Assembly (NCBI RefSeq): GCF_030270585.1
Contig: NZ_BSYI01000045.1
Span: 1-43,708, forward strand
DNA from: Paralimibaculum aggregatum
GTDB taxonomy: Bacteria > Pseudomonadota > Alphaproteobacteria > Rhodobacterales > Rhodobacteraceae
Reading direction: 5' to 3'
DNA length: 43,708 nucleotides
The translations under genes and the position numbers were made by a program. The notes below the pieces were generated by a model. That model was not told the origin of the DNA. It worked only from the letters and a program-made list of their open reading frames with translations, and did not search any database. Position 1 is the stretch's first letter; every line of letters starts with the position of its first letter. Below, piece by piece: positions 1-43,708 of this stretch.

Positions 1-260
1 CGCCCGCCGCCGAGCCGCCGGCCCCGGCGCAGCTCTTTGCCGAGCGGCCGGAGACGGTCGACGACCTGCAGAAGATCAAGGGCATCGGGCCGAAGATGGC
101 GGCGGTGCTCAACGAGCGCGGCGTCTACCAGTATGCCCAGCTTGCCGCCTTCACCGCCGAGGACCTGCGCTGGCTCGATGCCGCCACCGGCAGCTTTCCC
201 GGCCGCGCCGAGCGCGACGACTGGGTGGGCCAGGCCAGGGCGCTTCTCGCGGCGGGCTGA
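1..260 (+). CDS. Helix-hairpin-helix domain protein, C-terminal fragment
   Basis: The frame is open from the window edge (codons start at base 3) and stops with TGA at 258-260, so only the last 85 residues are seen. They contain a helix-hairpin-helix core, KIKGIGPKMAAVL, then a tail with FPGRAERDDWVGQAR. This arrangement is found at the C terminus of NuoE-type subunits and several other alphaproteobacterial proteins, where a variable Pro/Ala/Glu-rich linker leads into the HHH module. The start of such a linker (PAAEPPAPA) is visible. No nuo genes follow, so the identity of the full protein cannot be decided. HHH modules often bind nucleic acid, but here that role is unproven. Confidence 0.75.
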   Translation, partial: PAAEPPAPAQLFAERPETVDDLQKIKGIGPKMAAVLNERGVYQYAQLAAFTAEDLRWLDAATGSFPGRAERDDWVGQARALLAAG

Positions 261-287
261 TCCGCGCCGCCGCGTCCCCCGGACGCC

Positions 288-1679
288 TCAGTTGCGGGGG
301 ATGCGGGCGACGCCTTCGAGCCGCTCCCGGGTGCGGTAGTAGATCTCGAGCCCGCGCAGGAACCACGGATTGCCGCCATAGAGCGGCTGCGCGCGGAACC
401 GGGCCGCATCGAAGCCGGTGCTGCCGCGCACCGCGCCGCCCTGGTCGGGGCCGAGCAGCCGCTCCGCGAGCCGCATCCCGAGATAGGGCGCCATCGCCAC
501 GCCCGAGCCGTTGTAGCCGCAGGCATGCCAGACGCCGTCGATCTGGCCGATATGGGGCACCCCGTCGAAGCTGAAGGCGACGTTCCCGGTCCAGCTGTGG
601 GTCAGCCGCAGGTCGCCGAGCTCGGGATAGACGCTCAGCATCTGGTCGCGCAGCCGCGCGGCGGCGACCCGCGGCGGCAGCGGCAGCAGCGAGGCCCGCC
701 CGCCCCAGAGGATGCGCTCGCCCCAGGGGCAGGGGCGGTAGTAGGAATGCGCCGCCCGCGTGTCGACATGGGCATGGCCGCCGGGGAACAGGCTGCGCAT
801 GCGGTTCTCGCCGACCGGCTCGGTGGCGATGATGAAGGAGGGCACCGGGATCAGTCGCCGGGCAAAGCGGGCGAAGGCACGCCCGCCGCGCGCCGCGTAG
901 CCATTGCCGGCCCAGACCAGCTCCCGCGCCGTCAGCGGGCCCTTCGCGGTGGCGAGCCGCCAGGCCCCGGGCGCGCCGGCGATCGCCGTCACCGCGGCAT
1001 GGTCGATGACCTCCGCGCCGGCGTTCCGTGCCGCCTCCAGCAGCCCCTTGTGGAAGAGCGCCGGATGCAGCAGCCCGTGATTGGGAAAATAGAGCCCGCC
1101 GCGATAGAGTTCCGAGCCGATATGGGCGGCCTGCTCCGCCGCCGGCACCACCTCGACCTCCATGCCCAGCGCCGGGGCCTCGTCGCGCGCCCAGGCCGCG
1201 AGCCGCTCGAAATGCAGCGCCGAGCCGGCGCCGAGGAAGCGCCCGGTCTGCCGGTGCAGGGCATCGACCGGCAGGCGCCCGAGCAGCGCGCGGGTCCAGT
1301 TCAGCGAGGTCTGCGCCTCGCGCAGCATCGCCCGCGCCGGGCCCTCGCCATAGCGTTTCGCCAGCGGCGCGAGCCGGGCCTTGTGGCCCCAGCCGATCAT
1401 GCCGCCGTTGCGCGTCGAGGCGCCGGCGCCCGGCGGGCCGGCCTCCAGCACCACCACCCGCCGCCCGGCCTCGGCGAGATGCAGCGCCGCCGAGAGCCCG
1501 GTGAAGCCGGCGCCGACGATCGCCACATCGGCCTCGGCCGGCGGCGCGCGCCCGCTCGGCGGCTCCGGCGGCGCCGCCGCGTGCCAGAACGGGGTCTCGG
1601 TCATCTCCGCGGCCCAGGCCGGGCCCGGTCCCGTGGCGGCGGCCCGCGGCGCGGTGCGGGCGGCGGTGGCTGTGGTCAT
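288..1679 (-). CDS. FAD-dependent amine/amino-acid oxidoreductase (PuuB/DAO-like)
   Basis: A 463-residue flavoprotein of the D-amino-acid-oxidase/glycine-oxidase superfamily, closest in layout to gamma-glutamylputrescine oxidase-type enzymes. An N-terminal extension of about 45 residues precedes the dinucleotide-binding motif VAIVGAGFTGLSAALHLA. The second FAD contact EAGPPGAGASTRNGG follows, and the C-terminal FAD cap is HACGYNGSGVAMAPYLG. It probably oxidises a primary or secondary amine to an aldehyde or imine in the cytoplasm; the substrate is not readable from sequence. The ATG at 1679 overlaps the stop of the upstream monooxygenase gene by four bases (ATGA), which decides the start and implies translational coupling. 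The frame is open further upstream, but that part only shadows the neighbour. Confidence 0.85.
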   Translation of the reverse strand: MTTATAARTAPRAAATGPGPAWAAEMTETPFWHAAAPPEPPSGRAPPAEADVAIVGAGFTGLSAALHLAEAGRRVVVLEAGPPGAGASTRNGGMIGWGHKARLAPLAKRYGEGPARAMLREAQTSLNWTRALLGRLPVDALHRQTGRFLGAGSALHFERLAAWARDEAPALGMEVEVVPAAEQAAHIGSELYRGGLYFPNHGLLHPALFHKGLLEAARNAGAEVIDHAAVTAIAGAPGAWRLATAKGPLTARELVWAGNGYAARGGRAFARFARRLIPVPSFIIATEPVGENRMRSLFPGGHAHVDTRAAHSYYRPCPWGERILWGGRASLLPLPPRVAAARLRDQMLSVYPELGDLRLTHSWTGNVAFSFDGVPHIGQIDGVWHACGYNGSGVAMAPYLGMRLAERLLGPDQGGAVRGSTGFDAARFRAQPLYGGNPWFLRGLEIYYRTRERLEGVARIPRN

Positions 1680-2884
1680 GGCAGTCCTTCGGTGACGTCG
1701 TGGCCGTAGAGCCAGTCGAGCTGGGCGGCGGCGAGGCCCGGCGCCAGCCAGGTCAGCGCGGCGATCGGCGCCCAGGAGAACAGCCGGCCGATCTCGGTGC
1801 GCTTGTGGAACAGCATGCCGTTGGAGCGGCTCTGCGCCTGCACCCGGGTGACCCGGTCCCAGCGCGCCGCCTCGTAGGCGAGCAGCGCATCCGGCACCCT
1901 GGGATGCTCGCTGAGGGCGCGGACCAGCTCGGCGGCATCCTCCAGCGCCATCGCCGCGCCCTGCGCCATGAAGGGCAGCATGGCATGCGCCGCATCGCCG
2001 AGCAGCGCCACCGGCCCGTCGCACCAGCGCACCTGCTCGGCGCGCTCGAAGAGCCCCCAGACGAAGGGCCGCTCCACCGCCGCCAGCAGGGTCTGCACAT
2101 CGTCGTGCCAGCCGGCGAAGCCGGCGCGCAGCCGGTCCGCCTCGCCGGCGCCGCTCCAGTCCTCCTCGACGCGCTCGGCGCGCTCCTCGACGGCGACGAA
2201 GTTCACCAGGCTGCGGCCGCGGAGGTAGTAGGTCACGAGATGGCGCCCCGGCCCGGCCCAGACGGTGGCCTCGGGCGCCACCAGCCCCTCGGGCACCCAT
2301 TCCGCCGGGATCGTGCCGCGCCAGGCGATCTGGCCGGAGAAATGCGCGCTCTCGGGGCCGTTCAGCACCCGGCGCAGCGGCGAGCGCAGCCCGTCGGCGG
2401 CGATCAGCACCGCGCCGGTATGGATGCTGCCGTCCTCCAGCTTCAGCCGGGCGCCCTCGGGGCGCGTGCCGTAGCTCGCCACCGGCGCGCCGGTGTGCAG
2501 CTCGACCCCGGCCTCGCGCGCGGCATCGAGCAGCGCCGCGTGGAGATCGGCCCGGTGCACATGCAGATAGGGCGCGCCCCAGCGCGCCTCGGCCGCCTCG
2601 CCGAGCAGCACCCGGTAGATCGGCGCGCCGGTATGGCCGTCGCGCATGGTCGCCGCCCCCGGCTGCGCGGCGCCTTCGGCGATCCGGTCATAGAGGCCGA
2701 GCCAGCGCAGCACCTTGCAGGCATTGGGCGACATCTGCAGCCCCGCGCCGACCTCGCCGAAGCGCTCCGCCTTCTCGAAGAGCGCGACACTCCAGCCGCT
2801 GCGCGCAAGGGCCAGCGCGGCGGCCAGCCCGCCGATCCCGCCACCCGCCACCAGCGCCCGCCGTGCCTGGCCCTCGGCTTCCAT
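1676..2884 (-). CDS. FAD-dependent monooxygenase, salicylate-hydroxylase family
   Basis: A 402-residue class A flavin monooxygenase. The Rossmann motif GGGIGGLAAALALA lies near residue 15. The middle Asp-Gly segment is LIAADGLRSPLR, and the FAD-ribityl GD motif is GDAAHAMLPFMAQG near residue 295. Length and motif spacing match salicylate 1-hydroxylase and 3-hydroxybenzoate 6-hydroxylase relatives, which use NAD(P)H and O2 to hydroxylate an aromatic ring. The substrate cannot be assigned. The ATG at 2884 has a purine-rich ribosome site (AAGGGGA) a few bases upstream. It forms a two-gene unit with the overlapping amine oxidoreductase, so both may act on one aromatic or amine compound (inference). 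Confidence 0.85.
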   Translation of the reverse strand: MEAEGQARRALVAGGGIGGLAAALALARSGWSVALFEKAERFGEVGAGLQMSPNACKVLRWLGLYDRIAEGAAQPGAATMRDGHTGAPIYRVLLGEAAEARWGAPYLHVHRADLHAALLDAAREAGVELHTGAPVASYGTRPEGARLKLEDGSIHTGAVLIAADGLRSPLRRVLNGPESAHFSGQIAWRGTIPAEWVPEGLVAPEATVWAGPGRHLVTYYLRGRSLVNFVAVEERAERVEEDWSGAGEADRLRAGFAGWHDDVQTLLAAVERPFVWGLFERAEQVRWCDGPVALLGDAAHAMLPFMAQGAAMALEDAAELVRALSEHPRVPDALLAYEAARWDRVTRVQAQSRSNGMLFHKRTEIGRLFSWAPIAALTWLAPGLAAAQLDWLYGHDVTEGLP

Positions 2885-3096
2885 CGCTGTTCCCCTTCTT
2901 CCGGCTTTCCCGGTCCGGTCCGGCCGCGGTCGGACAGCGGCCCGAACCGTTGGCGCGGCCCGGGCCGTTTCCGATGCAGGATGCCCGCGGCGTCCGGCCG
3001 GAGCAAGGGGGCTGGCCGGGGCTCAGTGGCGCGGGCGCAAGCGCCGCAGCATGGCGCGGGCAGCGGGTGCGGCAGTGTCGGGGGAGGGGGGGCGCG

Positions 3097-4341
3097 TCAG
3101 CCCTTGCGGCGACCGCCCGGAACCAGCCGGACGACGCGGCCGCGCGGCTCGGCCGGCGCGCCGGCATCGGGATCAGCCGCCGGATCGGCCGCCGGATCGG
3201 GCCGGGGCGGCTGCCGGCCGGGCGCCGGCGCCGCATGGGGAACCTGCCCGCCGCCGAGATCGGCCGCCTGCTCGGGCGGCAGCGGCGCGGACTGCGCCGG
3301 GTTCGCCTGCAGCGCGCCGGCCTGCCCGGCCTGGACAGCCCCCGCCTGCACGGCGCCTGCCTGGACCGGACCCGCCTGGATCGGCGCCGCGGCGGCGATC
3401 TGCACCGCCTCGATGCGGCCGGGCTCGGCGACATGGCGCGCCGGCTCGGGGCGGGCCGCCGCCTCGGCACCCGGCTCGGCCGGCCGGGCCCGCGGCGCGG
3501 CACCCTTGAGCAGCGACATCTCGACCACCGGGCTGTCGCCCCTGCGATGGCGCCCGCCGAGCCGCAGCCGGAGCCGCGCGCCGCCGTCGCCATCCACCGC
3601 CTGGTTGTCGCTGATCGCCATCTTCTCGTCGATCATGCGGCGCGCCAGCTCGAAGGCGTGGTCGATCATCACCCGCGTCTCGGTCACCGAGGGCCGCGCC
3701 ATGATCTCGCGCCCGGTGAAGGCGGCCAGCCCGCCGGTGACGATGCCGGAGTTGTAGTCCTCCATCTCGCCGGGGGGGATCACGTGCCAGCGCAACCAGA
3801 AGGAGAGTGGCGCGGTGCCCTCCTTGAGCTGTTCCATCGCCGCGCCGAAGGTCCGCATCGGCACCGAGTTGCGCGCCGCCAGCCAGATCGCGCCGACCGG
3901 CTCGGAGAGCCGGGCGACCACCGAGGCGGTGGCGGTGACGGCGGCGGCGCGGTCGAAGATCGCGTCCGGGCCTTCCTCGCCCTCGATGCCGGCCTCGTGG
4001 ACCTTGTAATAGGCGCGGTGATCGGTGAATTCGCCGAGCCCGCGCTCCCACATCACCGGGTTGACGTAGCGGCCCATCTCCAGCCTGTCGGCGAAGGGCT
4101 CGCCATGCAGCGAGACCCGCAGGCGCACGCCGTCGAGTTCGAATGCGACGGTCTCGGGAGGGGATCTTCGCAGCGCGCCCAGCAGGCCGGTGCTCGGCGG
4201 CGCGGCATGCATCATCCGCGGGTCCATGCGCACCGTCGCCCCGGTCTCCTCGACCAGCAGCCGCAGTTCCGTGATCATGTCGCCCGGATCGATCCGCAGC
4301 CTCTTGCGCAAGGGCAGAACGATTGCGAAACTCTGATCCAC
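3097..4341 (-). CDS. DUF4261-like protein with low-complexity VQAGA tail
   Basis: A 414-residue protein starting at GTG 4341, preceded by an AGAGGTGA ribosome site. Residues 1 to about 265 form a globular domain with no catalytic motif I recognise. Its arrangement (a segment about using or testing a Trp-containing AIWLAARNSVP strand, then GLAAFTGREIMARPS and a long helix) resembles DUF4261 domains of unknown function; that match is tentative. From about residue 300 the chain turns Pro/Ala/Gln-rich with pentapeptide repeats (VQAGA type) and ends in basic Pro-rich sequence. No signal peptide or membrane segment is visible. It is divergent from xdhC across a 297-base spacer. Confidence 0.6.
   Translation of the reverse strand: MDQSFAIVLPLRKRLRIDPGDMITELRLLVEETGATVRMDPRMMHAAPPSTGLLGALRRSPPETVAFELDGVRLRVSLHGEPFADRLEMGRYVNPVMWERGLGEFTDHRAYYKVHEAGIEGEEGPDAIFDRAAAVTATASVVARLSEPVGAIWLAARNSVPMRTFGAAMEQLKEGTAPLSFWLRWHVIPPGEMEDYNSGIVTGGLAAFTGREIMARPSVTETRVMIDHAFELARRMIDEKMAISDNQAVDGDGGARLRLRLGGRHRRGDSPVVEMSLLKGAAPRARPAEPGAEAAARPEPARHVAEPGRIEAVQIAAAAPIQAGPVQAGAVQAGAVQAGQAGALQANPAQSAPLPPEQAADLGGGQVPHAAPAPGRQPPRPDPAADPAADPDAGAPAEPRGRVVRLVPGGRRKG
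3305..3384 (-). repeat. 15-base tandem repeats encoding (P/A)VQAG units
   Basis: Within the minus-strand gene, the DNA repeats roughly every 15 bases, with CTGCACGGCGCC- and CTGGACCGGACC-like units on the plus strand. It encodes a run of IQAG, PVQAG, AVQAG, AVQAG and QAGALQA. Such short in-frame repeats can change number by slippage without breaking the frame. Confidence 0.7.
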
Positions 4342-4638
4342 TGCTCACCTCTCAAAGGCCCGACACCGGAGCGCCGGAACCGCATGGAACCCAGCGCAAT
4401 CGGGCGAGATCGCCACGGGCGGATATCCGCCGCGCTACCGAGACTACTGGACACGCACATAGCTTCGGCAGGCGCAGTCTTGCCGTAGAGACGCAAAGAT
4501 CAACTTAAGGATGAAGCGCGCGGGGCGCTGAGTCAAGGCCGTGGCGATACTGTGGCGGCTTCCGGGCAACTGCCGGGCCTTGCCAGTGGCCGCCGCGGGG
4601 GCCAAATCTTCGTGAACGGATCGCAGGAGGGCCCGCCG
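4342..4638. promoter_or_regulatory. Divergent spacer between the DUF4261-like gene and xdhC
   Basis: This 297-base spacer must hold the promoters of the two divergent units. Its middle (about 4440-4525) is less GC-rich than the surroundings and includes TTGCCG at 4479-4484 and CTTAAG nearby. I cannot identify a convincing -35/-10 pair. An AGGAGG-type ribosome site (4624-4630) lies just before the xdhC ATG. Confidence 0.35.
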
Positions 4639-5697
4639 ATGCATCGCGCCGCGCATGACATGATCCCGGAAACCGCGCTCGACTGGCACCGGCAGGGGCG
4701 GCAGGCGGCGATCGCGACCGTGGTCGAGACCTGGGGCTCGGCGCCCCGCCCGGTGGGGGCGCAGCTCGCGATCTCCGGCGAGGCGGAACTGGCCGGCTCG
4801 GTCTCCGGCGGCTGCGTCGAGGGCGCGGTGGCGGCGGAGGCGCTCGAGGCGCTGTCCGACGGCACGGCGCGGCTGATGGAGTTCGGCGTCTCGGATGGCG
4901 ATGCCTTCGCCGTGGGGCTGGCCTGCGGCGGCACCATCCGGGTGCTGGTGGAGCCGGTGGGCGCGGCGCTGCCGGAGGCGCTGCTGGCCGAGCTGGTGGC
5001 GGCCCGGGCGGCGCGCCGGGCGGTGGGGGTCGAGACCCGCCTCGCCGCCGACCCCGCCGGGCCGGTGACGCCGATGCCGGGCCTCGCGCATCGGCTGATC
5101 GGCTATGCGGACGCCCCGGCCCGCTTCGATGCCGACCGTTCGGGCTTCGACGCCGAGGCGCCCCGCCGCTTCATCGCGATCCACAATCCGCCGCTCCGCC
5201 TCGCCATCATCGGCGGCGCGCATATCGCCCAGCCGCTGGCGCTGATGGCGCGCGAGACCGGCTATGACGTCACGGTGATCGACCCGCGGGAGGCCTTCGC
5301 CTCGCCCGCCCGCTTCCCCGGCGAGCGGCTGATGCATGACTGGCCGGATGCCGCGCTGAAGGCGCACGGGCTCGACCTGCGCTGCGCCGTGGTGCTGCTC
5401 ACCCATGACCCGAAGCTCGACGACCCGGCGCTGATGGTGGCGCTGCCGAGCCCGGCCTTCTATATCGGCGCGCTCGGCTCGACGCGGACCCATGCCAGGC
5501 GCCGCGAGCGGCTTGCGGCGGCCGGGCTGGCGCCGGAACTGATCGACCGCATCGACGCGCCGGTGGGGCTCGATATCGGCGCCCGCTCGCCGGCGGAGAT
5601 CGCGGTGGCCACGCTGGCGCAGATGACCGAGCGGCTGCGCCGGCCGGAGACGCGGCCCGGCCGCACGCCGGTGCCGGGCGCGCCGGTGCCGGCATGA
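4639..5697 (+). CDS. xdhC: XdhC/CoxI family molybdenum-enzyme maturation protein
   Basis: A 352-residue XdhC-family protein. XdhC proteins bind molybdenum cofactor and help to sulfurate and insert it into xanthine-dehydrogenase/CO-dehydrogenase-type enzymes. The N-terminal XdhC/CoxI domain carries GSVSGGCVEGAVAAEA and later GLACGGTIRVLVEPV, whose Cys residues are typical of the family. The C-terminal Rossmann domain begins LAIIGGAHIAQPLALMA near residue 190 and continues through FYIGALGSTRTHARR to APVGLDIGARSPAEIAVA. ATG 4639 is chosen over an upstream in-frame ATG because a CAGGAGG ribosome site sits eight bases before it and the family N terminus fits. Its stop overlaps the next gene (ATGA). 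No molybdoenzyme subunits are in the window. Confidence 0.88.
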   Translation: MHRAAHDMIPETALDWHRQGRQAAIATVVETWGSAPRPVGAQLAISGEAELAGSVSGGCVEGAVAAEALEALSDGTARLMEFGVSDGDAFAVGLACGGTIRVLVEPVGAALPEALLAELVAARAARRAVGVETRLAADPAGPVTPMPGLAHRLIGYADAPARFDADRSGFDAEAPRRFIAIHNPPLRLAIIGGAHIAQPLALMARETGYDVTVIDPREAFASPARFPGERLMHDWPDAALKAHGLDLRCAVVLLTHDPKLDDPALMVALPSPAFYIGALGSTRTHARRRERLAAAGLAPELIDRIDAPVGLDIGARSPAEIAVATLAQMTERLRRPETRPGRTPVPGAPVPA

Positions 5698-7337
5698 GGT
5701 TCGGTCCGGTCCCCCTCGCCGAGGCCGAGGGCGCGGTGCTGGCCCATTCGCTGGCGCTGCCGGGCGGCAAGCTCAAGAAGGGGCGCCGGCTTTCCGCGGC
5801 GGATCTTGCGCGGATCGCCGCGGCGGGGATCTCCGAGGTCGTTGCCGCAAGCCTCGATCCGGGGGATCTCGACGAGGACAGCGCCGCTGCCCGCATCGCC
5901 GGTGCCATCGCGCCCGATCCGGCGGCGCTGGGGCTCACGGTCTCCGCGCCCTTCACCGGGCGGGTCAATCTCTTCGCGGCGCGGCCGGGGCTGATCTCGG
6001 TGGATGCCGCGGCGGTGGACGCGCTCAACGCCATCGACCCCGCGATCACCCTGGCGACGCTGCCGGATGCCGCCCGCGTCACCGCCCGCCAGATGGTCGC
6101 GACGGTCAAGATCATCCCCTATGCGGCCCCCGCGGCGGCGGTGACGGCGGCCGAGGCGACGGCACGCGCGGCGCCGGGGCTGCTGCGCTGCGCCGGGCTG
6201 GCGCTGGCCAGCGCCGGGCTCGTGCTGACCCGCACGCCGGGCATGGCCGACAAGCTGGTGGAGAAGGGGGCCGAGGCGGTCGGCGACCGCCTCGCGGCGC
6301 TCGGCATGACTTTGGCGGGCAGGGCGGTGGTGGCGCACGAGACGGCGGCGGTGGCCGCGGCGCTGGCGGCGGCGCCGGGCGAGATGATCCTGCTGCTCAC
6401 CGCCTCGGCGACCTCTGATCCGGCCGATGTCGGGCCCGCCGGGCTGGTGGCCGCGGGCGGGCGCCTGCTGCGCTTCGGCATGCCGGTGGATCCGGGGAAC
6501 CTGCTGTTTCTCGGCAATCTGGGCGACGGGCGGGGTGCGGAGCGCCCGGTGCTCGGCCTGCCCGGCTGCGCGCGCTCGCCGAAGCTCAACGGGGCGGACT
6601 GGGTGCTGGAGCGCCTCGCCCATGGCCGCGCGGTGAGGCCGGCGGAAATCGCCCGGATGGGGGTGGGCGGGCTGCTCAAGGAGATCCCGTCGCGGCCGCA
6701 GCCGCGCGCCGGCGGCGCGGCGGCGGCCGGGCATCGCCAGAAGGTCTCGGCGCTGATCCTCGCGGCGGGCAGCGCGCGGCGCATGGGCGGGCGCGACAAG
6801 CTGCTCGAGCCGGTGGCCGGGCGGCCGCTGCTGGCGCAGGTCGCCGCGGCGGCGCTGGCGAGCGGCGCGGAGGAGACCGTGGCGGTGCTGCGCCCGGGCG
6901 ACGGGCCGCGCGCGGCGGCGCTTGCCGGCCTCCCGCTGCGCCGGGTCGAGAACCCCCGTGCGGCGGACGGCATGGGCACCTCGCTCGCCGCCGGGCTCGC
7001 GGCGCTGGCGCCGGATGCCGATGCCGTGCTCGTGCTGCTCGCCGACATGCCGGAGGTGACCGCGGATGGGATCGACCGGCTGATCGCCGCCTTCGACCCG
7101 GAGGAGGGGCGCGAGATCGTCCGCGCCACCGCCGCCGACGGGACGCCGGGGCATCCGGTGCTGTTCGGCCGGCGCTTCTTCGAGGCGCTGGGCGGGCTCG
7201 GCGGCGACCGCGGCGCGCGCGAGCTCGTGGCGGAGCATCGCGACTTCGTCGTCGAGGTGGCGCTGCCGGGGCAGGCGGCGCTCACCGATCTCGACACGCC
7301 CGAGGCCTGGGCCGCCTGGCGCGCCGGCACCGGCTGA
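5694..7337 (+). CDS. Molybdopterin-binding domain / NTP-transferase (MobA/MocA-like) fusion
   Basis: A 547-residue two-domain protein. Residues 1 to about 340 are a MoCF-type molybdopterin-binding unit with LVLTRTPGMADKLVEKGAEA in the middle and a MoeA-like GLPGCARSPKLNG loop. From about residue 350 a nucleotidyltransferase begins (LILAAGSARRMGGRDKLLE), with VLVLLADMPEV as the metal/nucleotide strand and GHPVLFGRRFFEAL later. MocA-like enzymes attach CMP to molybdopterin to give the cytosine dinucleotide cofactor of xanthine-dehydrogenase-family enzymes; the cofactor nucleotide used here is inferred. The start ATG lies in the ATGA overlap with xdhC, so the two proteins are made together and probably act in succession on the same cofactor. 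Confidence 0.88.
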   Translation: MRFGPVPLAEAEGAVLAHSLALPGGKLKKGRRLSAADLARIAAAGISEVVAASLDPGDLDEDSAAARIAGAIAPDPAALGLTVSAPFTGRVNLFAARPGLISVDAAAVDALNAIDPAITLATLPDAARVTARQMVATVKIIPYAAPAAAVTAAEATARAAPGLLRCAGLALASAGLVLTRTPGMADKLVEKGAEAVGDRLAALGMTLAGRAVVAHETAAVAAALAAAPGEMILLLTASATSDPADVGPAGLVAAGGRLLRFGMPVDPGNLLFLGNLGDGRGAERPVLGLPGCARSPKLNGADWVLERLAHGRAVRPAEIARMGVGGLLKEIPSRPQPRAGGAAAAGHRQKVSALILAAGSARRMGGRDKLLEPVAGRPLLAQVAAAALASGAEETVAVLRPGDGPRAAALAGLPLRRVENPRAADGMGTSLAAGLAALAPDADAVLVLLADMPEVTADGIDRLIAAFDPEEGREIVRATAADGTPGHPVLFGRRFFEALGGLGGDRGARELVAEHRDFVVEVALPGQAALTDLDTPEAWAAWRAGTG

Positions 7338-7371
7338 GCGCGGCACGCGCGACCGCAGCACCATGTTCGAA

Positions 7372-7400
7372 TTGCGGGAAAGCCGGCGCTGCGGTACCAT
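7372..7400 (+). promoter_or_regulatory. Candidate sigma-70 promoter, possibly leaderless
   Basis: TTGCGG (7372-7377) and TACCAT (7395-7400) are separated by 17 bases. The expected transcription start would fall at or next to the ATG at 7407, and there is no purine-rich ribosome site between them, so a leaderless message is possible. Matches in such GC-rich DNA can arise by chance. Confidence 0.35.
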
Positions 7401-7406
7401 CCGGGC

Positions 7407-7685
7407 ATGCGGACCCTTGCGCTCAGCCTCGCCCTCGCGGCGTTCTGCCTCTCGGCGCCGGCCGGCGCCGGCGAAAGGCTGGCGGGCGGCTACGTGCCGC
7501 CCAAGCCCAAGGAGGGCTACAGCTATCCCGAATGCTTCTGCACCGATTCGCAGGGCCGGCGGGTGGAGATCGGCCAGATGGCCTGCCTGCATATCGGCTC
7601 GCGGCAGGTGATGTCGCGCTGCGAGAAGGCGCGGAACCTGGTGATCTGGCGGCATCAGACCGAGGGCTGCGCGCCCGGCGTCTGA
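7407..7685 (+). CDS. Small secreted Cys-rich protein
   Basis: A 92-residue protein of unknown function. Residues 1 to about 22 form a Sec signal peptide (MRTLALSLALAAFCLSAPAG) with an Ala-Gly-Ala cleavage region. The mature part has five Cys (43, 45, 60, 72, 88), starting with a PECFCTD motif, and would probably form disulfides in the periplasm. The odd number leaves one Cys free for a partner or for dimerisation. I recognise no named domain. It follows the molybdenum pair after 69 bases and is convergent with the DUF1499 gene. Confidence 0.7.
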   Translation: MRTLALSLALAAFCLSAPAGAGERLAGGYVPPKPKEGYSYPECFCTDSQGRRVEIGQMACLHIGSRQVMSRCEKARNLVIWRHQTEGCAPGV

Positions 7686-7706
7686 GCCGTCGTCTGAGCC
7701 GGCGCC

Positions 7707-8276
7707 TCAGTTCGCGCCGCGCACCCCGAGCGCCCCGAGCCAGCGCGAGACCCGCGCCGCATTCACCCCCATGTCGGAATAGCCGAAGCGCGCGCGCGAC
7801 CAGAGCGCCAGCCCGGCGCCGCCGCCCACCGGCACCGCGCGGACCGAGATGTAGTCCGGAAAGCCGAAGACCGCCGAGCGCTGCACATAGGTGACATGGA
7901 GCGCCTCCGGGCTGCCCGCCACCACCGTCACCCGCGGCTCGGCCATCGCCACCCGGTGCAGCTGCGCGATCAGCGCCGCCGGGCTCTCCGCCGCCGGCGG
8001 GAAGACCGGGGCGAAGACCGCATCCACCGGCGCAGCCGCCAGCCCCTCCGGCGCCACGAGATGGTCGTTTGGCCGGCCGGTGCGCTCGCTGGCCAGCGGA
8101 TCGGCATGCCAGCGCGCCGGATCGTGATCGACGGACCAGATCGCCATCCCCGCCCCCGCAAACAGGATCAGCGCCAGGCCCAGCGCCCAGCGCAGCCGCG
8201 CCGGAATGACCTCCAGCGCCGTCCGTCCCTCGGCATCGCGCCGCCAGGGCCATTTGTCGTGGAACAGCCGTCCCAA
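7707..8276 (-). CDS. DUF1499 family membrane-anchored protein
   Basis: A 189-residue protein with one transmembrane segment (about residues 30-47, WALGLALILFAGAGMAIW) followed by a DUF1499 domain. The domain ends with the family signature TYVQRSAVFGFPDYISV, then LWSRARFGYSDMGVNAARV and a final Arg-Trp-Leu. The function of DUF1499 is unknown. The start is TTG at 8276: a strong AGGAGG site lies five bases upstream, and the next in-frame ATG would cut into the membrane segment. The gene is downstream of ispG on the same strand, across a 157-base gap that contains a large inverted repeat. Confidence 0.83.
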   Translation of the reverse strand: MGRLFHDKWPWRRDAEGRTALEVIPARLRWALGLALILFAGAGMAIWSVDHDPARWHADPLASERTGRPNDHLVAPEGLAAAPVDAVFAPVFPPAAESPAALIAQLHRVAMAEPRVTVVAGSPEALHVTYVQRSAVFGFPDYISVRAVPVGGGAGLALWSRARFGYSDMGVNAARVSRWLGALGVRGAN

Positions 8277-8313
8277 TGCCGCCTCCTGTCCCGTGCCGCG
8301 ATGCCGGGCCCAG

Positions 8314-8409
8314 CGGCGCGGCGCCTCCGGAGGCCGGTGGGGGAGCGTGACGCCGCAGCCCGGCGCAGCGGTTGCCGGGGTGGGTGGGGCCTCCGGAGGC
8401 GCCGCGGCG
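8314..8409. repeat. Large GC-rich inverted repeat between ispG and the DUF1499 gene
   Basis: Arms 8314-8335 and 8388-8409 are inverted copies matching at 21 of 22 positions, around a 52-base loop. Each arm contains the self-complementary core GCCTCCGGAGGC. It lies wholly in the gap after the ispG stop. It could form a stem in the ispG transcript, but no T-run follows, so a simple intrinsic terminator is not shown. Confidence 0.8.
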
Positions 8410-8433
8410 GCCGCCAGGAGGCGCGCCGCCCGG

Positions 8434-9579
8434 TCACTCCGCCGCGGTCTTCTCCGCGGCGCCCGTTTCCGCCGTCTCGGCCTCGATCTCGGCGGCCTTC
8501 TTCTCGACCTGCTCGACGATGTGGTCGACCATCTGCTCGTTGGTCATGGCATGGGACTTCTTGCCCGCGAGATAGACCATGCCGCGCCCGGCGCCGCCGC
8601 CGGTGAAGCCGACATCGGTCATCAGCGCCTCGCCGGGGCCGTTGACCACGCAGCCGATGATCGAGAGCGACATCGGCGTCTTGATGTGCTCCAGCCGGTC
8701 CTCGAGGATCTTCACCGTCTCGATCACGTCGAAGCCCTGCCGGGCGCAGGACGGGCAGGAGATGATGTTGACCCCGCGATGGCGCAGGCCGAGGGATTTC
8801 AGGATCTCGTAGCCCACCTTCACCTCCTCCACCGGATCGGCGGAGAGCGAGACGCGCAGCGTGTCGCCGATGCCCATCCAGAGCAGCTGGCCGAGGCCGA
8901 TGGCGCTCTTGATGGTGCCGGAGGTCAGCCCGCCGGCCTCGGTGATGCCGAGATGGATCGGGCAGTCGGTCTGCTCGGCGAGCTGCTGGTAGGCGGCCGC
9001 GGCGAGGAAGACGTCGGAGGCCTTCACCGAGATCTTGAACTCGTGGAAGTCGTTGTCCTGCAGGATGCGGATATGGTCGAGCCCGCTCTCCACCATCGCA
9101 TCGGGGCAGGGCTCGCCGTATTTCTCCAGCAGGTGCCGCTCGAGGCTGCCGGCATTGACGCCGATGCGGATCGAGCAGCCGTGGTCGCGCGCCGCCCGGA
9201 TCACCTCGCGCACGCGGTCCGGGCTGCCGATGTTGCCCGGGTTGATGCGCAGGCAGGCGGCGCCGGCCCGGGCGCTCTCGATCCCGCGCTTGTAGTGGAA
9301 ATGGATGTCGGCGACGATCGGCACCGGCGAGTGCTTGCAGATCTCCGGCATCGCCGCGCTCGAGTCCTCGTCCGGCACGCTGACGCGGACGATGTCGGCC
9401 CCGGCCTCGGCGCAGCGCTCGATCTGGCGCAGCGTCGCGGCGGCGTCGGAGGTCAGCGTGTTGGTCATGGTCTGCACGCTGATCGGGGCATCGCCGCCCA
9501 CCGGCACGGAGCCCACCATGATCTTCCGGCTCTCGCGGCGGTAGATGTTGCGCCAGGGGCGGATGTGGTTGATCGCCAT
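8434..9579 (-). CDS. ispG: 4-hydroxy-3-methylbut-2-en-1-yl diphosphate synthase (flavodoxin), IspG/GcpE
   Basis: A 381-residue IspG, the [4Fe-4S] enzyme of the MEP isoprenoid pathway that converts MEcPP to HMBPP. The N-terminal TIM-barrel part shows [16 protein letters not shown] and [14 protein letters not shown]. The C-terminal part carries the cluster Cys in [10 protein letters not shown] and [10 protein letters not shown] and the conserved end [11 protein letters not shown]. Length agrees with bacterial IspG without the plant-type insertion. The last 20 or so residues are an Ala/Glu/Thr tail, probably disordered. ATG 9579 is preceded by a GGGAGGG ribosome site. The gene faces the same way as the acyl-CoA synthetase upstream, 125 bases away. 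Confidence 0.96.
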
Positions 9580-9704
9580 GAGGGCCCTCCCGGGATTGCG
9601 CGCGCGGCGGCTCTGCGCTCGCGCGGAAGGTAAGCTTCGCAGGCGCGAAAGTCGAGGGGGGCACCTGCACGGGAGCGGGCGGCGCGGCGCCCCGGCTGCC
9701 GCGC

Positions 9705-11600
9705 TCAGCCGGCATGCTCCCAGGGCAGCGGCAGCTCGCCCAGCACCCTGGCCACCGCCTCGCGCCCGCCCGGCCCGCCGGCGCGCACCACCAGCCCGCG
9801 GGTCTTGTCCTCGACGACCTCGACCGAGGCGTCGACACCGGCATCGGCCAGTGCCCCGGCATAGACCCGGTGGATCGCGCGTTTCCGCAGCGCCGGCTTG
9901 AACACCTTGCCGACCGCGGTCTTGGGCAGCTCGTCGACGATCTCGAGATGCTTCGGCACCGCGGCGCGCTCGGGGATGTGCTCGCGGGCATAGTCCAGCA
10001 GCTCGGCCTCGGTGATGCTGGCATCGTCGCGCAGCTCGACATAGGCGCAGGGCAGCTCGCCGGCCACCGCATCCGGCTGGCCGATGGCGCCGACGAAGGC
10101 GACCGCGCTGTGCCCCATCAGCGCCTCCTCGATCAGGCCGGGGTCGATGTTGTGCCCGCCGCGGATGATCAGGTCCTTCAGCCGCCCGGTGATCCAGAGA
10201 TAGCCGTCGGCATCGAGCCGGCCCATGTCGCCGGTGCGCAGCAGGTGCCCGGGCCGGGTGAACAGGCCGAAATTGCGCGCTTCCTCGCGATAGCCGGGAA
10301 ACACCGCCGGGTTGCCGATGCAGATCTCGCCGATCTCGTCGGTGCCGCATTCGCGGTTGACCTCGCCGTCCTGCTGGCAGTCGAGGATGCGGACATGGGT
10401 ATAGGGGATCGGCAGGCCCACCGAGCCGATCTTGCGCTCGCCCTCCGGCGGGTTGATCGAGACCAGGCAGGTCGCCTCGGTCATGCCGTAGCCCTCGAGG
10501 ATCTTCACCCCGCAGGTCCGCTCGAAGCGGCGGAACAGCTCGACCGGCAGCGGCGCCGAGCCGCAGATCGCGTATCTGAGGCTGGAGATGTCGTGCTTCA
10601 CCTCGCGCTGCAGCAGCGCGGTGGCGGCGGTCGGCACCATCACCATGAAGCTGACGCGCCAGCGCTCGACCAGCGCCCAGAAATTGTCGAGCACACCCTC
10701 GCCGCGATAGCCCGCCGGCGTCGGCAGCACGAGATGCGCCCCGGCGGCCACGCAGGACATCAGGATCGGATAGGCGCCGAGCACGTGGAACAGCGGCAGC
10801 GGGCAGATCAGCACGTCGTCGGGCCGGATCACGTCCATCGTCGCGACCTTGCCGTTGTAGACCATGCCGCGCTGGCGGTGCCGGGCGATCTTCGGCATGC
10901 CGGTGGTGCCGCCGGTGTGGAAATTGGCGGCGACGCGGTCGGCCCCGCCGGTCTCGGCAAAGGTGAGCCGGTCGCCCGGCTGCTTCGCCATCTCCTCGTT
11001 GAGATTGGCCACCCGCTTGCCGTGGCGGATGTCGAGCCGCGGGCGCATGACGGGGATCAGCCAGGACAGTGGCGGCGACAGGTAGCGCTTGAGATCGACC
11101 TCGAGGATGGTCTGCAGCTCGGGCGCGAACATCGCCGCGGCATGGGCCTTCTCGGCGACGTCGCTCTTCGGGAAGGGGGCCAGCGTCACCAGGATCCTGG
11201 CCCCGGTCTCGCGCAGGATCGAAGCGATCTGCCCGACCTCGAGCAGCGGGTTGATCGGGCAGACCACCCCCGCCGTCACGCCGCCGAGCAGGGTGTAGAC
11301 GGTCTCGTTGCTGTTGGGCAGGAGATAGGCGATGCCGTCCTCGGGCCCGGCGCCGAGCGCGCGGAAGAGGTTGGCCGCCCGCGTCACCTGCGCACCGAGC
11401 TCGGCCCAGGTGAGCGTCTCGGCGCGGTCCTTCGGCCCGGAGCGGATCTGGAAGCTCAGCGCCCTGGCCTCGCCGCGGGAGGCGGCCGTCTCGGCCAGCA
11501 TCTCGTAGACGGTCTCGGTCTGCCAGCGCTCGGAGATCGGCACGGCTTCGATGGCGGCCTTCATCTCCCGCGTCGAGCAGGGGATCCGCGCGCTGGTCAT
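9705..11600 (-). CDS. AMP-forming acyl-CoA synthetase
   Basis: A 631-residue ANL-superfamily ligase that would activate a carboxylic acid as the acyl-adenylate and transfer it to CoA. The ATP loop is [14 protein letters not shown]. The A5 motif is EGYGMTEAT, the A7/A8 hinge is [20 protein letters not shown] with IIRGGHNI, and the catalytic Lys is in [11 protein letters not shown]. The chain runs about 50 residues past that Lys, longer than the usual end. The acyl substrate is not predictable, though the family members with this architecture are often annotated as medium- or long-chain fatty acyl-CoA ligases. The start ATG has a GGGAGGAG ribosome site. Confidence 0.88.
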
Positions 11601-11718
11601 GGTCGTTCTCCTCCCGGGTCGCGGCCTCTGCGGGCGCCGCGTTCATAGAGACATAAGGGAAAAGCCGCCCGCAATCACCAATTGCGGAGCGGAACATCGG
11701 CCCGATCTCCGGGAGCGG

Positions 11719-13512
11719 CTACTCCGCCGCCAGCCCCTCGGTGAACTGGAGCCGCGCGAGCCGGGCATAGAGCCCGTCCTCGGCCACCAGCGCGTCATGG
11801 GTGCCGGTGGCGACCACGCGGCCGCCCTCGAGCACCACGATGCGGTCAGCGCGCTTCACCGTGGCGAGCCGGTGCGCCACCACCAGCGTCGTGCGGCCGG
11901 CGGCGAGGCGCGCCACCGCGGCCTGCACCGCGCGCTCGCTCTCGGCATCGAGCGCCGAGGTCGCCTCGTCGAGCACCAGCACCGGCGCGTCGCGCAGGAT
12001 CGCGCGGGCTATCGCGATGCGCTGCTTCTGCCCGCCCGAGAGCAGCACGCCGCGCTCGCCGAGCCAGCTGTCGTAGCCCTCCGGCAGGCCGGTGACGAAG
12101 TCGTGCGCGGCGGCGGCGCGGGCCGCCTCGATCACCTCCGCCTCGCTGGCCTCGGGCCGGCCGAAGAGGATGTTGGCGCGCACGCTGTCGGCGAAGATCA
12201 CCGGCTCCTGCGGCACCAGCGCGAGGCGGGCGCGCAGGTCGCGGGTGGTCATCGCGTCGATCGGCACGCCGTCGAGGGTGATGCGCCCGGCCTGCGGGTC
12301 GTAGAAGCGCAGCAGGAGCTGGAGGATCGTGGTCTTGCCGGCGCCCGAGGGGCCGACCAGGGCCACCGTCTCGCCGGGCCGGATCTCGAAGCTCACCTCG
12401 TGCAGCGCCGGGGCGTCGGGGCGGCTCTGGTAGTGGAAGGAGACGTCCTCGAAGCGGATATGCCCGCGGGTCGGCGCCGCCGGGGGCAGCGGCTCGGCGG
12501 GCTCGCGGATCGGGTTCTCCATCTGCAGCAGCTCGACGATGCGCTCGGTGGCGCCGGCGGCGCGCTGCAGCTCGCCCCAGACTTCGGAGAGCGCGCCGAC
12601 GGCCCCGGCGGTGAACACCGCATAGAGCACGAACTGCGCCATCTCGCCCTCGCTCATGGTGCCGGCCAGCACGTCGCGCGCGCCGATCCAGACCACCCCC
12701 ACCACCATCGAGAACACGAGGAAGATCACGATCGCGGTCAGCGCCGAGCGCGCGACGATGCGCCCGCGATGGGCGGCGAAGGCCGCCTCGACCCGGCGCG
12801 CGAAGCCGGCCTGCGCCGGCGCCTCGTAGGTCATCGCCTGCACCGTGGGCGCGGCCTGCAGATACTCGCCGGCCAGCGCCGCGCTGTCGGCCACCAGATC
12901 CTGCGCCCGGCGCGAGAGCCGCCGCACCCGCCGCCCGAGCAGGATGATCGGCAGCACCGCCGCCGGCACGATCAGCAGCGCCATGCCGGTGAGCTTCGCC
13001 GAGGTGACCAGCATCATCGTGATGCCGCCCACCAGCAGCAGGATGTTGCGCAGCGCGATCGAGGCGGTGGAGCCGACGACCCCCTGGATCACCGTGGTGT
13101 CGGAGGTCAGCCGGGTCAGCACCTCGGCCGTCATCAGCTTCTCGTAGAAGCCGGGCGACATGCCGCTCACATGGTCGAAGAGCGCCCGGCGCAGATCGGC
13201 GATCACCCGCTCGCCGAGCAGCGTGACGAGGAAGAAGCGCGCCGCCGTGGCCAGCGCCAGCGCCACCGCGACGCCGATCAGCGCGAGGAAATAGCGGTCG
13301 ATCAGCGCGGCGTTCTCCACCGAGAAGCCGTCGATCACCCGGCGGAAGGCCACCGGCAGCACCAGCGTGAAGCTCGCCGCCAGCAGCAGCGCGAAGACCA
13401 CCCCCGCGATCAGCAGGCGATAGGGAGCGAGGAACGGCGCGAGCCCCCGCAGCGCCCCGATGCGCTTCGATTTCGCCCGCTTGTCCGGCGCTACGGCCTC
13501 GATCTCCGCCAC
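11719..13512 (-). CDS. ABC exporter, fused transmembrane and ATPase domains (MsbA/LmrA-type)
   Basis: A 597-residue half-transporter that would work as a dimer. An ABC-type transmembrane domain with about six helices spans residues 30-320. It is followed by an ATPase with Walker A GPSGAGKTT, signature LSGGQKQRIAIARAIL and Walker B VLVLDEATSALD. There is no N-terminal peptidase domain. Lipids, drugs or peptides are all possible substrates. It is not next to a membrane-fusion protein, so a link to secretion of the giant protein at the other end of the window is not supported. The start is GTG 13512 with GGGAAGGA upstream. Confidence 0.88.
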   Translation of the reverse strand: MAEIEAVAPDKRAKSKRIGALRGLAPFLAPYRLLIAGVVFALLLAASFTLVLPVAFRRVIDGFSVENAALIDRYFLALIGVAVALALATAARFFLVTLLGERVIADLRRALFDHVSGMSPGFYEKLMTAEVLTRLTSDTTVIQGVVGSTASIALRNILLLVGGITMMLVTSAKLTGMALLIVPAAVLPIILLGRRVRRLSRRAQDLVADSAALAGEYLQAAPTVQAMTYEAPAQAGFARRVEAAFAAHRGRIVARSALTAIVIFLVFSMVVGVVWIGARDVLAGTMSEGEMAQFVLYAVFTAGAVGALSEVWGELQRAAGATERIVELLQMENPIREPAEPLPPAAPTRGHIRFEDVSFHYQSRPDAPALHEVSFEIRPGETVALVGPSGAGKTTILQLLLRFYDPQAGRITLDGVPIDAMTTRDLRARLALVPQEPVIFADSVRANILFGRPEASEAEVIEAARAAAAHDFVTGLPEGYDSWLGERGVLLSGGQKQRIAIARAILRDAPVLVLDEATSALDAESERAVQAAVARLAAGRTTLVVAHRLATVKRADRIVVLEGGRVVATGTHDALVAEDGLYARLARLQFTEGLAAE

Positions 13513-13777
13513 GGCTTGTCCTTCCCGGTTGTCCCATCGGCGTTAGCAGCGCGGCGGACAGGAGGCAAGGCGACCCGCTGGCCGGCGCCCGGCCCATGCC
13601 GGCGCCGCGGGATTGCGGGCCGGTGCACGCACCCGCGCCCCGCCCGCGCCCGCCCGCGCCCGCTGCCCGGGGGACCGAAACCCGACACGGACTGTCGGCT
13701 TCACGACAGCATCGCCCGGCCCGGCGGTGCAGGGTGGCCGGCACTCGCGCCCGATTCCCCCCCAAGCCGCCGGCCCC
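13513..13777. promoter_or_regulatory. Divergent spacer between the ABC exporter and the MFS gene
   Basis: This 265-base spacer must contain both promoters. It has C-rich near-tandem runs (around 13630-13670) and a small dyad GACACGGACTGTC near 13685. No purine-rich ribosome site precedes the MFS ATG. I could not identify -35/-10 boxes. Confidence 0.3.
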
Positions 13778-15106
13778 ATGCCCGTTCTCATCTCCTTTGC
13801 CGCCCTGTTCTTCTCGATCTTCCTGGTGCAGCTCGGCTCCGGCTCGCTCGGCCCGCTCGACGCGCTGGCCGGGGCGGCACGCGGCTTCACCACCGGCGAG
13901 ATCGGCCTGATGGGCTCGGCCCATTTCGCGGGCTTCTTCGTCGGCTGCTGGCTGGCGCCGCGCCTGATCGGGCAGATCGGGCATTCCCGCGCCTTCGCCG
14001 CCGCCGCCGCGGTGGGCGCCATGGGCGCGCTGCTGCATCCGGTGTTCGAGGGGCCCTATTACTGGGCGGCGCTGCGCGTGCTCACCGGCGTCGCGATCGC
14101 CAGCGCCTACACGGTGGTCGAGAGCTGGATGCAGGCCAAGGTGGAGAACCGCAACCGCGGCCGGGTCTTCGGGGTCTTTCGCGTCGTCGATCTCGCCGGG
14201 CAGATCACCGCGCAGGCGCTGATCGCGGTGCTCGATCCGGCGAGCTACGCCGCCTACAACATCGTCGCCGCGTTCTGCTGCCTCTGCCTGCTGCCGCTGA
14301 CGCTGACCCGCCGGATGCCGCCGCTCACCCCCAACGCGCCGCGGCTCCGGCCGCTCAAGGCCCTGAAGCTCTCGCCGACGGCCTGCCTCGGCATCGTGGT
14401 GGCGGGGCTGACGGGCGCCGCCTTCCGCATGGTCGGCCCGATTTATGCCGTCGAGGCGGGGCTCGACCCGACGGGCATCGCGCTCTTCCTCTCGGCGGCG
14501 GTGTTCGGCGGGATCGCGGCGCAGTACCCCGTCGGATGGCTCGCCGACAAGGTCGACCGGCGCGCCGTGCTGCTCGGGATCTCCGGCGTCGCGGTGCTCG
14601 CCTGCCTCGGGCTGATGGCCTGGATGGACCCCGGCGACCACAACAGCCTCTATCTCGGCGCCTTCGTCTTCGGGGTCACGGCCTATCCGGTCTATTCCGT
14701 CTCGGCGGCCTATGCCAACGACCGGGCACCGGCGGACTTCATCGTCGAGCTCAATGCCGCGCTGGTGTTCTTCTTCTCGGTCGGGGCCATCGTCAGTCCG
14801 CTGGCCAGCGCCGAGCTGATCACCGCCTACGGGCCGGCGGCGCTCTTCGGTTTCGCCGCCGCGGCGCATCTGGTGCTCTTCGCCTTCACGCTCTATAGGA
14901 TGAGCCAGCGCTCGCCGGTCCGGCCCACCGCGCCCTACCGCTACATGCCCCGCACCTCGATGGTCCTCGCGCGGCTGTTCAAGCGCGATGGCGGGGAGAA
15001 CGGCAATGGCAACGGCCGGCCGCATGCGGGGGCCGGAATGGGCGGCGGCGCCGATCAACAGGCCCCCGCGCCGCGGGTGGCGGATGCGGAGGAAACGCCC
15101 CGATGA
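13778..15106 (+). CDS. MFS transporter
   Basis: A 442-residue polytopic membrane protein with 12 predicted helices and an MFS fold. The first helix starts directly at the N terminus (MPVLISFAALFFSIFLVQLG). The loop between helices 2 and 3 region carries a CWLAPRLIGQIGHSR basic motif, and the mid-protein repeat has GWLADKVDRRAVL, the classical MFS loop. Helix four region AYTVVESWMQAK resembles the YcaD-like subgroup of transporters of unknown substrate. The last about 50 residues are a hydrophilic Gly/Asn/Ala-rich tail. The start lacks a clear ribosome site; I chose ATG 13778 because the upstream frame is not membrane-like. It overlaps the GST gene by four bases. Confidence 0.86.
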   Translation: MPVLISFAALFFSIFLVQLGSGSLGPLDALAGAARGFTTGEIGLMGSAHFAGFFVGCWLAPRLIGQIGHSRAFAAAAAVGAMGALLHPVFEGPYYWAALRVLTGVAIASAYTVVESWMQAKVENRNRGRVFGVFRVVDLAGQITAQALIAVLDPASYAAYNIVAAFCCLCLLPLTLTRRMPPLTPNAPRLRPLKALKLSPTACLGIVVAGLTGAAFRMVGPIYAVEAGLDPTGIALFLSAAVFGGIAAQYPVGWLADKVDRRAVLLGISGVAVLACLGLMAWMDPGDHNSLYLGAFVFGVTAYPVYSVSAAYANDRAPADFIVELNAALVFFFSVGAIVSPLASAELITAYGPAALFGFAAAAHLVLFAFTLYRMSQRSPVRPTAPYRYMPRTSMVLARLFKRDGGENGNGNGRPHAGAGMGGGADQQAPAPRVADAEETPR

Positions 15107-15705
15107 AACTCTATCACTCCGACACCTCGCCCTATGTGCGCAAGGTGATGGTCGCGCTGCACCTGGCCGGCAAGGCCGAGGCGGTGGACCTGGTGCCCGG
15201 CAGCGGCACGCCGCTCGATCCCAACGAGGGGACCTGCTCGGCCAACCCGCTCGGCAAGGTGCCCTGCCTGGTCACCGATGACGGGCTGGCGCTGTTCGAC
15301 AGCCGGGTGATCACCCGCCATCTCGACGCGACATTCGGCATCGGGCTCTATCCGGAGGGCGATGCGCTCTGGCCGGTGCTGGCGCGCGAGGCGCTGGCCG
15401 AGGGCATCCTCGATGCGGCGCTGCTGGTGGTCTACGAGGCGCGGCTCAGGCCGGCGGAGCTGCGCTTCAGCCCGTGGGTGCAGGGGCAGATGTCGAAGAT
15501 CCACCGCGCGCTCGGGGTGCTCGAGGGCGAGGCCGGGCGCTTCGGCGAGGGCTTCGATGCCGGGCTCGTGGCGGTGGCCTGCGCGCTCGGCTATCTCGAC
15601 CTGCGCTTCGCCGATCTCGGCTGGCGCGAAGGGCGCCCGGCGCTTGCCGGCTGGTACGAAGGCGTGGCGGAGCACCCCGCGCTGGTCGCGACCCGCCCGG
15701 CCTGA
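15103..15705 (+). CDS. Glutathione S-transferase family protein
   Basis: A 200-residue GST. The N-terminal thioredoxin-like domain starts KLYHSDTSPYVRKVMVAL, with Ser/Thr at the usual glutathione-activating position. NPLGKVPCL is the cis-Pro loop and LFDSRVITRHLD supplies the glutathione gamma-Glu contact. The remainder is an all-helical C-terminal domain. The start overlaps the MFS stop (ATGA), so the two are probably co-translated, pointing to handling and export or import of a small electrophile or its conjugate (inference). A composite inverted-repeat element follows about 40 bases after the stop. Confidence 0.88.
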   Translation: MKLYHSDTSPYVRKVMVALHLAGKAEAVDLVPGSGTPLDPNEGTCSANPLGKVPCLVTDDGLALFDSRVITRHLDATFGIGLYPEGDALWPVLAREALAEGILDAALLVVYEARLRPAELRFSPWVQGQMSKIHRALGVLEGEAGRFGEGFDAGLVAVACALGYLDLRFADLGWREGRPALAGWYEGVAEHPALVATRPA

Positions 15706-15744
15706 CGGTGCAGGTGGCCCGGCCCTGACGGGGCCGGGCGGGGG

Positions 15745-15900
15745 CGCCGCGTCGGGCCCTGTGCCGATGGCGCCGTTCCGCCCGCGGCGCAGGGGCCGAT
15801 GGCGCGCCGGTGGCCACGGGGCTGGGTTGCAACCGGCGCACCGGCGGCCACACGCGCCGCGGGCGGAACGGCTGCCGGAGGCGGAGCGCTGGCGCGGCGC
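15745..15900. repeat. Composite intergenic inverted-repeat element, copy 1
   Basis: The left arm (15745-15790) and right arm (15854-15899) are inverted copies of each other. They include a perfect 19-base match (15772-15790 with 15854-15872), and the outer ends are CGCCGCG and CGCGGCG. Between them is a core (15807-15841) containing the palindrome GGTTGCAACC (15825-15834), flanked by GTGGCCAC on the left and GGCGCAC on the right. The element fills the gap between the GST and LysE-type genes. The right arm is nearly the same sequence as in copy 2, in the same orientation, but the core is reversed. Confidence 0.8.
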
Positions 15901-15948
15901 CTCCTCGACCGGCCCGGCGCGGGCGGCCGCAGGCATCGGAGGACGGCA

Positions 15949-16596
15949 ATGCCCTGGACCGAGATCCTCGCCGCATGGGCGGTCTTCGGCGCCAACATCC
16001 TCAGCCCCGGCCCCAATGTCTTCAACACCATCGCCATCTCGCTCGGTGCCGGGCGGCGGGCGGCGCTCGCCATCGTCGCGGCCATTGCCATCGGCGTCGC
16101 CTGCTGGGCCGCCGCCGCGCTCCTCGGGGCGGCCGTCGCGTTTCGCCGGCTGCCGCTGCTCGAGCCGCTGCTCGGCTGCCTCGGCGGTGCGCTGCTGCTG
16201 CGGTTCGCCTGGCGCTATCTGTGCCGCGCCCGCGCCTGGCAGGCCTCGGTCGGCCCGGCGCGCGAGATCAGCCCGCGCGAGGCCTTCCTCACCACCCTCG
16301 CGGTGCTGGCCACCAACCCGAAGGCGCTGACCACCTGGCTCGTGCTGATCTCGATCTTTCCGGCCGGCACGGCGTCGCCCGGCGCGATTGCCGTGATGAT
16401 CGCCGGCTCGGTGGCGGTGGCGAGCCTCGGGCATCTCGCCTATGCGCTGGCCTTCTCCACCCGTGCCGCGGCCCGCGCCTATGCCCGGATCGGGCACTGG
16501 ATCCTTGCCGGCGTGGCGCTGTTCTTCGCGAGCCTCGGGACGGGGCTGCTCTGGCGCAACCTGCCGCTGCTGGTCGGAGGCGCGGGGCAGGGGTGA
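15949..16596 (+). CDS. LysE/RhtB family amino-acid exporter
   Basis: A 215-residue inner-membrane protein of the LysE/RhtB superfamily with about six hydrophobic segments. The family signature is visible near the N terminus (NILSPGPNVFNTIAISLGAG), and a second conserved block is FLTTLAVLATNPKALTTWL around residues 110-130. Homologues export homoserine, threonine, lysine, arginine or other small metabolites; the substrate here is unknown. ATG 15949 follows a CGGAGGA ribosome site and removes an upstream, non-membrane stretch of open frame. It lies directly after repeat element copy 1, whose stem may affect transcript passage from the MFS-GST unit. Confidence 0.88.
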   Translation: MPWTEILAAWAVFGANILSPGPNVFNTIAISLGAGRRAALAIVAAIAIGVACWAAAALLGAAVAFRRLPLLEPLLGCLGGALLLRFAWRYLCRARAWQASVGPAREISPREAFLTTLAVLATNPKALTTWLVLISIFPAGTASPGAIAVMIAGSVAVASLGHLAYALAFSTRAAARAYARIGHWILAGVALFFASLGTGLLWRNLPLLVGGAGQG

Positions 16597-16657
16597 TCCA
16601 GGGGGCTCGCCCGCGGCCGGACGCGTGCTAGATAGCTGCCGGGAGAGGAGATGCCCG

Positions 16658-17776
16658 ATGCGCCATGCCGACACCGCCTGCCGCCCGACCGACCCTGCAC
16701 CGGGTGCGGCGGAGATCGGCGCCCGTGCCGCCCGGTTCCGCGTCCTGCTGCTGCCGCTCCTGCTCGCGGCGCTGGCCGCCTGCGCGGGGCCACCGCGCGA
16801 GGTGGGCACGCCGCGCGCCGCCATGGGCGATGGCGAGGAGGGCTGGATCGCCTTCGCCTCCACGACGCCCTACGACTTCCCGCAGATGATCGACGGCAGC
16901 GCGCCGGACGCGGTGATCCAGGGCCGGCTGCTGCTGCCCGAGGGCACCGGCCCGGTGCGCGGGGCGGTGATCCTCAGCCACGGCTCCGGCGGGCTCGGGC
17001 TGCGCCAGCGCCGGGTTGCCCGGCGCCTGCAGGATGCCGGCTACGCGGCCTTCGCGATCGACCATTTCGGCCCGCGCGGCGTGCGCTCGACCGCCCGCGA
17101 TCAGATCCGCATGACCGCCCAGGCGATGCTCGCCGACGTGATGGCGGCACGGTTGCTGCTGGCCAGCCATCCGCGCATCCCGGCCGAGCGGATCGGCATG
17201 ATCGGCTGGTCCAAGGGCGCGATCACCGCGGTGCTCGGCGCGGTCGACCGGCTGGCCGGCTATGCCGCGCGCGGCGGGCCGGAGCGCCTTGCCTTCGCCG
17301 CCGCCTTCTACCCCTTCTGCGGCTTTGACTTCACCGGTGAACGGCTCTCCGGCCCGCTGCTGATGCTGCTCGGCGAAGCCGACGACTGGACCCCTGCCGC
17401 ACCCTGCCTGGCGCTGGCCGGGAACCTCGCCGCCGCGGGCGAGCCGGTCGAGGCCGTGGTGTTTCCGGAGGCGCCGCACGGGTTCGACGCCTTCATGCCG
17501 GTCACCGTGACGGTCGACAGGGCGATCACCGTGCGCGACGGCTCGGATCGCTGCCGCCTGCTCGCCGGCCCGGAGGGGCGCACCGAGACGCTCGACGGCG
17601 GGCACCGGCTCGACAGCCTCGAGGGGCGGCAGGCCTATCTCGCGGCGTGCGGCGAGCGGGGCGTGCGGTTCGGCGGAAACCGGGCGGCCCGGCGGGCGGC
17701 CTATGCGCATCTCTTCGATTTCCTGGACCGGGCGCTGCCGATGGTGTCGTCGCCGAGGGAAGGCTCAGGAGGCTGA
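16658..17776 (+). CDS. Dienelactone-hydrolase-like lipoprotein
   Basis: A 372-residue alpha/beta hydrolase. About residues 27-42 form a lipoprotein signal (LLLPLLLAALAACAG) with the lipobox LAAC, so the mature protein is probably membrane-anchored in the periplasm. The hydrolase core has an oxyanion strand VILSHGSGGLG and a nucleophile elbow IGWSKGAITAV, here Ser rather than the Cys of classical dienelactone hydrolase. The acid strand is MLLGEADDWTP and the catalytic His is in APHGFDAF. Substrate unknown. ATG 16658 has GGGAGAGGAG seven bases upstream. It is convergent with the sulfotransferase gene, with repeat element copy 2 in between. Confidence 0.82.
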   Translation: MRHADTACRPTDPAPGAAEIGARAARFRVLLLPLLLAALAACAGPPREVGTPRAAMGDGEEGWIAFASTTPYDFPQMIDGSAPDAVIQGRLLLPEGTGPVRGAVILSHGSGGLGLRQRRVARRLQDAGYAAFAIDHFGPRGVRSTARDQIRMTAQAMLADVMAARLLLASHPRIPAERIGMIGWSKGAITAVLGAVDRLAGYAARGGPERLAFAAAFYPFCGFDFTGERLSGPLLMLLGEADDWTPAAPCLALAGNLAAAGEPVEAVVFPEAPHGFDAFMPVTVTVDRAITVRDGSDRCRLLAGPEGRTETLDGGHRLDSLEGRQAYLAACGERGVRFGGNRAARRAAYAHLFDFLDRALPMVSSPREGSGG

Positions 17777-17801
17777 CGGAGCGCATCCGGCAGCGCCGGC
17801 C

Positions 17802-17961
17802 GGGCGCCGCGTCTGCCGCTGCGCCTCTGGAGCCCTCATGCACGCGGCGTGCTGCACGGGGTGCGCCGGTTGCAACCGGTCCCGGTGGCCACCGTCGGGT
17901 CGGCAGGAAACGCGCCGCGGGCGGCACGGCTGCCAGAGGCGGTCGGCGAGGCGCGGCGCCC
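17802..17961. repeat. Composite intergenic inverted-repeat element, copy 2
   Basis: The left arm (17802-17849) and right arm (about 17911-17961) are imperfect inverted copies ending in GGGCGCCGCG and CGCGGCGCC. The core (17861-17894) contains a perfect 14-base palindrome CCGGTTGCAACCGG (17866-17879), with GTGCG on its left and GGTGGCCACC on its right. The right arm matches that of copy 1 over about 30 bases (GCGCCGCGGGCGG then ACGGCTGCC and GAGGCGG). The element fills the gap between two convergent genes, where a bidirectional terminator would be expected, but no T-tracts are present. Confidence 0.8.
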
Positions 17962-17987
17962 CCTCGTGGCCGGTGGCCGGGTGCGCG

Positions 17988-18977
17988 TCAGCCGGTCTTC
18001 GGGCCGCCGGGGGCCGCGGGTCTCCCGGCGAGCCGGCGGAGCCCGTTGAGGCTGAGCCGCTTGCGCCAGGGGCGGGGGGCAACCGCAGCGTCCGGCGCGG
18101 GCGCGGGCGTGGGCGCGGGCCCGGAGGCGGGCGCCTGGGACATGCTCTCGGCCAGCGCCACCCTGGCCCGATTCTCTGCCAGGACGCTCCGGTGCAGCGT
18201 CAGGTCGGCGGCGAAGTAGCGCGCGACCAAGGCCCGGCTCTCGGCGTCGTAGAAGCTTGCCGGATCGATGCGCGACGGCTCGGCGATCTCCTCCGGCCAG
18301 AGCGTGGCGGCCTCCGGCACCAGCCGGTCCGGCACCGGCCGCGCCCGGTTGTGCGCGCCGATCGTCACCGTTTGCCCGAGCCGCCCGGAGAGATCGGCTG
18401 CCAGCAGGTCGAGATGCTCCATGGCATAGAGATGGGTGCAGGCGATCTCGGCGAAGCTGTGGATCTGCGGGCGCCAGTGAGGGTCCAGGCTTTCGGCCGG
18501 GCTGGCCAGCACATGCGCGAGAAAGTCGCGGAACCGCACGCCGCGGCCAAGGTCGGCGTCTTCCGGCGCGCAGCCCTGCACCGCCGCGACCACCGGCGCG
18601 GTGCTCAGCCCCTTGCGCTCGCGCCGGATGACGAACTTCTCCACATAGGCGCTGACCAGCCGGTCATGCGGGTCGCGCAGCACCGCGAAGCGCATCCAGC
18701 CGGGCTCCGCGAGAAAGCCTGCCGCCGCCGCCGCGTCGTGGTCCTTGAGCTGGAGCCCGGTCGCCTCGGTGTCGGTGACGGTGTGGACGTCGTGCAGGAT
18801 CTCGGCCTTGCGCGCCGCCGGCAGGGGCGAGAGCTCCACCGTCAGCCGTTTCAGCGAGGTGCAGGCATTCTTGGCGATGGGCAGGTAGAGCAGGCGGTGC
18901 TGCGGCAGCGGCATGGCCTGCAGGCTCGGCCAGCGGCGGTGGAAGGGCAGGGCGCTCTCGGGCCGGGTGTCGGGCAT
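17988..18977 (-). CDS. Sulfotransferase family 2-like protein with RKRLSLNG tail
   Basis: A 329-residue protein of the sulfotransferase-2 (carbohydrate sulfotransferase) type. The 5'-phosphosulfate loop is PIAKNACTSLKRL near residue 34. The 3'-phosphate segment is FAVLRDPHDRLVSAYVEKF near residues 97-115, with Arg and Ser in the expected places. Such enzymes move sulfate from PAPS to a sugar hydroxyl. After the catalytic domain there is an Ala/Pro-rich linker and a basic C-terminal motif, WRKRLSLNGLRRLAG, almost identical to the tail of the neighbouring gene's product. No signal peptide is present, so it acts in the cytoplasm. It starts eight bases after the upstream sulfotransferase stops. 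Confidence 0.83.
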   Translation of the reverse strand: MPDTRPESALPFHRRWPSLQAMPLPQHRLLYLPIAKNACTSLKRLTVELSPLPAARKAEILHDVHTVTDTEATGLQLKDHDAAAAAGFLAEPGWMRFAVLRDPHDRLVSAYVEKFVIRRERKGLSTAPVVAAVQGCAPEDADLGRGVRFRDFLAHVLASPAESLDPHWRPQIHSFAEIACTHLYAMEHLDLLAADLSGRLGQTVTIGAHNRARPVPDRLVPEAATLWPEEIAEPSRIDPASFYDAESRALVARYFAADLTLHRSVLAENRARVALAESMSQAPASGPAPTPAPAPDAAVAPRPWRKRLSLNGLRRLAGRPAAPGGPKTG

Positions 18978-19042
18978 TGCCGGGATCACCGCGGCGCGAC
19001 GCCGAATAGGCGCCGGATGCCGTTGAGGCTGAGGCGCTTGCG
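18044..19042 (-). repeat. 22-base direct repeat encoding the shared C-terminal tail
   Basis: CGTTGAGGCTGAG followed by C or G and CGCTTGCG occurs at 18044-18065 and at 19021-19042, with one mismatch. Both copies lie at the 3' ends of the two adjacent sulfotransferase genes and encode RKRLSLNG. Only these two end segments are repeated, not the intervening DNA. Confidence 0.85.
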
Positions 19043-20428
19043 GAGCTGCGCGAGGAGCGCGTCGTTGCGGTCCTGCGCGGCCCAGCGCGCGGCGATCTCG
19101 GCACGGGCCTTCGCGGCCTCGACCGCGGCGGTCTCTGCCGCCGCCTCGGCCCGCACTGCAGCTTCGGCCTCCGCCGCCTGGCGGGCCGCGCGCTCGGCCT
19201 CGGCGCGCTGCCGGGCCGCTTCGGCGCGGGCCGCGGCCTCGGCTGCCGCCGCGGCCTGGGCCTTCGCCGCCTCCGCGCCCTTCAGGCGGCGGCGCGCGAT
19301 GCGCCGGTCCGGGTCCTGCGCCAGCGCCCGGCGATAGGCGGCGATGGCATCGTCCCAGCGGCCCTCGAGCTCGGCGATCTGGCCGGACTGCACGGCAAGG
19401 TCGTAGCCGAGCCGGAGCTCGCGCTCGCGCGCCTGGCGCCAGACCTCGACCATCACCTCGAGCGCATCCTCGTAGCCCGGGCTCGGCCGGTCCGCCGTTT
19501 CCGGATAGGCGCTGAAATCCTCCGTGAACAGGGTCTCGCGCTCGGGGAACCACGCGCGGCGGACCTCCTCGTTGGCGGCCTCGAAATGGCGGTAGAAGGC
19601 CTCCGCCTCGGCGCGCGACGGCTTCGGCCCGCTGCCGGGGAAGCCGTTGCCCACCCAGGCGCCGAGATCGCCGCGCATCGGGTTGCCCTTGAGCCCGATA
19701 TAGGGCGGGTAATGCGCGTTCAGCCGGCGCAGCACCTCGCCGGCGGCGGGCTGCATCGACTCGTTTGCGTTCTTCACCGGGGTGTAGCCCGAGCCGAGGC
19801 CCCAGCGGATCCGGAAATCCTCGATGATCGAGCCCTCGGCCAGCTCCGACCGGTCGAAGATCCGCGGATGCACGTGCTCGCGGCCGAAGGCCTCGGCCCA
19901 GCGCGCCAGCATGTGGCCATAGAGCCAGCGGCCGGGCTCGTCGGACGGATCGGGCATGATGGTCTCCCGCGTGCCGCCGAACTTCAGCAGCGTCGAGTAG
20001 AGGCTGACCGCCACCTGATCCTGCCGCCGCAGATAGACCACCACCTCGATCTCCTCGAAGAGCGGCGCCAGCAGCCGCTTCAGCCGCGCCACCGAAGGCG
20101 GGCCGTTGAGCCGGCTGGAGAGGTGCTCGTTGGACATGATGAAGGTCTTGTCGGGATGCGCCGCCACCTCCTCCGCGGCCTCGCGCTCCATCCGGGCGCG
20201 GAAGGCGGCGAGGCCGGCCGCGTCCTCGATGCCGAGATCGATGCGCAGGTCGTCGAATTCCCGGTCCTCCTGGCCATAGGCGGCGAGGCGGATCTGGTTG
20301 GTGTTGCCGGCGAAGGCGGGATAGTGGAACCCGTTGGCGTTCAGCCGCTCGCGGTTGAGCTGGAAGAAGATCTGGAGGGTCGAGGTTCCGGTCTTCTCGG
20401 TCCCGATATGCAGGATGGCCTTGGGCAT
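18986..20428 (-). CDS. PAPS-dependent sulfotransferase-like protein with TPR, coiled coil and RKRLSLNG tail
   Basis: A 480-residue protein. The N terminus has the PAPS loop LHIGTEKTGTSTLQIFF, and VVVYLRRQDQVAVSLYSTLL near residues 130-150 carries the Arg/Ser of the 3'-phosphate site. The region LRLGYDLAVQSGQIAELEGR with WDDAIAAYRRALAQDP forms about one TPR unit near residues 345-390. An Ala/Glu/Arg-rich helix of about 75 residues, probably a coiled coil, follows. The last residues are LRKRLSLNGIRRLFG, shared with the next gene. The acceptor is unknown; a surface polysaccharide is plausible for such pairs. ATG 20428 has GGGGAG upstream. Both genes form one minus-strand unit. Confidence 0.8.
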   Translation of the reverse strand: MPKAILHIGTEKTGTSTLQIFFQLNRERLNANGFHYPAFAGNTNQIRLAAYGQEDREFDDLRIDLGIEDAAGLAAFRARMEREAAEEVAAHPDKTFIMSNEHLSSRLNGPPSVARLKRLLAPLFEEIEVVVYLRRQDQVAVSLYSTLLKFGGTRETIMPDPSDEPGRWLYGHMLARWAEAFGREHVHPRIFDRSELAEGSIIEDFRIRWGLGSGYTPVKNANESMQPAAGEVLRRLNAHYPPYIGLKGNPMRGDLGAWVGNGFPGSGPKPSRAEAEAFYRHFEAANEEVRRAWFPERETLFTEDFSAYPETADRPSPGYEDALEVMVEVWRQARERELRLGYDLAVQSGQIAELEGRWDDAIAAYRRALAQDPDRRIARRRLKGAEAAKAQAAAAAEAAARAEAARQRAEAERAARQAAEAEAAVRAEAAAETAAVEAAKARAEIAARWAAQDRNDALLAQLRKRLSLNGIRRLFGVAPR

Positions 20429-20512
20429 TGCGCTCCCCGTGCGTCGCGGTGCTGTCGCCCGGCCACGGGGCGCTTGTCAAGCCGGAGGCCGCGCGGCCCC
20501 GGCGATGCGGGC

Positions 20513-21736
20513 TCAGGCGAGGGCGTTGCAGAGCGCGTCCAGCCCCGCGATCAGCCGCGCATCGGTGGCGTCGCAGGCCGGCTCGTCCTGGTGCGCGCAC
20601 TTGGCGATGACGACCTCCGCCTCGGGGTCGATCCAGAGCCATTGCCCGTGGATGCCGAGGCAGGCCAGCGCGCCGGAGGGCAGGCCGGTCTGGTACCATT
20701 TCGAGCGATAGCGTCCCGCGGGGAAGAGCTCGCGCAGGTCGCCCCTCGCCCAGGCCGCGCGGTCGCCCGCGGTGGCCATGTCGTCGAGCCACCAGCCCGG
20801 CAGCACCTGCCGCCCGCCGACCACGCCGCGCCGGCGCACCGCCTCGCCGAGCCGCGCGAGATCCCGCGGCCGGGCGCAGATGCCGCCCGCGGTGCGCGGC
20901 GCGCCGAACCGGTCCACCGTGATGTAGGCCGGCGCCTCCGCCCCGATCGGTCCCCAGAGCAGCGCCCCCATCAGGTCGGCGAAGCGCTGGCCCGAGGCGC
21001 GCTCGATCACCCAGCCGAGAAGATCGGAATTGGGCGAGACATAGTGGAACGCCGCGCCGTGGGGCTCGGTGCCCGGTTTCAGCGTGGTCAGGAAACCGCG
21101 CAGATCGGGCGCGGCGGCCGGGTCCGGCGCGGGGTTCCAGTTGGTCGAGATGCGATAGGCCGCATAGTCGCCATCGGCGTTCAGGTAGCTCTCGTCGAAG
21201 GCGGTGCTGACGGTCATGTCGAGGAGATGGCGCAGCGTCGCCCCCTCATAGGCCGAGCCGGCCAGCTCCGGGATCAGCGCGGTGAGCGGGGCCGACGGGT
21301 CGAGCAGCCCGCGATCGGCGAGCTGCCCCGCGACCAGCCCGGTGATGGATTTCGAGACCGAGAACAGCAGATGCGGCGCCAGCCCGTCATGGCCCGGCCC
21401 ATGCCATTCCCAGAGCAGCCGCCCCCCCTGCAGCACGACGCAGGCCGAGCTCTGCGTCGCGGCGAGCAGGCCGGCGAAGGGGATCTCGCCGCCCGCGCCG
21501 TCCGGCACCGGCACGCGCGAGAGATCGGTCCAGTCCTCCTCCAGCGGGCGCGGGGTGCCGGCCGGGATCTCGGCGCTCGGCACGATCTCCCGGGTATGGG
21601 TGAAGCTCCAGGCGCTGAAGGGGGGCTGGCGCCAGTTGGCCAGCGTTGCCCGGGCCTCGGGCGGCGGCGGAAAGCCGGTCATCACCGATGGCCGGCCGGA
21701 GGGCGCGGCTGGGGTTGCAATCGGGGTCTCGGTCAT
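20513..21736 (-). CDS. Serine hydrolase, class C beta-lactamase / 6-aminohexanoate-dimer hydrolase type
   Basis: A 407-residue serine hydrolase of the beta-lactamase-like superfamily. The catalytic SxxK motif is in LLFSVSKSITGLVAGQL near residue 115. A Tyr-containing second motif is FHYVSPNSDLLGWV, and the region LACLGIHGQWLWIDPEAEVV near the end supplies the third (HGQ in place of KTG). This set matches NylB-like esterases and amidases more than true beta-lactamases. No signal peptide is visible. ATG 21736 follows a GGGAG site; the open frame upstream is Arg/Pro-rich and was left out. A large inverted repeat lies about 25 bases before the start. Confidence 0.83.
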   Translation of the reverse strand: MTETPIATPAAPSGRPSVMTGFPPPPEARATLANWRQPPFSAWSFTHTREIVPSAEIPAGTPRPLEEDWTDLSRVPVPDGAGGEIPFAGLLAATQSSACVVLQGGRLLWEWHGPGHDGLAPHLLFSVSKSITGLVAGQLADRGLLDPSAPLTALIPELAGSAYEGATLRHLLDMTVSTAFDESYLNADGDYAAYRISTNWNPAPDPAAAPDLRGFLTTLKPGTEPHGAAFHYVSPNSDLLGWVIERASGQRFADLMGALLWGPIGAEAPAYITVDRFGAPRTAGGICARPRDLARLGEAVRRRGVVGGRQVLPGWWLDDMATAGDRAAWARGDLRELFPAGRYRSKWYQTGLPSGALACLGIHGQWLWIDPEAEVVIAKCAHQDEPACDATDARLIAGLDALCNALA

Positions 21737-22059
21737 GGCGCGCGCTCCCGGTCTCTGGCGGCCGCCTCCTGCGGGGAGGGCCGGGTCCGTGACCCTGCCC
21801 CGGAGGCGGCGGCGGTGGCAAGTGGGCGCGTTGCGGGGCCGTGATCGGTGTCGCGGCGGAACCGTTTGGCGCGGCCGCGGCCGCCGCCCTTCACAGCGCG
21901 CGCTTTCCATGTATCCTTTTATCCCTGCGTGGGGTCTGCCTGAGTAGATGAATGGTATGGATTATCGGTGGAGCGAGAACGGTTCAGCCGCCGGGCATGG
22001 GCACCGCATGCGCATCGAGAACCGCCGGCAATCGGGCGGAGAATGAGGGAAGAAACCGC
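21737..22059. promoter_or_regulatory. Divergent spacer between the serine hydrolase and the PDC-like gene
   Basis: No gene is visible in these 323 bases. The left half holds the inverted repeat at 21761-21810. From about 21905 to 21965 the DNA becomes unusually A/T-rich for this window (TATCCTTTTATCCC, then TATGGATTATC), the likely promoter region of the plus-strand PDC-like gene; a -10-like TATGGAT is present but I cannot fix the -35. Confidence 0.4.
21761..21810. repeat. Inverted repeat upstream of the serine hydrolase start
   Basis: GCCGCCTCC at 21761-21769 pairs with GGAGGCGGC at 21802-21810. The inner GGGGAGGG pairs with CCCTGCCCC apart from small bulges, leaving a loop of about 12 bases. 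It would sit in the 5' leader of the minus-strand serine hydrolase message. Confidence 0.65.
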
Positions 22060-22662
22060 ATGACATTGTTGTCGAAAATCGGCGCGCTCGGGGTGCTCCT
22101 GGCCTGGGGTGGCCTGGCCGCTGCGCAATCAGCCGATGCCCCTGCGAAGGAAGAATTTGCCGACAAGGTAAGGGTTCTGGCCGAGACCGAGCTGCTGAGC
22201 TGGGTCGAGGACCCGATCATCATCGACGCGATTCGCGAGCAGAACATCCGCAACGAGGGCATGACCAACGAGGAGGTCGACCGGCTCGACAAGGCCTGGC
22301 GCGCCGAGCGCAAGACCTCGCACAAGCCGATGATCTGGGACCTGCTCGACCGGCTGCACTCGATCCTTCTGCGCGACCGGCGCGAGGGCTCGGACGGCGT
22401 GGTCACCGAGATCATCGTGATGGACCGCTACGGCCTCAACGCCGCGATCAGCGACGAGACCTCGGATTTCTACCAGGGCGACGAGGCCAAGTATCAGGAG
22501 ACCTACCTGATCGGCTCCGACGCGGTGCATGTCGGCGATTACGAATACGACGACAGCACGCAGAAATGGCAGACCCAGGTCAGCCTGACGGTGAACGACC
22601 CGGAGAACGGCGAGCCGATCGGCGCGGTGACCTTCGGCATCGATCTCAGCGTCCTGAAGTAG
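22060..22662 (+). CDS. Periplasmic stand-alone PDC/Cache-like sensor domain protein
   Basis: A 200-residue secreted protein. A Sec signal peptide covers about residues 1-24 (LLSKIGALGVLLAWGGLAAA, cleavage near AAAQ). The mature part looks like a single PDC/Cache-type ligand-binding domain. It has VTEIIVMDRYGLNAAISDET followed by SDFYQGDEAKYQETY and the closing strand GEPIGAVTFGIDLSVLK. These blocks are usual in extracytoplasmic sensor domains of chemoreceptors and kinases, but here no transmembrane helix or output domain follows. It may feed a separate receptor or simply bind a ligand. ATG 22060 is preferred over upstream starts because it begins the signal peptide and has GAGGGA upstream. 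Confidence 0.75.
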   Translation: MTLLSKIGALGVLLAWGGLAAAQSADAPAKEEFADKVRVLAETELLSWVEDPIIIDAIREQNIRNEGMTNEEVDRLDKAWRAERKTSHKPMIWDLLDRLHSILLRDRREGSDGVVTEIIVMDRYGLNAAISDETSDFYQGDEAKYQETYLIGSDAVHVGDYEYDDSTQKWQTQVSLTVNDPENGEPIGAVTFGIDLSVLK

Positions 22663-22720
22663 CGGGCAGCGGTTCGGAGGCCGGCAGGCGGGGCGGTGCG
22701 GCCCGCGCCGCGGCGCCGGA

Positions 22721-23200
22721 TCAGCCGTGCAGCGCGATCTCCGGCCAGGCGGGCGGGGCCTCGGCACCGGTGCGGCGATAGCGGCTGGTCATCACGTAGT
22801 CCTTGCGCGGGCCGGCCACCTCCCAGCGGCTGAGCCAGGCATCGCGGTGGAAGCGGTAGGAGACGCGGTAGCGGTCGTCGCCGCACTGGTGCTCGGCGCG
22901 GGGATCGTCGAGCACGAAGTCGTGGAAGGGCCGCCCGTCCTCGTATTGCACCTCGATCCGGCCGCGCTCGGGAAAGCGCCAGAGCGCGGTCCGGTCGGCA
23001 TGGTAATCCTCGCCGCGGAAGCGCAGCACGCCGGATTCCACGCAGCGCAGCCCCGCGCCGTCGGGCGAGAAGACCGCGTCGCCCCAGAACTCTCCGATCA
23101 CCCCCTCCTCGACATTCTCGATGATGCGGAACATCTGCCAGCGGCCGGCGAAATAGGCCGGTCCGACATCGGAAGCGTGATGGAGGTCGATCTCGCTCAT
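22721..23200 (-). CDS. DUF6314 family protein
   Basis: A 159-residue protein resembling DUF6314, a small beta-barrel-like family of unknown function common in Alphaproteobacteria. Visible features are the early FAGRWQMFRIIEN strand and GEFWGDAVFSPDG. A run of acidic/aromatic strands (LWRFPERGRIEVQYEDGRPF) and the C-terminal DRYRVSYRFHRDAW with VAGPRKDYVMTSRYRR follow. The alternating pattern suggests a lipocalin-like antiparallel barrel (inference). No signal peptide. It is convergent with the PDC-like gene. The open frame continues upstream of ATG 23200, but as Arg/Pro-rich sequence unlike the family. Confidence 0.75.
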   Translation of the reverse strand: MSEIDLHHASDVGPAYFAGRWQMFRIIENVEEGVIGEFWGDAVFSPDGAGLRCVESGVLRFRGEDYHADRTALWRFPERGRIEVQYEDGRPFHDFVLDDPRAEHQCGDDRYRVSYRFHRDAWLSRWEVAGPRKDYVMTSRYRRTGAEAPPAWPEIALHG

Positions 23201-23836
23201 CCGGCCCCTCTGCCACGGCGCCGCCCGGATCGCAAGGTTGCGCCGGCAGGGCGGGGCAAGCCCGCCAGCGCGCGAAACCGCCTGTCCCGGCCCTCTGCCG
23301 ATCGGCAGGCGGCATGGTGCATCGGGCGGTATCCGCCGGCGACGGCGCGCGCATTTCCGGCCCCTGCCGGTGGCGCCGCAGGGGCAATCCGGTTCACGTT
23401 CGCGGCAGACCCGCATGGCGCAGGAGAACGCGAACTGCAGCCATGGCGCCGCACGCTCCGGATCCGCCCGGCGGGAGACGGCCTGCCCGGCGGCATCGCG
23501 CGCCGCTCATCCCTTCCGTTCCGCCCCCCCCGGCAACGCCGCTTCGGCAGGGCCGCGGCGCACCGGGCCCGGCGGAGCGTCCGCCTTGCGCAGGCGCCGA
23601 TTGCGAGCCGGCCGGGCGGTCTCGTGGCAAGGCCCGCCGGCCCGGGGAGCGCGCCCCCGCCGCCTCCCCCACCCCTGCACCGTCGCGGCGGCCCGGAGGG
23701 CATCGCGGCCCACCCACGGGAGGCGGCGCGGCCGCGCTCCCCGGGCCGGCGCCGGCGCCCGCAGCGGCTGCCGCCCTTGCGCTCGGAGGTCGGCTCGGCT
23801 AACGCCCGGGCGATCCCTGCCGAAGGAGGCCGCCCG
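23201..23836. other. Gene-free spacer upstream of purB
   Basis: In this 636-base stretch the open frames on both strands are Arg/Pro/Ala-rich and resemble no family. It contains the large inverted repeat at 23635-23751 and a good ribosome site (AAGGAGG, 23823-23829) before purB. The purB promoter should lie here, but I could not locate it. Confidence 0.6.
23635..23751. repeat. 117-base inverted repeat upstream of purB
   Basis: Arms 23635-23668 and 23718-23751 are inverted copies matching at 32 of 34 positions, separated by 49 bases. The arms start CGCCGGCCCGGGGAGCGCG and end in GCCGCCTCCC. The end of the repeat is 85 bases before the purB start codon. Confidence 0.88.
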
Positions 23837-25141
23837 ATGATCCCCCGCTATTCCCGTCCCGAGATGGCCGCCATCTGGTCGCCTGAGTCGAAATACCGGA
23901 TCTGGTTCGAGATCGAGGCCCATGCCGCGGATGCGATGGCCGAGCTCGGCACCATCCCGAAGGAGGCGGCTGCCGCGGTCTGGCGCGCCAGGGACCTCGA
24001 GTTCGACATCGACCGCATCGACGCCATCGAGCGCGAGGTGAAGCATGACGTCATCGCCTTCCTGACCCATCTCGCCGAGCTGGTCGGCCCGGAGGCCCGC
24101 TTCGTGCACCAGGGGATGACCTCCTCGGACGTGCTCGACACCTGCCTCAACGTGCAGCTCACCCGCGCCGCCGACATCCTGATCGCCGACACCGACGCGC
24201 TGCTCGCGGCGCTGAAGACCCGCGCGATGGAGCACAGGGACACCCCCTGCATCGGCCGCTCCCACGGCATCCATGCCGAGCCGACCACCTTCGGGCTGAA
24301 GCTCGCCCAGGCCTATGCCGAGTTCGACCGGGCCCGGGCCCGCCTGGTGGCCGCCCGGGCCGAGATCGCCACCTGCGCGATCTCCGGCGCCGTCGGCACC
24401 TTCGCCAATATCGACCCGGCGGTGGAGGAGCATGTCGCGGCCAAGCTCGGCCTCGCGGTGGAGCCGGTCTCGACCCAGGTGATCCCGCGCGATCGCCACG
24501 CCGCCTTCTTCGCGGCGCTCGGCGTCGTGGCCTCCTCGGTGGAGCGGCTGGCGACCGAGATCCGGCACCTGCAGCGCACCGAGGTGCTCGAGGCGGAGGA
24601 GTATTTCTCCCCCGGCCAGAAGGGCTCCTCGGCGATGCCGCACAAGCGCAACCCGATCCTCACGGAAAACCTCACCGGGCTCGCGCGCATGGTCCGCGCC
24701 TATGCCCTGCCGGCGATGGAGAACGTGGCGCTCTGGCACGAGCGCGACATCTCGCACAGCTCGGTGGAGCGGATGATCGGGCCGGACGCCACGGTGACGC
24801 TCGATTTCGCGCTGGCCCGGCTCACCGGGGTCATCGAGAAGCTGGTGATCTATCCAGAGCGGATGCAGGCCAATCTCGACCGCACCCGCGGGCTCGTGCA
24901 TTCGCAGCGGGTGCTGCTGGCGCTGACCCAGGCCGGGCTCTCGCGCGAGAACGCCTATCGCGCGGTGCAGCGCAACGCCATGAAGGTCTGGGAGCAGGGC
25001 GCGGATTTCCTCGCCGAGCTGAAGGCCGACGACGAGGTCGCCAGTGCGCTCGACGATGCCGCGCTCGAGGCGCTGTTCGATCTCGGCTACCACCTCAAGC
25101 GGGTGGACGTGATCTTTGCCCGGGTGTTCGGCGCGGGCTGA
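23837..25141 (+). CDS. purB: Adenylosuccinate lyase
   Basis: A 434-residue PurB, which cleaves SAICAR to AICAR in purine synthesis and adenylosuccinate to AMP, releasing fumarate each time. The aspartase/fumarase superfamily signature GSSAMPHKRNP is present. HQGMTSSDVLDTCLNVQL and GRSHGIHAEPTTFGLKLA carry the substrate-binding Ser/Thr and the general-acid His. LWHERDISHSSVERM is the third conserved block. Length is normal for the short bacterial type. ATG 23837 is preceded by AAGGAGG. Its neighbours are unrelated, so it is probably transcribed alone from the long spacer upstream. Confidence 0.97.
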   Translation: MIPRYSRPEMAAIWSPESKYRIWFEIEAHAADAMAELGTIPKEAAAAVWRARDLEFDIDRIDAIEREVKHDVIAFLTHLAELVGPEARFVHQGMTSSDVLDTCLNVQLTRAADILIADTDALLAALKTRAMEHRDTPCIGRSHGIHAEPTTFGLKLAQAYAEFDRARARLVAARAEIATCAISGAVGTFANIDPAVEEHVAAKLGLAVEPVSTQVIPRDRHAAFFAALGVVASSVERLATEIRHLQRTEVLEAEEYFSPGQKGSSAMPHKRNPILTENLTGLARMVRAYALPAMENVALWHERDISHSSVERMIGPDATVTLDFALARLTGVIEKLVIYPERMQANLDRTRGLVHSQRVLLALTQAGLSRENAYRAVQRNAMKVWEQGADFLAELKADDEVASALDDAALEALFDLGYHLKRVDVIFARVFGAG

Positions 25142-25156
25142 CGGGGGTTGCCCGGT

Positions 25157-25348
25157 TCAGCCGCGCGGGTCGCGGCTGAGCCGCGCGGCGATGGCCCAGG
25201 CCAGCGGCAGCCCGCCGAGGAAGCCGACCGCCGCCGCCACCAGGATCGGCTGCAGCGTGTCGAACCCCGAGACCAGGGCGGCGATCATCAGCACGCCGGC
25301 CAGGGTCGGGCCGACGAGCGCGTAGATAATGGCGGCGAGGCGGTACAT
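25157..25348 (-). CDS. Small two-helix membrane protein
   Basis: A 63-residue protein, almost entirely two transmembrane segments (about 5-27 and 33-56, with VGFLGGLPLAWAIAARL in the second), ending in basic residues. Very similar-looking small proteins in Rhodobacterales are often labelled CTP synthetase in databases. That name cannot be right for a peptide with no catalytic domain, so I give no symbol. ATG 25348 is the only Met start that leaves both helices intact. It is convergent with purB, 15 bases away, and divergent from the glutathione peroxidase gene. Confidence 0.65.
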   Translation of the reverse strand: MYRLAAIIYALVGPTLAGVLMIAALVSGFDTLQPILVAAAVGFLGGLPLAWAIAARLSRDPRG

Positions 25349-25410
25349 CCTGGGGTCCTCCGGCTGGGGCTGGGCACGCCGCCTAGCTATCGCCCCGGCT
25401 GGGGATTTCC

Positions 25411-25449
25411 TTGACCGAGCGCAAATGCTCCACATCTGATGAGCAGATG
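25411..25449 (+). promoter_or_regulatory. Candidate promoter and dyad before the peroxidase gene
   Basis: TTGACC (25411-25416) lies 17 bases before ATCTGA (25434-25439), a weak -10. The overlapping dyad CATCTG (25433-25438) and CAGATG (25444-25449), with a five-base spacer, could be an operator. The ATG is at 25471. Confidence 0.3.
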
Positions 25450-25470
25450 CCATGCTCCGGGAGCCGCCCC

Positions 25471-26067
25471 ATGCCGACACGCCGCCATCTGCTCGCCCTG
25501 TCGCTCGCCGTCACCGCCGCCACCGCCGCCGTCGGTATCCTGCCGGCCGGTGCCGGCGGTTTCACCGCCCACGACTTCGCCTTTGCCGGGATCGACGGCG
25601 GGCTGCTGCCGCTGAAGCGCTTTGCCGGGCAGCCGGTGCTGGTGGTCAACACCGCCTCGCGCTGCGGCTTCACCTACCAGTATGACGGGCTGCAGGCGCT
25701 CTACGACCGCTACCGCGACCGCGGGCTGGTGGTGCTCGGCGTGCCGTCCGACGATTTCGGCGGCCAGGAGCTCGATACCGAGGCGGAGGTCAAGGAGTTC
25801 TGCGCGGTGAACTTCGCGATCGACTTCCCGATGACCGGAATCACCCCGGTGAAGGGCAGCGGCGCGCATCCCTTCTATTCCTGGGCGCGCCGCGAACTCG
25901 GGCCGGAGCAGGCGCCGCGCTGGAATTTCCACAAGTATCTCGTGGGGGCCGACGGGCGGTTGCTGGCGGCCTTCCCGACCGCCACCGAACCCACCGCCGC
26001 GGCGGTGACGGAGGCGGTGGAGACGGCGCTTGCCGGCGCCGGAATGGGGGCCGGAGACGGCACCTGA
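25471..26067 (+). CDS. Glutathione peroxidase-like thiol peroxidase, Cys type, exported
   Basis: A 198-residue protein of the glutathione peroxidase family. An N-terminal export signal with a twin-Arg-like start (MPTRRHLLALSLAVTAAT) leads to a thioredoxin-fold domain. The peroxidatic Cys is in VVNTASRCGFTYQYDGL, and the Trp-Asn pair is in RWNFHKYLV. The usual NQFG motif, which supplies the active-site Gln, reads SDDFGGQE here, so one member of the Cys-Gln-Trp-Asn set is changed. A second Cys occurs in VKEFCAVNF, at the position where non-selenium enzymes often place the resolving Cys. It would reduce peroxides in the periplasm with a thioredoxin-like donor (inference). Confidence 0.83.
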   Translation: MPTRRHLLALSLAVTAATAAVGILPAGAGGFTAHDFAFAGIDGGLLPLKRFAGQPVLVVNTASRCGFTYQYDGLQALYDRYRDRGLVVLGVPSDDFGGQELDTEAEVKEFCAVNFAIDFPMTGITPVKGSGAHPFYSWARRELGPEQAPRWNFHKYLVGADGRLLAAFPTATEPTAAAVTEAVETALAGAGMGAGDGT

Positions 26068-26111
26068 GCACGGCGCCGCCGCCAGCGCCGTTAACCTTCT
26101 GCTAACCCGGA

Positions 26112-26128
26112 TTTGTCATTTTGACAAA
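26112..26128. promoter_or_regulatory. Perfect dyad TTTGTCA-TTT-TGACAAA upstream of the GGDEF gene
   Basis: Two seven-base arms with a three-base spacer lie 20 bases before the ATG at 26149, in an A/T-rich patch unlike its surroundings. The right arm overlaps TTGACA (26121-26126), an exact -35 consensus. However, a -10 at normal spacing would fall on the start codon. The dyad may be a repressor or activator site, or part of a short stem in the leader. Confidence 0.45.
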
Positions 26129-26148
26129 AATTCTGGGGAGCCGATCAC

Positions 26149-27273
26149 ATGGCTATGGATGGTGCGATGGATGGCGCGATGGCGGGCGCTGGCAGCCCGG
26201 CCGCGCCCCTTGCAGGGCCCGCCGGCGCGGCGTTGCACCGCGGCGGGCTCGCCTATCTCGAACGGGTCGCGAAGATCGCCGCGCAGGGCTGTGCGGCGCC
26301 GATCGGCGTGGCCACGCTGCGCTCCGCCGACGGGGTGCAGGAGACCGGCACGGTCGGCCTCGGCGCGGAGGATGCCGCGCTGGCGGCGGAGCTGGCGGAG
26401 GCGGTGGCGGAGGCGCCCGGGCCCTTCCTGCTCTCCGAGCCCCGCGGCGGCGGCTGGTGGCGGCCCTCGCCGCGGATCGCGGTCGCCCTCGGGGTGCCGC
26501 TGCGCGAGGCGGACGGGCGCCCGGTCGGCTCGGTCTGCGTGATGGACCGGCAGCTGCGCCCGGATTTCGGCCTCGCCAAGGTCGATCTGCTGGGCGATCT
26601 CGGCATGCTGGCGATGCATGACCGGGCGATGGCCCAGCGGGTGGCAATCGATTCGCTCACCGGCGCCACCACGCGCGAGCACTTCTTCGAGCTGCTCGCC
26701 GGGGAGGTCAGGAGCGCCTGGCGCAGCGGTGCCCCGCTGGCGCTGCTGCTCGCCGATCTCGATCATTTCAAGCATGTCAACGACCGGCACGGCCATGCCG
26801 CCGGCGATGCCGTGCTGCACGGGCTGGTGGCGTGGATGCGCCGGCACCTGCGCCGCGACGACGCGATCGGCCGGCTCGGCGGCGAGGAGTTCGCGGTGCT
26901 GCTGCCGGGGCTCTGTCCGCAACAGGCGCTGGGCGCCGCGGACCGGTTGCGCCGGGCGGTGGCGGCCGAGCCGCTGCTCGCCGGCGAGGTCGCGGTGCCG
27001 GTGACGGTGAGCATCGGGCTGACCGCGCATCTGCCGCAGGCCGACGGCATCGAGGCGCTGCAGTCGATGCTGGCGCGGGCCGATCTCGCGCTCTACCGGG
27101 CCAAGACGGCGGGGCGAAACCGGGTCGAGGTGGAATATGGCGCGCGCCACCGCCCGCTCGGCCTGCGGCCTCATGCCGGCGCCGCGCGCGCGCTCAGCCG
27201 AGGCGCCGATGCAGCGCCATCTCGGCCTTGCGGATCGCCGGAAGCTCATCGGCCTTGCGCTCGAGGTTCCTGA
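26149..27273 (+). CDS. Diguanylate cyclase with N-terminal GAF-like domain
   Basis: A 374-residue GGDEF protein that would make cyclic di-GMP from two GTP in the cytoplasm. Residues 30-165 resemble a GAF domain (VALGVPLREADGRPVGSVCV). The GGDEF domain starts near residue 165 (IDSLTGATTREHFFELL) and has LLLADLDHFKHVNDRHGHAA for metal/GTP binding. The active-site motif is GGEEF, preceded by RRDD, an RxxD inhibitory site for product feedback. The start has GGGGAG eight bases upstream. The catalytic domain ends near residue 327; the last 45 residues are Arg/Ala/Pro-rich and their codons overlap the convergent photolyase gene by 80 bases, so they may only be read-through. Confidence 0.9.
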   Translation: MAMDGAMDGAMAGAGSPAAPLAGPAGAALHRGGLAYLERVAKIAAQGCAAPIGVATLRSADGVQETGTVGLGAEDAALAAELAEAVAEAPGPFLLSEPRGGGWWRPSPRIAVALGVPLREADGRPVGSVCVMDRQLRPDFGLAKVDLLGDLGMLAMHDRAMAQRVAIDSLTGATTREHFFELLAGEVRSAWRSGAPLALLLADLDHFKHVNDRHGHAAGDAVLHGLVAWMRRHLRRDDAIGRLGGEEFAVLLPGLCPQQALGAADRLRRAVAAEPLLAGEVAVPVTVSIGLTAHLPQADGIEALQSMLARADLALYRAKTAGRNRVEVEYGARHRPLGLRPHAGAARALSRGADAAPSRPCGSPEAHRPCARGS

Positions 27274-28699
27274 GCTGCATCGCCATGCGCCGGTTGCCGG
27301 AGAAGCGCTCACGGTGACGGTCGAGGAAGCTCCAGTAGAGCGTGGTGAAGGGGCAGGCGCGCGCGCCGGTGGCGGCCCGGGGGTCGAACCTGCACTGCCC
27401 GCAGGCATCCGACATCCGGTCGATATAGGCACCCGAGGCGCAATAGGGCTTGGTGCCGACGAGCCCGCCATCGGCGTGCTGGCTCATGCCGAGGACATTG
27501 GGCAGGCTCACCCAGTCCACCGCGTCGAGATACATCTCCATGTGCCAGTCATGGACCCTGAGCGGATGCGCGCCCCACTGCATCGCGAAGAGGCCGAAGA
27601 CCATCAGCCGCTGGATGTGATGGGCATAGCCCTGATCGAGGAGCTGCCGCCCGGCATCGGCGAGGCAGGCCATCTCGGTCTCCCCGGTCCAGAAGAAGCC
27701 GGGCAGCGCCGCCTCGGCGCCGAGCGCGTTGCGGCGCGCATAGCCCGGCATCTCGGCGCGGTAGATCTCGCGCACGAATTCCCGCCAGCCGAGGACCTGG
27801 CGCAGGAAGCCCTCCACCGCGTTGAGCGGTGCGGCGCCGGCTCCGTAGGCCTCCAGCGCCGCCTCGCAGACCTCCCGCGGCGAGATCAGCTTGAGGTTGA
27901 GGCTGGTCGAGAGCCGCGCGTGCCAGAGCGTTGCATGGCCGGTCGCGATGGCGTCCTGATGGTCGCCGAAGCGGGGCAGGCGCCGCTCGACGAAGTCCCG
28001 GAGATGCGCCAGCGCGGCGCGGCGGGTGACCGGCTCGGCGAAGCCCTGCGTGGAGCCGGGCGCGTCCGGAAATATGCGCTCCACCATGGCCATCACCGCG
28101 CGGGTGGTCGCGTCGGGCGCGCTCTCCGGGCGGCCGGGGGTCGTGCCGGGGCCGGCCCTGCCGAAGCTCTTGCGGTTCTCCCGGTCGTAGTTCCAGGCGC
28201 CGCCCTCGGGCGCGTCGCCCTGCATCAGCCAGCCGGTGTCGCGGCGCCGGGCACGGTAGAAATCCTCGAGGACGAAGCGCCTGCGGCCTGCGCTGAGCTC
28301 CGCGAAGCGGCCGGGGGGCGTGAGGAAATGGCCGTCGTCATGGATCACCAGCCCGGGGAAGCGCGATCGCAGGGCCTCCAGCACGCGGGCATCGCCCGGC
28401 TCGGTGACATGGATCTCCCCGGCCTCGTGGCGGGCGGCGCCCGCGGCAAGCGACGCCGCCGGGGCCTCGCCGTCGAGCGCGTGGTAGTGGACGGTGAAGC
28501 CGCGCGCCCGCAACGCCTCGGCGAAATGGCGCATGGCGGCGAAGAACAGCACGAGACGCTTCTTGTGCTGGCGCAGATAGGTCGCCTCCTCGCGTGCCTC
28601 GATCATCACGATGGCGTCGCGTGCCGGGTCGAGAGTGTCGAGCAGGCCGGCCGAGATGTCGAGCTGGTCTCCGAGGACGAGGGCAAGTCGGCGGGGCAT
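27194..28699 (-). CDS. Iron-sulfur bacterial cryptochrome/photolyase (FeS-BCP, PhrB-like)
   Basis: A 501-residue member of the FeS-BCP group, whose known members repair (6-4) photoproducts using FAD, a ribolumazine antenna and a [4Fe-4S] cluster. The N-terminal antenna domain begins RLALVLGDQLDIS and is followed by a long helical FAD domain. Four Cys fit the cluster ligands: EMACLAD, then DACGQC (two), then ARACPF. GYAHHIQRLMVFGLFAM and NVLGMSQHADGG are conserved FAD-domain blocks. ATG 28699 follows AAGGAG. The 3' end overlaps the end of the GGDEF gene. It faces a decayed region upstream. Confidence 0.9.
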   Translation of the reverse strand: MPRRLALVLGDQLDISAGLLDTLDPARDAIVMIEAREEATYLRQHKKRLVLFFAAMRHFAEALRARGFTVHYHALDGEAPAASLAAGAARHEAGEIHVTEPGDARVLEALRSRFPGLVIHDDGHFLTPPGRFAELSAGRRRFVLEDFYRARRRDTGWLMQGDAPEGGAWNYDRENRKSFGRAGPGTTPGRPESAPDATTRAVMAMVERIFPDAPGSTQGFAEPVTRRAALAHLRDFVERRLPRFGDHQDAIATGHATLWHARLSTSLNLKLISPREVCEAALEAYGAGAAPLNAVEGFLRQVLGWREFVREIYRAEMPGYARRNALGAEAALPGFFWTGETEMACLADAGRQLLDQGYAHHIQRLMVFGLFAMQWGAHPLRVHDWHMEMYLDAVDWVSLPNVLGMSQHADGGLVGTKPYCASGAYIDRMSDACGQCRFDPRAATGARACPFTTLYWSFLDRHRERFSGNRRMAMQLRNLERKADELPAIRKAEMALHRRLG

Positions 28700-30419
28700 G
28701 GCGGCTCCTTCTGCGGCTCAGGGGGACAAGCTAGGGCGGTGGAGTGCCCCGGGTAGCAGGCCTGGGCTCGCACCGGGCCGCGCCCTGCCGGGCGCCCCCC
28801 GCCTGCCGAGCGGGGCGCCGCGTCTGGCGTTCCGCCAGTGGCGCCCGGCCGCCCGCGGCGTGGGACATGCCGCACGCGCGTGGCGACGGGGTCCGTTGGC
28901 TAGGGGCACACCCTGCGGGTCGTGAAGCGCGAGGGGGATCGGCGGCGATGTGGTGTGAGCCGGTCTGCCCGGGGTAGGTGTCGGGCTCCGGGATGGGCAG
29001 ACCGCGCTCGATGGAACGTCGATCTCAGGCTTGGGCCAGTATCGTTTTCGGCATGCGCTTGCAGGGGGGGCGGAGGCATTGGCGTTTCGTGTCTTTGGTT
29101 GTCCGCCGGGATGCGACGGGGCGTGTGGCGGAGCATCTGGCGCCGGAGACGGGGGGGCGGGGACATGCGCTTCCGGTGCACCGGAACGCATCGAGGGGCG
29201 CGGCGACGCGGTGAGCGGGCTTCGCGGAGGCGCGCGGCCGGACCTTGGTGAAGCGGTGCGAGCGGCTGGCCGCGCACGGGATCCGCGCGGCCGCAGAGCT
29301 TCCGGCGCCATGGCATCGAGCGGAAAACGGGCCGAGCGGGAGCGGCCGGATGCCTTGGGCGCGCGGCGTGCCTGGTTCACCTCGCGGCCCGGTGCCGGCC
29401 AGGCCCGATCCCGGGTAGCTCGGCCCGCCGCCCAGGCCGCGCCGCGATGCCGTCCACGCGGCCTGGGCGGCGAGCGACATGGCGCGCAGCCATGGGCGCT
29501 GTCCGCGGCTGCGGGCGGGTTCCCGGTGCAGCCATCGCGAGATCGCCACGCCTGTCGCCTGTCGCCGGTCTGCGGCCGGGCGGCTTGGCAGCGGCGATCT
29601 GCGCGTCGATGGTGCCGGACGCTCCGGTCGGCGGCGACCGGTTCGCGGCCGGTCTCCGCCATGTCCCGCGAAGAGTGCCGTCTGCGGGCTGAAGGCGCGG
29701 CTCCGCAGGGCGGCCGGGCGAAGGGGTGTCGGCCTCCGGCGCGCCACCTGTCGCAGCGCCGGTCCCGCCACGCCGGGCGACACCGCAAACCTCGCCAACG
29801 CCGCCGGCCTTGAAGCGGAGCGGTCGGTAAACGCTCCGGGGAATGTTCCGGCCGGCCTGGCGCGTATCCGGCAACGGTGAAGGGATCTCGACGATCGTAC
29901 GGGGGACGCCGTCGGAGTGCCGGCGGCGCGGAAACTGCCGGTCAGGTGCCGGGCCATGGGCGCCGCCAACAGGCTGGGATGCCGGGCCGGTCGCCGAGGA
30001 CGAGCGGCGGAACCTTCGGCGCCCTGGAATGGGCCTGGCCGGGGCAATCGGCCCGGGAACCGGGCGATGGGACATGGGCCCCCGTTGGCGGAGGGGGCGT
30101 CGCGTCTCGCGTCCCGCTCCCGGCAACCGCTCGTCCGCGGCGGGGGGCGATATCGCGCCCGTGGCCGCGAAGCCGCGGCGGCCGGCGCTGAAAGGCTGGG
30201 GCGGGCGCCGCGGGCCCATCGTGGGACTGCCGGGCCGTTCGTGCTGGGGCGGTCGCGAGGGGAGGAGATACCTCGTGGTCCGGCGCGGGGCGGGCGGATC
30301 CCGGGGGGCCGCCTGGGTCGGCCCCGGCAGGCACCGGCCCGGGGACCGCCGTCGATGCCAGGGGCATGCCAGGCGGACCAAGACAGGCGGCGGCGGGTCC
30401 GGATGCGGTTGGGACATCC
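28700..30419. other. Long stretch with no recognisable gene, probably decayed
   Basis: No open frame on either strand resembles a known family; the frames are short or Arg/Pro/Gly-rich. A solo repeat arm (28812-28862) and a perfect 16-base palindrome (29171-29186) lie here. Because the tnpC remnant ends near 30420 with more than half of the protein missing, part of this stretch may be its eroded 3' portion. One short frame near 30190-30300 (minus) hints at tnpC, but I cannot confirm it. Confidence 0.5.
28812..28862. repeat. Solo arm of the composite intergenic repeat
   Basis: GGGGCGCCGCGTC, then TGGCGCC, then GCCCGCGGCG repeat the order and spacing of the left arms at 15741-15790 and 17801-17849. 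The matching right arm and the GGTTGCAACC core are absent. It contains a small stem CTGGCG-TTC-CGCCAG. Confidence 0.55.
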
Positions 30420-31123
30420 GCAAGCGGGGCCGCAGCGCCTTCATCCCCCGTCCGCACCCGTCCACCATGGCCGTATCGGGGATGTCGGCGCCCGGCTGCG
30501 CGAAGCTCTCGTTCCGCCGCTAACGCGGGAAGGGTCGTCGAGCTTCGAGGTCAGGATGCAGGCCGGCAGGCCGGAACCCGCCATGCTGCCCGGGATCGGC
30601 CGGTTCGATGCCGGCTCCCGCGCCATCGTCTCGCAGCGGCGGCAGGCCGTCTTCATCCGGGCGATCCCGATCACCATGAGCCGGGCGGCGATCAGGTCGA
30701 GGGCTCGCTCATGTCCTGGCCAGTGATGCCCGGGGCGCCGCCGCTATCGGGGCAGGTCTCGCCGGGGTCCAGCCCGCGGCGCTCGCGCGGTGTGCCCTCC
30801 GTGACACGGGAACGACGCTGCGGCCTTGTCTGCTCCGGGGCGTCGGAAGCGGTGTGGTGCGCGTCCTCGCTCTCGTCGGTCGGGCTGTCGTCGCCCTCGG
30901 CAACCGCCACCTGCAGATCCTCGAGCGCCAGCCCGAGCTGCGCGATCTCGCGCTCGACTGTCTCCGAGTGCGCTCCGAAGGCTTGGCTGCACAGCCTGGC
31001 GACCCTCACGCGCAGCGTCGCCGACATCCTCTTGTTGTCCGTCCGCGGGGCGACGGCAACGACCTTCGGAACCGTGCGATCATCGGGCAGTTCGGTGGGT
31101 GCGCTTGACTTGTTCTGATCCAT
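30420..31123 (-). pseudogene. IS66 tnpC transposase remnant
   Basis: The N-terminal part of a DDE-type IS66 transposase. The recognisable blocks in order are VRVARLCSQAFGAHSETVER (the helical zipper with the family FGRRSE position changed), IAQLGLALEDLQVAVAEG, then TCPDSGG with DMSEPS (family CPDCGG and GEDVSE). In a shifted frame near 30677-30440 the blocks RMKTACRRCETM and PGSMAGSGLPACILTSKLDD follow, then GCGRGMKALRPRL. Frameshifts and the loss of the second zinc Cys show it is inactive. A full tnpC has about 500 or more codons; the DDE catalytic part is not recognisable. Confidence 0.72.
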
Positions 31124-31239
31124 TTCGAGCGCCGCTCGCCCGCCACGAAAGCACGCGAGATCAGTGAGATGGGGTAGCCTACCCGGGCCGGCGGTGCTTT
31201 TCGGTTCGGGCGGCGCCAGTCGCTCTTCAGCGCGGCTCT

Positions 31240-31554
31240 CGGATCTGTGGCGGGTCAGCGCCTCAACCCACAGCATGGCGAGCTGCGTCGAGGTCAGCCG
31301 GGCCGCTCTGTCGTCTAGTGAGGGCCGGGAAACCGGCCCCGCTCGAGCGCCTTGAAGTAGAGGCAAAGACACTGACCATCACAGTGGAGCGGCTTTCGCC
31401 TGACATCGCTGCGGTCCCTGAACGCGAACACCACACCGCTGCTCGGCTGCTGGCGCAGCATGTCCTGAGTCAGCCCGGCCAGCCCGGCGATGCCCTTCCT
31501 CATATCCGTCGCGCCGCAGGCGAGATACCTCCGTACCCCGGTGCCTGGCCCGAT
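31240..31554 (-). pseudogene. IS66 tnpB remnant
   Basis: The clearest of the remnants. GVRRYLACGATDMRKGIAGL corresponds to the TnpB N terminus. SSGVVFAFRDRSDVR, GQCLCLYFKALERGRF and, after a frameshift near 31330, ARLTSTQLAMLWVEAL complete the protein. TnpB is an accessory protein needed for transposition of IS66 elements. The frame is broken and a stop follows GRFPGPH. Confidence 0.8.
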
Positions 31555-31559
31555 CCTGC

Positions 31560-31844
31560 CGCGGCCGCGCTGGATGCGTCCGTCCCTCGACACGATCTCG
31601 CCATCCCGCCATCGCAAGCGGGCGACCCGCCCGCGCCAGGTGCCTCCGGCGAAGGAAAGGCCGTGTCTCCAGAACGGGGTCATGGCACCTTGCGGCGAGA
31701 TTCCCACCGCGGTCGGAAGATGTGCTGGGGTGTCGGATCGTGTCTGCGGGCAATCTCCGCGGCCGCGCCATCCATTCCGATCTCGGTCAGGATCGACAGA
31801 AACTGGTCGTCCGACTGACGCTGCCAACGATCATCTCGTGTCAC
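31560..31844 (-). pseudogene. IS66 tnpA-like remnant
   Basis: DDRWQRQSDDQFLSILTEIG and AAAEIARRHDPTPQHIFRPR form a helix-turn-helix of the TnpA kind. The frame then shifts to give HDPVLETRPFLRRRHLARAG. It stands directly before the tnpB remnant, as expected for IS66. Confidence 0.6.
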
Positions 31845-32496
31845 ATGTCCGCTCTCCGCCCGATACGATGTCGCTTCCGACGGCAATGACGATGGAGCAC
31901 AAGTCACGCCTTTGCACAGGGCAGACAGCGCCATTCGGGCGGCTACGCCGCGCCGCCGGCTCGGCCTCGGGCACGCAAGGCGGTCGTCCGCCGAGCCGGG
32001 CGGCATCCCTCCCGCGACGCCGGGGCCGGGACGGCTGCTCTCGCAGTCCTCGGGGAAGCCTTCCGTCACCTGCGGGGCCCCTGATCGGCCGTAGCCGGGT
32101 CGGGCTCGGCAGGGCGTCATCCGGCTCCGCGGCCGCGTCGCAGCGCTTCGGCGCATTCGCCGCGCCGCGCACGTCATCGTGGCGCTTGGTCTGCGGTTCT
32201 GTCAGGTGCTGCGGTTCGCGGCGAGCTACCAGTCGTCGAGGCGGCCAGGAAGCCGCCGCTTCCCATCCCTAACCACTCCGGGAGGGATCCGGCGGTGCCC
32301 GCGCGCGCGATGCATCGTCAAGGCCCGCTTCGCGGCCCTCTCGGGCGAACGCCGAACACCGGAACCGCTCACCCGATCTCCAGCAGCTCTCCTGGACATG
32401 AAAGCCCCGACAGGCCGGGCGTGGCCGAGCCTGCGCGCGATCGGGCCGGCTCGGCGCACCCGCGAGGCCGGTACGGCCCCGCAGGCCGAACCCCGG
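31845..32496. other. Spacer between the IS66 remnant and the ligase gene
   Basis: In these 652 bases I find no gene and no IS66-like terminal repeat. The open frames are Arg/Pro/Ser-rich shadows. No clear hairpin with a T-run follows the minus-strand ligase stop at 32497. Confidence 0.45.
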
Positions 32497-34104
32497 TCAG
32501 CCGAGCAGCCGTTCCAGCGTCTCCAGCCTGTCTGCCTCGCGCGGCGGCTTGTCCCAGCGCAGCCGATGGATCCGCGGGAAGCGCATGGCGAGGCCCGACT
32601 TGTGCCGGCCCGAGCGTTGCAGGCCCTCGAACGCGATCTCCAGCACCAGCCCGGCCTCCGGCTCGGCCCGCACCGCGCGCACCGGACCGAAGCGCTCCAC
32701 GGTGTTGTCGCGGACGAAACGGTCGATCCGGCGCAGCTCCTCGTCGGTGAAGCCGAAATAGGCCTTGCCGACGGGCACCAGCGTGCCCGCTGCCGTCCAG
32801 ACGCCGAAGGTGTAGTCGGAATAGAAGGACGACCGCCTGCCGTGGCCGCGCTGGGCATACATCAGCACCGCGTCGATGAGGTGCGGGTCCTTCTTCCACT
32901 TGAACCATGGCCCCTTCGGCCGGCCCGGCACATAGGGCGCGTCGCGGCGCTTCAGCATCACCCCCTCGATGGCGTCATGCGGCGGCGCGGCGAGGAGGCG
33001 GGCGACCTCGTCCCAGGCCGCGAAGGGCACCGCGGCGGAAAGGTCGAAGCGCGCCGGGTCGAGCCCGGTCACCAGCGCCGCGAGCCGCGCGCGCCGAGCG
33101 GTGAAGGGCAGGCGGCGCAGATCCTCCTGGCCTTCGGCAAGCAGGTCATAGGCGCGCAGGAACACCGGGTGCCGCGCCATCAGCGCCGCCGAGACGGTCT
33201 TGCGGTTGAGCCGCTGCTGCAGCTCGGCGAAGCTGCCGACCCGCTCGGGGCTGCCGGGCGCGGCCTCGGCGCGCATCACGAGGAGCTCGCCGTCGATCGC
33301 GCCCTCGAAATCCATCGCTTCGATGAGGTCGGGGAAGGCGCGGGAGATGTCGTCGCCGCTGCGCGAGTAGAGCCGGCGGGTGCCGCGCTCGGCGGTGACC
33401 TGGACGCGGATACCGTCCCATTTCCACTCGGCGGCGTAGTCGGCGGGGGCGAGCCGGTCGAGATCGCCCGGCTCGACCGGATTGGCCAGCATCACCGGGC
33501 GGAACAGCGCGGCCGCCTGCGGCTCGGGCCGGGGGGCACGTCCCTCGAGCCAGGCGAAGAGCGCGGCATAGGGCGGTGCGAGCCCGTGCCAGATCTCCTC
33601 GATCTCGGTCACCTCGACCCCGCCCCAGCCCGCGAGCGCCTGCTTGGCGAGCCGCGCCGAGACGCCGACGCGGAGCCCGCCGGTCACCAGCTTGATCAGC
33701 GCGAAGCGGGCGGGTGCGTCGAGCGCGTCGAGATGGGCGGCGATGCAGGCCGGCGCCTCGGCGCGGGAGAGCCGGGAGAGCCGCGCCACCACCGCGCCGA
33801 GGCGGATATCGGGGGGCGGGCCGGCGCCGGGCGCGGGCTCCCAGATCAGCGCCACCGTCTCCGCGAGATCGCCGACATAATCGTAGGAGAGCGCAAACAG
33901 CTCGGGATCGGTGCGCTCGGCGACCAGCGCGCGCAGCATCGCGGGCTTCACGCCGGGAAGCTCCAGGTCGCGGGTGATCGCGGCCAGGGCATGGCCCCGG
34001 TCCGGGTCCGGCGCATCGGAGAAATAGTCCGCCAGCAGCCGCAGCTTGGCATTGCGCGCAGGGGTCAGCGTCAGCCGGTCGAGCAGGGCGGCGAAACGCT
34101 GCAT
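32497..34104 (-). CDS. ATP-dependent DNA ligase of the ligase-associated damage-response set
   Basis: A 535-residue ATP-dependent ligase. An N-terminal helical DNA-binding domain (about 1-180) precedes the nucleotidyltransferase domain, whose AMP-accepting Lys is in AAEWKWDGIRVQV. Further motifs are LYSRSGDDISRAFPDL, DGELLVM, GVMLKRRDAPYVPG and PWFKWKKDP, followed by an OB-fold. It corresponds to the bacterial family found with a dedicated exonuclease, an Lhr-type helicase and a phosphoesterase, linked to survival of cross-linking damage. It starts with an ATG that shares one base with the exonuclease stop (TGATG). The helicase and phosphoesterase genes are not in this window. Confidence 0.93.
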   Translation of the reverse strand: MQRFAALLDRLTLTPARNAKLRLLADYFSDAPDPDRGHALAAITRDLELPGVKPAMLRALVAERTDPELFALSYDYVGDLAETVALIWEPAPGAGPPPDIRLGAVVARLSRLSRAEAPACIAAHLDALDAPARFALIKLVTGGLRVGVSARLAKQALAGWGGVEVTEIEEIWHGLAPPYAALFAWLEGRAPRPEPQAAALFRPVMLANPVEPGDLDRLAPADYAAEWKWDGIRVQVTAERGTRRLYSRSGDDISRAFPDLIEAMDFEGAIDGELLVMRAEAAPGSPERVGSFAELQQRLNRKTVSAALMARHPVFLRAYDLLAEGQEDLRRLPFTARRARLAALVTGLDPARFDLSAAVPFAAWDEVARLLAAPPHDAIEGVMLKRRDAPYVPGRPKGPWFKWKKDPHLIDAVLMYAQRGHGRRSSFYSDYTFGVWTAAGTLVPVGKAYFGFTDEELRRIDRFVRDNTVERFGPVRAVRAEPEAGLVLEIAFEGLQRSGRHKSGLAMRFPRIHRLRWDKPPREADRLETLERLLG

Positions 34105-35114
34105 CACTCGGCCTCGTCTTCGTAGCCGACGAGGCTGAGCGGCCGCGCCGGGATGCCGGCGAGCCCGCACCAGCGCACCAGCGCCTCCTCGCGGCCATGG
34201 GTGACCCAGACCTCCTGCGGCGCGAGCTGGGCGATGGTGTCGGTGAGCCCCGGCCAGTCGGCATGGTCGGAGAGCACCAGCGGCAGCTCCACCCCGCGCT
34301 GCCGGGCCCGGGCGCGGACCTGCATCCAGCCGCTGGCGAAGGCGATCAGCGGGTCGGGGAAGCGCTGCGCCCATTTCGCGGCGAAGGCGGAGGGCGGCCC
34401 GAGCACCACGGCGCCGGCGAAGGCGCCCTTGGTCCCGCGGTCCACCGTGGCGCTCTCGAGCGGGCCGAGGGCGATGCCGCGGCTCTCGTAATAGGCGCAG
34501 AGCCTGGCCAGCGCGCCGTGGATGTAGATCGGGCGGTCGTAGCCGGCCGCGCGCAGCAGCGCGATCAGCCGCTGCGCCTTGCCGAGGGCATAGACGCCGA
34601 CGAGATGCGCCCGCTCGGGGAACTGCGCGAGCGAGGCCAGCAGCCGGGCAATCTCCGCCGCCGGATCGGGGTGGCGAAAGACCGGCAGGCCGAAGGTCGC
34701 CTCGGTGATCAGCACATCCGCCGGCACCGGCTCCCAGGGCGCGCAGGAGGGGTCCGGTCCGCGCTTGTAGTCGCCCGTCACAAGGATGCGCAGCCCGCCG
34801 GCCTCCACCCTGATCTGCGCCGAGCCGAGCACATGGCCCGCCGGGTGGAAGCCGACCGTCACCCCGCCGAGCGCAAGGCTCTCTCCATAGCCTGCGGCCT
34901 GGGTGCTGCCGGCATGGTCGGCGCCATGGCGCAGGCCCATGATGTCGAGCGTCTCGCGGGTGGCGAGCACCGCGCCATGGCCCGGGCGGGCATGGTCGGC
35001 ATGGCCATGGGTGACCAGGGCGCGCGGCACCGGGCGCACCGGATCGATGTGGAAATCCCCGACCGGGCAGTAGAGCCCCGCGGGGGTTGGGCGGAGAAGG
35101 TCCTGCGGCTGCAT
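34104..35114 (-). CDS. Ligase-associated MBL-fold exonuclease
   Basis: A 336-residue metallo-beta-lactamase-fold nuclease of the beta-CASP/Artemis-like group. The metal motif HxHxDH is in ALVTHGHADHARPGHG, and further His/Asp ligands are in FHPAGHVLGSAQ and LVTGDYKRG. Later, VVLGPPSAF, FASGWMQVR and PLVLSDHADWPGL form the beta-CASP region. It would trim DNA ends before sealing by the ligase encoded next. ATG 35114 gives the family N terminus (QDLLRPTPAGLYCPVGDFHI); the extra open frame upstream is Ala/Arg-rich. The start lies 117 bases after the end of the giant gene, beyond that gene's terminator. Confidence 0.92.
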   Translation of the reverse strand: MQPQDLLRPTPAGLYCPVGDFHIDPVRPVPRALVTHGHADHARPGHGAVLATRETLDIMGLRHGADHAGSTQAAGYGESLALGGVTVGFHPAGHVLGSAQIRVEAGGLRILVTGDYKRGPDPSCAPWEPVPADVLITEATFGLPVFRHPDPAAEIARLLASLAQFPERAHLVGVYALGKAQRLIALLRAAGYDRPIYIHGALARLCAYYESRGIALGPLESATVDRGTKGAFAGAVVLGPPSAFAAKWAQRFPDPLIAFASGWMQVRARARQRGVELPLVLSDHADWPGLTDTIAQLAPQEVWVTHGREEALVRWCGLAGIPARPLSLVGYEDEAE

Positions 35115-35174
35115 CGGGCAAGAGTAGCGCGCGGCGGCGGCGGCGACAGCCCGGAAGGCGCAGGGGCGGGGCAC

Positions 35175-35205
35175 GAAAGGAAAGGGGCCGCGCGATGGCG
35201 GCCCC
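35175..35205 (-). terminator. Intrinsic terminator of the giant gene
   Basis: Read on the minus strand, GGGGCCGC-CATCGC-GCGGCCCC forms an eight-base-pair perfect stem with a six-base loop (35205-35184), followed by TTTCCTTTC. It begins 26 bases after the stop of the giant gene and separates it from the exonuclease gene on the same strand. Confidence 0.75.
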
Positions 35206-35230
35206 CTCCGGTCTCCTGCCTGAACCTGCT

Positions 35231-38200
35231 TCAGGCGAGCAGGCTGTCCTCGATCAGGTCGAGCAGCTCGCCGTTGAAGGAGATGCCGGTGACATTGCCG
35301 TCGCCATCGGTGGTGACGTCGACCGCGATGTCGAAGGTATCGTCCGCCGTGCCCATGCCGTCCGGCGTCGCACCGTCCTCGAGATACTCGACGCCGATCC
35401 GCGCGAAGTAGTCGGTGGCGCCATCGAGCGGCTCGACGGTGGTGTCCGGCGCGACGTCGAGACCGGCACCGGTAAGATCGATCCCCGGATCGCTGTCGTC
35501 GATCAGGATGCCCACCTCGCCGCTGCCGTCGGTGCCGACGATGGCGAAGGAGACGATGTCGAGCAGGTCCGGGTCGTCGACCAGGCCGGAGAGGCCGAAG
35601 GGCGCGGTCTCCGCAACCTCGATCTCGTTGCCGGTGATCCCGCTGAGGATCTCGCTGGCCTCGAGATAGAGCTCCGAGTCGATCTCGATGACGCTGAGCG
35701 AGCTCGATGTTCCGGTGAACAGCACGTCGAAATGGGTCTCGACCGTGGCGCCGCCATCGGCATCCGAAGCGGTGATGGCATAGGTGGTCTCGCCGCCGCC
35801 ATCGGTGGTCTCCACCACTTCGGTCACGTTGAGCGTCGCCAGCACCGCGGCCGGGATGTTCACCGTGGCCAGCGCGTTGCTGGCGAAGCCGTCATAGTCG
35901 GTGATGTCGACCAGCTGCTCGTTGACCGGATCCCAGTAGAGGTTGGGGTTGATGTCGGAGACCCGGTTGATGGTCGCCGGGTCGTAGCCCGCCGCCAGGA
36001 TATCGGCATCGGTCTTGGTCTGGTCGAGCAGCCAGACTTCGCTGCCGCCGCCGAAATCGACCCCGCCCGGATCGACCACCAGGATGCCCTGGCCGAGGTC
36101 GCTCGTGTCGGTGAAGTCGAAGATCGGTGCCTCGGTGATGCCGAGCTCGGTGGCGACGTAGTTGGTCAGGTCGATCAGACCGGTATCGGCGATATCGACG
36201 CCGCCATTGATGGCATAGACCACGCCGACCGAGCTGTAGGGATCGTAGTCGCGGATCTCGAAGGCATCGAAGACGCCGAACTGCGCGGTGAAGAGATCGA
36301 AGAGATCCACCTCCGTCACGCCCACCATCGCGGCGAACTCGGCGCGCAGCTCGAGCACCGTGCCATCGGTGACCGTGCCGTTGGTGAACACCACCGAGGC
36401 GCCCTTGATCTGCTTGTTGGCGGCAAGGAAGCCGGTGAAGTTGAACTTCTGCCCGCCAAGAGCCGCCCAGGGCGAGCCGTTGACGTTGATCACGCCGAGA
36501 TTGGTGGTGGTCTCGAAGCCGGTGATCGAGACCGTGTCGGTCTCGCTCGCGCCGGTCAGCGTGCGCAGATAGTCCTCGGTGTCGACCGGGCTGCGGTCGA
36601 AGAAGCTCGCGACCACGATCTCGGTACCGTTCTGGAGACCCTCGGTGCGCAGGCCGAACAGGCCCGGATCGATGAGGCCCTCGACCGGATCGATGTCGCC
36701 ATCGCTGTCGAGATCGCCCAGCTCGCCGAAATACGGGTCCGGATCGAGGCCCGCCTTGCCGGCGATCAGGCTGTCGCCGCCGGTGACGTCGTCGCCGATC
36801 AGGTTCGGGTCATCCGCCGGATCGGGCGCGTTGCGCGATTCCGAGAAGCCCGTGCTGGCGGCGAGCAGGATGGTCTGGTTGGTCTCCGCGCCCTCCTCGC
36901 CAAGATACTTGGCCGCACGGCTGAGGGCGGTTCCGATATCGACGGTGTCGAATTCCGCCTGCTCCTCGACGGTCAGATCCTCGACGAAGTCGAACAGGCC
37001 GGCGAACATCCCGCTGGCGTTGAGGTTCGACGCGGCGACACTGATATCGGTCACACCGATGCCACCCGCCGCCTGCACGATCGCATCCGCGGTGAGCGGC
37101 TGCCCGTTGAACTCGGTCAGCGTGGTGTTGATCGGGCTGCCGGCGGCCGGGCCGGAGGCGATGGTGCGCCCGTCGCTGGCACGGGCATTGGTGACGATCG
37201 CGATCTCCTGGTCGCCGCGATCCGACCCCGCCAGCTGCGTGGCCAGTTCCCAGACACCCATGATCGCGAAGTCGACCGGGGTGCCCGCACGGCCCGAGGC
37301 GTTGGCGTCGCCCGCCGCAGCATACTGGCCGCCGCCGCCGGTGCCGGCCGCCGGGTTGGAGACGTCGACGATCACCGCGATCGCCTGGCTCTGCGCCCGG
37401 TCGGTGGTGATGTTGCCGGCGATGGTGATCTCGTCCGACTGGCCGCTGCCGTCATCGATCAGGCCGGCATCGACATCGTTGTTCACCTCGCCGCGGGCCA
37501 GCGTGATCGTGCCGGTCTCGCCGGTGATCACGTCGGCGTCGCTGTCGAGCGCATCGTCGCCGGCATCGGCGGCGGTGAAGGTCAGGCCGCCGTCGGGGGC
37601 CAGCACGAAGCGGACCTGGTAGTCGCCCTCGGCGAGGCCGGTGAAGCCGTAGACGCCGTCCACCGTGGTGGTGGTGCCGATCACCGCGCCGCCGCTCAGC
37701 AGCTCGACGGTGACGCCGTCGACGCCCGCCTCCGAGCCGCCCTGCAGGCCGTCGCCATCGGCATCGAGCCAGACGAAGTCGCCGATTGCGCCGGTCATCG
37801 GGTCCGGCTGCTCGACGAGGCCGGCATCGACGTCGTTGTTCACCTCGCCGCGGGCCAGCGTGATGGTGCCGGTGGTGCCGGTGGCGTCGGCATCGCTGTC
37901 GAGCGCGTCATCGCCGGCATCGGCGGTGGTGAAGTCGTAGAGCGAGCCGTCCGGATTGGTGAAGCGGACCTGGTAGTCGCCCTCGGCGAGGCCGGTGAAG
38001 CCGTAGACGCCGTCCACCGTGGTGGTGGTGCCGATCACCGCGCCGCCGCTCAGCAGCTCGACGGTGACGCCGTCGACGCCCGCCTCCGAGCCGCCCTGCA
38101 GGCCGTCGCCATCGGCATCGAGCCAGACGAAGTCGCCGATTGCGCCGGTCATCGGGTCCGGCTGCTCGACGAGGCCGGCATCGACGTCGTTGTTCACCTC

Positions 38201-41200
38201 GCCGCGGGCCAGCGTGATGGTGCCGGTGGTGCCGGTGGCGTCGGCATCGCTGTCGAGCGCGTCATCGCCGGCATCGGCGGTGGTGAAGTCGTAGAGCGAG
38301 CCGTCCGGATTGGTGAAGCGGACCTGGTAGTCGCCCTCGGCGAGGCCGGTGAAGCCGTAGACGCCGTCCACCGTGGTGGTGGTGCCGATCACCGCGCCGC
38401 CGCTCAGCAGCTCGACGGTGACGCCGTCGACGCCCGCCTCCGAGCCGCCCTGCAGGCCATCGCCATCGGCATCGAGCCAGACGAAGTCGCCGATCGCGCC
38501 GGTCATCGCGTCGATGAAGCCGGCATCGACATTCTCGGTGGTCTCGCCGCTCACCACGGTGACGCCGAGGACCTCGCCGGTGGTCGGGTCGGCATCGCTG
38601 TCGGTCTCGTCGGCGCCGACATCCTGCGCGGTGAAGGCGAGGCCGGTCTCGTCCGGGTTGAGGAAGCGCACGGTGTATTCGCCGGCATCGACATCCGAGA
38701 AGATGTAGCTGCCGTCGGCCTCGGCGGTGGTGGTGCCGGTCACGCTGCCATCGGCGGCGATGAGCTGCACCTCGACACCGCCCAGCAGATCGTCGGTGCC
38801 GATGTCATACTGGCCGTCGGCGCCGGCATCGAAGAAGGCCTGGCCGGTGATCGCGCCGCCCGGCTCCGCCTCGCCGACGACGGTGATGTTGACCGTCGCG
38901 GTGTCGGTGATCGGGGCGTCGCCCTCCTCCACGGTGCGCAGGTTGTCGAGCGCGCCGGAGCCGGCGAGCACGATGGTCATCTTGACCACGTTCGCGCTGT
39001 CGCCGCCCGCCGCGGCCGCGGCCGCCGCGATGTCGAAGCCCGGGGCGACGCCGCCATCCACGGTGATCGGGCCCGCGAAGGTGATGGTCGAACCGTCCGC
39101 CTTCTCGAGGGTGATCTGCGGGGTCGGCTCCTCGGTATCGATGAAGTCGAGGCTCTCGATGCTCCGCGGGGTGGCGAAGGTGAACTCGAGGGTGCCGCCG
39201 CCGGCCTGGTCGTCCGGGTCGGACTGGTCCATGTCCTCGGAGATGATCAGCACGCCGCCCTGACCCACGTTGAGGTCCGGGTCGTTGCCGGTGACCACGC
39301 CGTCGGAGTTCAGGATCATCGCCCGGTTGGTCGGATCGCTGCCGCGGGTCGCGAGCACCGAGATGCCGTTGCCGAGATCGCTGACCAGCGCGCCGCCGCC
39401 ATCCGGGGCCGGGCCGGTGAGGATCTCGAAGTCGAGCGTGGTCTCGGTCGAGGTGGTGCCGCCGGGGCGGGAGACCTCGTAGTCGACCGCGAAGGTGATC
39501 GTCTCGTCCTGCTCGAGGCTCTCGAAGTCGTCCACCACGAAGGTGAAGTTGCCGTCGGCGTCGATGGTGAGCGTGCCGGTATACGCGTCGCCGTCCGGCG
39601 CGGTCACGATGACCCCGGCCGGCTGGCCGACCGCGAGGGTCTCGCCGGGCTGCAGCGCGACGTTGGACGAGCCGAGCGACAGGCCGGTGACGGTGAGATC
39701 GGCGAAGTCGGTGCCGTCCTGCACGCCGCCCGCGACCGGGAAGGGCAGGCCGGTGAAGCCGCGATCGTCGCCGTCGACGATATTGGCGCCGCCGACGGTG
39801 GCGTCATCCTGCAGCACCGAGCCGTCCTCGGAGAAGGCATAGTGATCGTCCGCCGGCTCGACCACGATCACGTCCGGGCTCTCGCCGTTGACGGTGATCG
39901 TGACATTGGCGGTGCTGGTGGCCGGATCGCCCGGCTCCGTGAGTGCGACGTCGAGGTTGTCGACCGCACCGGAGCCGGCGAGGACGATCTTCAGCTGGAC
40001 GACATCGGTGGCATCCTCGCCCTGCAGCGCCGCCGCCTGGGCGATGTCGAAGCGCGCCGCCTCGCCGTTGCCGGTGACCGTGCCGTTGAGGGTGACGGTC
40101 GAGCCGTCCGCCTTGGTCAGCACGATCTGCGGGGTCGGCTCCTCGGTGTCGATCAGGTCGATGGTGTAGAGCGTGGCGGGGGCATCGAAGTCGAAGATGA
40201 TGGTGCCGCCGCCGGCATTGTCGTCCGGCGCCGTGTCGGAGCCGTTGTTCTCCTGCACGATCAGCACGTTGGAGAGCTGGCCCGTGGTCGAGGCGCGCAG
40301 ATCGTTGTCCTCGCCGAACTGCGTGGTGTCGTAGATCCGCGCCACGTCCTGCGAGCTGCCCGGCCGGAAGGCCGAGATGGTCATGCCGTCGATCTGGTCG
40401 GTGACGTAGTCGCCGCCGGAGAGGTCGTCGAAGGTGACGGTCTCGCGCACCGTGGTCGAATCCCCGGCGACATCCGAGGTGATGGTGTACTGGAAGGTGG
40501 TCGAGACGCTGTCGCCGTCGAACAGCGTGTCCTCGGTGCCGGCATCCGGCACGAAGGTCAGATTGCCGTCGGCGTCCACGGTGGCAATGCCGGTGATGGT
40601 CTTGCCGCCGCCGGTCAGGGTCAGCGGGAAGCTGTCGCCCGGGGCATAGTCGGTGCCGTCGACGGTGACCGTGGTCAGCGAGAAGCCGTCGCCGTCCTCG
40701 TCGCGGTCGACCAGGCCGTCGGCCGGATCGGCATCGAGGATGATGTTGGCCTGCACGGCCTGGCCGGCGCCGATCTCCTCGTCCTCGTTGATGGTGTAGG
40801 CGTTGTCCTCGGCGATCGGCGGGTTGTCGCCGCCGCTGTTGTCGCCGGTGGTGCCGATCACCGTGACGGTGATGGTTGCGGTGTCCACCGGAGCCGGGCC
40901 ATCGGGCGATTCGGTGCCGATGAGTTTCAGCGAATCCTCGCGCGCGCCGCCGTCGGGGCCGACGCTGGTGGTGCGCAGGCCGAACTCCTGGCCCGTCAGC
41001 AGATCGAGGCTCAGCGTCTGACTGGAATGGCTGAGGACGAACTGGGTGAACTGGATGTCGTCGCCCGCCTGGCCCTGGGAGCCGATCTCGACGCCGCCAT
41101 CGAAGCCGCTGGTGGCGCCGTTCATGTTGGCGCCGTTACCGAGGTTCTTGACGCTGTTGGCGAAGAACTGGGTGGTGCCGACATCCGGGCCGGTGGCGAC

Positions 41201-43144
41201 CAGGCCCGAGAGCAGGCTCTCGTCGGCGACATGGAAGAACAGGCCGCGGATATCGCCGATATCGCCGCCGTTCTCCAGCACCTCGACCGTCACCTGCAGG
41301 GTGCCGTTGACCTCGATGATGCGCGCCTGCGCCTCGAAGCCGTCGGGGCCGCTGAAGTCATAGACCAGCTGGTCATGGGTCGTGCCGCCGCCGCCGCCGT
41401 TCGGATCGGTGATCTCGTAGGTGAAGGTGGTGGTGCGGGTCTCGCCCGCGGCGAGATCGTCGAAGGCGCCGGCCGCGTTGAAGTCGAACTCGCCATTGGC
41501 GTCGAGGGTCGCCACGCCGCCGTTCGAGCCGGCGAGCAGGGTGCCCGGGGCGCCGCTGCCGAAGGCCGAGACGACGGCGCCGTCCGGATCGTCGTTGTCG
41601 AGCACGTTGAGATCGACATCGCCGGCGGCCTCGCTGGCCGAGACGATCAGGTCATCGTCGACCGCATCCACCTCGGTCGTGGTGCTGTTCGTGGTGGCGG
41701 TGCCCGGATCGGTGGGCGTGTTCTCGGAGGCGACGCCGGTGCTGGAGTTCAGCGCCTCGACCGCCACGTTGTCGACCCGCCAGACCTCGGAGGCGGCGGT
41801 GCTGTGCGACTTGAAGCGCAGCTGCACGCTGTCGTTGCCAGCCTCGATGTCGTAGCTCAGCGTGGTGTAGCTGTCCTGGATGAAGCTGCGACCGCTGCTG
41901 CCGGTGAAGACCTGCTTCCCGTCGATCCAGTCGGTCGCGTAGAAGGTGTCGATCCGCTCCCAGCCGGAGCCGGTGTTGATCTCGACAGCGAACCAGTCCT
42001 CATACTGGTGGCCCTGGGCCTCGTGGCCGCCGCCCTCGGCCTGGATCTCGAAGTTGATCCGGCCGGCGGCGCCATCGAGCTGCGCCGCGACGAACTCGCT
42101 CACCGCGTTCTTCTTGTTGCCGACGAGCGTGTCGTACTCGGTGTGATAGCCGGTCTCGTAGGCAATCTCGCTGCGGTCGTTGTTGTCGAAATCGGCGAGC
42201 AGCACGGTGGTCGCGTCGAGGCCGCTGTCGAGGTCGGAGGCGAGATCCGCCAGGCCCGCGTCGTAGAGATTCTCGTAGTAGCTGACGCCCGCGCTGTCGC
42301 CCTCGAGCGCGATGCTCATGCTGGCCAGCAGCGCGCCGGCCTCGAGCGCGAGATAGCCGACCTCCTCGGAGGTGTGGCTGGTCTCGTCGTTCTTCGACTG
42401 CTCTTCCTCGACATAGACGGTGGCGCCGGAGCCATCGACATAGGAGGCCCGCACGGTCGCGGTGTCGCCGCCATCGGTCGACTGCATCTGCGCGAAGAAC
42501 ACCACATTGCCCGAGACGCCGTTGTCGAAGGTGATCTCGTGCTCGTTGTGGGTGACGGTGTCGCCGGTGCTGCCGGCATTGGCGCCGGCGCCCGGATCGA
42601 TCGCGATCACCGAGACGGTCTCGTTGCCGTGCGCGGTGTGCGCCTCCTCGCCCTGCAGCTTGATCTCGAAGCTGTCGCTGTCGATGTTGCGCAGGCGGGT
42701 GGTGACGGCGTCCTCGTCATTCGTGGTGACCGTCTGGGCCAGCACGATCGGCGCCGCGGAGAAGCTGTGGCTGCCGTCGAAGCCGCTGTCGAAGCTGATC
42801 TCGGTGAAGCTGTCGGAGACGGTGAAATTCTCGGCGACGATGGTGGAGCCGTCCTCGAGCGTGTGGATGCCCTCGGCGACCGCCATCCAGGAGATGCTCT
42901 CCACCGGATGCGCGCCGTTCTGGTATTCCCACTCGTCGATCTGGAAATAGAAGCCGTCGTCGTTGATCCCGTCGGCCCGCATCACCACCGGGTGGCTGCT
43001 GTTGGTCGTGTTGACCATCAGGACGACCACCGGGTTGCGGATCGACTGATCGAACGCGATGTAATGCCACTCGTTCGAATTGGACTGCGCGACATCAAGC
43101 ACGCCGGCCTGACCGATCACCTGTCCCGTGCTGCTGGTCGTCAT
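35231..43144 (-). CDS. Giant modular surface/secreted protein, probable type I secretion substrate
   Basis: A 2,637-residue acidic protein without a Sec signal. Modules (approximate residues): three tandem beta-rich lectin-like repeats (14-108, 109-190, 200-272; VESISWMAVAEG, NETVSVIAIDPG, EEVGYLALEAG); a jelly-roll-like part (285-480); cadherin/VCBS-like modules (490-590, 775-905, 1070-1245); an unnamed domain twice (910-1065 and 1250-1405, both with IDTEEPTPQI and VLAGSGA-DNL); one divergent (1425-1546) and three near-identical SdrD_B-like repeats (1547-1900, DFVWLDADGDGLQGG); a VWA-like part (about 1915-2100, AIAVIVDVSNPAAG); and a unique C terminus ending LLDLIEDSLLA. Many DxDxDG loops suggest calcium binding. 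ATG 43144 follows GGGGAGA. Adhesin or matrix function is inferred. No T1SS genes are adjacent. Confidence 0.88.
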   Translation of the reverse strand: MTTSSTGQVIGQAGVLDVAQSNSNEWHYIAFDQSIRNPVVVLMVNTTNSSHPVVMRADGINDDGFYFQIDEWEYQNGAHPVESISWMAVAEGIHTLEDGSTIVAENFTVSDSFTEISFDSGFDGSHSFSAAPIVLAQTVTTNDEDAVTTRLRNIDSDSFEIKLQGEEAHTAHGNETVSVIAIDPGAGANAGSTGDTVTHNEHEITFDNGVSGNVVFFAQMQSTDGGDTATVRASYVDGSGATVYVEEEQSKNDETSHTSEEVGYLALEAGALLASMSIALEGDSAGVSYYENLYDAGLADLASDLDSGLDATTVLLADFDNNDRSEIAYETGYHTEYDTLVGNKKNAVSEFVAAQLDGAAGRINFEIQAEGGGHEAQGHQYEDWFAVEINTGSGWERIDTFYATDWIDGKQVFTGSSGRSFIQDSYTTLSYDIEAGNDSVQLRFKSHSTAASEVWRVDNVAVEALNSSTGVASENTPTDPGTATTNSTTTEVDAVDDDLIVSASEAAGDVDLNVLDNDDPDGAVVSAFGSGAPGTLLAGSNGGVATLDANGEFDFNAAGAFDDLAAGETRTTTFTYEITDPNGGGGGTTHDQLVYDFSGPDGFEAQARIIEVNGTLQVTVEVLENGGDIGDIRGLFFHVADESLLSGLVATGPDVGTTQFFANSVKNLGNGANMNGATSGFDGGVEIGSQGQAGDDIQFTQFVLSHSSQTLSLDLLTGQEFGLRTTSVGPDGGAREDSLKLIGTESPDGPAPVDTATITVTVIGTTGDNSGGDNPPIAEDNAYTINEDEEIGAGQAVQANIILDADPADGLVDRDEDGDGFSLTTVTVDGTDYAPGDSFPLTLTGGGKTITGIATVDADGNLTFVPDAGTEDTLFDGDSVSTTFQYTITSDVAGDSTTVRETVTFDDLSGGDYVTDQIDGMTISAFRPGSSQDVARIYDTTQFGEDNDLRASTTGQLSNVLIVQENNGSDTAPDDNAGGGTIIFDFDAPATLYTIDLIDTEEPTPQIVLTKADGSTVTLNGTVTGNGEAARFDIAQAAALQGEDATDVVQLKIVLAGSGAVDNLDVALTEPGDPATSTANVTITVNGESPDVIVVEPADDHYAFSEDGSVLQDDATVGGANIVDGDDRGFTGLPFPVAGGVQDGTDFADLTVTGLSLGSSNVALQPGETLAVGQPAGVIVTAPDGDAYTGTLTIDADGNFTFVVDDFESLEQDETITFAVDYEVSRPGGTTSTETTLDFEILTGPAPDGGGALVSDLGNGISVLATRGSDPTNRAMILNSDGVVTGNDPDLNVGQGGVLIISEDMDQSDPDDQAGGGTLEFTFATPRSIESLDFIDTEEPTPQITLEKADGSTITFAGPITVDGGVAPGFDIAAAAAAAGGDSANVVKMTIVLAGSGALDNLRTVEEGDAPITDTATVNITVVGEAEPGGAITGQAFFDAGADGQYDIGTDDLLGGVEVQLIAADGSVTGTTTAEADGSYIFSDVDAGEYTVRFLNPDETGLAFTAQDVGADETDSDADPTTGEVLGVTVVSGETTENVDAGFIDAMTGAIGDFVWLDADGDGLQGGSEAGVDGVTVELLSGGAVIGTTTTVDGVYGFTGLAEGDYQVRFTNPDGSLYDFTTADAGDDALDSDADATGTTGTITLARGEVNNDVDAGLVEQPDPMTGAIGDFVWLDADGDGLQGGSEAGVDGVTVELLSGGAVIGTTTTVDGVYGFTGLAEGDYQVRFTNPDGSLYDFTTADAGDDALDSDADATGTTGTITLARGEVNNDVDAGLVEQPDPMTGAIGDFVWLDADGDGLQGGSEAGVDGVTVELLSGGAVIGTTTTVDGVYGFTGLAEGDYQVRFVLAPDGGLTFTAADAGDDALDSDADVITGETGTITLARGEVNNDVDAGLIDDGSGQSDEITIAGNITTDRAQSQAIAVIVDVSNPAAGTGGGGQYAAAGDANASGRAGTPVDFAIMGVWELATQLAGSDRGDQEIAIVTNARASDGRTIASGPAAGSPINTTLTEFNGQPLTADAIVQAAGGIGVTDISVAASNLNASGMFAGLFDFVEDLTVEEQAEFDTVDIGTALSRAAKYLGEEGAETNQTILLAASTGFSESRNAPDPADDPNLIGDDVTGGDSLIAGKAGLDPDPYFGELGDLDSDGDIDPVEGLIDPGLFGLRTEGLQNGTEIVVASFFDRSPVDTEDYLRTLTGASETDTVSITGFETTTNLGVINVNGSPWAALGGQKFNFTGFLAANKQIKGASVVFTNGTVTDGTVLELRAEFAAMVGVTEVDLFDLFTAQFGVFDAFEIRDYDPYSSVGVVYAINGGVDIADTGLIDLTNYVATELGITEAPIFDFTDTSDLGQGILVVDPGGVDFGGGSEVWLLDQTKTDADILAAGYDPATINRVSDINPNLYWDPVNEQLVDITDYDGFASNALATVNIPAAVLATLNVTEVVETTDGGGETTYAITASDADGGATVETHFDVLFTGTSSSLSVIEIDSELYLEASEILSGITGNEIEVAETAPFGLSGLVDDPDLLDIVSFAIVGTDGSGEVGILIDDSDPGIDLTGAGLDVAPDTTVEPLDGATDYFARIGVEYLEDGATPDGMGTADDTFDIAVDVTTDGDGNVTGISFNGELLDLIEDSLLA
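37445..38506 (-). repeat. Three 354-base tandem repeats inside the giant gene
   Basis: Units 38153-38506 and 37799-38152 appear identical apart from two synonymous changes near their starts. Unit 37445-37798 is the same over its first two thirds and then diverges. Each encodes one 118-residue SdrD_B-like module starting MTGAIGDFVW. Frame is kept, so unit number could change by recombination without breaking the gene. Confidence 0.92.
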
Positions 43145-43708
43145 TGGTTGTCTCCCCAATATCACCGGGCCCTCGCCCGTTCACCCGTCGCTCGCGACGT
43201 CACCCCCGGTCACTGACGCCGGTGCTCGAAACTCACGCTGCGAATGCAAATCGGGAAAGACTGCTGCCCCTGGTCGCATCTTGCGACCCTGTCTCACCCT
43301 CGCATCCCGCAGCGTGAGGCTGCGACACCGACGTCCGAAGCGCAAGGCCCAAACGTCGAATGCGCGGTTTCCCGCGCGGAAGCGCCGGCGCCTGCAAACG
43401 CCGGCCCCATCTCCCGATGCCCCACCCATGGACATCCGCACTCCTGCCATGCACGTTCCGGGCCAACCCTCGAAGAGTTCGATTCGATACCGCCCGGGTA
43501 CACAACGCGCCCGACGAATCCTTCGGACACCTGCAACTTTGCCGACAAGTTTGGCATAAAGATGGCGCGTGCGGCCTTATTGCCGGGCGGGACTGCGGAA
43601 CCGGGCAGCCGGGATGCGCGACATGCGCGCCGCTTGCCTGCCGCCGCCGGCTCCGGCTAGCTGACGGGAAACGGAAATTCTGCCCGGCAGGTGATCCGGG
43701 CGAGCCTA
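43145..43708. promoter_or_regulatory. Long gene-free leader/promoter region of the giant gene
   Basis: No gene is supported in these 564 bases to the window edge. The part near 43240-43340 holds hairpins (43272-43288; also GCAGC-GTGAG-GCTGC at about 43310-43324). The part from 43470 to 43560 is the least GC-rich stretch here and contains TTTGCCGACAAGTTTGGCA, an imperfect dyad. The giant gene's promoter is probably in this region, but I could not define boxes. Confidence 0.4.
43272..43288. promoter_or_regulatory. Hairpin/operator GGTCGCA-TCT-TGCGACC
   Basis: Two perfect seven-base arms with a three-base spacer lie 128 bases upstream of the giant gene's start codon. The sequence could be an operator or a leader hairpin; it is too far from the next visible gene to be assigned elsewhere. 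Confidence 0.4.

Follow-up and report, generated by a model that had tools for sequence, protein, structure and literature searches.

Two repeats that lie close together in Paralimibaculum aggregatum raise the question of whether their central segment is a piece of DNA that can be inverted. The window, which is the whole stretch of 43,708 nucleotides analysed here, had been described in a first-pass annotation as carrying two intergenic repeats with inverted arms and with a core inverted relative to those arms, so that recombination between the arms would flip the core; a mobile or invertible repeat family and a structured RNA or terminator element had been named as possible identities. We refer to the two elements as C45a and C45b and to the genome that contains the window as G000.

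Two window repeats belong to a dispersed family

Both intergenic repeats were present, each with inverted arms as described (Table 1). Left and right arms agreed in 38 of 48 aligned columns in C45a and in 38 of 50 in C45b. The right arm of C45a indeed resembled that of C45b, with matches in 42 of 49 aligned columns. An automatic repeat scan paired the C45a stretch with the C45b stretch as inverted repeats (84 nt, 74% complementary) and placed a third arm at 28812. Folded as a single strand, C45a reached -138.5 kcal/mol (z of -6.9; none of 200 dinucleotide shuffles as good) and C45b reached -114.7 kcal/mol (z of -2.7; 1 of 200 as good). Searching the whole window against Rfam 15 gave no match above the gathering score.

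With C45a as the query against its own genome (5.5 Mb, 201 contigs), we observed eight full-length or near-full-length loci, the query included, as well as shorter pieces. The other seven loci were 72 to 77% identical to C45a, and each matched on both strands. A covariance model from eight copies recovered ten loci in this genome at E values up to 0.1 among the best 150 of 7,084 candidates scored. Altogether, 12 full copies with lengths of 163 to 256 nt and five half copies were delimited in G000. The window pair thus does not stand alone, and the suggestion of a repeat family with conserved arms was borne out by these further genomic copies. C45a and C45b are members of a dispersed family of intergenic palindromic repeats.

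Single units were searched for with a sequence-only model, R2. We collected 85 unit sequences, with single Albimonas units already excluded, and aligned 52 of them; the rest, the last 22 from Albimonas and 11 from G000 and G008, were left aside. The alignment includes 24 units from G000 and 26 from G008, which represents a different genus of the same family and carries both full and single copies, and these units therefore match R2 by construction. An E value of 1e-3 was reached by 33 of the 38 R2 matches obtained in G000 and by 62 of the 65 obtained in G008 (150 candidates scored per genome).

Table 1. Repeat features located in the window, with scores for the unit model R2 where given
Feature	Position	Strand	Remarks
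Full copy C45a	15740..15904	.	Two inverted units; between GST gene and LysE-type gene (tandem)
C45a outer arm, left unit	15744..15790	+	
C45a core	15791..15853	.	Inner ends of both units, face to face
C45a outer arm, right unit	15854..15900	-	
Full copy C45b	17800..17963	.	Two inverted units; flanked by convergent predicted genes, dienelactone-hydrolase-like (+) and 17988-18977 (-)
C45b outer arm, left unit	17804..17850	+	
C45b core	17851..17911	.	
C45b outer arm, right unit	17912..17959	-	
Single (half) unit	28808..28887	+	R2 44.8 bits; among the 52 rows of R2, so match partly by construction; also repeat-scan family D10
Single, more diverged unit	30090..30168	+	R2 30.8 bits; not among the 52 rows of R2

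A full copy is two units placed head to head

Splitting the 12 full copies into 24 halves and aligning these showed left and right halves to be the same type of unit. The oriented unit is ~75 nt long and runs from an outer word, GCGCCGCG(T/C)C, through a GCC-n-GTGGC-like word and the word CCCGCGGCGC to a second GCC-n-GTGGC-like word at the inner end; a full copy consists of two such units in inverted orientation with their inner ends face to face. The CCCGCGGCGC word is able to pair with the outer word over 8 bp, giving a unit helix in which GCGCCGCG and CGCGGCGC enclose a loop of some 35 nt, and the consensus preceding this stem in the 52 units is CGnnGGGG. Loops between the two arms of a copy mostly measure 45 to 71 nt, with longer ones of up to 153 nt, and at one locus (L029) a third arm permits a second pairing with a 246-nt loop. 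Units that have no partner were counted at 6 loci in G000, 17 in G008, 2 in G003 (a genome of the window's own genus) and 9 in Albimonas, a tally which may overlook a weak partner, as in L256 and L270. Both the loop length and the share of single units vary between genera.

The core has no orientation that could be flipped

The proposed inversion of the core with respect to the arms held as an immediate observation, since the quoted core segment of C45b fits the reverse complement of C45a (30 of 35 columns) better than the forward sequence, but no meaningful inversion was found behind it. When the core is aligned in full, the flipped sense has only a slight advantage over the same sense (45 of 67 versus 42 of 65 columns). 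In this pair of copies, the arms fit best in the same sense (+7.5) and the core fits best in the opposite sense (-6); an arm difference at least as large as this occurs in 17 of the 66 pairs of copies, making C45a and C45b an ordinary draw.

We computed a maximum-polarity statistic over the 12 full copies, with a null in which left and right bases were swapped column by column. No left/right polarity beyond this null was detected in the arms (p = 0.83) or in the core (p = 0.62) of these copies. In a power simulation with 12 copies and 80 columns, which correspond to the whole half unit, all 25 runs picked up a true left/right divergence of 10%, and at zero divergence p fell below 0.05 in 8% of runs. 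Arm and core orientations agreed in 31 of the 66 pairs, disagreed in 30 and tied in 5; restricted to the 13 pairs with strong signals in both arm and core, the result was 8 agreements and 5 disagreements. The summed concordance score was exceeded by 240 of 2,048 core-flip combinations, which is a weak lean to agreement and thus the opposite of inversion.

A flippable core needs a left and a right in both arms and core, and since no polarity was found, inversion is unsupported: in these 12 copies, recombination between the arms has nothing to flip. The inverted core was apparent because a symmetric dimer gives such a best match by chance. The caveat already attached to the original description, namely that core similarity might be explained by palindromes, was in essence correct. 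C45a and C45b are symmetric inverted dimers in which left and right are undefined and no core orientation exists to be inverted.

Distribution of the repeat in related genomes

A full-element model, R1, matched 2 of 61 relatives (G000 and G008) at an E value of 0.01, with at most 47 candidates scored per genome. BLAST searches with a single copy as the query gave matches in 15 of 41 genomes at an E value of 1e-3, mostly short pieces outside G000 and G008. A pattern describing the arms occurred 32 times in G000 and 29 times in G008, compared to 17 and 9 matches, respectively, of the reversed control. No clear excess of this arm pattern over its reversed control was seen in the four genomes G001 (2 versus 7), G002 (3 versus 3), G003 (11 versus 10) and G004 (2 versus 3) of the window's own genus, where convincing units were found in G003 only (two units). 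A second pattern, which combined the middle and inner words, performed weakly, with 47 versus 29 reversed-control matches in G000 and 19 versus 10 in G008. In a pattern scan of named genomes, the repeat recurred, among the matches listed, in Albimonas (A. pacifica, A. donghaensis and Albimonas sp. CAU 1670) and in a record under the name Oceanobacillus sp. HTM 045, in which all three arms were the same as arms of G008. The matches listed outside Albimonas and HTM 045 were mostly one per organism, and four of these were inspected.

Across the family, R2 matched 92 of 295 genomes at an E value of 1e-3 (at most 15 candidates scored in each). We inspected 60 R2 loci and sorted them by eye: 25 were the leader of one FG-GAP gene, 11 lay in a B12-type ribonucleotide reductase gene, 9 were antisense to a dnaE2-like gene, and the other 15 were judged intergenic (2 in G153, 5 in G129 and 8 in G234). 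Since most inspected loci fall into coding classes, the tally of 92 genomes is not the distribution of the repeat. Units taken as intergenic thus occur, besides G003, in G129, G153 and G234. The G234 units were taken as non-coding on open frames of at most 143 codons in 6 of 8 loci (332 codons in L348 and 202 in L351), with the gene caller poor in that genome; long open frames cross the units in G129 and G153, as is common at high G+C. A phylum-wide control with R2 gave matches in 10 of 299 genomes, 5 of them outside the family and with scores of up to 23.1 bits. No account of this Rhodobacterales repeat family was found among open-licence PMC papers.

In other genera, R2 additionally picks up the start of an FG-GAP gene that lies behind a 2Fe-2S ferredoxin gene (the domains were checked in one locus, L323). 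The ferredoxin gene ends within 33 nt before the unit in 19 of 23 leaders, and the 23 leaders score 20.8 to 36.5 bits with R2, versus at most 9.8 bits for codon shuffles (100 shuffles per leader). An FG-GAP gene also follows a ferredoxin gene in G000, G003 and G008, and in G234 a homologue lies elsewhere; around the FG-GAP gene in these four genomes, no unit match exceeded 6.2 bits. For the coding classes, one locus per class was compared with a protein library. The ribonucleotide reductase segment aligns to 1xje without an insertion; since this segment is not inserted DNA, coding matches can be due to chance, with GC-rich coding words imitating the unit. For the dnaE2-like stretch, the two alignments obtained did not cover the matched part, and the fragment on its own gave no solved structure at an E value of 0.01. 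Judging from the leader scores relative to codon shuffles, chance would account less well for the FG-GAP matches.

The repeats prefer gene ends

Gene calls were made with a simple codon-usage script trained on the window and were not taken from an annotation. None of the 17 copies delimited in G000 (12 full and five half copies) lay inside a gene predicted in this way. The full copies were located between convergent genes in 8 of 12 cases and between tandem genes in 3, and one was scored as divergent, with a neighbour 1,089 nt away; the five half copies were divided into 3 convergent and 2 tandem placements. When placement was scored again with changed bounds, on a set that differed slightly, 10 of 17 placements in G000 were convergent. 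The 26 adjacent gene pairs of the window, including those that flank the copies, comprise 15 tandem, 6 convergent and 5 divergent pairs, and the difference in convergent placement between the full copies (8/12) and these gene pairs (6/26) gave a Fisher p of 0.013. Similarly, 14 of 25 loci in G008 were convergent, compared to 22 of the 96 gene pairs of those loci, and convergent loci numbered 10 of 20 in Albimonas and 0 of 2 in G003. Among the loci in G008, Albimonas and G003, two extend into a predicted gene, one by 14 nt and the other by 1 nt.

The distance to the preceding stop codon was particularly regular in G008, where 19 of 33 outer ends lay within 30 nt behind a predicted stop. A TGA was found exactly at position -8 in 11 of these 33 outer ends and was the predicted stop in 9 of them, so that the unit begins 5 nt past the stop. 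Spacing was looser in G000, where 4 of 28 outer ends had a stop no more than 30 nt away and none of these 4 had a TGA at -8; in Albimonas, 8 of 31 outer ends were equally close to a stop. The family prefers gene ends.

Pairing within copies and termination signals

If the long hairpin formed by a whole copy mattered, the arms within one copy should match each other better than arms taken from different copies. Within-copy complementarity was not better than between-copy complementarity in G000 (p = 0.37) or G008 (p = 0.88), and hence no selection for the long hairpin is visible there; in Albimonas it was weakly better (p = 0.04). Of the expected conservation of arm pairing across copies, one part stands: in each of the 12 full copies the arms are able to pair. 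This pairing is, however, not kept copy by copy. In the 8-bp helix of the unit, no covariation was found in the 52-unit alignment, in which the helix is uninformative on this point because it is nearly invariant. In G234, CGCGCCGC replaces CGCGGCGC in 10 of 10 matches and is accompanied by a compensating GCGGCGCG in 9 of 10, which amounts to one compensatory pair in one genome.

A scan of positions 15600-18100 for terminators with a T-run found none at C45a or C45b; its sole candidate, at 16506-16518, lies outside both. The earlier idea of a structured RNA or terminator is accordingly divided: the repeats may form a structured RNA, but a canonical intrinsic terminator, with a GC-rich stem and a T-run, is not supported for the two window copies in the stretch scanned.

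Comparison with known repeat systems

REPs are intergenic palindromes, present singly or as inverted dimers, that are located mostly behind genes and between convergent or unidirectional genes, as described in excerpts of PMC3733652. According to the same excerpts, they are often under 20 bp from the gene end, their dimers fold separately or as one large hairpin, DnaE2 genes are among their reported targets, and one REP super-family is without a transposase. For REPs within 15 nt of a stop codon, translational effects and ribosome stalling have been reported (excerpts of PMC12306157).

Inverted dimers and gene-end placement are shared by the present family and the GTAG super-family of REP/BIME elements as the excerpts of PMC3733652 present it, whereas the unit is about 75 nt long here and 20 to 40 nt in those REPs. 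The unpaired GTAG tag of that super-family was likewise not found, GTAG being present near the outer end in 1 of 52 units, and no Y1/RAYT transposase (PF01797) was detected in any of three genomes (G000, G003 and G008), with matches in 5 of 14 control genomes.

CGTC-tagged REPs are characterized, in the excerpts of PMC3733652, by an unpaired CGTC (or TGTC, CCTC) tag, an 8- to 9-bp stem with AT in the first two pairs, a 4- to 5-nt loop and a CCA tail. With these the present family has in common its alphaproteobacterial hosts, the inverted dimers, the gene-end placement and, as far as those excerpts go, the lack of a known dedicated transposase. A CGTC string occurs in 32 of the 52 units, with CGCC in the other 20. 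However, the CG of CGTC here lies inside the stem word, the loop is about 35 nt instead of 4 to 5 nt, the stem starts without AT pairs, and the consensus is without a CCA tail. We therefore rejected membership in the CGTC-tagged REPs on tag, stem, loop and tail and, because tag, loop and RAYT features failed, did not file the family under the tagged REP families.

Palindromes of the MITE type include ERIC, Correia/NEMIS and RIME elements. RUP is also of this type, and RUP, NEMIS and the MITE size class are treated in the excerpts of PMC3733652. Size class, terminal inverted repeats and intergenic position are features that the present repeats share with such palindromes. Unlike MITEs, they gave no sign of a target-site duplication (see below), have no known parent transposon and include a half unit that stands alone.

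Interpretation

We consider it probable, with appreciable doubt, that these repeats are a REP/BIME-like family with an unusually long unit which, if it acts at all, does so as an RNA hairpin at the 3' ends of genes. The mRNA of the upstream gene would include the transcribed unit as a hairpin in its 3' end, and a dimer between convergent genes would serve both transcripts. Such a hairpin might shield 3' ends, limit readthrough or slow ribosomes at the stop codon, as reported for REPs, and the family would have been spread by an unknown enzyme.

The main rival, and a serious one to which we give perhaps a third of our belief, is selfish DNA of a MITE-like or REP-like kind that serves no host function, whose copying mode yields inverted dimers and whose copies persist chiefly between convergent genes, where they do the least harm. 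It agrees with the independent divergence of the two units of a dimer in G000 and G008, with the differences in loop length and single-unit share between genera, with the lack of a clear excess of the arm pattern in the same-genus genomes tested, and with the imperfect inverted arms and the length of the full copies in G000, which fit the MITE size class. The mobile repeat family suggested by the first-pass annotation is plausible as to its origin, but 31 full copies in three sets (12, 8 and 11) showed no target-site duplication above permuted flanks (p = 0.24, 0.17 and 0.79), and no Y1 (REP-type) transposase was detected in the three genomes mentioned above. Searches with one window copy in each collection also gave no match at an E value of 1e-3, neither in a plasmid collection (copy at 15740) nor in a phage collection (copy at 17800). 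Against selfish DNA there is furthermore the exact 5-nt step behind TGA in 9 of 33 outer ends of G008, which is not expected from random survival.

A bolder reading would take this step as primary. The family might comprise stop-codon-anchored Rhodobacterales repeats, placed 5 nt behind TGA by an unknown enzyme. A single ancient copy, located behind a ferredoxin gene, might have become translated and domesticated as the signal-peptide region of the FG-GAP protein (A-P-R-x-x-x-R-L-W-x-x-x-A-R-G-A). The unit-like leader is found in 23 genomes, and in G000, G003 and G008 the same gene behind the same ferredoxin gene is without it. We regard this combination as improbable.

A family of bidirectional intrinsic (Rho-independent) terminators would suit the convergent placement, and two G008 units (L259 and L279) do continue into a GC-rich stem with a T-run behind it. 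However, no T-run terminator was found at either window element within the stretch scanned, 15600-18100, and the outer ends inspected are mostly G- or C-rich rather than T-rich, so that we think this explanation very unlikely. Hardly any credence is left for an invertible element whose core is flipped by recombination between its arms, a reading that we reject: the opposed best fits of arms and core in C45a and C45b speak for it, but arms and core are without polarity in 12 copies at good power for the whole half unit, pairs of copies are concordant about as often as discordant, and the arms match in only 76 to 79% of columns.

What was suspected to be an invertible repeat is thus settled as a symmetric repeat dimer. 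To the REP-like repeats it adds a family of palindromic repeats in Rhodobacterales whose units are long and for which no transposase is known. Should its fixed distance from stop codons hold, this family would provide a clean natural set for asking whether repeats of this type influence translation termination and mRNA 3' ends, and also how repeats lacking a known transposase are spread.

Matches to the repeat unit within coding sequences

In an FG-GAP gene, the region encoding the signal peptide also matched the oriented repeat unit of about 75 nt, in 23 genomes (25 loci when L385 and L386 are counted), and a ferredoxin gene mostly lay directly upstream of this gene. No unit match was found at the corresponding FG-GAP locus in the window's own genome, in a genome of its genus (G003) or in one from another genus of the family (G008). 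The FG-GAP leader may be a domesticated repeat unit; the resemblance may also be coincidental. Two other genes gave matches to the unit model: one for a B12-type ribonucleotide reductase, within its coding sequence, and a dnaE2-like gene, on its antisense strand. Comparison of the reductase stretch of L371 with 1xje revealed no insertion.

Features of the window, and fetched loci (L) that match the unit model
Feature	Position or loci	Strand
FG-GAP leader	L321-L326, L328-L340, L354, L356-L358, L385, L386 (example: L323, 1490-1624)	
Ribonucleotide reductase	L359, L360, L368, L370-L372, L374, L378, L379, L382, L383	
dnaE2-like gene	L355, L367, L369, L373, L375-L377, L381, L384	antisense
Intergenic hairpin	23635-23751	
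Stretch without confident gene call	28700-32496	
ORF with IS66 leucine-zipper domain match	30692-31372	-
Predicted gene	35231-43144	-
Internal repeats of predicted gene	37607-38614	

Surroundings of the units in the window

Both single units of the window fall within 3.8 kb lacking a confident gene call, which also contain the ORF with the IS66 leucine-zipper domain match and look like a decayed insertion-sequence region. Elsewhere in the window we observed a further strong hairpin, of a kind unlike the repeat family (34-nt arms, 94% complementary, 49 nt apart), and a predicted gene, about 2,640 codons long, whose internal repeats are spaced at 354 nt, two copies sharing 300 identical nt and a third being 80% identical.

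Copies in other genomes

At L259 and L279 of G008, the unit is immediately adjoined by a GC-rich stem with a T-run behind it, as though the unit had fused with an intrinsic terminator. The arms at L149, L179 and L191 of record WNWL01 are identical to those of G008, a genome assigned to the family of the window's own genome. This record is named Oceanobacillus sp. HTM 045, a name that looks wrong. In a further genome, G234 (L346-L353), the stem word is altered on both sides (GCGGCGCG / CGCGCCGC), and a similar string, CCTCGC-n-TCGGCTCGG or TCGCTCGG, precedes the copies in L346, L349 and L353. The G234 copies form a sister family.
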